A stretch of 64,000 nt of DNA from Sipunculus nudus (lineage: Eukaryota; Annelida; Sipuncula; Golfingiida; Sipunculidae). The DNA is taken from contig CM049310.1 of NCBI GenBank assembly GCA_026874595.1, forward strand, positions 40,801,558 to 40,865,557. Reading direction: 5' to 3'. A program made the translations under genes and the position numbers. Below are positions 1 to 64,000 of the stretch, piece by piece. The notes beneath the pieces are model-generated. The model was not told the origin of the DNA, ran no database searches, and was given only the letters and a program-made list of their open reading frames with translations. Positions within the stretch are counted from its first letter, which is position 1. Every line of letters starts with the position of its first letter.

Positions 1-1340
1 TCCTAGTAAAGGTCATGACCCTTATAGGCTTCGTCCTCTCACCCAAATCTATGCACATGTCAAGGTTGGTAAAGATCAGTGAAATATTTATTAAATTCTT
101 GTGTCCAAAACAAATCCCCTCAGTGGCAGCAGCGCAACCGTGCATAAACCATAGTATCCCAACTTTGTCTAGGGATCTATTGTCTGAGGATACCAAGGCA
201 CCTGCAGTGCCAAAAAATGTCTAGTTTACTCACATTACACAACATTATATTCCTTTATCATAGCCCAACATGTCCATGATATTCATAAGCTTTATCCACT
301 CAGTGTAGATACCAACAGTGACGGTTATTGTTGTTTGAGCAAAACATAACTTTGTGTAATAGAGAATTCATACCTATTTTGGTGTTTAATAAAATATTAA
401 TATATGCCCCATCGTGAAAATGAAACCCTGTGAAACTATGAAAAATTGCTGGAGCGTGAAAATTGAGCCCTGTAAATATAGAGTCTACCAGAGTATCACA
501 ATGGTGATACATTTATAGTGCAGTCACGATCAGCTGAGCACCGTGACCCATGAGTCCCTTGATAATATTATGCTTATAACTTGCACAAATATTTAAAACT
601 TAATCTCACACATAGTTGCACACTCTCTCAAACAGAAACAAACAGGCTTAAATCACCCTTTATACACATTTGTTATCATAAATTATTATAAAAAAATGTG
701 TAAGTTGACGTTATCTCCTGCCCAAAAAATCACCACAGCATATAAAAAAAACACAATTGTATCTCACTAAAATCTAATAGAAACTATATGCATCTCATAA
801 ATAATCAGTGCATGGCCCTCAGTTAAATATAGGGAAATCAGTAAACAATAAACTACTGAGATGTATGGACTTTTAGCGATGAGGGGCCTGGCGGCCGAAA
901 TGGTGATCTCCAGTTCACATTGTTGCCGACCAGGTTGACTTAACAGCATCAGTATGCGGTCTGTGGCTCACTTAAGCTGGTGGCAAAAATGGCCAGCCTC
1001 TGGATGCTGGCTGCTGACAGAAATATATGATCATATTCTCAACCAATCAGGAAAGATAATGGTGATAGAATGTTTTGTGAGGTCAGTCTGTCAGGGATCA
1101 GAAAAGCCTTGGGGTTGTGGGACTGCTGCGTTTGCAGTTCAGATCCAGCATGCAGTATGCATACTTCGCTGTATGTTCATCTTGGAATAAATCAATATCA
1201 TCAACTTGGTCTGCTTTAAATACATAGCATCATGCGTGCCTTTAAAAAGTTTGTGTTTGACATTCTGTCATGATGTATCGGTGGACAGGTGAATGCATGT
1301 TATAGCCCTGCTGATTTTGTTTGTACAAAATACATGCACA
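1..1340. other. Non-coding stretch, nothing recognised
   Basis: AT-rich DNA with only short, unconvincing open frames and no splice-bounded exon that I can defend. It ends at the start of the 50-bp minisatellite. Confidence 0.5.
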
Positions 1341-1940
1341 AGAATGTCAAGTGGATGCAGTGGAGGTGCACATGTACTCTAATTAGCACAAGCATGTAGA
1401 ATGGATGCAGTGGAGGTACACATGTACTCTAACTAGCGCAAGAATGTAGAGTGGATGCAGTGGAGGAGCACATGTACTCTTATTAGCACAAGAATGTAGA
1501 GTGGATGAAGTGGAGGTGCACATGTACTCTAATTAGCGCTAGAATGTAGAGTTTATGAAGTGGAGGTGCATATGTACTCTATTTAGCACAAGAATGTAGA
1601 GTGGATGAAGTGGAGGTGCACATGTACTCTAGTTAGCACAAGAATGTAGAATGGATGCAGTGGAGGTACACATGTACTCTAGTTAGCACAAGAATGTTGA
1701 GTGGATGCAGTGGAGGTGCACATGTACTCATATTAGCACAAGAATGTAGAGTGGATGCAGTGGAGGTGCACATGTACTATAATTAGCACAAGAATGTAGA
1801 GTGGATGCAGTGGAGGTGCACATGTACTCTAATTAGCACAAGAATGTAGAGTGGATGAAGTGGAGGTGCACATGTACTCTAATTAGCGCAAGAATGTAGA
1901 GTGGATGGAGTGGAGGTGCATGTGTACTCTAATTAGCAGT
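1341..1940. repeat. Minisatellite, 12 copies of a 50-bp unit
   Basis: The unit begins AGAATGTAGAGTGGATGCAG and ends with a TTAGCACA-like stretch. Twelve copies follow at exactly 50-bp spacing, with starts at 1341, 1391, 1441 and so on to 1891. Copies differ only by substitutions (for example gtggatgcag versus gtggatgaag, agcaca versus agcgca); I see no insertions or deletions. The unit length is not a multiple of three and no frame stays open, so it is non-coding. Confidence 0.95.
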
Positions 1941-2574
1941 AAAACCCTCAGTACAACCCTGCTATGGTACATCCATTTAAATACATTATGATCAGTTCAT
2001 CTGAATGCTGAGAAATACATGGTTATATGCAGTGGCATGGTTCTTTTAGCACTCTGGTATATCATAACAAGCCCTTGGAATCCAACATCTGTGTGTATAA
2101 CAACAAATTAAGTTGGGCAAAGCCATATATGGCTGTCATTAACAGCTGTACATGTTCTTGATCAGGCAGGAAGAAATGTGTCATTCATAGTGAACAACAG
2201 TACATAATATTACGGTTTTTACCAGTAATTTGCCTTGGCTCTCATAGAGGTAAATATATGCGTCCTAGTGTTGTCAGTGGTTAGGTAGAGCTATTACCAG
2301 CTGTGGATGTGGTACAGTTACACTTTAATTTCCAGTTTATTTGAATATTTTTCCTGCAAGTGAACACTAGCTGAAATGATTTTGAAACTGGGACTTTGAA
2401 TAACAAGGTGTGTATTAATTTGTTTATTTTGGTTCAGTGAATAAACTCACTCTAAGTTTTTATAAATGGACACAGCCTTACACATCAGCCTGCGATAGCC
2501 TCGTGTCTCTCCAGCCATTGTACTTGTATGTATCATACAGGAAAGCTCTGATTTTTATCTTTTATTTGCATCAG
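1941..2574. other. Non-coding stretch
   Basis: No recognisable gene or repeat. It ends in a pyrimidine-rich stretch and CAG that would act as acceptor for the candidate exon at 2575. Confidence 0.4.
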
Positions 2575-2648
2575 GATGCTGAGATAACTCCACCAGGAAC
2601 AAGCCATAGCCATGAAGCAGGGGAAGCTCAGATTCTTTTTGCAGAAAC
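2575..2648 (+). CDS. Candidate isolated internal exon, unknown gene
   Basis: A 74-nt open stretch is preceded by a pyrimidine-rich tract ending GCATCAG and followed by a good donor, GTGAGTAA. Read from its first base it encodes about 24 residues (starting DAEITPPGTSHSHEAGEA) and ends in phase 2. I do not recognise the peptide, and no partner exon of matching phase was found nearby. It could be a real internal exon of a gene with long introns, or a chance open stretch between good-looking splice signals. Confidence is low. Confidence 0.25.
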
Positions 2649-3589
2649 GTGAGTAAATGAATAAATTATGTTGATTGACATATTTGCATCACTGATATTT
2701 TATAAAGACCCATTTCTGCTGTGTATACTCAATATATTGGTAAGCATAACAGTGTCAATCTTTCACAGTTGAAATGGATTGCTTGAGATGGATGCACATT
2801 CTAGTCATTCCCAGCTATAGAGCTGTGTCTTTATCAGTCATGTGTGTCTGGCTGTTAGCATGGCACAAATCATAACCATTTCACCTGGAAATCCTTACTT
2901 CATACCCAGGCATTTCTTGGTGAGACCACCATGTGAACACAATATCAAATCTTAATTCTGCGAACTACACAGCAGTAAAAATTATTATGAGCATTTTGAA
3001 AGTCACACTCATCAGTGTGACTATCAAGGCAGTTTTAAAGGCAAACATTTACAATAAGCCTCGAAAGTAAAATAATAATAATAATAATAATTATAATAAT
3101 TATAATTATTATAACATCATTTTATTGTATCCTCAGACAAAGTGAGGGGATTACTACATTAATGTCATGAATGTCCCGCCCCTGTGGCAGATAAATCTTT
3201 TCTGCACGATAACTCAAAATATATTATTCAACGGAATCTCTATACCAAACTTGAAACGTGAATAGATATTGGTAAGAGGACGAAGCCTTTATAAAATGGG
3301 TTAATTACCTTAATTAAGAGAGTACCTTGACCTTGAATTAGTCAACTTTTGGGGAAAATCACATAAATTTTAATATCTCAAAAATTCTTGCATCGATTGA
3401 TCAAAAATCAAGTTGACCAAAGATCTCGAGCTTGAATATTTCCATACTTGGTGAAAAACAAACATACACTTTTTTACTCAGATGGATAGGTGTATCTTCA
3501 CTAAAAATCCAAATGAAAGATGTCAGATGATAAGTTGTCGCAAGAGTTTGAAAACCTTAGACCTTTACCTTGCACTATATTATATTACT
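2649..3589. other. Non-coding stretch with (AAT)n tract
   Basis: Contains an imperfect AAT/ATT trinucleotide tract at about 3071-3112. The part after about 3200 resembles degenerate repeat DNA. No gene is supported. Confidence 0.45.
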
Positions 3590-5034
3590 GTATCCGCCAA
3601 AACGAAGTTTTGCGGATACTATGTTTTTGACCGGGTTCCGCCTCTGCTGTCGCCGCTGCCGCCGTGTTCGTTTCCGGAGAACTCCTCTGAGACTACTGGA
3701 CAGATTTTTCTGAAACTTACACAAATTATCAGGTCACATGTGAACTGGTGCCTAACCAGGTGACCTTGACCTCTGACCTTTGCTCTCTGCCCAGCGTCCG
3801 TTTGTGCGTCTTTTTCCACACATAAACCCACATATCTCAGGAACCGTTTGACCAATCGGGAAAATTTTTTTACACAAATGTAGCCCTGGGATAGCTTAAT
3901 AACATACACAAAAAAGGTGGCGCCACCTGCAACCATGTTTGCACAGTGTCCATCTGTTCATCTGCCTTGGGTTAAAATCACTCATATCTCTGCAGTCGTT
4001 TGACTAATTCACCTAAAATTCGGCATGCGTATACATCCTAGATAGCTTTCTTGATTTTGTGACAGGTGGCGCCACCTACATTCACGTTAATGCTGCAGAC
4101 ATCCAAGCTCATATCTCGGGAACCGTTTGACCGATCAGGAAAAATTTTTTTTCACAAATGTAGCCCTTTGGTAGCTTTATAACATACACAAAAATGGTGG
4201 CGCCACCTGCAGCCATTTTTGCACAGCATCCATCTGTTTGTCTGCCTTGGGTTAAAATCACTCATATCTCTGCAGTGGTTGGACTAATTCACCTGAAATT
4301 CGGCATGCGTATACATCCTAGATCGCTTTTTGGATTTTATGACAGGTGGCGCCACCTACCTTCACGTTAACACTGCAGACATCCAAGCTCATATCTCGGG
4401 AACCGTTTGACCGATCAGGAAAAAATTTTTTTACACAAATGTAGTCCTTGGATAGCTTTATAACATACACAAAAATGGTGGCGCCACCTGCAGCCAATCT
4501 CGCACAGCGTCCATCTGTTTGTCTGCCTTGGGTTAAAATCACTCATATCTCTGCAGTGGTTTGACCAAATTACCTGAAATTCGACATGCATATACATCCC
4601 GTATAGCTTTCTTGATTTTAAGAAAGGTGGCACTACCTACATTCACATTCACATTGCAGACATTAATGCTTATATCTCCGGACTCGTTTGACCAATCAGG
4701 AAAAAAGATTTTACACAAATGTAGCCCTTGGATATCTTTATTACAAACACAAAAATGGTGGTGCCACCTGCAGCCATTTTTGCACAGCATCCATCTGTTT
4801 GTCTGCTGTGGATAAAATCACTCATATCTCTGCAGTGGTTTGACTTTTCCACATGAGATTTTGCATGTGTATACATCTTGGATAGTTTCTCGTTCAAATA
4901 ACAGGTGGCGCCACCTACAATCATGTTTATGTGATGTGTATTTCCCCTTGTCACTCAAGCCATGCCTCACTTAACCCGTCCTTCTCTGATTTTGGCAGAT
5001 ACACGTAGTCGCTTATCGACTACCCGTATTCTAG
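3590..5034 (+). mobile_element. Helentron/pearl-like non-autonomous element, copy A
   Basis: The 5' end is GTATCCGCCAAAAC followed by GAA and GTTTTGCGGATAC, a hairpin with one bulged C. Near the 3' end TTTTGGCAGATAC is an inverted match to the start (sub-terminal inverted repeat). It is followed by a second hairpin, GTAGTCG...CGACTAC, and then CCGTATTCTAG. The core is about 3.5 tandem units of about 280 bp, each made of two related halves of about 140 bp that carry the palindrome GGTGGCGCCACC or a degraded form. Sub-terminal inverted repeats, a tandem core and a 3' hairpin before CTAG match the architecture known for Helentron-derived elements (DINE-1, bivalve pearl). It has no coding capacity; short frames inside are incidental. 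Confidence 0.75.
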
Positions 5035-5499
5035 TTGTATATAGGATTATTGTGAACCTCATAAGGTTTGAAGTACCCTATCTTTTTTCTTCAAATGTGA
5101 CACATAGATAATATCCACCAAGATCTCAAATATGTTTGAAGACTGGTGATCTTGAGTTTGGTCTTCAAGGTCAAATTTCGAAAATATGGGATTTTTATTT
5201 CCCAAAACTATTGAGTATTTTGAACCTTGGTTTTCAAAATCAAACCAGAAAGAATTCGAATTAACATGGGACTTTTGTGAACCCAGTAACTTCTTAATAA
5301 CTGTCTTTTCTTTAAATTTGATACATGAATTGTCTCCACCAATATTCTGACAAGTTCAAACATTTCTGGTGCCTTGGCCTTGTCAAGTGTCAGCAGTGCT
5401 TCTGAAGAAGGCGACCTATTTTACGAAAGGGAATGCCTCAACTGTCTGGGTATATTATGGTATCTCAAGTGCCAAGATATTTCTATTTATTATTATTAT
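5035..5499. other. Non-coding spacer between repeat copies
   Basis: AT-rich sequence with phrases such as ctcaaatatgtttgaagactggtgatcttgag that resemble degenerate repeat DNA. No gene seen. Confidence 0.4.
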
Positions 5500-6421
5500 T
5501 AAAAATTATTATAAAAATGATTGAGCAAATTTTAGAAACGGAGACTAATTTAAAGATGCACACACTAGAGTGCTGAAAAGCCTTTTCATTTTGTTGTCGA
5601 AAATTCTTTGGGTGCAGTTTAAATTGGGGTGTCTTTGTGATAACAGTCCATTTCTCAGGAGTGGTTCAATGTATTGAGCATGTCTCTAGATCTTGGATAC
5701 CTTCATGTCATACTAAAGACTGGCGGTGCCATCTGCACCTATTTTTGTGTGGCATCCATCCGTGCCTTTGCTTTTGGTGAAAAATGCTCATATCTCAGGA
5801 GTTGTTTAATTTATAGGTCTGAAATTTGGCATTTACATCCATCTCGGAGAGTTTTCTCATAGACCAGACAGGTTGCACCATCTGTTTTTAATAGAATACA
5901 TTGATGCCCTTTCCTCAGGAGTGGTTTGCTGTGTTGGCCTGAAATTGTGCATGTCCATAGATCTCGGATACCTCCATCTCCTTTTCAGGACTGGTGATGT
6001 CATCTGCCATTGTTTCTGTGCAATGTCCATCTGTCTGTTTACTTTGGGCAAAAGCCCTCATATCTCAGGAGTAGATGGTTGTATCAGCATGACATTTTGC
6101 ATGTTTATTATTCTTGGTTAGCTTTGTTGTAGACCAGACAGATAGCACCACCTGTTGTTCTGTTTTTATAGAATACATTGATGAACTATGTGTCAGTAGT
6201 GGATTGGTTTCTTAGCCTGAAAGTTTGCATGGTGTATCCATCAATGGACCTGTTTTGGTGAAAATTGCACATATATGAGGAGTATGAGGACTTTAATTTG
6301 CATCAATGATGCCACAAATTTGGAGTCATGTCATGTCAGGAACATTCAGTGCCATACTTTACCCATGCCTCTGTGAATTGGCAGATACACATAGTTGCTT
6401 GTAGACTGCCTGTATTCTTGT
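5500..6421 (+). mobile_element. Degenerate copy of the same Helentron-like family
   Basis: Contains several diverged core blocks (ctcatatctcaggag, gcaccacctgtt) and ends with TTGGCAGATACACATAGTTG, then a hairpin-like stretch and CTGTATTCTTG. That matches the 3' end of copy A with mutations. The left boundary is not clear. This looks like an older insertion than its neighbours. Confidence 0.5.
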
Positions 6422-6564
6422 AATAACTGGAAGTCTTATGTGTTCACCAAGATGACTCAATTATGTTTTATATAACAACCAAGGTTGTATTAATGAACAA
6501 ACTTATATGTCTCGCGTCGTACACAGAAGTCAAATCTTTCACATATATACTTTAAGGCCATTTT

Positions 6565-7749
6565 TGTATCAGTCAAAATGAAGTTTTGCAGATACTATGT
6601 TTTTGACCAGGTCCGCCGACGGCGCTGCCGTAGCATTCATTTCCGGAGAACTCCTCTGAGACTACTGGACGGATTTTTCCGAAACTTGCAACAATTATTA
6701 GTCACATGCGAACTGGTGCCTAACCAATTGGCCTTGACCTCTGACCTTTCCTCTCTGCCAAGCGTCCTTGTGTGCATCTGTTTCCACACATAAACCCACA
6801 TATCACAGGAACAGTTTGACCAATCAGGAAAAAAATTTTGTACAAATGTAGCCCTTGAAAAGCTTTATTACGTACACAAAAATGGTGCGCCACCTGCAGC
6901 CATTTTTGCACAGCGTCCATCTGTTTGTCTGGCTAAGGTTAAAATCACTCATATCCCTGCAGTGGTTTAACCAAATTACCTGTAATTCGGCATGCGTATA
7001 CATCCTGGATAGCTTTCTTGATTTTATGACAAGTGGCACCACCTACATTCACATTCACGCTGTAGACATCCATGCTTATATCTGTGGACTCTTTCGACCT
7101 AACAGGAAAAAAGATTTTACACAAATGTAGCCTTCGGATAGCTTTATAACATAAACAAAATGGTTGCGCCACCTGCAGCCATTTTTGCACAGCGTCCATC
7201 TGTTTGTCTGCCTTGGGATAAAATCACTCATATCTCTGCAGTGGGTTAACCAAATTAGCTGTAATTCGGCATGCGGACACATCCTGGATAGCTTTCTTGA
7301 TTTTATGACAGGTGGCGCCAGCTTCATTCACGTTCACGCTGCAGACATTAATGCTAATATCTCTGGACTTGTTTGACCAATCAGGAAAAAAAAAATTCAC
7401 AAATGTAGCCCTTGGATACCTTTATAACATACACAAGAATGGTGGCACCACCTGCAGCCATTTTTGCACAGCGTTCATCTGTTTGTCTGCTGTGGGATAA
7501 AATTACTCGCACTCGGCAGTGGTTTGAATTTTCTACCTGAAATTTTGCATGTGTATACATCTTGGATAGTTTCTCGTTCAAATAACAGGTGGCGCCACCT
7601 ACAATCATGTTTACGTGGCAGACATCTATTTTAATATGTAATACATGTAACTCTATTTCCCCTTGCCACTCAATCCATGCCTCACTTCACCCATCCTACT
7701 CTGATTTTGGTGGATACATGTAGTCGCTTGTCAACTACCCGTATTCTAG
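6565..7749 (+). mobile_element. Helentron/pearl-like element, copy B
   Basis: Starts with a mutated terminus, GTATCAGTCAAAATGAAG then TTTTGCAGATAC. It ends with TTTTGGTGGATAC, the GTAGTCG/CAACTAC hairpin (one mismatch) and GTATTCTAG. The core has fewer 280-bp units than copy A. Same strand orientation as copy A; the 5' end is preceded by T and the 3' end is followed by T. Confidence 0.75.
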
Positions 7750-10690
7750 TTTTATTTATTTTTTCTTGAACGGAGCTGAAAAACTTTAGGGCAGGAGGGG
7801 GGAAAAATAAAAATAAATATTGAAAAAATGTATTACTGTTAACTAATTTTGTTACCTAGTCATGTCATTAAAATGCTACTGACCATTGTAAACTAAAATA
7901 AATAAAATAAGAGACTTTTTTAACTATTTGATAAACTGTTATAATAACGCCAATTTGATACACAAAGTTACCATATTCTACATAATGGTGGTGGTTTTAT
8001 AATCTCAAATCCAGTTGTATGTTCTTTCAAGTATTTATTTTATGCAAGATTTCACTTAATTGTCAATTGAGCATGGTAAAAACAAATCTTATTTAAGTCT
8101 TTGGCATCAGTTTTAAATATTAAACATAAACATAAAATATTTTAACAGAAAGATTTATTAACACATCTTTAATTCAGAAGGAGAAACCTTTCTACATGCA
8201 CATGAATAAATTCCCCTCATTTTTAAATGAAAATATTATGATCATAACAGTCAACTTACCAATCAAAAGCCTTGTCAAAAAGTAGGACATTAAGGATATC
8301 CATGAAAATTTTACAATCTAAAATACTTTTAAACACCGTTCTATTTTTAAGTTAAAATGTTGTTATAATTTTAAATAATGGTGCTTGGCATTAATTTTTT
8401 TCAGCCCAGCGTTACACATTCAGAGGAACTTAACAGAGAGGTTATACAGATAAAATGAAAAAAAAATGAATGCCAAGATATTATTCCAGGAATATGTCAT
8501 AAAATATCACTGTAAAGTTGTCTCTGTTAATTTTTTGAACAGGTAAAATAATGGCAACCACATTTTAAAATGAAAATACTAAATCTACATTATTTAATGT
8601 CTGAATACCTTAAGAGTAAATAATAAGAACCATGAAAATAAAATTTTACCGTGAAAACCTATGTTTCGCTTTCATAAGGATAACCCCACAACCATTTCCC
8701 CAATAAATTACTTGATAAAAAAGAAAAATCATCATGGTTTCTTGTCAAGTACCCTGTTAACAATTGCTAGATATAATACTTTCCCATTTGTTACACAACT
8801 TTGAACCAAAATTGTATTGAAATCAAAGAGAAAACTGTCTGTTAAATGTAAGATTAATTATTTATTTCGACAATAAGACTTTCACCCTTCATTGGAAAAT
8901 AAAAAAAACTGCATGTTTGATGAAATGCAAACAACCGTATATTCCCTATCTTAATCCGCGGACTCAGAAAACTAGTGCTCGAAAACATTCAAATCCTCGC
9001 TGAACTCGCACTGCGACTTTAGTTAGACGATTCTCTTGATGTTATCATCGTGGTAATGACGTATGTGGGCGATAACGGGAAGCTGAAGGTCATTCTCGAG
9101 AGGAAATAGACGGAATTGCCGACTCCAGTGAACTTTATTCTTTATCTGATATATTAAAGGAACTAAAGAAATCTGTCATGTGTATAACTTAATAATCATA
9201 TTTGATGAACTCTGATGATAAAATCTGAGAGCCCAATTCTTGACTAGTCAATATGCCGGCTTGAATGACCAACTGCAACCACGGTGCCGTGCAAGGTCCG
9301 TTACCTGACGAAGTATGTCCCCGTGGCATTTAGATAAGTATGCGGATGTATCACTCAATAAATTATGTAAATCCCTTTCTGTTTGTTATTTCTTGTCATT
9401 GTTATGTTCGCCCTTAAGTAATATTAATAAAACCAAAACCTCAACATGATAAAAATTGGAGTGAAGCCTGTTGTATCAACCACGAAAATGACCTGTGGGT
9501 GTGGATAATTGGAACTTGAATTTGAAATGAAAAATGAACATTGAGCCACGACTCCGGCACATATTTTTTCTATAAGGATACACAAATCTTATTGGATCAT
9601 ATTTTTTTCAAATGGCAACGATCTCCGGGACAACGGTCTCAAAAACTACTTCCAATTTACCCGCGAAACCACGTGCTTGGTGAGAACAAAGCGCTAGAAA
9701 ATATATTAAAAATGTTCCCCTGGGGAAATGAGTGGTTCCTTCCTCTCTAAATGACGATTTCATTACAAGAGCCCGTGTCTGACGGCCGTAGCCTCGAATT
9801 CACTATCAACAATACTGAGTTTTGCTGCAGTCTTGCAGCGCTGACATATATAGTAAACAATACAAGCGCTGCAGCCTCTGGCGGGGAGAGTCTATACGAT
9901 CTAAGTTTGTACGGATCCGTACAGACCCTCAGACACGTATATGCCTTGTGAAGCGTGAGGACACCAAACAAACCCCACATATTATAATTGTTACAGATGC
10001 TTAGACTCCGTGGGGACGGAAACTTTTGCTGGATGTTCAGCATTAATAAAGTATGGGCACTTACTCTGGATGATGTCAGATATTGCATCGTCTCCGTCTG
10101 GCCGATGGCGCTTTCTGGTAGGAACAACCAATAGGAATTTAGCATCATCGACAACAAGCGATGTATGATGGGAAGGATGAATATGAAAATATGGTCTATC
10201 CTAGTGCACGGCACTGGCATTCCTGGGAAAAGCCCCCCTGAAATCATCTTTTGCGTAGATTGCCCACCTAATTTGCATGGGATTCCTTTTCCGGCGTTGT
10301 CAAGTTAGCCTGCCACATCTGAACCCCGGCAGTTCAAAGGATAAGAAAACATTTACAGGCGCACATAAAGGTGATATATCGTTTTTTTTTATACATAAAA
10401 AGTTTATTTCTATATATAAATACAAGATTGTTTCTCTATCGCACAACAAGCAGTGGTAATTCATGTTACTGGTCCTTCCATGAACGGCAGGGTGAACTCT
10501 CACCGCCAGATGGTCGGACTCCATATCACAGATAAATGGAGTTCGTACGTGGCGGACTATACTGAGTTGAGATCGTACGAAATCGCCCTGACAGTTTGCA
10601 TTTCCCGTCGTGGCTTATTGTCTACAAACATATATGCAAGGAGGCGGCAATATTGGTAGGAGTGCCGTTCAATGTCTAAGGTTATGCAAA
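7750..10690. other. Intergenic, AT-rich then more GC-balanced
   Basis: 7.75-8.9 kb is very AT-rich with no gene signal. 8.9-10.7 kb is more GC-balanced and could hold promoter or 5' untranslated sequence for the glycosyltransferase downstream, but I cannot place a transcription start. Open frames at 9747-10247 on the minus strand show no family features. Confidence 0.4.
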
Positions 10691-10699
10691 TGAGTTGAC

Positions 10700-10804
10700 A
10701 TGAACCCTAGGGGTAAAACGGAGTGCCAGCGTGTGTCTGTCTCGGAGACTATACTAAATCTTGTCGGTCCATCCAAGGCATGTCGCGTCGTTGTGGTTAC
10801 CGGG
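10700..10804 (+). other. Two candidate first coding exons for the 11.7-kb GT31 gene
   Basis: The exon at 11655 needs an upstream start ending in phase 1. Two short ATG stretches here fit. One runs 10700-10712 (MNPR plus one base) before GTAAAA. The other runs 10780-10804 (MSRRCGYR plus one base) before GTAACC. Either would give a short, basic cytoplasmic tail before the membrane anchor, as in the paralogue at 28.1 kb. Both donors are weak, so the choice is undecided and the true exon may lie elsewhere. Confidence 0.25.
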
Positions 10805-11654
10805 GTAACCAGGTCGGGTATTTTGTTACCTAAATTAGCGATAAGCGCAGTGGTCAAATCAAACAATTGTCGGTGTATTTCGCACAAAGTTTAAACGGAA
10901 TTGTGGCAGAAACACATGGGATAATATTGATATAAATAATATTTGGAAGACCGCTGTGTTGGCGTGACCGGCGGAAATAAAAAAATAAGTCGAAATTTCA
11001 TTTTTATTTTTATTTCATTTTTTCCATTTTTTAGGGATAGCGGTTTCGAGAAAACGAAAAATTAAAAAATAATGGCCTTAATTTCCTAAAGTTTCTGAGC
11101 CTTTTTAAAATAATGATTAACAACTACTGATCTAATAACAATGTGATAGACAAGCAAGCAGAAGGACTTTGTTCTGCTGTTCTGCCAGAAAATACCCAGA
11201 CAAAATACCCTGACACCCTGAATGATCTGCAACTCCTGCCCTGTTGCCATTTTTTTTCTCGATCCAAAAACTGGCAAATAAACGGGAGTAGACTATATAT
11301 ATAACATAAACTAGTTACATAGAGTGCCATAAGGAATTATCAGTGTCCACCTCAAGAGGTGTGTATGTAATATTAGTCAAACTCTCAACACGGACTTGAA
11401 TTTTTCCTAGCTGTACCTTTTGGCCATACCACACAATCATCAACAATAGTCTGGCATGCTTGACAGTGATTCAAATACAGCTAAGAACAATGCATGTCCC
11501 TGAATTGAAAGTTTTACTGACGTTATGGCATCTCCAGAGACAGGATGCAACATACATAATTTTAGTTTTGTATATGATTAACTTAATGCATCGATCTGAA
11601 TTTGCAATACTACACTTCTTTAATTGTGATAAATGCTTCTCTTTGTATTTTCAG

Positions 11655-12685
11655 GACCCATTCAGTATGGAGCTTTTGCAATATTTATAGTTTTTATGGT
11701 ACTGTGGACCAGGGAATGGAACTGCCTCGGAGGAAAATCAGTGAAATTTCCAATGCAGACTGTAGTGTGTCATTCAAAGTCATATATGCTGAAATATATA
11801 CCGGAATACCTGGCAGGATGTTCAGATGAATGTAATGCTTTCAGGCACACATACACAATAGAAAACCCTCATATCTGTTCAGCTAAGGATGTTCTCTTGT
11901 TGATTGGTGTACGTTCAGTACCCAAGGAAAGTGAGCAGCGAAATTTAATACGCAAAACCTGGGGTTCATACAAGACTATATTCGGCTCAGAACTGAGAGT
12001 TTTATTTCTCATGGGACAGGATAAGGATGAAAAACTACAGCATGAGCTAGTGAAAGAAAACAAACAGACCCAGGATATACTGCAAGCAGATTTTGTGGAT
12101 TCATACCATAATTTATCATTAAAAACCGTGATGGCTTATAAATGGGTCAGCGAGCGATGTGAGCGTTTGCTGTACTTTGCGATGGTTGACGCTGATATAT
12201 TTGTGGACACATTCAAATTGATAAGGTACCTTCAACAACCTGCTGTTTACACAAAACAAGCTTATGTACTGTGTAAAGCTGAATGCGGGGCACCTGCCAG
12301 AGAAGATGTTCGTGGCCATGCCAACGTAACAAAGGAACAATGGATGAGTGATATATATCCACCGTGGTGCTGGGGAGGAGCTTTCGTTTTGGCTGCACCA
12401 ATTGTTAAGCGTTTATATAAGGTTAGCCAGCACACTGCACGCTTTCCTATTGATGATGTTTGGGGTGGTGTTTTAGCAGTGTTGGATGGTAATATATGCT
12501 TTCCAGAATCAGATGAAGCTTTTGTGAGCCCGTGGCACCCTAATGATGAACTAATGAATTCAACAACCTATTTTCACCATCCAGTGATCTTTGCAGGAAT
12601 ACATGAAACAAAGGAGATAGTGGAAAATAAGATCAAATTCTGGTGGCAGAGAACAGCAGATTATCATCTTAATCTGAATGCATGA
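11655..12685 (+). CDS. Beta-1,3-galactosyltransferase-like (GT31), main exon
   Basis: Encodes about 342 residues of a type II Golgi glycosyltransferase of the GT31 family (beta-1,3-galactosyl- or N-acetylglucosaminyltransferases, which use a UDP-sugar). The exon starts in phase 1 after a TTTTCAG acceptor ending at 11654. It opens with a hydrophobic signal-anchor (AFAIFIVFMVLW), then a short stem. Family motifs follow in order: QRNLIRKTWG, VLFLMG, DFVDSYHNLSLKT, a DxD-type VDADIFVD (metal/UDP binding), YPPWCWGGAFVL and IDDVWGGVL. Two N-glycosylation sequons (NLS, NVT) are visible. The usual KxDDDxFV is VDADIFV and the usual EDV is DDV, so acceptor or donor use may differ from textbook B3GALTs. 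It ends in TGA. The first coding exon is upstream and uncertain. An ATG at 11633 lies inside the intron/acceptor and is probably not used. Its paralogue is at 28.1-30.4 kb. Confidence 0.9.
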
Positions 12686-13581
12686 TTTATTGACAGCAGC
12701 AGAAGGATGCAAAATTTCCTCTGGAGAATCAATTTAACAGGATGACGGTTTTTCTTTCAAGAGACAGCTGCACAAAGATTGCTTTCTTTTCAAGCGTCAA
12801 TTGTAGATATCTAGATTTTTGGATTTTTGTACGGGTAAAATGAGAATTATTGCTCAAAATCTGTAAATTATAAAAAAAAAAGTTGTTACAGAAGAGTATT
12901 GGATCTGTTATGCCAGATTTGGTGATAGTATTTAAATGTTGGATCATGTACTAGGTGGAAGTTTTAAGCTTTTATATTTTTTTAAATAATATTACATTGA
13001 AAGAAGAAGAAATTATATTTACAGAAAAGAGAGAGACATTTTATATGAGAAAAAAATATGATCAAGGATTGACATTGCTAGCACAGAAAGATAGCAGCTG
13101 CCAAGAGGAATATTCTGAACAGAAAATGATGTCCTAAAATTTATTGGGTGTACTGATTTTTACACTAGTCAAACCAATATAAGAATCTGCGGAAATAGTT
13201 AATTTGTCATTTCTTTATTTTTGTGACATATGTTAATAATTTCGCTTATTTTCATGCATTAGGAAATTCATAATAGATGTTATGTTGCACATTAAATTTT
13301 TGTTGATTTCGGATGGATGTTATTAAAATCTTTTATTTTTCCATAGACTTCTAGAATGTTTAGTAAGTTATAAATTGATACCATGATGGATGGGGAGGTC
13401 CAACTTATATCACAAGCAGTTACTCATGCATGTGGCTTACAATGTTCCAAGTCCAGTATGATGATAGAAGTCTTTATTCAACAGCATAGAGGTCCGTCTT
13501 GTGTCTCTCTCATCTTGTATTACAAGTTAAACGCACACAAAATCACTTTGATACAAAATTACATAGATGAGTCTAGTAGAT
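12686..13581. other. 3' flank of the GT31 gene
   Basis: AT-rich sequence that probably includes the 3' untranslated region. I did not find a convincing AATAAA; an ATTAAA occurs near 13290. No gene is supported. Confidence 0.4.
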
Positions 13582-14592
13582 TGTATCCGCCAAAACAAAG
13601 ATTTGCGGATACTATGTTTTTTTACCAGGTTCCGCTGCCGCTGCCATGTTCATTTCCGGAATAGAACTCTGAGACCACGGGACAGATTTTTCCGAATCTT
13701 TACACGATTATTGGGTCACATGTGAACTGGTGCCAAAATATTTTGCGTCGACCTCTGACCTTTCCTCTGTCTAGTGCGTCCATCTGTGCGTCTGTTTTGA
13801 CACATTAACCCTTATATCTCCGGACTCGTTTGACCAATCAGGAAAAAAATATTGCACAAATGTAGCTCTCGGTTAGCTTTATAACATACAGGAGAAACCA
13901 TGCAACCATATTTGCACATCGTCTACCGGATGGTCTGCCTTGGAATAAAATCAATCATATCTCTGCAGTGAATGGACTTATCTACCTGAAATTTTGCATG
14001 TGTATTCATCCTCGATAGCTTTCTTGATATTATGACAGGTGGCGGCACCTACATTCACGTTCAGGCTGCAGACATCCAGGCTTATATCTCAGGCCTGGTT
14101 TGACGTATCCTCCCGAAATTGTTCATGTGTATAGATCTCACATAGCTCTTTATCATACGCAGAACTGGTGGCGCCACCTGCACAGGGTCCGTCTGTTTGT
14201 CTGCCGTGGGATAAAATTACTCGTATCTCGGCAGTGGTTTGCCTATTTGCCTAAAAGTTTGCATGTTTATAAATCTTGGATAGCTTTCTCGATTTTGCTG
14301 CAGGTGGCGCCATCTACTTTCACGTTCAGGCTGCAGACATCCAGGTTTTTTATCTCAGGACTGGTTTGACTTATCTGCCTAAAATTTTGTAATTGCGTAC
14401 AACTTGGATAACTTTCTGGATAATGTGGTAGGTTGCGCCACCTACATACACATATCGGCTGCAGACATCCATGCTTATATGCAACACTCCTCTCTCAATT
14501 TCCCCTTTCCACTGAATCCATGCCTCACTTCACCCGTCCCACTATGATTTTGGCGGATACACGTAGTCGCTTGACGACTACCCGTATTCTAG
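13582..14592 (+). mobile_element. Helentron/pearl-like element, copy C
   Basis: Begins TGTATCCGCCAAAAC with the 5' hairpin arm TTTGCGGATAC. It ends TTTTGGCGGATAC, then the GTAGTCG...CGACTAC hairpin and CCGTATTCTAG. Here the sub-terminal inverted repeat GTATCCGCCAAAA is matched almost perfectly at the 3' side. The core has about two to three tandem blocks with GGTGGCGCCACC. It lies 0.9 kb downstream of the GT31 gene, same strand. Confidence 0.75.
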
Positions 14593-16759
14593 TTTTTTTT
14601 TATCTGTATGTCCTGATTTGCATTGTTTGCTGAACAGAGCAAAATTAGGCAAACGCAAGGATAGCTGATATTACAGACATGGTAGATGTTTATATTGTAT
14701 ATTATATTATATAACGCTTAATTTGGGATGTGAGCCTAGTCATACAATAATATAAAATTTATTTTGTATATTTCATCTGGCAAGGTTTGTCCTTCATTTC
14801 TTGTAGTTAGGACATTGAATATGTATTTATTATGTTCAGTTTGTTTTTAGCATTCCATTTGATTATACTCTGTTTAAACTATTGGCGATACCTTGCAGAA
14901 TTCATATTGATAAAATGATCCACCTGCAGATAATGGTTTATATATTTCATTCTGCCTAGATTGGTGTTTGTGTTTTTTCAGGTTATCTTGCAGATTACCT
15001 GTTGTGGTTGGTTTTATTGTTTGACATTATTGCTGTGTTTTCTTAATCTTTTTACAAAAAAAATCAGGTAAGTTCTCCAGAATGTCTAACCTTGTAGAAC
15101 TTAGTAAAAAATAATGTTTAGGTTAGGAATAAATAGACTTGTAACCACAGTTGTGGGTTTGAGTCCCTTCCTGAAACCTATATTGTGCTAATACTCCCAC
15201 CCAAAATATTTACCACAAGGGTGCGCTCTCTCTACCCAGGAGGCTTTTGGTCATGGATGGCAGGCAAATGTAAAACAAATGACCTGCTAGTGCCTGTATT
15301 TGCTGCTAGAGTTGTTTGCTCCCCAGGGGACTCGAGAAAAGCTACAAGAACGAACAGGCTGGAAAGACCAGGAAAGAAAAGTGTAAAATCGGACGAAAAC
15401 TGACATTGTCTGTGATATCAGACTGTAAACCCCCACCTTGTTTTTTCCCTTCATCAACGAACTTAATGGTTGCTCCTTGTCATTAATGCTGATATGTCCA
15501 GTTACTGAAATTTTGACATTATATAGGCTATAGGTGATCAGTAGGTGTATGGTTAGTTTAGTTTTCACTACTTTTTGAGTTCCTATCTACCACTGTAGAT
15601 GTTGCAGGACTGTAATCTCATCTTTTAGTTCTGGACCATCTTTGTATGGAAGAATCTCACAGGCTTTGGTGATGTGAATTCTTATAGTGAGAAAAAATGA
15701 TGATGTCTGGCCTCAACTATTCCAGGAGTGTCATTTCTTTTCTATAGATATATAAATAAGAGTATATGACTGCAAATATTTGGGAAACATTCTCGGTGTA
15801 AAAGAACAGAAATAACATTCCTGATTTTAAATGTGTGCATAATGATCCATACACTATGAATCAGTTTTGTAGGATTTTTTTTGCATCTGATTCACTTAGT
15901 ATTAGTTTTCTGTTGATTGTTACTTGTTGATGTATTAGAAATGTTTCCATCCATCATTCTTGTAACTTCTGAAAATATATATTTCTCACTGGTTGATGGT
16001 TGTTTGGATATTAAAGCAGGAACAATTTCAGTCTTAACAAGATAAATGTTTATATTATTTGTTCATTTATATATGTCCAGGTGTTATGTATAACATTGAC
16101 TGATACACAGATTTGTATTTGCTTAAAAAGGTTAAATAGTTATTTATTTACATAGTATTTGGGTCAGGTTCTCAAGTGGCATAATAAATACTGCCGCTAA
16201 TACCTTTCAAAGATTTCAAATTTTTGCATTATTCAATGGATTTATTGTGTTTTTTTTTTTTTAAATGTTACCAGTAATCCAGTATCTTTTATTATTTGCT
16301 TTTGTATTTCTTATATGATCCGGGAAACATATGATCACACACCTTGAACTACAGCATTACACCGTGAAAAATTCATTCCTAATGTGATGTCACCATTTTA
16401 GCCAAGCAAACAACTGTGTTCTCGTAAACAGTCTGTACATGAATAAATAAAGCTAGAAGAGCTATTCAGAACAGTTTTAGAACTGTTAAAGATAGCACAG
16501 ATTTTCCTGCAGTGTGTTGATTTCAGTTTCTTCCAGAAGAGCGCCAAGGGTCACTTGTGGAATGTGAAGAAGCACGTGTCATTACCGTAAAGTCTGTATT
16601 AGTTCGTATCCTACATTACATCTTACATCTTAGTTTCCCCAGAAAGATTTTTAGCGAATCTGTGAGCTCATGCGATAGCGCGTCGTAAGAATGTAAGAAT
16701 TAGTCACATGTGAAACTTTGTGCCCTAGAACTTATTATTGGGTATCTGCATTAATTTAG
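14593..16759. other. Intergenic, nothing recognised
   Basis: AT-rich. A B-box-like GGGTTTGAGTCCC occurs near 15157 but without a convincing A box or tail. No exon or element can be supported. Confidence 0.4.
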
Positions 16760-17690
16760 ATTTTATAGAGAAAAAGCTTAAAACCTTTAAAAATCCTCTT
16801 CTCTGAAACTTTCCAGCTAAATTGTCCAATATTTCACACTTTGTTCGAATGGTTCCAGTTCGGTGATTTTTGACCGAGTTTCAGGAAGATGAACTTAGTC
16901 ATTCGCATGCTAAAATTGCAATCTCAGAAACGGCTGGAGCTATCAGTATCAAATTTTATATTAATGTTGGGCACTTGAGTCGTATCTGAAATGAGTATTG
17001 GTGGCGCAACCTCCATTGGTCTTTTTGTACGGGGGTCAATGGTGCCCGAAGCATACAGAGGGCTACAAAAAACTTCTTCTCTGAAAGCATAAAGCCAAAT
17101 TGTTTTATATTGCACAGAAATGCCCTAGGGTAGTGCTTTCTTAAGTTTGTTCAAATGGTCTCGGTTCAATGACTTTTGGCCGAGTTATGGGAAGCTGAAT
17201 ATAGTAAAATGTTATAGCAGCCCATTTCTGCTGAATGGCTACAAAGATCTTTTTCTCAAAAACCACTGGGCCAAATTCTATAATCTCCATATATGAATGA
17301 TCCTTATATGTTGATAATTTAAATTTGTTCAAATGGTTTTGATTCAGTATATTTCTTAGATTTTATACAGGGAAAGTTTAATATATATATAAAAATCGTC
17401 TTCTCCAAAACTGTCCAGCCAAATTGTCCAATATTTCACAGAGATGATCCCTAGAACAATCTCGCAAATTTGTTTGATAGCTCCAGTTTGGTGATTTTTT
17501 GGCCGAGTTACAGGAGGTTTAACTTAGTCATCTGTGCAAAAAAAGCATACTAAACTTAAAATCTCAGAAACCGCTGGAGTTGCCATCACCAAATTTTATG
17601 CCAATGTTTGTCACACGAGTCATATCTGAAATTGAGGTGTTGGTGGCGCCACCTACATTGATCTGTTTTTTACAAGAAAAAATGTAAGTT
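16760..17690. repeat. Diverged direct repeat, about 640-bp period, with GGTGGCGCCACC
   Basis: The block 16780-17050 (ctgaaactttccagct... then tcagaaacggctggagct... then ggtggcgcaacctccattg) recurs at 17410-17680 (ccaaaactgtccagcc... tcagaaaccgctggagtt... ggtggcgccacctacattg). A partial third copy lies between them. The same palindrome marks the Helentron-like cores, so this may be the core of a second, older family of similar design. No termini were identified. Confidence 0.6.
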
Positions 17691-19013
17691 AGACTCTTCT
17701 AGCTTATTCACTGTTACTTTTAAGAAACTGTTAAGCTGATTGGTTCAACCTTTACAAGAATTGTCCTATGGTATTGTTCCGTTAGTTTTATATGAATAAA
17801 TAAAAAAAAATAAATAAACATTCACAATACTCCCAAACTTTGCACTGGTTCGCACTAGGCCTTTAGACCTTGTTTCTTAAACGTCTGTTATGCTTGGTAC
17901 TAATTTATGTTCAGCATTTCAAAATTTACATGTAGCTGCCAAAAAAATTCCAAAGGTTACAAGAGCCGCCAAAAAGTTACAAAGTTTACAAGCAGCTGTC
18001 ATACACATGTAGGGCATGTAATGTTTAGGGGTTATTTGTATATATATTATCAGTTCAAAATCTTGATTACGGTAGGCTCACTCTGCAAAGACACGTGTTA
18101 GATACAGAGAACAAATTATTATGATGTACTTTTATGATGTCAGGGTATATGGGACGAAAAAAAAGGAATGTCACATAATCAGTAGCCATGACAACCCGAC
18201 TCGGTAGGCAGTGATTATTTGGCTGGTAAGCTAACTTGTTTCGTGATACAAGCAATATCGAGGAATGCATCGCAGTGGTCTTCCATCATGTTGCATTCAT
18301 ATTGTGGTAAACAGCCAAAATCTTAAAATTATTCTACGAATGATGAATTAACACGAAAATACATGTGAACTCACAACCCAAACTGAACCTGTCTCTATGG
18401 TAACAGAGTCATTTCCTGTATCGCGGACAAGTTGGCTGTTGTCCAGTCACCCGTGCAAGCCATGCCTTTATTCATGCGCTCAGAAATTCAAAAAACAAGC
18501 GGTGGGGTTCTAAACTAAAATGCTAATGATAAGTCGGGTATATGTCAATTGACATTGTAACTTTAGGCCATGAGGCGTTGTCAAAAATGACAAATAATAT
18601 GCATACTCATGGGGCCTTATAGTGCACTCCTCAGACCTAGATGTAAAGGCACTCTGACAGCCAGTAATCTGGTCGTAATGTCAGAGGGCCGACATGACGC
18701 TACATAATCAGTACACAATGTTGAAGGAAATATATTATTGATAGCTGTGAAAACCATGCTATGTGTTTGTACAGATGATTTTTGTTGTAAAGGCAATGGG
18801 GATACTTTACAGTCACCTGAGGAAGTGATCAGTCTTTGTCCAACCATAGGCGCTTGAATTCCCATTAGTGTAGATTTCGGTATTTTTTTTACTTTTCTGG
18901 GCCATTTACTTATAATTATTACTTATCTGACATTTTCCTTGCGTTTTTAGCACTATATGTTCAATCACTATATTATTAACTTAATATTTGAGATAGGCAG
19001 GCAAGAAGCCCCC
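17691..19013. other. Intergenic, nothing recognised
   Basis: Mixed-composition DNA with no supported exon. It ends in CCCCC at 19009-19013, immediately before the foldback element. Confidence 0.4.
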
Positions 19014-19451
19014 TGTTACGACCCATAATGTAATAACTGGCCCATAATGTAATAACGGTCCATATTGTAATAAAAACGACCCATAATGTAATAATAGCCC
19101 ATAATGTAATAAAAAACGGCCCATATTGTAATAACTATACCCTGCCCATATTGTAATAAAATCGCAAGTGGGTAAAACGGCCCATATTGTAATTAAATCG
19201 GAGGTGGGTAAAACGGCCAATAATTTTATAAATCAAAGTTCATGCAAATTAACTTAGACAATTCAAATATTGACTTCTCGTGACACGAATGTGTAAATGA
19301 ACATACAAGTATGAAAAACCACTGGATTACATAATGACTATTTGTTCAAAACGGTGACCAAGCTAATATGAGCGAAATATGGACATGATTCATGATTATT
19401 CTTTTGTTGAATCAGTGTTTAAATAGGATGATAAAGTATTTAAACAAGATA

Positions 19452-19483
<32 letters not shown>

Positions 19484-20602
19484 GTATATCGCCAAAATGT
19501 AAATATTTTGTCAATTTTAACATAAAATATACAAAACTCTCATTATCGATACATTTTAATGTATTTTAATTCTTTTTAAAATATAAATGAAAGTTTAAAT
19601 TTCAGTGCGTTTTGCTCAATGTATCATAGAGAATATTTTATATGATCTCTCGAAACCTCCCGAGATTTGGAAATTATAAATGGAGGTACTGCTGCAATTT
19701 TTTGGTGCCTATATATGTATTGGTTAAGATGTCTTAGGTTAACATGTATAACACGTCGCATAGATTAAGAGCTTTCAACGCACGTATTTGAAGTTAAAAC
19801 TTGGAGGCGTCATTCGTGCGATTCAAGAGTTTACAATTTATTTTTTTAAAATAATTAGCCCAAACAACAAAACAACAATTTGAAAATGCCGGTTTCTGTG
19901 TTCTAGAGGTAGAGCATAGGGCGCAGAGCGGGGAGATTCAGGGGCGTAGCCAGGTTTGAGGGATGGCAGGGGGCCATGATTAGTGGCGGATCTAGAAATT
20001 CGCAAGTTGTAGGGGGGGGGCGCTAATATGCATACATGGGCACTATGAAAACTGTTATATATACGTGTATATATATGTATATATATATATATATATATTA
20101 TTATTATTAAAATAATAATAATAATTATTATTATATTATTATTATTATTATTATACGTTATATTTTAGTGTATGAAAATATTATTTTTTTATTCAATTGT
20201 GAAGCATGGTTTCTTTGAGGTTAGTAACAGGTTCATGGAGAGGGTATGGAAGGGGGCAGGATATTATGTAAATGACACTAAGCGTGTGCCCTGTCATTCT
20301 TGAGCTTAAACATATGTTATTACAATATAAATATGTTATTACAATATGGGTCGTTTTTCCCACTTCCCGTTTTATTACAATATGGGTAGGGTATGATTAT
20401 TACAATATTGGTCGTTTTTATTACAATATGGGCCGTTATTACAATAAGGGCCGTTTTTTATTACAATATGGGCCGTTATTACAGTATGGGCCAGTTTTAT
20501 TACAATATGGGCAGGGTATGATTATTACATTATGGGTCGTTTTTATTACAATATGGGCCGTTATTACATTATGGGCCGGTTATTACATTATGGGTTGTAA
20601 CA
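19014..20602. mobile_element. Foldback element with arrays of CCCATAATGTAATAA repeats in both arms
   Basis: The left arm (19014-about 19220) is a chain of short repeats on the pattern cccataatgtaataa or cccatattgtaataa, separated by spacers of a few bases. The right arm (about 20308-20602) carries the reverse complement, ttattacaatatggg. The outer ends are mirror images: TGTTACGACCCATAATG at left and CATTATGGGTTGTAACA at right. Both are bordered by CCCCC (19009-19013 and 20603-20607), a possible 5-bp target duplication. The interior has (AT)n, (ATT)n and poly-G tracts and no credible coding frame. Such long, internally repetitive inverted arms are typical of foldback elements; the superfamily is unknown. 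Confidence 0.65.
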
Positions 20603-20607
20603 CCCCC

Positions 20608-21030
20608 GTTGTTAGGCCCGACAGCCATGGCACATCAGTTTCAGGCTAAACTTGAAGTATATGCGTGACTGGCTGAACCATTGTTACGTCAGCGGTGTCA
20701 CCATCTCTAGACTCCAGTAGTAGACATATCAAACAATCAGAAAGCGCGTCTTCGGTTGTTATGCCGTGGCTCACAGGTACCCTCAAGAATAATTGAAAAT
20801 TTGATACAAAGCTCCAGTACCTGAACAACTAATGCATTGATCACCATGAATCTTTCGATCCATATTGATCATGGAGTGTTTCATCAGTTCCTGAAGGCTT
20901 GTGGCGCAACTTTAACGCGCTGTGCACCCTTCTCGATCTGTTTTTTTCCGCAAATATCGTAAATAGATCCATGAAAGAACACCAAATTCAGACTATATTA
21001 TTTTGTTAGTATACTTCTTTCATTCAAGAA
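20608..21030. other. Intergenic, nothing recognised
   Basis: A stretch at about 20805-20860 (acaactaatg...atcaccatgaatcttt) recurs at about 21540-21575, so this region shares an old duplication with the segment after the minisatellite. No gene. Confidence 0.4.
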
Positions 21031-21265
21031 CACCACAGGTATGATTCTGTATATCCTGGTGGCCTGCTGACACCACAAGTATCATGCTACATACCCTGGT
21101 GGCCTAAGAAACACCACAGGTATGATGTTGGTATATCATGGTGGCCAGGGGTACACTAGGTTTGATGCTGTGTATCCTATTAGCCTACGGCCACCACAGG
21201 TATAATCCTGTTTACCCCTGGTGGCCTGAGGACACCACATGTATAATGCTGTGAATCCTGGTGGC
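21031..21265. repeat. Degenerate minisatellite, about 6 copies of about 40 bp
   Basis: The unit is caccacaggtatgatkctg...tatcctggtggcct. Copies start near 21031, 21071, 21112, 21152, 21191 and 21232 and diverge considerably. A shorter doublet around gccacccggtgtcccaagg follows at about 21313-21385. Confidence 0.75.
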
Positions 21266-21567
21266 TTATTTGCGGGAGGCAACAGATCAAGAAGGGTGCA
21301 CCGCGGGCTGGTGGCCACCCGGTGTCCCAAGGACACCTTTAGGCCTGAGGCCACCCGGTGTCCCAAGGCCACCATTCGCGATAGTAATCTGCCACCTGCT
21401 AGCTTTACATCCGGGGAGGTCATTGAAAAATCTCCTTTGGAACATGAAATTAGATCTCTGTTACCCATATCCTCCGAGCCATAGGGCTTGTAATTACCCC
21501 TAAGTATAATAAAAACAATTGATTCAAAACCGCCTGTTTCTGGACAACTAATGAATTCATCACCATG

Positions 21568-21993
21568 ATTCTTTGCATGCACAATATACCTGCATATACA
21601 TGCATAGTAATACCGCCCCTAAATTCAATCGATGCCCTAATTTTGGTGTTGCATGACCTTCGTCTGACCTATATATATATATATTCTTTGCATGCACAAT
21701 ATACCTGCATATACATGCATAGTAACACCGCCCCTAAATTCAATCGATGCCCTAATTTTGGTGTTGCATGACCTTCGTCTGACCTATATATATATTCTTT
21801 GCATGCACAATATACCTGCATATACATGCATAGTAATACCGCCCCTAAATTCAATCGATGCCCTAATTTTGGTGTTGCATGACCTCTGCTGACCTATATA
21901 TATATTCTTTGCATGCAAAATATACCTGCATAGTAATACCGCCCCTAAATTCAATCGATGCCCTAATTTTGGTGTTGTATGACCTTCGTCTGA

Positions 21994-21997
<4 letters not shown>
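21568..21997. repeat. Four tandem copies of a unit of about 115 bp bounded by (TA)n
   Basis: Copies begin at ATTCTTTGCATGC (21568, about 21682, about 21792, about 21904) and end at cgtctgacctatata, each followed by a short (TA)n run. The fourth copy lacks about 10 bp (catatacatg). The array runs straight into a longer (TA)n tract. Confidence 0.9.

Positions 21998-22050
<53 letters not shown>
21996..22050. repeat. (TA)n microsatellite
   Basis: An uninterrupted TA dinucleotide run following the last copy of the 115-bp tandem unit. Confidence 0.95.
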
Positions 22051-22052
<2 letters not shown>

Positions 22053-22206
22053 TATACATTTAAAATATCTAAATTTGTGGATATTGGATAAATTTCAAAT
22101 GTGCAATGCTGTTTCAAACATCATGCATGTCTGCATGCATATGCCATTAATAGTAATAATAAAATAAATAAAACCTACAACTTTACATTAATTTATTTTT
22201 GACAGC

Positions 22207-22549
22207 AGACATGTTTATACATACATGTATATATATATATACCTTTTATTGTCTGGGTGACACATATCAAATATATATATATATATATATATATATCAAT
22301 TAAGTATAAGGTTTAAAAAAAGGTATATATTTATTCTAAACCATTTAGAGATAAATATTTCATAGTAAACTAATAAATGGAACCAAAGTGTATAATTCTA
22401 TTTATTTATATATTTCATTTGAAATATATAATTTTTTTTCTCTGAATAGTGGGGGGTTGATTACATTGACCATTCCCCTTGCCAAAAGGTGGGGGGGGGG
22501 GGGGGGGGTGGGATATATACCCCCAATCCCCCCTATATTGACGCCCCTG
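22207..22549. mobile_element. Partial copy of the 51.55-kb hAT-type MITE
   Basis: About 340 bp matches the internal and 3' part of the element at 51550-52022: gcagacatgtttatacatac, a block tgacacatatcaaatatat, the poly-G tract, and the 3' terminus TTGACGCCCCTG. The 5' terminus (CAGTGGCGTCAA in the other copy) is missing, so this copy is 5'-truncated or broken. Confidence 0.6.
22491..22508. repeat. Poly-G run (18 G)
   Basis: Lies inside the partial MITE copy. A run of 18 C follows at 22741-22758. Both are prone to length change. Confidence 0.95.
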
Positions 22550-23706
22550 GGGACATGCATGAAATGTCACATTTATTTGAATTTTATTTTAGCTTATTTA
22601 AGAAATAGTCAGGAGAGCTTGAGAGGGTCCGAGGTCTCGAATGTCCTACAGAGCAAAATAAGTGCTTGAAAATGTGGAAGTCTCGTTGGTGTTTAAGTTG
22701 ATACAATTGTATAAAATTTTTCATCAGGAGTGATCTGATGCCCCCCCCCCCCCCCCCCTCACCTAACTGAGCCTATGCGAGGCACATCTGTTGTAATAAA
22801 TAACCAAACTAATATTTGCTGACTTCCTGCGCGTCCTGTGTAGTCTGTTTCGTTGGTTCTTTTAATTTTGAATACTGTAGAACCGGAAATTTTTCGGGGA
22901 CACCCCGCACACCGCCCGCCTGATTGTGTAAGCACAATTAAATGCACGACTGACCTGCCCAATCAACCATAACCATACTTGGCTTTTGTTAACGTATATT
23001 TTTCTATCCTTTTTTCTGTTTTTGAATGTGTGATAACTGTTACCACAAGCAATTTGCGAAAATTGCATGCTCGCGAAAGGTCGACCATGCCAATTTGCGA
23101 AATTTGAGTTTTACGAAAATAACATATTCTGTTGATATTTCTTTTTAAGTATAAACCGAAACACGAATGACGTGTGTGTGTGAGTGTGTGTGTGTGTATG
23201 GGGAGGGTAGTTGCCTTTATTCTTTTAGATTATAAATGATGTGTTCCCTTGTGTAGGCCTAGATATGCCTGCTATAATGTCGACCTCCAATTTTTCACAC
23301 GCATGTATGGATCCGCCTGACGTGCCAATTATGGGATATCCAACAAACCAACTACTGTAGGCTTGTTCCTTCTTATTATTACACATTTTATCACAAATTT
23401 ATGGGTTTCTTCAGAAATTAAAAGGTTTCACGGTTGCTTTCATCTCTTTGGTGGATCATGATACAGACTGATCGATGTAAACCGTGAGTTTTTGTAGTTT
23501 TTGTTTTTGTATTATGTAAAAAAAACTGACTCTTGTCTCTAGAGAGGCAAAACTGATGTTGCCTCAGAATATGTTATAATCCGACCAACGTGATTTTATT
23601 GCTGAAGATGCGGAAGCACGTGGCGATCAGATTATAACATAAACTTTTTTATACTGTTGTAAATATTTTCAATTCTTCCAAGTGTTAATTTGTTCTGCCA
23701 TTACTA

Positions 23707-23707
<1 letters not shown>
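22550..23707. other. Intergenic, nothing recognised
   Basis: Contains the 22741-22758 poly-C run and a short (TG)n tract near 23171. No exon or element can be supported. Confidence 0.4.

Positions 23708-23755
<48 letters not shown>
23708..23755. repeat. (AT)n microsatellite
   Basis: About 24 AT dinucleotides, 50 bp upstream of the large 44-bp minisatellite. Confidence 0.95.
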
Positions 23756-23757
<2 letters not shown>

Positions 23758-23805
23758 TGTGACTGCTTTGGTAAAGCGTTAATTTTCCCCCTATGACGTG
23801 GTGTC

Positions 23806-26799
23806 TTTGGTGTTCAAGTACCTGCTGGAGACAAATCTGAGAGGATAACTTTGGTGTTCAAGTACCTGCTGGAGACAAATCTGAAAGGATAACTATTGTG
23901 TTCAAGTACCTGCTGGAGACAAATCTAAGAGGATAACTTTGGTGTTCAAGTACCTGCTAGAGACAAATCTGAGATGAAAACTTTGGTGTTTAAATACCTG
24001 CTGGAGACAAATCAGAGAAGATAACTTGGTGTTCAAGTACCTGCTGGAGACAAATCTGAAAGGATAACTTTGGTGTTCAAGTACCTGCTGGAGACAAATC
24101 TGAGAGGATAACTTTGGTGTTCAAGTACCTGCTGGAGACAACTCTGAGAGGATAACTTTGGTGTTCAAGTACCTGCTGGAGACAAATCTGAAAGGATAAA
24201 TTTAGAGTTCAAGTACCTGCTGGAGACAAATCTGAGAGGATAAGTTTGATGTTCAAGTACCTGCTGGAGACAAATCTGAGAGGATAATTTTGGTGTTCAA
24301 GTACCTGCTGGAGACAAATCTAAAAGGATAACTTTGGTGTTCAAGTACCTGCTGGAGACAATTCTGAGAGGATAACTTTGGTGTTCAAGTACCTGCTGGA
24401 GACAAACCTGAAAGGATAAATGTAGAGTTCAAGTACCTGCTGGAGACAAATCTGAGAGGATAAGTTTGATGTTCAAGTACCTGCTGGAGACAAATCTGAG
24501 AGGATAACTTTGGTGTTCAAGTACCTGCTGGAGACAAATCTGAGAGGATAACTTTGGTGTTCAAGTACCTGCTAGAGACAAATCTGAGATGAAAACTTTG
24601 GTGTTCAAGTACCTGCTGGAGACAAATCTGAGATGATAACTTTGGTGTTCAAGTACCTGCTGGAGACAAATCTGAAAGGATAACTATTGTGTTCAAGTAC
24701 CTGCTGGAGACAAATCTGAGAGGATAACTTTGGTGTTCAAGTACCTGCTAGAGACAAATCTGAGATGAAAACTTTGGTGTTCAAATACCTGCTGGAGACA
24801 AATCTGAGAGGATAACTTGGTGTTCAAGTACCTGCTGGAGACAAATCAGAAAGGATAACTTTGGTGTTCAAGTACCTGCTGGAGACAAATCTGAGAGGAT
24901 AACTTTGGTGTTCAAGTACCTGCTGGAGACAACTCTGAGAGGATAACTTTGGTGTTCAAGTACCTGCTGGAGACAAATCTGAAAGGATAAATTTAGAGTT
25001 CAAGTACCTGCTGGAGACAAATCTGAGAGGATAAGTTTGATGTTCAAGTACCTGCTGGAGACAAATCTGAGAGGATAACTTTGGTGTTCAAGTACCTGCT
25101 GGAGACAAATCTAAAAGGATAACTTTGGTGTTCAAGTACCTGCTGGAGACAACTCTGAGAGGATAACTTTGGTGTTCAAGTACCTGCTGGAGACAAACCT
25201 GAAAGGATAAATGTAGAGTTCAAGTACCTGCTGGAGACAAATCTGAGAGGATAAGTTTGATGTTCAAGTACCTGCTGGAGACAAATCTGAGAGGATAACT
25301 TTGGTGTTCAAGTACCTGCTTGGGACAAATCTGAGAGGATAACTTTGGTGTTCAAGTACCTGCTAGAGACAAATCTGAGATGAAAACTTTGGTGTTCAAG
25401 TACCTGCTGGAGACAAATCTGAAAGGATAACTTTGGTGTTCAAGTACCTGCTGGAGACAAATCTGAGAGGATAAGTTTGATGTTCAAGTACCTGCTGGAG
25501 ACAAATCTGAGAGGATAACTTTGGTGTTCAAGTACCTGCTGGAGACAACTCTGAGAGGAAAACTTTGGTGTTCAAGTACCTGCTGGAGACAAACCTGAAA
25601 GGATAAATTTAGAGTTCAAGTACCTGCTGGAGACAAATCTGAGAGGATAAGATTGATGTTCCAGTACCTGCTGGAGACAAATCTGAGAGGATAACTTTGC
25701 TGTTCAAGTACCTGCTGGAGAAAAATCTGAGAGGATAACTTTGGTGTTCAAGTACCTGCTAGAGACAAATCTGAGATGAAAACTTTGGTGTTCAAATACC
25801 TGCTGGAGACAAATCTGAGAGGATAACTTGGTGTTCAAGTACCTGCTGGAGACAAATCTGAAAGGATAACTTTGGTGTTCAAGTACCTGCTGGAGACAAA
25901 TCTGAGAGGATAACTTTGGTGTTCAAGTACCTGCTGGAGACAACTCTGAGAGGATAACTTTGGTGTTCAAGTACCTGCTGGAGACAAATCTGAAAGGATA
26001 AATTTAGAGTTCAAGTACCTGCTGGAGACAAATCTGAGAGGATAAGTTTGTTGTTCAAGTACCTGCTGGAGACAAATCTGAGAGGATAACTTTGGTGTTC
26101 AAGTACCAGCTGGAGACGATTCTGAGAGGATAACTTTGGTGTTCAAGTACCTGTTGGAGACAACTCTGAGAGGAAAACGTTGGTGTTCAAGTACCTGCTG
26201 GAGACAAACCTGAAAGGATAAATTTAGAGTTCAAGTACCTGCTGGATACAAATCTGAGAGGATAAGTTTGATGTTCAAGTACCTGCTGGAGACAAATCTG
26301 AGAGGATAACTTTGGTGTTCAAGTACCTGCTGGAGACAAATCTGAGAGGATAACTTTGGTGTTCAAGTACCTGCTGGAGACAACTCTGAGAGGATAACTT
26401 TGGTGTTCAAGTACCTGCTGGAGACAAATCTGAAAGGATAAATTTAGAGTTCAAGTACCTGCTGGAGACAAATCTGAGAGGATAACTTTGATGTTCAAGT
26501 ACCTGCTGGAGACAAATCTGAGAGGATAACTTGGTGTTCAAGTACCAGCTGGAGACAAATCTGAGAGGATAATTTGGTGTTCAAGTACCTACTGGAGACA
26601 AATCTGAGAGGATAATTTTGGTGTTCAAGTAACTGCTGGAGACAAATCTGAGAGGATAACTTTGGTGTCCAAGTACCTGCTGGAGCAAATCTGAGAGGAT
26701 AAGTTTGATGTTCAAGTACCTGCTGGAGACAAATCTGAGAGGATAACTTTAGTGTTTAAGCACCTGCTGGAGACACATCTGAGAGGATAACTTCGGTGT
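23806..26799. repeat. Large minisatellite, about 68 copies of a 44-bp unit
   Basis: The unit starts TTTGGTGTTCAAGTACCTGC and continues tggagacaaatctgagaggataac. Almost 3 kb is filled without interruption. Subtypes exist: gagatgaaaac, taaatttagagttc, taaatgtagagttc and aagtttgatg. Their order repeats: the markers at 24201, 24421 and 24586 recur at 24992, 25212 and 25377, exactly 791 bp on, equal to 18 units. This shows amplification of multi-unit blocks. The unit is not a multiple of three and carries TAA, so it is not coding. Spacer-like variation is absent, so this is not a CRISPR array. Confidence 0.97.
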
Positions 26800-27492
26800 C
26801 ACAGCATTCAGGTCAGACTTGTATATGACTATATATAAAGGAGATGTACGTACACGATCTCATTTCCTTACCTTTCTTCCTTAGAACATGACTATCTCTC
26901 CGAGGTATTATTTCTGGATTAAGTTGTAAAGGTGTTCAGTTGAGACTCAATTTTTTTATCCTACTATAATTTCAGAATGAGGGCGCGGTCACCGTCAGAG
27001 CGCTCCTCCAGATTCTACTTTGAAGATACGGGTCCGCAGCTGCTTCAGACTGTCCTCTGCATAAAAAGTACACTGATATCACAAGTTGCATATCCGAATT
27101 AAGGGTATACCGCTTGTAATGAAATACGAAAACAATAATATACAGTCGCCTGGACTGTATCCCGGCGACACAGAATCGCATTAACCAATGCAGTGAAACC
27201 AGACCACGGTTGGACCTTCTGCAAACAGCTTTGGTGGGTATTTTAGAGTTGTATGTAAGGATTTAGTTGTAAATCTGTCCGATTAAAACTTTTAATAGAA
27301 GTAATATGGGAAAACATGCCATACAACCGCTTGACCGATATCGCGAAAACACAAAACCAACACCTTACTACCATAATTGTGGATATAGGGACTCGGAACT
27401 CGTGTCCTTGGTTTCAACTGCATGGCCTATCATTCTTTGATCCCTGTCAAGATGAAATGATTCAAATAAATGACAGACAGAAAATTAAATTA

Positions 27493-27536
<44 letters not shown>

Positions 27537-27540
27537 CATG

Positions 27541-27572
<32 letters not shown>

Positions 27573-28040
27573 CATGTATATATATCTATATATATATATT
27601 GATTTTTGTCAAACATTTTATGAATTGACATATTAATGTAAAATTCTAAGAGTACGAAGATGATATTTTAGTTCATTGAATTCTTAATAAATTTTTATAT
27701 ATCCTTATATTTAAGTATAATATTTTACTCAATATTTTCTGGATCATCTCCTTGATATTTTTCCAGCCGACAGTAGGTTTTGAAAAACATATTAACATCC
27801 ATGCACATATACCAACAATATTTAAAAGTGTTCCTGACTTGAGTCAGACCCGTAATCATGTTAAATGGTATGAAGCGTGTCTATATAGATATTTAGGTTA
27901 GTAATAATTCAGCTGTGTCAAGTTCATAAATATGATGGTACCTGTATAAATGTCTAATCAAAAGGTTGGGTTGTATGCCCTTTTATGGTGCAGTGCCACC
28001 CGCATGTATATTTCAGCGCAGATACCAACTCTGTACTGCG
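26800..28040. other. Intergenic between minisatellite and second GT31 gene
   Basis: Holds an (AT)n tract at about 27495-27600 (interrupted by tacatgta). The rest shows no gene. The promoter of the downstream glycosyltransferase presumably lies toward the right end, but no TATA or initiator can be singled out in such AT-rich DNA. Confidence 0.4.
27495..27600. repeat. Interrupted (AT)n microsatellite
   Basis: AT runs broken by ACATATACATGTAT-type variants. Confidence 0.9.
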
Positions 28041-28133
28041 TGCTTTACTCCTATGCGTTTAGCTCAGAGAGAAAATATCAGCAGACTGGAGGCATACAGC
28101 GTTTAAGTTAGAGAAAAAGACCACACCCCAAGC

Positions 28134-30417
28134 ATGAAACGTAAGTAACGTGCATTATTATTGTACCTTACCAGAAAATTTCTCGGGTATACCTTGTCAT
28201 TAATACTAATTATGTAATTCTATAATTACCAATATTGTTATTCCATGATTAACGTTTTATTTATTTATTTTTTTTTATTATTATTATACAACATAAACAT
28301 AAACAAAACAATGACAGCATACAAATACACAGAACAAGTAATAAAACAAACATAATAGAGTGTAACACATACGCCAGTAAGAGCATTTTCATATGTATGA
28401 ACTTATATCGAGCATGTAAATATAATTAACTAAAGTTGATCAATTACAATATTTCCAGGTTTCTTGAAATTCTGTCAAATTCTTCCATGTTTTCCTGCAT
28501 TTTATCTCTCAATATCATACTACTTTTTCAATCTGTGAATAAAGCTGAGAATAGTTAGATTAACATTACTAAATCTACAATCATACAGCTATATTTATCT
28601 CATTAATAATGCAATGTTTTCCAGTTTTCTTATATTATTTTTTTTCTGTTATTCCCAAATAAGCATAGTCAATACATTCCTCCCATTTTATTTTTAAAGA
28701 AAATATTTTACAGTTTTCAATTTCTATGAATAATTCTATATTGTATTATTTGGGTTTTATTTATAAAAAATACTGTTGTACAGACATGTTCAATATTTCA
28801 TGATTCTGCTTGGTTATAAAGCTATTGTTGGCAGTTGGATTTTCAATAGAACTCAGAAAATTAGATTTTTCTTAATATTGCTTTCTACATATTTATAATT
28901 TATATTTTAGATTGCCAGTAAGAAGAAAGTATTGCAGGTTTTTTTCATAGTCTCAGTGTTATAGAGTCAATTGTTCACTTTTGCTGAATCATGAATAAAT
29001 CAAATTAAAATTGAATTTTGCAGAATTCTGACCCATGTATTACAATACTATCTTTTATTGTCATCTACAATAAAATCTCTTTTCTTCTTTTGGAAAAATC
29101 CCTGGCTAAACCGTTTCTTGAAGTCATCTATAAACGTCAGTTCTTCTCAAGGTTACATACCTGAAGAATATATATAGTCTTGCTGGATGTTCTATATGCA
29201 TCAAAGGATGATAACTTCTGGAGTTATATATTTACTTTTAACAATAACAATTTAAGTCGAATTGAATCAGTTTCGAAATCATTAGATCCACAGTAGAACA
29301 AAGCATTCAGAACAACGATACTCTTTCAAACCTTCCACGTGAAGTTTAAAAAAGTATAGGTTTCTTTAAAATTTCTTCATTATTTTGTTTTCCAGGTTGG
29401 AAATGGGTAATGGCTGTGCTTAGCCTTTTCTTTGTCATTTACTTATGGAGCAGAATTCAACACAAGCTGACTCCACCTGTGTTCGGTCTTCGCGAAGTGA
29501 GATGTCATTCCAAGTCAGATTATCTTAAATACATTCCAGAATATTATAGCAATGCGCCAAAGTACTGCAACCAATTTCGTTTTACGTTTTTACTTGTCAA
29601 CTCTCAAATCTGTGACCTCTGGGATTTGTTTGTATTGATCGCAGTTCGTTCAGCGCCGCACCAAATGGCGCAGAGAAATCTCATTCGTCAGACATGGGGT
29701 TCGCAGACGACAGTTCATGGATCTCAAATACGGACAATATTTCTGGTTGGCCGTGGAACAAACGCCTCCGTACAAGAAGAACTCTTGAAGGAAAACAAAG
29801 TGCATCAAGATATTATTCAAGCAAATTTCACGGATAGTTATTATAACCTGACACTTAAAACCATGATGGCTTTTAAATGGGTTTTGGAACACTGCGGCCA
29901 GCTTGGTTATTTTGTCATAAGCGATACTGATATGTTTATTGATGTTTTCAAGCTGGTAAAATATTTACAGAAACCTGGTGTTTGGACGGATTCATCGTAC
30001 GTCTTATGCAAGGCAGAGTATGCAGGACCTGCCAGAGTAGATCGGCGCGGGAAAGCGAACGTTTCGAAAAATATCTGGCCTGCCAACAAATACGCCCCCT
30101 GGTGCTGGGGTGGTGCAAACGTGCTCACAGTGCCTGTGGTTAAAAAACTTTATAACACCGCTATACATACGCCGCGTTTCCTCTTAGATGACGTTTGGGT
30201 GGGTATGCTTGCTACATTACATGGCGGTATTTGCTTCTCCACCAAATCTGACGCTTTCATCAGTCCCTGGCACCCAAACGACAAGCTGATGAATTCTGGG
30301 AAATATTTCGACAGCCCTGTCATTTTTGCTGGTATTCATGATAAGGACGCCATTGTCAATTCCAAAATAACAAAATGGTGGCAACATACATATAATTACC
30401 ATACAATCCCTAAATAA
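28134..30417 (+). CDS. Beta-1,3-galactosyltransferase-like (GT31), complete two-exon coding region
   Basis: Coding exons are 28134-28140 (ATG AAA C) and 29396-30417, joined across a 1255-bp intron with donor GTAAGT at 28141 and acceptor TTTTCCAG at 29391-29395. The spliced frame gives 342 residues starting MKRWKWVMAVLSLFF: a basic tip, then a signal-anchor of about 15 residues, as expected for a type II Golgi enzyme. Motifs by approximate residue: QRNLIRQTWG (95-104), TIFLVG (116-121), DSYYNLTLKT (149-158), ISDTDMFID with the DxD at 179-181, APWCWGGANVL (236-246) and LLDDVWVG (265-272). Family members transfer galactose or GlcNAc in beta-1,3 linkage from UDP-sugar. It shares most motifs, many cysteines and the intron phase with the 11.7-kb gene. 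Sequons NAS, NFT, NLT and NVS are present. The family's EDV is DDV here. AATAAA lies at 30598. Confidence 0.9.
28141..29395 (+). other. Intron of the second GT31 gene
   Basis: Phase-1 intron of 1255 bp, starting GTAAGTAACG and ending in a T-rich tract and CCAG. Very AT-rich, with no nested gene seen. Confidence 0.8.
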
Positions 30418-30597
30418 AAACAGTCTGAATGCACAATGCAGTAAAATACCGCTTCATATTACAGTTTTTGATATTCAAGAGGGTACCTGGTCGCTGCGCC
30501 CCTTCTGAAATCATAAACAAGTTTTAAAATATGATTTTAATGACTTATGTGGAGCTAAATCTAGTATTCTGCGTCTCGGAATATGTAAGACGAAAAC

Positions 30598-30603
30598 AAT
30601 AAA
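30598..30603 (+). other. Poly(A) signal AATAAA
   Basis: AATAAA 180 nt after the stop codon of the second GT31 gene; a plausible polyadenylation signal. Confidence 0.5.
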
Positions 30604-31075
30604 AAGTTGGTACAAACTGTTGTCGGGGTTAGGACACAGCGCTGCTCAGTGACTTAACCGTCGAACCATCACTATGCCTTTTGTATGCCTTTCATATACT
30701 GCTATGCCATTGTGACCCGGACAGAAGGCTCTGACTCCTGTGTTTAAGCCACTCAGAAGGATAATGTGCTATAATTCAGTGATACTCCTGGTTCTGGCGT
30801 CACTTTACATATAGAAGTGGCACTCGACCCCAACGCCTTGGAATAAGGGACATAGACACGAATGATGACTACTCAGTCTTGCATGCCTGAGGGAAAGACG
30901 CAGGTTGAGGATTAGTTCCTTGTCGTCCTCGTGTATTTTCTCCATTAAAACTTCAATTTGCTTAATGCAGTTTATGATTTCCCAATTAATACATTTGTTT
31001 TATTCTCCTTGTTTTTACGGTTTGTGTGTTTTGAAGGGGGATTTTGCGGAAGGTGGCACGGATGTTAAGAGCCAT
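30604..31075. other. Intergenic, nothing recognised
   Basis: No exon or element supported between the glycosyltransferase and the next microsatellite. Confidence 0.4.
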
Positions 31076-31081
31076 TTATAT

Positions 31082-31148
<67 letters not shown>
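31076..31148. repeat. (AT)n microsatellite
   Basis: TA run of about 70 bp with one AAATA interruption. Confidence 0.95.
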
Positions 31149-31149
<1 letters not shown>

Positions 31150-31485
31150 CACTGGAGAAAAACAATACTGTAAATTCCCAACAGTCTGTTTCACGGGATG
31201 TGACCCGATCATCAGGTGAATGTGGTTAGAATGAAGCTAACGGCTAGGTTTGAAAAGCCGAAACTTTACGAGATTACGAGATTATGCTTTGTGCGTATCG
31301 GGGGAGCATGTGAAAGACTGACACTGATCCTATTGTCCTCGGGGGCACATTAGGATTGGTCGGGGCACACGTGCGATACTGGAACATAACAGGGCAAAGA
31401 GGTTTGTTGTTGTTTTAATGTTTATATTTAATACAAAGATATCTTACCAGGATGCCCAATAAGCATAAATTATTATAATAATAAT

Positions 31486-31541
31486 AATATATATATATAT
31501 ACATATATATATATTTATATATATATATATATATATATATC
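31486..31541. repeat. (AT)n microsatellite
   Basis: TA runs with ACATA and TTTATA interruptions, preceded by AAT repeats. Confidence 0.9.
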
Positions 31542-33302
31542 AGATGTGAGGAGGCTGTGAATGAACTGCTTCACCTGTAAACAATTCCAACCACTGCTTT
31601 ACGTATCCATTGTTTAGATGGACATGAAATGAGGAATGATAATAAACATGCATAACTAATTTCAATGTCCTAACTCCTATATCTTACAGTTAAAAAGACT
31701 CTTATATATAGTTATAGTATATGTGTTTTAGGTAAGTTTAAAATGAAAAGATTAATACAAAAAACAAGTTCAGTACACGCTGAATAGAGTAAAGATGGAC
31801 TTTATGTGGCTCCAGAGCTAAAAGGAGGATTTGCTGACTGTTCTAACTAACAAGCTATGTATATCTAAAAAAGGAGTTTATGTTTTTTTTCATCGATGTA
31901 TGCTTACTTGTATGTCTGGATTAAGCAAAAGTATACAAAATCAATTCCATGGAAATTTGTTCAGGGGTGTCACATGATTCAAGGAAGTAGCGATCACATT
32001 TTGCTGTGGATCCTTGTCAGGGGTATATGCGCTCTGTTGAGTGTCATCCAATTTTCCCAAGTGCAATTAAAAAGCTTTTTTTGGTTTAAACAATATTTTT
32101 ATTGCAAAACAAAGCAATGAGGATTGGAAAACAGGGCACAGCCCTATATCAATTCCTCTCCTCCATCAATATGTTATTAAATAATCCTCTGTATGAAACA
32201 CATTTACATTGTTACATTATGCTGTTGATACATGGATTACGTAATATGGCATACAACTGACATAAATATGTTAATCTATATTTACACCTGAGCAATACAA
32301 GCAAAGACTAAACAAGATAAAATAAATTATTTACAATTGGAGAACAATACCTTATATAATTTATATAATTAAAAATTATAATTTATAATTATAAAAGCTT
32401 TTTTTGTTCATACATAGGTCATAACTCACAATTTGTATCAACGTAGACCCTTTGCCGATTATGTACTGCTATTCATTTGAAAGTCATATAAGGAAAAAAA
32501 AATAGTGGTGGCTATTTTGAATTTATGCAAATATAAAATAATGCCCATGCAAGGGGTGTAGCATGGCAACCTGTTGATTCACCATGGTTAAACCTTTTTG
32601 GGCATGACATTTGAATTTATGGAGCCTTATTTTTATAACTTTTTAATTTCTTAAGCTGGAGAGGTCTAGTTTTGTTGCATCAGATAGATTTGTTTAATTT
32701 TACGTCAACGAATAGCGAGTCATTCTAAATCTCGCACCATTTCCTGCCTGATCAGATTTGACGTAAATACTATCTGTTTCGGGTTAAAAATTCTGAAATA
32801 AAAATCAATGTTTCTTTCCATGTTTATGCTTGAGAGGTCTAGTTTTTTTTTTTTTTTTTTTTTTTTTGGGGGGGGGGGGTTGCATCAGGTAGTATTTGAT
32901 CACTTTAATTGATTTGATTGAAAGTGTAGCCACATCTCCACTTATTGCATTCAAACAAGATATTTTTATTGTAATTTGCTCACTTCTTAGCTAGACTTTC
33001 ACACTTAATTTGCTTTTTCTGCATTGTATAGGGTCTACGCTGACGTCATAATCCCCACTGCCTTTTGACAGCTGCAGCGCTGGTAGGCAAAACATTGAGC
33101 TGCTTACCAAACAGACAATGTTTGCTGTATATAGAGTTACACTATTAACTGGCCCATACTAGTCCTACTCTGCCTTTATCTTGGTTATTTCATTATTTTA
33201 TGGCTAATTTTCAATTGTAAAGTACTTATCCAATCATTAAATGTACTCACAAGCTGTGTGGGGATGGGTGCACTAACAGACAAAAGGAGGGGCAGGAATT
33301 AG

Positions 33303-33303
<1 letters not shown>
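31542..33303. other. Intergenic, nothing recognised
   Basis: AT-rich. It contains a T25 run followed directly by G12 at 32843-32879. No coding exon can be supported before the Penelope-like element. Confidence 0.4.
32843..32879. repeat. Poly-T/poly-G junction
   Basis: 25 T directly followed by 12 G. Confidence 0.95.

Positions 33304-33381
<78 letters not shown>
33304..33381. repeat. (AT)n tract, left flank of the Penelope-like element
   Basis: About 78 bp of TA repeats ending directly at the left terminal repeat. With the similar tract starting at 36455 it suggests that the retroelement landed inside one (AT)n array. Confidence 0.95.
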
Positions 33382-33385
<4 letters not shown>

Positions 33386-33653
33386 AATGAACACAAAAAG
33401 AAGAGAGACATCAACGCCAACATTTCAAACAATCATATTATTTGGATAACATGTACAGATTGTTGCTAAATTTTCAGCTACCCCTGTAGCCTTCGTCAGA
33501 GCGAGTGACTAACTGTAAACAAAGCTGATAGTGTGACCCTTCGCTAGGTCAACGGGGCTGGCTTGCCAGCTAAACTCATTAATCAATCTGATGTCTTGTC
33601 AGGACTGGCCTGTGTATGTCCACATGAAAACAGGGCTGCTGGGGTGTCAAAGA
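33382..33653 (+). repeat. Left terminal inverted repeat of the PLE
   Basis: Starts AGTCAATGAACACAAAAAG next to (AT)n and ends ggggtgtcaaaga. Its reverse complement is at 36151-36422, differing at about two positions (for example catgaaaac versus catggaaac). The last 63 bases include the start of the coding frame. A hammerhead-like core lies at 33472-33499 on the minus strand. Confidence 0.95.
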
Positions 33654-36140
33654 GTTTATCATCGGAGCCGGGTACAACAATTCTCTAAAAAGGTACGCAA
33701 ACTTGATACTTTGTGGAACACACACCCCTCCTATCGTAAAATTTCCTCGGTACAGTCAGGCAACATCCACCCGGCTAAGACTCTATCCACTTGGTCCCCA
33801 GTCGACCCAACAAAGGAATATCAATCAAACATCGTCAATCTTTCCAGTCAAACACTATCGAATGATCAAACGGATATTTTACATATGGGCTTATCGTTCT
33901 GCCCCACACCAAAAACCATGGACAAAATCCATATGTGCCGGAATAATGAAGATTTCATAAGGAGGGTGCGACTTCATGAGTTTTTCCAGGACCCGATTAA
34001 CAAATCAGAAACCAGATCTTACGAACGCAAGAAACGTGAAAGTCATTGGACCCCTCCACCTGGACGCAACATGTTTATCGACTCTTTCGTAAACACAGCC
34101 CGTAGCCATTTTAATAATTTTCTCTCACAACCCGTTCACATGGGAGTACCAAACGTCAGTCTGAACCACCGTAAAGCAATAGCTGATCTGACAAAGAACC
34201 AGGATATCACCATAAAAGAGGCAGACAAGGGAGGGGCCATCACTCTAATGAACACCTCAGACTACATCAAAACCTGTGAAGATCTTCTTGGGGACACTCA
34301 TACTTATGAACCAGTTCCCGCCACTACAATTGGACTTTTCATCAGGGAGGCCAAGGACATGATTAAGACACTCACCACTTGTGCCAGAGAATTAAATTCC
34401 TCGCTACCTTCCGAACCTAAGCCAGCCACTTTTTATGGACTCCCAAAGATTCACAAGTTAGCAAAATTGGTTCAAGAGACAACAATCGACCAACCTGATA
34501 ACCGTCCATTAAATAACATATCAGATGCTGATAATGTATATCATATCGCAAAACAACTAGGCATACTACCGCCTCTCCGTCCCATCGCTTCCTCCATAGG
34601 AACCCTGACCGAAAACATGTCTGGCCATGTAGATTCGATTCTGCAACCACTTCTCCAGAATATACCAAGCTACATAAAGGACACCACGGATTTTCTCAAT
34701 AAACTGTCGGACATACCAACAATACCCCCTAACACTTTGCTAGTCAGTATGGATGTCACTGGACTGTATAGTAACATTCCTCACACTGGGGGAATAGTAG
34801 CCTGTCGCAATTTCGTGTCAGTTAATGGGTGTTCACCTCAAGTAATCAGCGATACTACAAGCCTTATTCAGTTTATTCTCACCCATAACTTAATCGAGTT
34901 CAATGATAAGTGCTATGTCCAAACCCAGGGTACGGCAATGGGAACCAAAATGGCGCCCGCTTATGCCAATATATATATGTGGGAATTCGAACGGAAACTG
35001 CTGTCCGACAGCCCATCAAAGCCTTTAGCGTATATGCGTTACATTGATGACATATTTATTGTATGGCAACACGGTCCAGAATCTCTAGAACATTTTTTTG
35101 CACAAGCGAATAATGTCAACCCTCATATCAAATTCACAATCGACTCCTCACCCACACAAATCCCATTCCTTGATGTGTCAGTTGCCATCACTGAAGGACA
35201 TTTGACTACCAGCATTTATCATAAACCAACTGACCGTCACAGCTATCTCCACTACAGTAGCTTCCACCCACAACATCTCAAACGAGGGATTGTATTTGCA
35301 CAGATGCTGCGCTACAGACGCATATGCTCAGATTTTAAATGCAAAGCACTTGAATTAGCCAAACATTTCCTCATTAAAGGGTACCCTTTCAAGTTAATCC
35401 TACAAAATTTTGAAAAAGTTTGTAATATTAAACGAAACAGCCTCCTCAGGTACAAAGAAAAAGACACAAATTCACGCATCCCCATGATCCAGGAATTTCA
35501 CCCGGCCATCATCTCTATCAACAAAAATATACAAAAATGCTGGAATAACTTTAATTCAAATCCCGCTACAAATTCTCTTTTCTCCACGCCTCCCGTTGCC
35601 GCTTACAGACAACCTCCCAACCTCAAACACATGCTTGTCCGCTCGAAACTACACAAACAGAACAGCCCGTCAGGGAATGTCAAATGCGGTGACCGCCGCT
35701 GTGAGATTTGCGATATTTTAAACACCAAACCCACATTTCAGTCCCCAGGATCTAACATAACCCTCAGGCCAGGCCCCTTTTCTTGCAATTCCTCAAATGT
35801 CATTTACTTCATTACTTGTAAAAAATGCCCCAATGGGGAGGGAAATTATATAGGAGAAACCGGCACCAAATTCAGGCTCAGAATGAACAACCACAAAAAA
35901 ACCATCCGCGACAACACTCCCGGATTCCCCGTGGCCGCACATTTCAACAAATCCGACCATTCTCTTCGAGATTTAACATGCACCATCCTTAAAGGCAACT
36001 TTCCCTCCAGCAAAGACAGATTCACATCAGAACAAAGGCACATTCATACACTACGTACGCACATAAAAGGATTAAACAAAGACTTGGCTTTTCTCTGTAA
36101 ATACCCGGCACTCAGCACATACTTTTCCCCTCGAGACTAA
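33591..36140 (+). CDS. PLE polyprotein: reverse transcriptase and GIY-YIG endonuclease
   Basis: 849 residues, uninterrupted. The reverse transcriptase motifs are VSMDVTGLYSNIP (about 384-396, catalytic Asp), QGTAMGTKMAPAYAN (about 444-458) and RYIDDIFIVW (about 483-492, the IDD/YxDD box). A cysteine cluster (CGDRRCEICD, about 700) sits between the domains, as is usual in PLEs. The C-terminal GIY-YIG nuclease reads VIYFITCKKC (about 736) and NYIGETG with RLRMNNHKK downstream (about 751-772). The protein nicks target DNA and copies the element RNA at the nick. The ATG is inside the left terminal repeat, so the first 20 or so residues are encoded by repeat sequence; an internal start is possible. 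The full domain set and unbroken frame make it potentially functional. Confidence 0.92.
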   Translation: MSCQDWPVYVHMKTGLLGCQRVYHRSRVQQFSKKVRKLDTLWNTHPSYRKISSVQSGNIHPAKTLSTWSPVDPTKEYQSNIVNLSSQTLSNDQTDILHMGLSFCPTPKTMDKIHMCRNNEDFIRRVRLHEFFQDPINKSETRSYERKKRESHWTPPPGRNMFIDSFVNTARSHFNNFLSQPVHMGVPNVSLNHRKAIADLTKNQDITIKEADKGGAITLMNTSDYIKTCEDLLGDTHTYEPVPATTIGLFIREAKDMIKTLTTCARELNSSLPSEPKPATFYGLPKIHKLAKLVQETTIDQPDNRPLNNISDADNVYHIAKQLGILPPLRPIASSIGTLTENMSGHVDSILQPLLQNIPSYIKDTTDFLNKLSDIPTIPPNTLLVSMDVTGLYSNIPHTGGIVACRNFVSVNGCSPQVISDTTSLIQFILTHNLIEFNDKCYVQTQGTAMGTKMAPAYANIYMWEFERKLLSDSPSKPLAYMRYIDDIFIVWQHGPESLEHFFAQANNVNPHIKFTIDSSPTQIPFLDVSVAITEGHLTTSIYHKPTDRHSYLHYSSFHPQHLKRGIVFAQMLRYRRICSDFKCKALELAKHFLIKGYPFKLILQNFEKVCNIKRNSLLRYKEKDTNSRIPMIQEFHPAIISINKNIQKCWNNFNSNPATNSLFSTPPVAAYRQPPNLKHMLVRSKLHKQNSPSGNVKCGDRRCEICDILNTKPTFQSPGSNITLRPGPFSCNSSNVIYFITCKKCPNGEGNYIGETGTKFRLRMNNHKKTIRDNTPGFPVAAHFNKSDHSLRDLTCTILKGNFPSSKDRFTSEQRHIHTLRTHIKGLNKDLAFLCKYPALSTYFSPRD

Positions 36141-36150
36141 CCCCTCCCTG

Positions 36151-36422
36151 TCTTTGACACCCCAGCAGCCCTGTTTCCATGTGGACATACACAGGCCAGT
36201 CCTGACAAGACATCAGATTGATTAATGAGTTTAGCTGGCAAGCCAGCCCCGTTGACCTAGCGAAGGGTCACACTATCAGCTTTGTTTACAGTTAGTCACT
36301 CGCTCTGACGAAGGCTACAGGGGTAGCTGAAAATTTAGCAACAATCTGTACATGTTATCCAAATAATATGATTGTTTGAAATATTGGCGTTGATGTCTCT
36401 CTTCTTTTTGTGTTCATTGACT
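36151..36422 (-). repeat. Right terminal inverted repeat of the PLE
   Basis: Reverse complement of 33382-33653, beginning 11 bp after the coding frame ends. Confidence 0.95.
36305..36332 (+). ncRNA. Hammerhead-ribozyme-like core in the PLE terminal repeat
   Basis: Reads CTGACGA, AG, then GCTAC-AGGG-GTAGC (5-bp stem II with a tetraloop), T and GAAA. This fits the conserved hammerhead layout CUGANGA, stem II, GAAA. Hammerhead motifs are reported from PLE terminal repeats. Stem I could use AGCGA (about 36258) with TCGCT just before CTGACGA. A convincing stem III and NUH cleavage site were not resolved, so activity is uncertain. The mirrored copy is at 33472-33499 on the minus strand. Confidence 0.5.
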
Positions 36423-36450
36423 GTCTTAAGCCAGCACCCGGAGAATTCAG

Positions 36451-36454
<4 letters not shown>

Positions 36455-36519
<65 letters not shown>
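36455..36519. repeat. (AT)n tract, right flank of the PLE
   Basis: About 65 bp of AT repeats following the short tail of the element. Confidence 0.95.
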
Positions 36520-36523
<4 letters not shown>

Positions 36524-36802
36524 TATAACTAACTGTTATATAGTTATTCAGTTGGCATATTGTTACACATTGTCATCTACTGTGATGTCCACTCTATAGA
36601 TATATATGAATTCTCAATCCTCAAGTCTGCTGCGAAACTATTGTTAGCCATTTTATGTTGCATTATCTGATTCTCAATTCTGTTTCAAATTAAGTCTGTA
36701 TTTACAGTGCCTTAGAGCTATTGTATTTAAATTAAGTGAATTTTCCACTTTAATGTTTTTCAATAAATTAATATGTATAACTTTATACAATAATATATAT
36801 AA

Positions 36803-36845
<43 letters not shown>

Positions 36846-37140
36846 AAATATATATTATATTATATGATATATACAAACAAATGTATATATATATATATTA
36901 TACATATTATCTATATGTTTTATATATCATACACATAGATAATAAATTACATATATCATATATATAATACATAAATTAAATATAATTATCATAAAATGTA
37001 TTACATAATATATATAATATATTTAAATTTAAAATATCTGATATGCATTATTAATATAATTTATAATTTTTATATAATATATAATATATATGTATATGTA
37101 ATATGTAAACATATGTATATGTATATATATATATACATAT

Positions 37141-37204
<64 letters not shown>

Positions 37205-38536
37205 CCTGGTTAAAGAATTCAATTAACATGATTTTCAAAGTTTAATCAAATTGTTATGGTTCATGAGGCTTCTCATTCACACTTTGTGATTGTACGACCT
37301 TTGTCCTGAGGAAGCACATCGGGGTCATTTCTTCAATACTTTTGTTTAAAACAGCCTGAACATTTCCAGACCTTCACTGTAATCAAAAGTAATTTTACCA
37401 TTCTAGGGAATTTCATATCTTGTTTGGCTTATGGATTTTGGCCGGTCAATATGGTACTGGTGAATGTGGTCATTGTTTGTGTCCCGCTGTGCAATCACAT
37501 AATCACACTAGCCCTCTTCAAGTCTTTAAATAATGGTCAGACAGAGCGCTACTGCTCCATCAGTAATACGTAATTTGGATAAATGCCCTTCTCTTGACGT
37601 CTTAACTAAATTATCCACAGTCTTCTATATCTGCAGCCTGTTTACTTATGCAAAACACAGGGAAACTACGCGGGCAATATAGCTGGCCCACACAGGCCCA
37701 GCCATATGAACAGCACTGGACACTGCAGGTCACGTGGTCTTATTTGTTTACATGACCTGGGCACCAGGCTAGCTTTTTCTGGTTGGCTCTAGCCATCATG
37801 TGATGGAGCATCAAAACACCCTATTGTTTGATTTTTTTAGTAGGTTAAGCATAATCTTAATAAAATTGACTGAATAGGTCATTTTTATCTGTAGCCAATC
37901 AAAGACATGTTGTTCAAATGCTTGTTTTTTTTTACTACCGGAGAGGGGGGGGGGGGGGGTATTTTAGGCATCACAGCATTCGGGCCAGGATGTTTGAAAA
38001 AGGAGATACACAAGCCCCCATTTTCCTGGTGACTTGGTCTAGTTTGACTGAAGAAACAACACATTCTCAGGTAAAAAAAAAAGAAGTTTAATATCGGAAT
38101 TTATTTAGAAAATTATTTAAAAGAGGCCCATAACTCAGGTGTTTTATAGATGTTATTTAGGGAAAATAAATATAGCCACGTGTCATGCAGTGGACAGTGG
38201 ATGCTTTTCCCTACCAGCCAGTGCGCATGCGTTTGGATGGGGGAATTTTAACAATAACAGTGGATGTTTGAACATTATACATAGAAAACCAAGGATCCGT
38301 CTGACTGCCGCATACAAAGGCCTAGTACTCTATTTATATGACAGATGTCGCTGCACCAGACAAGTCATATGATTCTAATAATCAATGTGGCGTGAAGCAC
38401 AACAACAGAGATGTTCCGCACGTGAGTATTACGCACCGGAGGTCTGTCACAGAGCAAAACCACCCACATCGGGAAGAAAACAACTCAAGTGCAGCAAAGA
38501 AGAAGGCTGTGGGACTGATATGACGACAGAATCACG
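36520..38536. other. Intergenic, AT-tract-rich
   Basis: Includes a long, irregular (AT)n zone at 36797-37204 and a poly-G run near 37946. The last 200 bp or so may include the promoter and 5' untranslated region of the claudin-like gene. No other gene is supported. Confidence 0.4.
36797..37204. repeat. Long irregular AT-repeat zone
   Basis: AT/TA runs with scattered C and G, dominated by ATAT, over about 400 bp. Confidence 0.9.
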
Positions 38537-38926
38537 ATGTGTCGGGTCCTGTGTCGTCAGTATGAGGCCACGATTTGTGTGTGTCAAGCAGTGTTTGGAT
38601 ATATAACGCTACAAGTCATGGCCGGCGCTGCCGTTGTATCGTTCTTATCTCCCTTCTGGGTCGAAATACATATAGATGGCGCTGACAACCGCACCCTGGG
38701 ATTATGGGCACAGTGTACGAAGGGACAAACGCCGTGCAAATGGATGGGTACACCAGTCAACCCCGGTAATAAGTCATTCCTTCCTTTACTTTTGATAATC
38801 AGTGTTAATAGGCCTAACTGAGAAATCAAGGAGAGGGTTGGCTCGGGGCTCAGTTAGTGCTCATTTTTGTTGGTCACACGTGATTAAGCAAACTAAGACA
38901 GGCGCCGCTGAATGTAAACAAACACC

Positions 38927-39000
<74 letters not shown>

Positions 39001-42000
39001 TAATACAGCCTCTGATGAACTTTCACACTTTCATTGTATAGCCACATTATATGCAGTTTTAAGTGTTGTGTGTGTTTGTACAGTCAGTTGGACCAGTGTT
39101 GTGTGTGTTTGTACAGTCAGTTGGACCACAGGTTAAGGTCTCGCCGTATCTATTTTTGACACAGGCGTCTCATTCATAAATATTTGAGTCTCGTGTATAT
39201 TTTTAAAAAGGACATCGCGTGTAGCAGTTAGGAGTCAATTTATTCTATAAACGCTGCCGTTTAATATTTATCTATTCCCTCTTTATTGATACACTATAGC
39301 TGATATAACGGGGTTTTTTTACAACGGGGGGGGGGGGGGGGGGGGGGGGCAGTGTAGGGATGAAGTGAGGAATGTTGTGCGTGTAATGAATGAGAATCCA
39401 TATATGTTTACGAAGCGAAGTATTGTGAACTGGTTGACCAGTGTGTAAATCGTTCATATTAGATCAAGAGGGCTGCAGATGTCCAGATTTTGGTTGATAG
39501 TTATGTATAAATTGCAGTATTGAAAAAATGGTAGTGGCGTAGCTGAAAAATATAGAGTGTAGTTAGAGGGAAGGAAAGCCATCGTCTGTGTTTTTTAGGG
39601 ATTTACGTAAACACGCGGCTGTTATTACAGGCATTTCGATCTTTGCCGAAATCAGTTGGGATTTTTCCGGTGATAGCGTACACGTAATTGAGAAACCTCT
39701 CAAAAATCACTCCAAACGTTGTGTTCATTAAAATAATTTATTAATATTTTCAAATCGGTGAGGTAACTGTGGGAACCAGTGGCGGATCCGGATGTCCCCT
39801 GCTTAACAGAGAAAATTTTAAATATTTAAAGTAATGAGGGAAATTTTGAATCACCTTTCACAAAAAATACGAGGAAATTCTGTTCTCTGAAATTTCTTTG
39901 CATATCGTAGTCAAACTTTTCGTGTGGCGGGCAAAAAAAAAATATATTTCTCCAAAATTTGGATACTAACTTGAAAGTCCAAACATTAAATAGTTTATAA
40001 CATGTAGATATCTATACAATGAAAATGCCCACCTAAGTTTATAACTTGCAAAATATCATACTTAAAATGCAATCCTCGTGGTAGTATAATTGATATGTTC
40101 AAGTCACATATTAAGTCTGCGTGCCGGACTGAACAGAGCACAGGTGGTGAGTTCGAGTATGAGTCGAGGAGCCGTGAAAATTTTCAACGCCCCATAGGGC
40201 GGGGGGGGGGGGGGTTCTCGGTGTTATGACCCATCAGAATGTTATAACGGAGAGACTCCCTATCTAAATCACAGGGCTGATCATTAGTTTCCTCAGCTTA
40301 TTAAACAGAATGTTAGCGAATGTGGGTAAATTAATAATTTAATTGCTAGGGACTTAAATAATATATAAAGATGAAAATTTATTAATAATAACTGCGATAA
40401 TAAATGGATAATATGAGAGATGTTAGAGCTCAACTGGGGCCCCCCTCTGGATTCGTGATTTCAGGGCCCCGGATCTCGAAACGAGGTTGGCGGGGGGAGG
40501 GGGGGGGGTGAGTTGGTGGGGGGGGGGGGGGTAGTTGGTAGTGGTGGTGGTTTATAGATCCATTACAAAACGGTTTCGGGGACCGAAAAGGAGACAACCT
40601 CACCCCCACCCCCCACCCCCCCCCCCCTCCCCACCCCCGATCCGCTTCTACCAATGTTGTTTGCAAGCTATACATGATTGCCAAGTCATCATGATTGCGC
40701 TGTTGTTCACATTTATTCACCCTACAAGTGGGTCAGTCACACCTAGATTTGTTCACATGCACAACAGAACTTAATCCCGTGCTGCATGGAGCTTGATTGA
40801 ATTGTGAATAACCAAAAGACCGCATTCCAGGCTTTGCCGAAGGCAGTTCGGCTGTTTTCGGTGGTATACTCTCCATTCAAGTCGGGAAACACACAAAAAT
40901 CACTCAAAATGATTTGTACATTAATAATTATTTATTATCAAAGCGACCATGTCACTGCGGGGGCAATAATCTTTAAAATGAGGTATGGCACAGTGTCATA
41001 CGCAACGGGGTTTCAGAGAACATTGAGAACAAAGGTGGAGCGAATTCCTTTCATAAGTATTAGCTTATAAATATTAATTTCATAATCTTGCCATGTTCAG
41101 TATGGAATAGAAAAAAATCAATTTTCGCGTATAATGTCCCAGACATAAAATAACAACAACCATAGGACATATTTATGTCAATTATGGTAATTATCATGTA
41201 TATTGACTATCACTTTTTTAGCTCAGCTGACTTTCAGTCATGCTGGGCTATAGCGATGGGTCTTTGTCCGTCGTCCATCCGTCTGTCCGTCCGGCCGTCC
41301 GTTAGCAGGGCACAAATCGTATCCGTAGGGGCTAGAGCCATGAACCCTATGCAGTCTTAGAGGTTCTAAAAAGATCTCCTTGCAAACCTGAAATTAGGTC
41401 ATTGCGACCTATATTCTCGAAGTTATGGGGTGTGTTTGCACCCCCCAGAAATAATTCTTTTAGCCAAACGTTTCATCCCAAACCTTCCATCTTTCACATA
41501 CAGCTCACCTACCAACAGGGGAAGAACCATAATTATTTTGAGGTCACAAGGCCAAAGGTCAAGGTAACAGAACCAACTTCTTTGAAAAGCCTGTGGATGC
41601 ATTTTAAGCCAAACCTTTCATCCCAATTCTTTGATCTTTCACATATAGCTCACCTACTAAGTGGGAGAAGAATCCTATAGATGTTGAGGTCACAAGGTCA
41701 AAGGTCAGGGTCACAGGATCCATTTCTTTGAAAAGGTTGTGGACACATTTCAAGCTAGACCTTTCATTCCAAACCTTTCAGCACTGATATCGCTTCTCTG
41801 TCAACAGGGGAAAAGACCTGTTGATTTTGAGGTCAAAGGTCAAGTTCACAGCACCCTCCTCTTGCGTGGAGTCATTTTCAGGCAAACTTTTCAATCGTTA
41901 CTTTCCATCTGTCATATATGGCTTACCTACCAATAGGGGAAGAAGCCTATTGATGTTGAGTTCAAAAGGTCAAAGGTCAAGGTCACAATATTGTTCTAAA

Positions 42001-43872
42001 TGCTTGTGAACATATTTTTTTTATCATAACTGTCACTAGCACTTCCGGCTCTATTGAATAAAGATTAGTTTAATTATTCATTTTATATTTGCTTGCTGGT
42101 ATGTGCTTTAGTTTATTCGAACTTGCGTTCATTCATTCGGTCAGTCATGCATTTATTAAATGGATCAGTCATTTCTTGATCGGTTCATCTGTTTCGTCCC
42201 CACTCATTACCAACCGTTTACTTCATTAAATTAACTTCTTTTCATTTTACGTTTTATTTCATCCACTAGTTGAATTAAGTATCCATTCATCCACTTTATG
42301 AGTCTCTTTAAATAGGCTTGTGTGTATAATGCCTGAATATCAATTCATTAATTCATACAAACGTTTTTCAATAACTTCTTAATTGTATTAAATGAAGCAT
42401 GACTTCCTGTTGAGATTTCCTACATAAAAGATGTACTAACACGTATAATTTAATACAAAGACTTGAAATTAGCTTTCATTGATGGATTTATATATTCTGT
42501 AAAGTATATATATTTATATATATTACACGTTTGTCTTTGTTTACTGTTGGTTTATATATTATGAAGTTACTAAGGTGCATTATTATGATTTAAAATAAAA
42601 TCATATATAAACTCTCACATGACTCTATGAGTCATTCATGAAGCATGGGTACCTTAATGGGGTGGGCAACCTCAATCGTTTACAAAAAAAAGTGCAAATG
42701 ATGGTACAAGCATGAAATTTAGTAGTTTTGGCGGCCATGGCGGCCATATTGGAAAATTAGATGAATTACGACATAATGTACTTGTAAGAATTTTATCTAA
42801 TGCAGGGAATTGGGTAAAATGAGAATTCCAAATTTAAAATATACCTTCGATTTTGTTGAAATATTCCGAATAAATTTATCCTTTGGCCGCCATTTTGAAT
42901 AGTTTGGCATCTTGGGAAATGGCAGAATGTCAGGTTGCCGGGGTGATTTTTGAACAAAGAGAACAAACCCCAGAAATATTATATCGTTAATGTTTTCTTG
43001 TTGTGTGTAGAGAACACCGGCTGGTTTCGTGGAGTTCAGGTGGTATTCTGTGCAGCATTGTTAGGGGTAGTCCTGTCCGAGTGGGCGGCCTTCATGAAGT
43101 GTTGTCTGGTCGGATACAGGCGCTCATACGCAACTAACGCTTACATCTGTTTCTTCAATATGGTCACGTGTAAGTAATTAGCATATTTTACACAATCGAT
43201 TCTTCATAAAAATATTCTACAATAGGATAAGGAGAATGTATATGATAATTTAATAAGTGAGAAAATGGTGCTTTCATTATATGAATCAGATACGGATAAA
43301 GTAAATATGCCGTAAATCCTATAACAGTTTATATAAAAAAATGGCGAGAATGGCATTAACTCTCTAAAGAAGAAGAAAAACGAAATGATATATAGATTTT
43401 CTTATAATCCGAAGAACATTTTGATTATACTGGTATGTATTCGACAAAAGCCTGAAAATTTAACAATTCTTTCAAAATCTCTTGAAGCATATTATGATAA
43501 ACGTAATAATACTTAAGCAGTTTATGGTGTTTCACATATGAATATCTCTAACTGATACAAAATATATTTAAAAAAAGGGTTTTATTAGACATTATTCAGA
43601 TAACATTGATGCTGTATATTTCATTTCATGTTCTGCTCTGCACGTTTTATTTTACAGGTGCCTGCGTCCTTACGTCAATGGTGTTGTTCGGTGCTAAAAG
43701 AGACTCTTTGGATCGCAGATCCACTGTAAGGTTGGACTGGGCGTATTTTATCCAAGCATTAGCCATACCATCAGGTTTGCTGTCCGCACTATTTTACATG
43801 GTTGAAGGATGCGCTATTCGCCGGGCCACGAGAGGATATCTAGAAATTACTGAAAGCGGAAACTATTACTGA
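38537..43872 (+). CDS. Claudin/PMP22-like four-transmembrane protein, three exons
   Basis: Exons 38537-38765, 43011-43169 and 43658-43872 join with matching phase-1 junctions (G+AG and T+GT) to give 200 residues ending in TGA. Donors are GTAATA and GTAAGT; acceptors are TGTGTAG and TTTTACAG. An in-frame TGA at 38516 supports the start at 38537. Four hydrophobic segments are visible: about 12-37, 80-103, 117-145 and 157-183. The first extracellular loop contains GLWAQC...C (about residues 55-67), like the W-GLW-C-C signature of claudins and PMP22-family proteins, plus a sequon (NRT). Claudin-type proteins act in cell-cell junctions or as channel and membrane-protein partners; the exact role here is unknown. 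The tail ends GNYY, unlike a typical claudin PDZ ligand. The first intron is 4.2 kb and full of repeats. Confidence 0.8.
38931..38995. repeat. (AT)n microsatellite
   Basis: About 32 AT dinucleotides inside intron 1 of the claudin-like gene. Confidence 0.95.
39062..39127. repeat. Perfect 33-bp tandem doublet
   Basis: Two copies of agtgttgtgtgtgtttgtac...cagttggacc, starting at 39062 and 39095. Confidence 0.95.
39326..39349. repeat. Poly-G run (24 G)
   Basis: Longest homopolymer G run in the window; strong G-quadruplex potential within an intron. Confidence 0.95.
40486..40640. repeat. G-tract arm facing a C-tract arm
   Basis: G-rich runs (40491-40532) on the plus strand are followed about 70 bp later by C-rich runs (40601-40636) on the same strand. 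The two arms could pair as a hairpin or form separate quadruplexes. Confidence 0.7.
41219..42061 (+). mobile_element. Tandem-core dispersed repeat starting AGCTCAGCTG hairpin
   Basis: Begins TTAGCTCAGCTGACTTTCAG with an imperfect hairpin (agctcagctgac...catgctgggct) and then ctatagcgatgggtctttgtccgtcgtcc. The core has four units of about 140-145 bp, each containing a phrase like tttcayatagctcacctaccaacagggg and gaggtcacaaggtcaaaggtcaaggtcac. It ends near ctagcacttccggctctattgaat. Repeats of this style are common in mollusc genomes. A Helitron-type origin is likely but the termini are less clear than in the GTATCCGCC family. Confidence 0.55.
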
Positions 43873-48088
<4,216 letters not shown>

Positions 48089-48095
48089 ATGTTTC

Positions 48096-48338
48096 AATGG
48101 GCTAGACAGCTGAGTGGCTAAAATGCTCAGCCTTCTCCGCTTGCGATCCGGGTTCGATTCCTGGCGTGGCTATGAGGGTGGGTTGTAGTGGCCTGTCCAT
48201 GGATGGTGGATTTCTCCGGGGCTTCGGTTTCCTCAACCCCTACCGACTACCGAGCGCAAACATCCGAGCCATGGAGAGTGCCTCGTATTAATTATTATAA
48301 TTAGTTGTATAATCCATGTAAAATAAATAAAGTTTAAG
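48096..48338 (+). mobile_element. tRNA-derived SINE
   Basis: The head is tRNA-like: an A-box-like AGCTGAGTGGC, then the B box GGTTCGATTCC at 48151-48161, followed by tggcgtggc. The body has the phrase tggatttctccggggcttcg and gtttcctcaacccc, a type of block widespread in invertebrate tRNA SINEs. The end is AT-rich with AAAATAAATAAAG. ATGTTTC flanks both ends (48089-48095 and 48339-48345), a possible 7-bp target duplication. RNA polymerase III transcription from the internal boxes would be expected for a live copy. Confidence 0.75.
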
Positions 48339-48767
48339 ATGTTTCCAAAATGTCCATTACATACTTTGCGATTACATACCGCTGATACTCGTGTGTTATG
48401 AAATATGATCAGTTGTATAGTTGTTACAAAGTGAAATCTCTACGTTGTGTCTTTTTATCGACTAATTTAACCCTCATTTCACTTTAATTAAAGGATTTAG
48501 ACTTGATTAAAAAAACCGTTATTCCGCTCTTTGAATTTGCCGATAAACGCCCCCTTTCCACCAGATATTCTCTGCGGATATATTTACTCCTGGACGCTGT
48601 CCTCGGAATACTTTTGTTTCGCATTCCCGCCCCCGTATCAAACCTTGACAGGTTTATTTCTCCCAGAATCGTGGGGACAGCAATTTGGCGTATCACAAAA
48701 CCCAGGGCGTCACAGGTCGCATGTCGAAGTTATGGTTGACCCGCTAGTTTAATATGATTATTTAATT

Positions 48768-50432
48768 GTATCCGCCAAAACGAAGTTTTGCGGATACTAT
48801 GTTTTTGACCTGGTTCCGCCGCCGCCGCCGCGTTCGTTTCCGGAGAACTCCTCTGAGACTACTGGACGGATTTTTCCGAAAAATTATCGGGTCACATTAG
48901 CCCATAAGAATGAACTCCTCAATTGCTTTTGATTACTGTGATTATAACACTCCATACACAACTGTGAGATTTAACATATATCCATTGATTAATGTTCATT
49001 ACATCTATGTGTATTGTATATTTGACCATTAGAAAACATTACTGTTCTGTTCTCAGCCCTATTTTGCAAAAAGGAAGCAAAATATGAACACAATAGTGCA
49101 CAGGCCTAAAGCCTTATACTGGACTGCCACCAAATGCAAGATGTCTACCGGGGCTGTTAATGCTTCAATTCTCTCTGAACAAATACTATCAGTTGTTGAT
49201 GTTACAGGTGCTTCATGCTTTCCAGAATGGTTATTTTTTATTACAGGCCTTTCGACATACAACATTATGAGAACATTGGTTTGCTAAAACCAAAGGAAAT
49301 ATTTTTAATTAATTTTCTTTCTAAGAGTAACAGATCGTATCGTGTTATAACCCCAGTTAGCCCTTTGGTGGGCCGGCGACGCAACAGAAACCTGAACGGT
49401 GAACCTGATGCGTCGACGTCGGCGGCTAGGGTCACATGTGAACTGGTGCCTAACCAAGTGACCTTGACCTCTGACCTTTCCTCTGTGCCCAGCGTCCGTT
49501 TGTGCGTCTGTTTTCACACATAAACCCACATATCTAAGAACCGTTTTACCGATCAGGAAAAAAAATACACAAATGTAGCCCTGGGATAGCTTTATAATAT
49601 ACACAAAAAAAGGTGGCGCCACCTGCAACCATGTTTGCACAGTGTCCATCTGTTTGTCTGCCTTGGGTTAAAATCACTCATATCTCTGCAATGGTTTGAC
49701 TAATTCACCTAAGATTCGGTATGCGTTTACATCCTAGATAGCTTTCATGATTTTATGACAGGTGGCGCCACCTACATTCACATTAACGCTGTAGACATCC
49801 AAGCTCATATCTCGGGAACCGTTTTACCAATCAGGAAAAATTTTTTACATAAACGTAGCCCTTGGATAGCTTTATAACATACACAAAAATGGTGGCGCCA
49901 CCTGCAGCCATTTTGGCACAGCGTCCATCTGTTTGTCAGCCTTGGGTTAAAATCTCTCATATCTCTGCAGTGATTTGACCAAATTACCTGTAATTCGGCA
50001 TGCGTATACAACCTGGATAGCTTTCTTGATTTTATGACAGGTGGCGCCACCTACATTCACGTTCAGCTGCGGACATTAATGCTTATATCTCCGTACTAGT
50101 TTGACCAATCAGGAAAAAAAATTTACACACATGTAGCCCTTTGATAGCTTTATAACATACACAAAAATGGTGGCGCCACCTGCAGCGCAGGTATCTCTGC
50201 AGTGGTTTGACTTTTCCGCATGCAATTTTGTATGTGTATACATCTTGGATAGTTTCTCGTTCAAATAACAGGTGGCGCCACCTACAATCATGTTTATATG
50301 GCAGAGATCCATTCTAATAAGTAACACATGTAACTCTTTTTCCCCTTGCCACTCAATCCATGCCTCACTTCTCCTGTCCTACTCTGATTTTAGCAGATAC
50401 AGGTAGTCGCTTGTAGACTACCCGTATTCTTG
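48768..50432 (+). mobile_element. Helentron/pearl-like element, copy D, interrupted
   Basis: The 5' hairpin terminus GTATCCGCCAAAACGAAG is intact at 48768. The 3' end at 50385-50432 reads TTTTAGCAGATAC, the GTAGTCG...AGACTAC hairpin and CCGTATTCTTG. The core has tandem 280-bp blocks with GGTGGCGCCACC. At 48889-48897 the sequence is broken by a 531-bp insert and resumes after a repeated GGGTCACAT. Without the insert the order of blocks matches copy A. Confidence 0.75.
48898..49428. mobile_element. 531-bp insertion with 9-bp duplications
   Basis: Flanked by GGGTCACAT at 48889-48897 and 49429-49437, where the uninterrupted copies have a single ggTCACATGTGAAC site. The insert starts TAGCC and ends GGCTA, a very short inverted match. 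A 9-bp duplication is typical of Mutator-type elements, but no longer terminal inverted repeat was found, so the class is open. A short frame at 49084-49287 has no recognisable domain. Confidence 0.55.
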
Positions 50433-51152
50433 TTTGAGAACCGTTTATGTTGCAAATTACTTCCATATGGGTGAAAGAAGTGACCATATTCAGTTTTACA
50501 CAGTTAAAATCTGAAGCCAAACATATTCCACTGTTCAACGGCAATTTGGCCCCATGATGAACTGTGACCTTTAAAATATAAATAATTATTTACGTCGTTT
50601 ATCATTACTAATCAATCAAACATCGTTTGGTGCGTCATATGATTTCGGTATTGACATCAGATGCAAGGTAGCACTACCCTTGCGACTAAGTTCACTTCTT
50701 CAAGTATCAAATTTGATTCATTAACATTAACTTAATACGGCAGAATGTGACATAGTAACTTCTTTTAAATATTAATTTCTTGTGTGACTGAATGCCAACT
50801 AGCTTGGCACAAATTCACTTCAGATATTTCCGATAGGGGTCCCTGATAGTAACACAGGTAAAACACCATGAGATAAACGCACACGCGTGTATTTTCTTTT
50901 TAAATATTACTGCCAGACGAGCATTGGCATTTTCCAGTCAAGTGCAGGGCGACAGGAAAAGCTGCCGGGCGCGCCTGCCTGGCGTGAGCACATCCTGCGA
51001 AGGGTCACGGTTTTCCCATCTAAGCCAACCGATATTATTGTAAATGGGCCCATAAATAAGAAGACAGAGTAAATCAGTGGGTCTGTAGTTTTGTTCCCAC
51101 GATGGTCCAACTACATATCGAAACTTGCGGTATGACTATTTGCATGTAGGAC

Positions 51153-51156
<4 letters not shown>
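50433..51156. other. Intergenic, nothing recognised
   Basis: A GC-richer patch at 50940-51010 has an open frame without family features. No gene is supported. Confidence 0.4.
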
Positions 51157-51219
<63 letters not shown>

Positions 51220-51223
51220 ATAT
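51157..51223. repeat. (AT)n microsatellite
   Basis: About 65 bp of AT repeats with one TTA interruption. Confidence 0.95.
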
Positions 51224-51549
51224 GTTTTGCCTGTCTTTTGTTTTTTAATCGGATTTAACTGTGTTAAAATGGTTCTAGGGTTAGATACAACAAAACATGT
51301 CAAAGGTAATATATTTTACTGTAAGCCGTCAGCCATGCGTCCGGCCAATACTAGTGTTCCCTTTCTTTTTCTTTTCACCTCTCCTCTTACAGTAAAGGTT
51401 TACATTACGCCTAAACATCGACTCGCGAAGGCGAAGGGCAATGTTAAGCGTTGAAAGCCATATCAGATCACATGGAAGATCAGATCACCTAATTTCTACC
51501 ATGTATGATCCTTGTCTAGGGAAAGCTAAAGGTAATGAATTGCTTTAAC

Positions 51550-52022
51550 CAGTGGCGTCAATTTATCTTCAAGGCTGGAGGGAGGGGGGAGGGGGTTGAC
51601 TCGCAGGGTGGGAAGATGACTCACAAGGTTGGGGGCATGGCAGGCATGGAGGGTAGTCAAAATTGGGATAAAGCAGACATGTTTATACATACATATATAT
51701 ATATATATATATATCCCTTCTATTGTCTGTGTGACACATATCAAATATATATCAATTAAATATAAGGTTTAAAAAAAATAAGATATATGTTAATTCTAAT
51801 CCATTAGATATAAACTTTTCATAAGAAAATCATAAATGGAATGAAAGTCTATAATTATATTTATTTATATAATTAATTTGAAATATATGATTATTATTGT
51901 CTGAAAAGTGGGGGGGGGGGGATGATTACATTGAACACCCCCCCCCCCCCACCCTTGCCAAAAGGTGGGGGGGGATATATACCCCCATCTACCCCCCCCC
52001 CCCCCATGTATTGACGCCCCTG
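51550..52022. mobile_element. hAT-type MITE, 473 bp
   Basis: Termini CAGTGGCGTCAA and TTGACGCCCCTG are inverted repeats with one mismatch. They are flanked by GCTTTAAC (51542-51549) and GCTTTATC (52023-52030), an 8-bp target duplication with one later change. CAG-starting ends and 8-bp duplications are the hallmark of hAT transposons. The interior has (AT)n and long G and C runs and is non-coding. A 5'-truncated relative is at 22.2-22.55 kb. Confidence 0.85.
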
Positions 52023-52030
52023 GCTTTATC

Positions 52031-52751
52031 TACCGAGTTTGCACTAAATATTGCACTAAGGATGCCCGTCCACACATTCAAGAAACCCTTTGCATTAAGG
52101 GTGTGGTAAACAAAACAAACGCATTATTACAAACGTATAACAAATTTATTTGTTAATGTATTATAGCACATGCACACGTAGAAACATTATTTTTCATTTT
52201 ATTTTAACACCTGCAGGAAAACAGATAAATAACTAAAATATTATAAAAATAAGCTTGTAAATGGAAGACATGAATGGATGACGTCTGAATGAACATGATG
52301 TCAGGTGACATGAGCAAAAATAAAAATGTCGTATGGTTGACCTCATTGATTCCCAGATAGATAAAGAATCATGCTATATGTTACCATTAAATGTGTCTGT
52401 ACAAATTACTAAAACCAACAACCAAAATGATTTTTTTTCTCGTGCAAGAATTACCCTGAGGTCAATCAGTTTGTTTCATACTTCACACATCTACACAATT
52501 AAAACCTAGATAAAAGCACCCGAAAAGATTATATTTGTTCAGTTATTTAAAAAAGACTGCGCACAAAGTTAACATTCCTCTGATGCCTCATGGTACTTCT
52601 ATAATTATGATACTCCACTTTAACTCGGGGGGGGGGGGGGTGGAGCTCCATTTATCGATATCAGTTGTTGTGATAAACGCTGTTCGTTGATGTGAAGCCA
52701 GGCCTGTTCATAATCCGCCAACATGATGACCAGGTTGAGACTTGTCATGGA
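52031..52751. other. Intergenic between two MITEs
   Basis: AT-rich with a poly-G run near 52627. No gene seen. Confidence 0.4.
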
Positions 52752-53230
52752 CAGGGTCGGGGTCAAATACAGTGAGCCAAACACAAATACAAATATAAAT
52801 ACGACAGCTGGTCTTCTCCAAATACAAATACAAATACGAGTGACTGAATATAAATGCAAATATAAATGTAGAACATCAAATGCAAATACAATTACAAATA
52901 GGCAAATCTTGGTTATACAGAATATACTTTAATTTCCAGCACCACAAATATTCATAATGTCTAAGGAAGAAGTAAAACACTTGAGTTGATGCTGTTTTTG
53001 GGTTGTTCAGAAGTTTGGTATAGTAGTTAATTTTTTAAATTATGGAAGACATGAATATGTATTTATACATATGTATTTGTACAGTATTTGATCATAGGGC
53101 CTATACATCAAATATTGAGATCAAATACAAATACAAATATTATCATTTTGCACAACACGTTCAATTATAAATGCATAAATACGTACTATGACTATATTTA
53201 AATACAAATATGTATTTGACCCCAACCCTG
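52752..53230. mobile_element. hAT-type MITE rich in AAATAC repeats, 479 bp
   Basis: Termini CAGGGTCGGGGTCAAATAC and GTATTTGACCCCAACCCTG are inverted repeats with one mismatch. Flanks GTCATGGA (52744-52751) and GTCCTGGA (53231-53238) form an 8-bp target duplication with one change. Much of the interior is AAATAC/AAATAT hexamers in either orientation. Non-coding. Confidence 0.85.
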
Positions 53231-53238
53231 GTCCTGGA

Positions 53239-53981
53239 CCATGACTGAGACTGGCCTCCGTTGAATGACTGAGAGGAATATCAACCCGTGATCACGCCAA
53301 GGTTGAGGCTAGAAATGCTTTTATATTCTGAGCTTGATTGATACAAGCATTAAAAACCGAGTGAAATACATTGGCTCATTGTTATGTTAACTTTGGTTTA
53401 AAGTTAATTTATGTTGATTGTCACGTCACTATTAAATGAACACGTGACCGTAGATAAGGTATTTTCCCTGACGTTCTTAATTGTAGCATAATTTGTTCAT
53501 TAAAGAAAATAACATTTGTAGAGGAACTGTTGATTCGGACAGTTTCCTGAACCCAATATCCTAATTTGGCTCCAAATAAAGCAAACTTCAGAATTTTAGT
53601 TTCCTGATTTTCTTGTGCTTTTATGTCAGAGTGTCCTCGCTGTGATAAAGAATTTGGAGAATAGCTCTCGCGTGAATCAGACAAGGTCTGTTAGAATTAT
53701 ATATTTCTACATCTTAAACTTTTAATATAATGGAAAATTGGTAAACCAAGGAATGCATAAAATAATAAAATCCCCATGAATAATAAATTACCTTCAATGT
53801 TATACTAATGTATAACCCAAGAGACATCACAGAAATCTAATGCGGCCACGGCAGGCGTACAACGTTAGGCTTACCAGACACCGTGTTAAACAAAGACAAA
53901 GCCACAGGTATAGATACGGGAACAGATAATGGTATATGCTGCTGGTTGAGACCGTTTCCTATATTATAAATGTATCCTGAC
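53239..53981. other. Intergenic, nothing recognised
   Basis: No exon or repeat supported. Confidence 0.4.
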
Positions 53982-55425
53982 ATCAACAAGAATTATTTCC
54001 CTGCAGCACCCCGGTAAGGAGGGATAGCGACCTACTCAAGTCTACAACAACGCAGGCCCCAAGGCCAAGTCTGAGCTGCATGGAGCAATGTGCAACATTG
54101 TATTACAAACGTGTATGTTAGATACGGGCGGATAGACAATACGGACGATATACATGCTTTAAATAGCAACAATAATAAGAATAATTATACAGCATCACGA
54201 GAGCCTCACCTCACCGTTCACAAAATTTCAGTTCAATGGAATCAGCCGCGTAGAAGTACATATCATGCCTTTGTTCACTGCCGGTTTGGGATCGAGTCCC
54301 ATATACAGTGCATGATATCTGTCCTCCGTGGTACACACTTTAATTTAGTAACCTGGCGGCATTGTTGTTGTGCTTCCGTTGACCGTATAAGTCACAAAGT
54401 CACTACATAACGATTGGCAGTAACATATAAGTCCGTTTTGGCAGTTTATTTGTCAATCTAGTATTATAACTATTTGTCCTATATGTTTGCGACAACAGGT
54501 TCGCGCACCCATCCGTTCTGATCAGCAGTGCCATTGCGATTTCAGTTATTCCTTTAACTCGCGGCCATTAGGCCTACGAGAAAACAGGAGAACAAACGGC
54601 GGAATACGCCAGCTGTGCATATATTTTTTATATTCAACAACGGGTGCCATAACCTACAACTGTCTCACTGCCGTATTGTGATAAAAAGTAATTGACTGTA
54701 TTCAGAGGTATTCACGCAAGTAATCACAAAATTCATCACCTAATAGATCAGTTCTCACTATATCACAGTCATATTTGTTAGTCATTGACTGACTATAATA
54801 CACATGATCACACATTTTATTATGCAGTCACATGTTTGAACGTCATGGTTCATTGAGCAGTTTTTTTATGAATATAATTCATAAAACAGTTTCTCCCCAT
54901 CAACAAGGATTATTTACCTGCAGCACCTTGGTAAGGAGTAATAGCGACCTACCGAAGTCTACAACACCGCAGGCTCCACGGCCAAGTCTTAGCTGCCTGG
55001 AACAATGTGTATCATTGTATTGCAAACATGTGTATGTTATATACGGGAGGATAGACAACATGGACGATATAAATGCTTTAAATGGCAACAATAGTAAGAA
55101 TAATTATATAGCATCACGAGAGCCTCACCTCACCGTTAACAAAATGTCAGTTCAATGGAGTCAGCCGCGTAGAAGTACATATCATGCCTTCGTTTACTGT
55201 CGGTTTGGCTTCGAGTCCCTCCGAGGTATACACACAAGTAATCACAAAATTCATCACCTAATAGTTAAGTTCTCACTTCATCACAGTCATATTTGTTACA
55301 GTCATTGACTGACAATAATAGACATGATCACACATTTTATTATGCAGTCACATGTCTGAAAGTCATGGTTCATTGAGCAGTTTTTTATAAATATTATTCA
55401 TAAAACAGTTTCTCCCCGCAGTATG
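53982..55425. repeat. Tandem duplication of a unit of about 530 bp, one copy with extra 400 bp
   Basis: Copy 2 (54899-55425) matches copy 1 in two blocks: 53982-54300 matches 54899-55215 (caacaaggattatttmcctgcagcac... to ...ttcgagtccc), and about 54707-54898 matches about 55222-55415. About 400 bp (54302-54706) is present only in copy 1, so one copy gained or lost it. The frames at 54090-54410 and 54832-55308 are the same chance frame in both copies. Confidence 0.85.
55336..55341 (-). other. Possible poly(A) signal of the kinase-like gene
   Basis: AATAAA on the minus strand, about 235 nt past the stop, inside copy 2 of the tandem duplication. One of several possible sites. Confidence 0.35.
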
Positions 55426-55573
55426 TACTTGGTTGACATTGTCACGATGATTATTGGGTTCAGTGAAAGTATAGACCAGTATATATAGCACTCCTCCATT
55501 GACCTCCTTTTAGTAGATTTTCTTTCTCTTTTGCACGACAACCTCCCACTCTTTCACCTCTCTCGTCACGTGA

Positions 55574-56378
55574 TCATCCCCGACTTTCGTTGGGCGCAAC
55601 GACGACGTCGTCATATGCATCGTCCGAGGGATGGTGCAGGTAGGTCTGGTCAACAGTCCTTGTTGGGAAGTTAGTTTCTGAGGCCCTTTGATCGGTGTGG
55701 GATGCAGGATTGGAGTTAACATATCGCGCAGGCGGTGAACAGGCCAATGCTGAGGTCCCGTGATCACTTCCAGAAAGGCCATGGGTGTGGGACGTGGGAT
55801 TTGAGTCAACATATGGCGCAGGCGGTGAACAGGCCAACGCTGAGGCCCCGTGATCGGTTCCAGAAAGGCCATGGGTGTAGGACGCAGGATTGGAGTTAAG
55901 GTATCGCGCAGGCGGTGAACAGGCCAACGCTGAGGCCCCGTGATCGGTTCCAGAAAAACCATTGGTGTGGGATGTAAGATTAGAGTTAACATATGGCACT
56001 GGCGGTAAACATGTAGGCGGCGCGGGCGTGTCATCAGTTTCCCACTCATCAGCTGTGTCAGTAAACACACACCCTGAAGCCCCTTGACTTTCCACACTTT
56101 CATAAACATTCTCGGGACTGTAATCGGGGGCATCTTTATATTCTTCTGCGACGTCACCAAGGCTTGTTGTCCACGTGAACCGACCAGGATTCATCCTGAC
56201 CGCTCTGTTGCCGATGTAAGTCGGGTAGGACACGGCCCTCCGGGGGGTTACCTCACCGCGGGGAAGGTAAAACCCGAAACAAGCGTCATCAGTGACGTAA
56301 GGATCGTCCTCGTTCTCGTAGTCTTCTAAGTGGAAACTGCAGCGTCGATCACGAATCAGAGTGTCATACTGAGGATTC
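55574..56378 (-). CDS. C-terminal tail exon with 30-residue repeats
   Basis: The last exon encodes 267 residues plus stop. The first half is acidic and tyrosine-rich (DYENEDD, YKDAPDYSPE, VYESV). The second half has about 3.5 copies of a 30-residue repeat (90 bp, about 55716-56010 in DNA): PPxxYVNSNPTSHTHGLSG followed by TDHGASALACS. Y-x-N occurs in YENE, YVNS (twice) and YLNS; one repeat has YVDS instead. pY-x-N is the known binding consensus of the Grb2 SH2 domain, so the tail may dock adaptors when phosphorylated by another kinase. It is otherwise low-complexity and predicted to be disordered. Confidence 0.85.
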
Positions 56379-59300
56379 CTGCAAAATAAAATCAACGCTA
56401 AAGCAGAGTATCAAATGTATGTAGCACCTACCTCAAGGAAGCACAGACCTTCAAACAAACGCTAAACATGGCGAGGATGGATGGTCATAGAAAAATACAA
56501 ATAATTTAAATGCCTTATCCATGCCCAATGCTGCCTCACCACAAATAAAAGAGAATCTGTATTGCATAAGGGTCCTTGTATTTCCGCTGAATTATCTGAT
56601 TGCAGAATAAAATTCTAGCATGAACGAAACAGGCGATGGATGTCGCTTATGTTGTATAAAACCACCGATAGGTAATGCCTGTTTTGTGTGACTACTATTT
56701 CATCAAATCTACGTCAAACAAAATAACACACATATTGTAATATTTCTTAGAAAAATATAAATGAATTAAAATGCCTTACATCAGCGGATGATAAGACCCG
56801 TAGACAGATAAAGAGCAAAAGGAAATTTTAAACAGGTATCAGGAATAAAATACAGCAATACACAACAAAAGTGGTACACAAAAGGACTGACTAGCCAGCA
56901 TCAAACTCGCATAATCATCAGGTTGGCCCCTTTACAAGATGCATTATGATAAAAAATGCATTTTGATCTGCATTTCCATCTGCCAATATACATGGTTCAT
57001 GAAGCAAATGTGACATATGGACGAATGAGAAAGCCCGAGACCATCTCTTTGACCAATTCAGGGTGCTGAGTGGTTGGCGGCTGGACGATTGAATAAACAG
57101 GTGAATTGCGCAAGGGAAGTGGATTGGTCTTCGGCTGACCAAGGGTGTCATCTTTTGAATGTATCTGAAGGCAATGTCCCCAAGCTTACATAGTTCCACC
57201 GATGAGAGGTACATTAAGGAACTTTTATGTCCTTGTAAAACAGAGGTAGATATACCTGAACCGAAATGAAAACTAACCTGTTGTCCAGACAGCGACTGAT
57301 TTCTGAGAACATAGGACGACGATGACTCGGGTCTAACATACAGGTCTTTATGAGGTCGTACAGCCATTCTGGACAGCCGGGGGTCCGGGGGAGGGAGATC
57401 CGCTTAGCTTGCTGGTGAACTACCTAATAATAAAAATAATAATAATAAATAAATAAACCCGAGTCTATAATTAATGTTTTCGTCAAACATCTTGTTCATC
57501 TGGATGTTTCAATCATGGCATGCGAGACTAGTGTTTGACACATCCCTCACGCAAGCTCACGACTTAAGCGATTTTTCCTGAGGCGATAACAAATACTTAA
57601 ATGAGCCTTTTAACCTTAAAACATGTTGGATTAACACGAAGTATAGTGTCTTCTCTTTGAAATAAATTAGTACTTGTCAAAATATTGCCCTAAAACCGCA
57701 GGCCTACTCCTGTGCAAGAGTGTTTAAAACAGTGGACCGGGAGCGATCACATGTCGGCGTCAATATTATCTCAAAATACCTGGAAACAGGACTGACTCGG
57801 CCCAAAAGGCCCCTTGACCTATTATACATATATGTTGCAACAAGTTTTACAATGAATTGGGCCCATGGACCGTAATGTACATCCAACAGAGTTATATCAG
57901 AGGACATGAAGGTCCATGTATATGTGCCTGATACCTGTAAGAGGATGTGCAATATCGTATTTAAGATCCATTATTAGATCTAGTATGGCTTGCGGCTAAT
58001 TATCATGGAATTTGCCCGTCACTTGATCTCAAGAACCAGGCCATAGCAGGGCCCTAATTGAGGAACTATGTATTCCAAATTATTCTTCTTTTTATACTTG
58101 TCATAGGGTCACATACCTGTTTGAGTGGTATGTCGAAGTACGGAGCCACGTGATTGGCAGGAGTACCTGGGACACTCTGCCATGCTCTGAGCACCTCCGC
58201 AATTAGCAGTCCGAAGGCCATGACGTCACTCTGCATTGTAAACTTTCCATAACTGTTCGTCTCGCGGGCCAACCTATTAAGAAGTTATATTGATGTTCAG
58301 CTAAATTAGCATAATTTTGATTTTAAGTACAGATTACATTAATAATATGATGTGATTTAAATCACAAAATAACTGCATTTAAAATACTTGTATGTCATAT
58401 TTTATATGTATTTTAAAATGACAAAAAAATTAATACAAACATGATGTGCCATTTAGTGTGTGTAAAGTATAACCAAGTGAAACCACAAAGAAATTCTTAT
58501 AATCACTTCGCCTAATGTCAAGAATCCAGTGGTACATTTGAGATGATTTATTTGCGTTTGGCCGGCAGCCATCACTTACGAACCTAGGATGTTTTCTCTA
58601 TTCTCAGTGTTTAGAAGACTTGCGTCAAAAAACGCGTCCTTCAAACGATATTGTTTATGAACGTTATTCACGGCCTTGATATTATAAGTACATTCAATAT
58701 TTATGATTCTACTTAATCCAATATTTTATCATTCATCCGCAAATAATTGTTTCCTACCATTTCAATATACCCTTATCCATTTTTTATATTAATTAAAAAA
58801 AATTAAAACTACTAATGAACAGTACACCTGCCACCTAACATGAACCATCCCATAATAAGAGTAAAACCTACCATCTGGAAGTTGGTCTGTTGTAGCCCGG
58901 GGTGCCTATCTGGTTCAAGTTGACCGACACATCTTTCATGCTTTCATGAAACCTGTATGGCCCAGGTACCAGGCGACGTGACCGACCCAGTTGTCCAACA
59001 CACACAAGAGGTTCACAGCTCTAGTGAAGGGGCAAATGGAAAACATTCATTTAATGACATTCATACCTTCATAATATATCAATTTCTTATATTATATATC
59101 TAAGTCAATCTTATAAAATGAAATATGTTTTAAATTATAAAGATATTTTTAATATGTTTTAATCATTTCACCAATTTTGTAGCAAAAATGCTGGGTTAGT
59201 TTTCTGAATATTGAAATCTCGAAAAAATTACAAATCCCAGATGAAACAGCGGGATATATAGTGAAGTATAGCATCAACAGAGCATAAATACTTACGGGTC

Positions 59301-61641
59301 CTGTCAGAGAAACGTAGACAAATCTGGCCTGGAGGTGTGTATGGACTAAATTCTTCATGTGCAGGTACTCCATGCCTAAGGCTATCTGATGGAAGATGGA
59401 TATCAGGCGTGGTAACTGGTCCTCCGTCGGTGACAATGACAAGGCATAATCTAGCAGCGTCTCTGTACTCGGAGTGAGCATGCGCAGAAAGACCCGACGT
59501 CCCTCATGGCGGATGCCAAGAACCTTAACCAAGTTTTCATGCTGAAGACTCTCGAGGGTTGCACGATGGGCTCCCTCTGGCTCGCCGTCAAGAGGCACGC
59601 GAACCTGCATGGTTTATGAATACACACTGTACATATCTTTTTGGAAATCTGAGTAAGAATTTATTTACACTTATCGTAGACCTGGTAGATTTGATAAGTG
59701 ATCATTGGGTCATGACGCTCACGTGACTAACATGAAAACATGGCGTCAGATTCCCAATTATTGGTCACAATTTGAAGAACTTGATTGTGTATTGTGTAAA
59801 AACTTTGCAGGAGGACAGCAATATATGTCTATTTAAAAGGTATTACTTAATTATTAGTCCAGGATAAAATATAAGATTGCCGAGACAATACTGTGAAACG
59901 TCTAATATTAGTTATTCTCAAACTGGGTACAGGGTAGCAAAAAAAGGTTACAAATGATGTGATGGAATTTATACTCAAATTGGTTATGGCTTTGTCAAGA
60001 TTTCCAAAAGGTCTGCTTAACAGAAAAAGACTTTTGATGGGCGAATGCTCCAAAAAGAAAAAAGCTCAATGCGAAAGGAAATAAACCTTTAAATTCGCTG
60101 CCTGACGGAAATCACAATTTTAAAGATTTTGGCTATGGCTCGGATGGTTCTTCAAACAATGTGCACCAAAGAAAATACGAGATTCATGTCTGAAATTGGG
60201 TATCCCTTATCCTCTTATACTCACCAGAATTACATTACAGATAAAATTCAAACACATTAGAACAGTTTCCAAGATAGTTCATGTGAAAGGAAGTACGAGT
60301 TTTAGAGAAAATGTATACGGCAGTAGCACCTATTAGCTGCAATGAGATGAAACCAGTATACAAGGATTTACACTATTGTAAACCACCATTTACAATTACA
60401 AATTTTCATTTTTACAACACTCACTGTATAACCCAGCGAGTGTTCTTGAATACGCTCTAGTTCCGGGTCGTCTGCTTCGTGTAACTCTGCCGGGTCACAC
60501 CACACGTCCATACTCTAAATTACAAAGCGAACATAGTTACACAGATGAACTTACACACTCAAAAAAAGTTAAGAGTTATGTCACAAATTTTGTCACCTTG
60601 AACGTAATAGAAAATGTGTATTTCAGCCCCCGAAAAGTGTTGCGAATTGTTTGTCGCTTTATAATATAAAAACCGATGTAATATCCTTAAATTTCTTTAG
60701 TTTCCTTATACTTTTGCTAAAATTATCTAGGCTCCCATTTGTTCTAATTTTGCTCATTCCGCTTCAGAAAAGCTACAGTAATTCAGAATTACCTCCAGAG
60801 TACTGAGAGGCCGTATTCCTCTGCTTTTCCGTCGTTCCTCCCGTTTTCTTTGTTCTTCTTCTTTCCAAAGTTCTGTTTTGGATAAAAAATATTTTAATCA
60901 AACGTCTAATCTTTCTATAAGATATCTAGTTGATACAAATAGAGACAATATAAATATTAACCTGTCTTTTAATTGGTGGATCTTCTAGGAAAACATTTTG
61001 ATTAAGACAATTTTTCGGCTTTTTACTACCAACCAATTATTTTCCATTTGCTAAAGGCCTTTCTGTCCACTGTATATTAGTGGTTGCTTTGCGTTATTTC
61101 TGCCTTCTTGCAAATTATTGTCCTTACGACAGCCTTGTACCTCCAAACTCCAATGTCATTTCTTTTTCCGATTGTTACGGTGTCGCGTATATATAAAGAA
61201 AACAATTGCACGATCAGAATAAACGATATCAAATGATTTATCGCATCCTCATTCTTATATGATCACTGCTCATTCAAAGACCAACACATATACCCTCTTG
61301 CGCTCAACATTGCCTACTCTAAATGGAAACGTATTTAAACATTCATGTTTTTTTTAACTCACCCTCTAATGACGTCAGATTTCTCAGGCTGTCTGGAATG
61401 CCCTTTTATAAAAATCAAATAATAAAATCACCATGCTTCTTCTGTAGCGACTGTTACTGATAATAACCATCATCATCATTATAAAAATAATCACATTATT
61501 AATAATGATCATAGCAATTGTTAAAATAACTACGATAACGACCGTGTGCCCATTGTTTTAGCAATAATTACATTTTAAACATATAAACTATTTTCTTTGT
61601 ATAACCATTGAAGCAACATTTATTTATTCATATGAAGTATA

Positions 61642-61690
<49 letters not shown>

Positions 61691-63795
61691 ATAATGTAAT
61701 AAAATATAATAATATATAATAAAATATTCTGTACTCACTCTGTAGGGTTCTGATGGCTGTGATGGGTCTCTGACAGGAGGAATGTACTCGTCTTTTGCTA
61801 TTTCTGAAACTACACATTTGCATAATTTATTCAATATTAGCTCTGTCAAAAAGGAGTCCTATGCTTTTAACACTGTTGTAATATTAAGGTCGTATATATA
61901 AACAAATCTTGTAAATTCACTGATCAGGCATGTAGGTATAGAACTATTTATGACAACACGCGTGGTTTGGTGTTAAGGTAGCCACATTTATAAATGACCC
62001 ATTGTTTAACTTGGTAGTAAAATATCTTCGTCATTGGATAATATATCTTGAGATTAGGTGTTTAGATATACAATGCCATATACATCGTATCATTTGGTGT
62101 GATGTATCTACTTTAATAAACGGTCCCTCGGATGTTTGGTTAAACAAATATACGTTAATGAATTATCCCATATGTGGAGTTGTATTAAGGTTTCTATGTG
62201 CATTATTATCTATTTTGTGATTTGGTCTTTTGATATTTTTCAACAAGTGGTCGGTGGTGTGGCTAAGTGTTACAGTATCTACTTCCAATCATACGATTTG
62301 GCGTTAAGGTATATACATTAACTTCTAATTAACTTATTTACCTTGAAACAACTAGAATAATTTAGCATATGTAAGAAGAAGTATAATTAGGAGGGGGACC
62401 GTACGTAGGAAAACCGGACCAATTTAACTGAAAAACATCATATTCTATCTTACCTAGCACATATCTTATTGTAGCGTCGATGTTATTTTTGCATAGATAA
62501 TGAGACAAGTTAAACAATTTTGAAATTAACAATAATAGGATACAGGATATATATAGTATCGGACATACCCGAGAGAAAGTACTCCAGTACTTCGAGAATC
62601 CTGGAAGCTCTAATACGGTTCTTTGGAATATACGGGAAGCAACGTAAGATGTAGGTGGATAGCGCTTGGGGTAGACATGCCGGGGCCTCCGGTCTTATAC
62701 CGTGGGTCAGAACCTGCATGTAAAATACAAACAATAGTATACGAACTCCTGCTAAAATCCAGCTATTCCCTTGCCTTATCTGCAGAAATTATGTGAGTTC
62801 TGACGTACGTATCGTACAAATTAATAAACTGTATAGTATTTTCGGTGCCGGATATTGGAGATGATTTGTCTACAAGTTTTTAGTTATCATAGCAATGTCG
62901 ACAAAAGGAAAAAAAAATGCAGTCCAAGGTTTTTGTTTGCATATCTGCTGAAGTTAAAATGTAATCGTCTGATCTGAATCCAGATGTTCTTCTTTAATGT
63001 GTTTGGATTAATTTAGTGGGCCACCCATTAAAAAAGTACAAGACATATTCTTCAGTTAATAGACGTCAGATAAAGGCACCTTTTAAACCTTAATGGTTTT
63101 CCAAGGAACAGTTTACCCTTATATGGAAGGTCAAAGAAGGATTACATACAGGAAGGGACCCTCCGCAGGAAGTCCTCAGAGAAACACTTATGAAGGGGTT
63201 TCATCGCAAACATTTTAAATTAAAGGGTTCCCCCTCAAGCTGAAACGATGACTTGTTTATTTTTTAAGAACACTCATGAAAGAATTGCATCTAAATTGCT
63301 CAGGCCATATGCTTAATAATACCACGGGTTAGTTAGGCATAATATGAGGCATATAAAAAATTAGGTTTAATCTATGAAAAAGGTGATTTAAAGCTTATGC
63401 CAGGAACTGATTCAGTGGACGCAATACAAATTAGCAGAGTCTAATAATAACGGACGTAAAACGCAACGTGGGTTCTTGAGCAATATATATTCTTAATACG
63501 AAGCCAGCTGAGTCCAATGATACTGAATGATACTGAAACCAGAAGTCTTACAGGTATACCAAAATTCAAAACTGATATGATGAGAGAAGGTATAGGGAGA
63601 GACCGTCTTCCCATACCTCTTTAGCCTTTGCTGTAGCGTCCATCCCGTACAGTTCGTTGAAAGGAAAACATCCCATCGTTGCAGCCTCAAGAATCACGTG
63701 ACCAAGCATATATGTATCCGAGGCCAGCGAATAGCAGCACGCCAAGATTGACTCTGGTGCACTCCACAGTAACGGTACGGGGTCCTGTTTCTTAC
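55574..63795 (-). CDS. Tandem kinase-like protein with C-terminal pseudokinase, 5'-partial, 11 exons
   Basis: Exons, in transcript order: 63795-63617, 62713-62569, 61803-61739 (acceptor at 61809 also possible), 61402-61363, 60872-60793, 60514-60425, 59604-59296, 59020-58872, 58273-58117, 57423-57278, 56378-55574. All junctions have GT-AG and every phase matches, giving 720 residues from the window edge to the stop. The layout is the C-lobe of kinase-like domain 1 (1-107), a linker (about 108-185), tyrosine-kinase-like pseudokinase domain 2 (about 186-453) and a tyrosine-rich tail (454-720). Domain 2 lacks the key catalytic residues (HTH for HRD, GQLG for DFG), so it is probably a regulatory or scaffolding domain. 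No membrane segment is seen; one could be upstream. JAK kinases also carry two such domains, but there the pseudokinase comes first and the active kinase last. The family could not be named. Confidence 0.85.
57278..60514 (-). CDS. Exons for pseudokinase domain 2
   Basis: Exons 60425-60514, 59296-59604, 58872-59020, 58117-58273 and 57278-57423. Recognisable tyrosine-kinase landmarks are QHENLVKVLGI (subdomain IV), IFHQIALGMEYLH (VIa), SDVMAFGLLIAEVL (IX) and CPEWLYDLIKTCM with HRRPMFSEI (XI). Changed residues are VAVK to VRVP (Lys lost), HRDLAARN to HTHLQARF (catalytic Asp and metal-binding Asn lost), DFG region to GQLG, and the APE position to ARE. No glycine-rich loop is visible and the N-lobe is short. 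The fold is probably kept while catalysis and perhaps nucleotide binding are lost. Confidence 0.88.
60793..61809 (-). CDS. Linker exons, including a 40-nt microexon
   Basis: Three small exons (61739-61803 or -61809, 61363-61402, 60793-60872) encode the linker between the kinase-like domains. It contains DEYIPPVRDPSQPSEPYR and a highly charged stretch, LWKEEEQRKREERRKSRG, likely helical. The first exon has two in-frame acceptors 6 nt apart (TGTAG and TTTCAG), so two residues may be optional. An (AT)n tract at 61648-61687 lies just downstream of its donor. Confidence 0.75.
61648..61687. repeat. (AT)n microsatellite in intron
   Basis: About 20 AT repeats, 50 bp from a splice donor of the kinase-like gene. 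Confidence 0.95.
62569..63795 (-). CDS. Exons for kinase-like domain 1, C-lobe
   Basis: Exons 63617-63795 and 62569-62713 encode PVPLLWSAPESIL (subdomain VIII, APE intact), YSLASDTYMLGHVILEA (subdomain IX; Asp kept, but the usual DVWSFG is DTYMLG), and ACLPQAL...RCFPYIPKNRIRAS (subdomains X-XI, with the conserved Arg). The catalytic and DFG loops lie on exons beyond the window, so whether this domain is active is unknown. The first exon starts in phase 1, predicting the phase of the missing exon. Confidence 0.85.
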
Positions 63796-64000
63796 CTACA
63801 AGTGGTTACGATGTTTTTTAGACGTGCAGCCATTTGACACATTTTAACTATAAAGGTTGTCTTAAGTATAGCCATAACTGGGTCTGAATATTAAATGTGA
63901 TCGAAATGTCCCTGCTGAGAGAAATGAGGTTCAATATTTTTTATAAAAAACTACCTTCTAGATGGTTAAATTATTTCATAAGTAGCACAGGCAATAGCAC
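63796..64000 (-). other. Intron of the kinase-like gene reaching the window edge
   Basis: No further exon with matching phase is visible before the end of the window; the gene continues beyond it. Confidence 0.6.

Follow-up and report, generated by a model that had tools for sequence, protein, structure and literature searches.

What does a gene encode that appears to place kinase-like domains one behind another in an annelid, in an order opposite to that of JAKs? The locus lies in Sipunculus nudus (GenBank assembly GCA_026874595.1, contig CM049310.1), near the end of a stretch of 64,000 nucleotides, here called the window. An earlier note had joined eleven minus-strand exons into a gene with two tandem kinase-like domains, the second a pseudokinase, followed by a docking tail.

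A 25-exon gene model

The eleven exons held together as proposed: their introns are GT-AG, their phases agree, and a single terminal stop, a TGA at 55574-55576, closes the frame; the arrangement is kept in a paralogue. They are exons 15–25 of a 25-exon model on the minus strand that extends beyond the window to 79020 and encodes 1677 amino acids, with GT-AG introns and one reading frame throughout (Table 1). Once extended in this way, the gene contains three kinase folds, not the two counted from the window: an N-terminal ASK-type kinase is followed by a middle region, pseudokinase 1, a linker, pseudokinase 2 and a repeat tail. On sequence evidence, the gene probably joins one likely active stress-type MAP3 kinase, two inactive tyrosine-kinase-like domains and a tyrosine-bearing repetitive tail. 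The original picture of one gene with tandem folds, a pseudokinase second in the window and a tail therefore stood, while the domain count and the character of the window's first domain had to be revised.

Table 1 Exons of the gene, in coding order
Feature	Position	Strand	Support
Exons 1–14	beyond window end, up to 79020	-	
Exon 15: pseudokinase 1, APE motif, C-lobe	63617..63795	-	splicing, Pfam, PDB alignment, paralogue
Exon 16: pseudokinase 1 C-lobe	62569..62713	-	splicing, Pfam, PDB alignment, paralogue
Exon 17: linker	61739..61803	-	splicing, paralogue
Exon 18: linker	61363..61402	-	splicing, paralogue
Exon 19: charged linker	60793..60872	-	splicing, paralogue
Exon 20: linker joining pseudokinases 1 and 2	60425..60514	-	splicing, paralogue
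Exon 21: pseudokinase 2; HTH at HRD position; N-lobe start including glycine loop unmatched	59296..59604	-	
Exon 22: pseudokinase 2; QLG at DFG position (paralogue HLG)	58872..59020	-	
Exon 23: pseudokinase 2; ARE at APE position, by eye	58117..58273	-	
Exon 24: last part of the pseudokinase 2 C-lobe	57278..57423	-	splicing, Pfam, PDB alignment, paralogue exon (96.6% nucleotide identity)
Exon 25: C-terminal tail, 3.5-4 copies of 30-aa repeat (YVNS/YLNS/YVDS/YVNS)	55574..56378	-	

Intron DNA of the same length seldom stayed free of stops in the frames needed (a log10 product near -35 across the 25 exons when each zero fraction was set to 1 in 2000); as the exons and frames were the analyst's choice, this figure is a rough bound. 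A genome-wide, exon-by-exon PF07714 search did not return exons 15–25 among the 152 matches listed, and no RNA family reached its gathering threshold in the window.

The N-terminal domain and the 5′ end

The N-terminal domain matched PF00069 in Pfam (E = 1.1e-62), and its kinase motifs are complete in gene 1 (GHGSFG, AIK, HRDIKDSN, DFG and APE). Every motif is retained in the paralogue, where the glycine loop reads GHGNFG. Among the best 60 of 2762 PDB rows, the top 13 were MAP3K5/ASK1 (8e-48 to 7.4e-47), about 40 bits ahead of the next family, MAP3K2 (1.7e-35). By this ranking of PDB matches, in a database from which many MAP3Ks are absent, the domain is probably an ASK-type Ser/Thr kinase; its complete motifs predict an active one. 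The position that we take to be Thr838 of ASK1, gapped in the PDB alignment, is Asn in gene 1, with the same Asn in the paralogue.

The modelled protein begins 17 codons ahead of the next exon, where the kinase domain opens. An in-frame TGA stands 20 codons before the ATG, at the same codon in both copies; because an acceptor-like TGTAG lies between this stop and the ATG, there may be an additional 5′ coding exon. The possible receptor part beyond 64 kb did not emerge from the upstream sequence examined: none was found among 156 same-strand ORFs of at least 38 amino acids (78.9-103 kb) read by eye, the ten of these put to Pfam gave no match, and in the upstream blocks common to both copies no open frame of any length was conserved. 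The modelled protein likewise lacks the thioredoxin-binding, TPR and PH domains, which were also absent from the Pfam results for those ten ORFs.

Two pseudokinases in tandem

Each kinase-like domain of the window, when checked separately, passed the PF07714 cut-off (E = 6.3e-22 for pseudokinase 1 and 1.4e-26 for pseudokinase 2). Pseudokinase 1, which the earlier note had left as a possible kinase, has LRN in place of HRD, in a catalytic loop that lies outside the window, and DFS in place of DFG; having lost HRD, it is a predicted pseudokinase as well. Pseudokinase 2, already recognized as such, has HTH for HRD and QLG for DFG, and it appears to be without a glycine loop because its Pfam match begins at profile position 54. 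Both HRD losses are kept in the paralogue. Gene 1 has the presumed VAIK Lys of pseudokinase 1, placed by eye, where the paralogue has Asn. Against the PDB, pseudokinase 1 scored best with an EGFR chain, matched in two stretches, and next with PYK2 and FAK (best 60 of 1152 rows); pseudokinase 2 scored best with ABL1 (best 60 of 1179). Judged by these motifs and matches, both domains are pseudokinases in which the catalytic residues are lost and the kinase fold is kept. We rejected the idea that the two are recent duplicates of each other, as the similarity between them was without significance.

The middle region and the tail

The middle region matched no known domain in Pfam or NCBIfam and gave PDB rows only at E values of at least 0.09; by eye, it looks helical. 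The tail carries a 90 bp repeat in 3.5 copies (85% matches) whose 30-residue unit bears Y-V-N-S-type motifs, in agreement with the docking-like tail originally described. Leaving out a thirteenth, degenerate unit, Tyr is conserved in 11 of 12 units and the Asn at +2 in 10 of 12, not above several other repeat columns (Ser12, 12 of 12). The sequence pY-x-N is a Grb2-type SH2 docking motif. Parts of the tail change fast, with about four repeats versus eight between the copies and a dN of 0.384 against a dS of 0.144 over 30 codons, a small sample. The exon 25 acceptor and the start of the tail are conserved in the paralogue.

A paralogue under selection

The second copy lies inverted 55 kb upstream and encodes 1844 amino acids in an intact open reading frame. 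It preserves all 25 exons with their boundaries and phases, and the length differences between the copies are multiples of 3. Substitutions are commonest at the third codon position, with 164, 108 and 276 at positions 1, 2 and 3. The dN/dS ratio is 0.18-0.28 across the kinase, middle region and pseudokinases (kinase 0.25; pseudokinases 0.18 and 0.19), and identity is 92% in the pseudokinases and 81% in the kinase. By these ratios the pseudokinases are under purifying rather than diversifying selection.

Local tblastn over 263 kb, and over a further 30 kb, revealed the paralogue and two partial pseudokinase 2 fragments. In the larger region, gene 1's own rows were left out and rows of E 0.26 to 9.9 outside the copies or off register were disregarded; in the smaller, rows above E 2 were disregarded. 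Outside this genome, plasmid records gave no match and two scans of viral contigs no confirmed one, both being poor places to seek an animal gene.

A proposed mechanism and its alternatives

From the gene structure, the domain identities, the motifs lost and retained and the selection on each part, we infer an activity, a mode of regulation and docking, a location and a pathway. In the best explanation, which we hold with about even confidence, one gene encodes a MAP3K-like protein whose pseudokinases control it in cis and whose tyrosine tail serves for its recruitment. The ASK-type Ser/Thr kinase domain would be the output, and the two pseudokinases with the helical-looking middle region would regulate or scaffold it in cis. 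The repeat tail, once tyrosine-phosphorylated by another kinase, would serve for docking, with SH2 adaptors as the probable partners. Clustering through the tail and pseudokinases would then allow ASK-type domains to activate in trans and to signal through MKK to JNK/p38. The protein is probably cytoplasmic.

The better conservation of the pseudokinases than of the kinase between the copies, together with the Asn at the Thr838 position, would also suit a pure scaffold, in which the ASK-type domain keeps its motifs and the protein serves as an adaptor or as a competitor of canonical ASK. We consider this rather unlikely, since the glycine loop, Lys, HRD, DFG and APE are retained in both copies and dN/dS is 0.25 across the kinase domain. 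We regard as improbable that the protein is an animal counterpart of plant tandem kinases, with the pseudokinases as baits for pathogen factors and the ASK-type kinase triggering a stress or death response. The combination of kinase and pseudokinase in one chain, the local duplication with its two nearby fragments and the fast-changing parts of the tail all fit such a role, and a decoy model has been stated for plant tandem kinases (PMC8956640, partial text); but the pseudokinases show purifying rather than diversifying selection, and the rate in the tail comes from only 30 codons.

A split of the locus into adjacent genes, one for the ASK-type kinase (exons 1–10) and the other for a pseudokinase-tandem scaffold (exons 11–25), is in our view very improbable. 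Past its donor, exon 10 stays open for no more than a few codons in either copy, gene 1 has an AATAAA at 68253 after exon 10 and an in-frame ATG GGT ATG just ahead of exon 11, and the exon 11 acceptor is weak (rank 21 of 24; its score is reached by 374 of 1259 AG sites). The copies are also not distant (dS about 0.26, with intron blocks that align at 66-82%), so that two adjacent genes, duplicated together, would be preserved as well. However, the start codon that a split needs is missing from the paralogue, which has no ATG between an upstream in-frame TAG and exon 11 and yet keeps the acceptor. The exon 10 donor is strong: under a profile trained on the remaining donors of the model, its score is reached by 8 of 1318 GT sites, itself and other true donors included. 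Donor and acceptor are conserved with agreeing phases in both copies, the spacing from exon 10 to exon 11 is short (1180 bases in gene 1, 678 in the paralogue), and AATAAA is common here (26 in about 24.6 kb on the same strand). Separate genes at 62.5-63.8 and 57.3-60.5 kb, the outcome that the earlier note had set against its own reading, find no support in the sequence either, as exons 16–21 join in phase in both copies. Judged from splice sites and phases, exons 1–25 more probably form a single gene.

Comparison with known kinase systems

JAKs have FERM and SH2 domains, then a pseudokinase, then an active tyrosine kinase. The Sipunculus protein resembles them in a tyrosine-kinase-like pseudokinase that shares its chain with a predicted active kinase. 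As had been pointed out, the layout is nevertheless not that of a JAK: the active-looking ASK-type Ser/Thr kinase comes first and the pseudokinases after it, the last fold is a pseudokinase, and Pfam found no FERM or SH2 match in the modelled protein. PEAK/PRAG1 scaffolds combine a single pseudokinase with a tyrosine-motif docking region and have no active kinase in the chain, whereas here two pseudokinases accompany a kinase. GCN2 has a pseudokinase ahead of its kinase and RSK has two kinases; these and obscurin/SPEG, with two folds each from other kinase families, are alike in carrying multiple kinase folds in one chain and differ from our protein in fold number and kinase family. GCN2 already strains the statement that a kinase and a pseudokinase in one chain are unique to JAKs among animal kinases. 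That statement stands in the partial text of PMC6170490, and the obscurin family, in which a single chain has multiple kinase folds (PMC7957886, partial text), strains it too.

ASK1, nearest to the N-terminal domain among solved kinases, has thioredoxin-binding, TPR and PH domains ahead of its kinase and a coiled coil and SAM behind (PMC10972558, partial text). In contrast, the modelled protein starts with the kinase and continues with two pseudokinases, and five pieces covering its 1677 residues gave no SAM match in Pfam (E up to 5). Plant tandem kinase proteins such as WTK1/Yr15 and Sr62 also place a kinase and then a pseudokinase in one protein (partial texts of PMC6170490 and PMC8956640). 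Their domains are of plant receptor-like/Pelle types, Pelle/DLSV in Sr62 (PMC8956640, partial text), whereas ours are ASK-type and tyrosine-kinase-like, with best listed PDB matches to MAP3K5 and tyrosine kinases, and our protein has in addition a third fold, a middle region and a tyrosine-repeat tail.

The earlier view that no known family has this layout was borne out within what could be searched: the titles and abstract openings of the open-licence PMC papers listed yielded no such animal protein. An oyster kinome lists some kinases with multiple catalytic domains, and its partial text does not use 'pseudokinase' or 'tandem' (PMC4883820). We tentatively raise the possibility, itself doubtful, of an undescribed animal kinase family in which an active ASK-type MAP3K and two tyrosine-kinase-like pseudokinases share one polypeptide, giving tyrosine-kinase signalling a built-in link to a stress MAP kinase cascade; such a protein might act as an integrated decoy sensor, like plant tandem kinases. 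If so, it would add a further, mixed-family design beside JAKs and plant tandem kinases, and a natural test of pseudokinases gating an active kinase of another family. The two diverged copies under selection would be material for studying such gating.

Structure and domains of gene 1

The eleven minus-strand exons described in the earlier note had exact boundaries, including the acceptor at 63795. After the window (C5:40801558-40865557 of the 1.43 Gb genome) was extended past 64 kb with stretches of the same genome, they proved to be exons 15-25 of a longer gene, gene 1, whose 25 exons run from 79020 to 55574. All 24 introns are GT-AG with consistent phases, the frame is intact at exon 15 with acceptor 63795, and the spliced frame encodes 1677 aa with a single, terminal stop. 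GC is 0.49 in coding sequence versus 0.35 in introns.

Residues ~25-285 form a complete kinase domain (Pfam PF00069, 1.1e-62) with glycine loop, Lys, HRD, DFG and APE all intact. Among its best 60 of 2762 PDB matches, the top thirteen rows were MAP3K5/ASK1 (8e-48 to 7.4e-47), and the next family was MAP3K2 (1.7e-35). Residues ~286-795 comprise a Pro/Ser-rich linker and then a middle region, helical as judged by eye; no Pfam or NCBIfam profile matched them, and PDB rows were solely at E 0.09 and above. Two folds matching PF07714 in Pfam follow: PK1 (residues ~796-1066, 6.3e-22) and PK2 (residues ~1151-1410, 1.4e-26; the beginning of its N-lobe had no match). Among the best 60 of 1152 PDB rows for PK1, an EGFR chain with two scored stretches ranked first, PYK2 and FAK came next, and ABL stood lower; among the best 60 of 1179 for PK2, ABL1 was the nearest (7.2e-19). 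The earlier note had read these as two tandem kinase-like domains, the second a pseudokinase. PK2 is indeed one, with HTH at the HRD position and QLG at the DFG position, but so is PK1 (LRN and DFS), and a third kinase domain lies N-terminal to both. The tail (residues 1411-1677) contains 90-bp repeats encoding 30-aa units with Y-V/L-N/D-S.

Exons 1-14 of gene 1 and other features. Numbering continues past the window, except for L029, a further stretch of the same genome.
Feature	Position	Strand	Content
Exon 1	79020-78970	minus	kinase domain
Exon 2	78475-78354	minus	kinase domain
Exon 3	76574-76441	minus	kinase domain
Exon 4	76060-75960	minus	kinase domain
Exon 5	75792-75648	minus	kinase domain
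Exon 6	73762-73704	minus	kinase domain
Exon 7	72087-72016	minus	kinase domain
Exon 8	70502-70402	minus	kinase domain
Exon 9	69656-69588	minus	kinase domain
Exon 10	68794-68415	minus	linker
Exon 11	67234-66537	minus	middle region
Exon 12	66132-65988	minus	middle region
Exon 13	65698-65118	minus	remainder of middle, PK1 N-lobe
Exon 14	64297-64087	minus	PK1 catalytic loop, DFS
Fragment	112173-112265	minus	partial, exon 21-like (PK2)
Fragment	L029 917-1196		partial, exon 21-like (PK2)
Repeated block	85534-86738, 123609-125052, 162970-164441		internally repetitive
ORF	11633-12685	plus	beta-1,3-galactosyltransferase-like, PF01762 2e-37
ORF	29410-30417	plus	beta-1,3-galactosyltransferase-like, PF01762 9.8e-40
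Open frame	33591-36140	plus	reverse transcriptase, 849 aa, PF00078 1.2e-8

An inverted paralogue

A local tblastn over 263 kb found a head-to-head, inverted copy of gene 1 on the plus strand at 134120-188988. This paralogue has 25 exons in the same order and phases, GT-AG introns and an open frame of 1844 aa. Exon lengths are equal in 22 of 25 cases; the differences in exons 10, 22 and 25 (9, 6 and 516 bases) are each divisible by 3. Leaving out the tail repeats (~4 in gene 1 versus ~8 in the paralogue), the proteins are 84.5% identical over 1523 aligned residues. Substitutions at codon positions 1/2/3 number 164/108/276.

The ASK-type domain and both pseudokinases have been under purifying selection between the copies: dN/dS (NG86) is 0.25 in the kinase domain, 0.18 in PK1 and 0.19 in PK2. 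It is 0.62 in the linker, 0.28 in the middle region, 0.15 in linker 2 and 0.60 in the repeat tail. The 1.24 of the non-repeat tail is a mixture of a fast 30-codon stretch (dN 0.384, dS 0.144) and the first 66 tail codons (residues 1411-1476 of gene 1; exon 25, 55574-56378). The latter are 98.5% identical in DNA between the copies, with dS 0.046 versus ~0.26 overall, a pattern suggestive of gene conversion.

Two exon 21-like fragments near the gene copies are perhaps relics of further duplications. A repeated block is common to the intergenic region and paralogue intron 15.

One gene or two

The one-gene model is weakest at the exon 10-11 join, where a split into two genes is possible in gene 1. 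Reading through past exon 10 meets a stop shortly after, as it soon does in the paralogue; ATG GGT ATG directly precedes exon 11 in gene 1, and the acceptor of exon 11 is of modest strength, ranking 21st among 24. The exon 10 donor, however, is strong and identical in both copies, and before exon 11 the paralogue has an in-frame TAG with no ATG after it, yet retains the splice acceptor. Since intron blocks align at 66-82%, the copies are not distant, and the paralogue's evidence for one gene is therefore good, not final. Judged from sequence, exons 1-25 very probably belong to one gene.

In each copy the ATG is preceded, 20 codons upstream, by an in-frame TGA. A further 5' coding exon is conceivable because an acceptor-like TGTAG lies between the two. 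Upstream DNA blocks common to both copies held no long conserved frame, and the 10 of 156 upstream ORFs run against Pfam gave no match.

Comparison with known systems and possible function

As the earlier note held, the JAK layout does not fit gene 1; nor does that of plant tandem kinases. According to PMC10972558, the kinase domain of ASK1 is preceded by thioredoxin-binding, TPR and PH domains and followed by a coiled coil and a SAM domain. The modelled gene 1 protein lacks the first three, and Pfam found no SAM domain in it; its ASK-type kinase domain thus does not come, as far as seen, with an ASK layout. Three kinase folds in one chain are not new across eukaryotes, since PMC4378628 counts 74 soybean kinases that carry two or three such domains. 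None of the open-licence PMC papers listed by literature searches showed this domain mix; it may well be already annotated, without a name, in public animal proteomes. The tyrosine-kinase-type domains and the size of the genome suggest that the source is an animal.

Across the copies the ASK-type domain retains intact motifs and both pseudokinases retain their HRD losses. The ASK-type kinase could provide output to MKK and then JNK/p38, while the pseudokinases and middle region might hold, sense or scaffold, and the tail would recruit adaptors once tyrosine-phosphorylated. Counting against docking, the Tyr and Asn columns of the tail repeat are not its most conserved; counting against simple ASK-like activation, the ASK1 site that we take to be Thr838 is Asn in gene 1 (gapped PDB alignment).

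Elsewhere in the window are two single-exon galactosyltransferase-like ORFs, related to each other by eye, and a reverse transcriptase frame that, by eye, is a Penelope-like element whose C-terminus resembles GIY-YIG.
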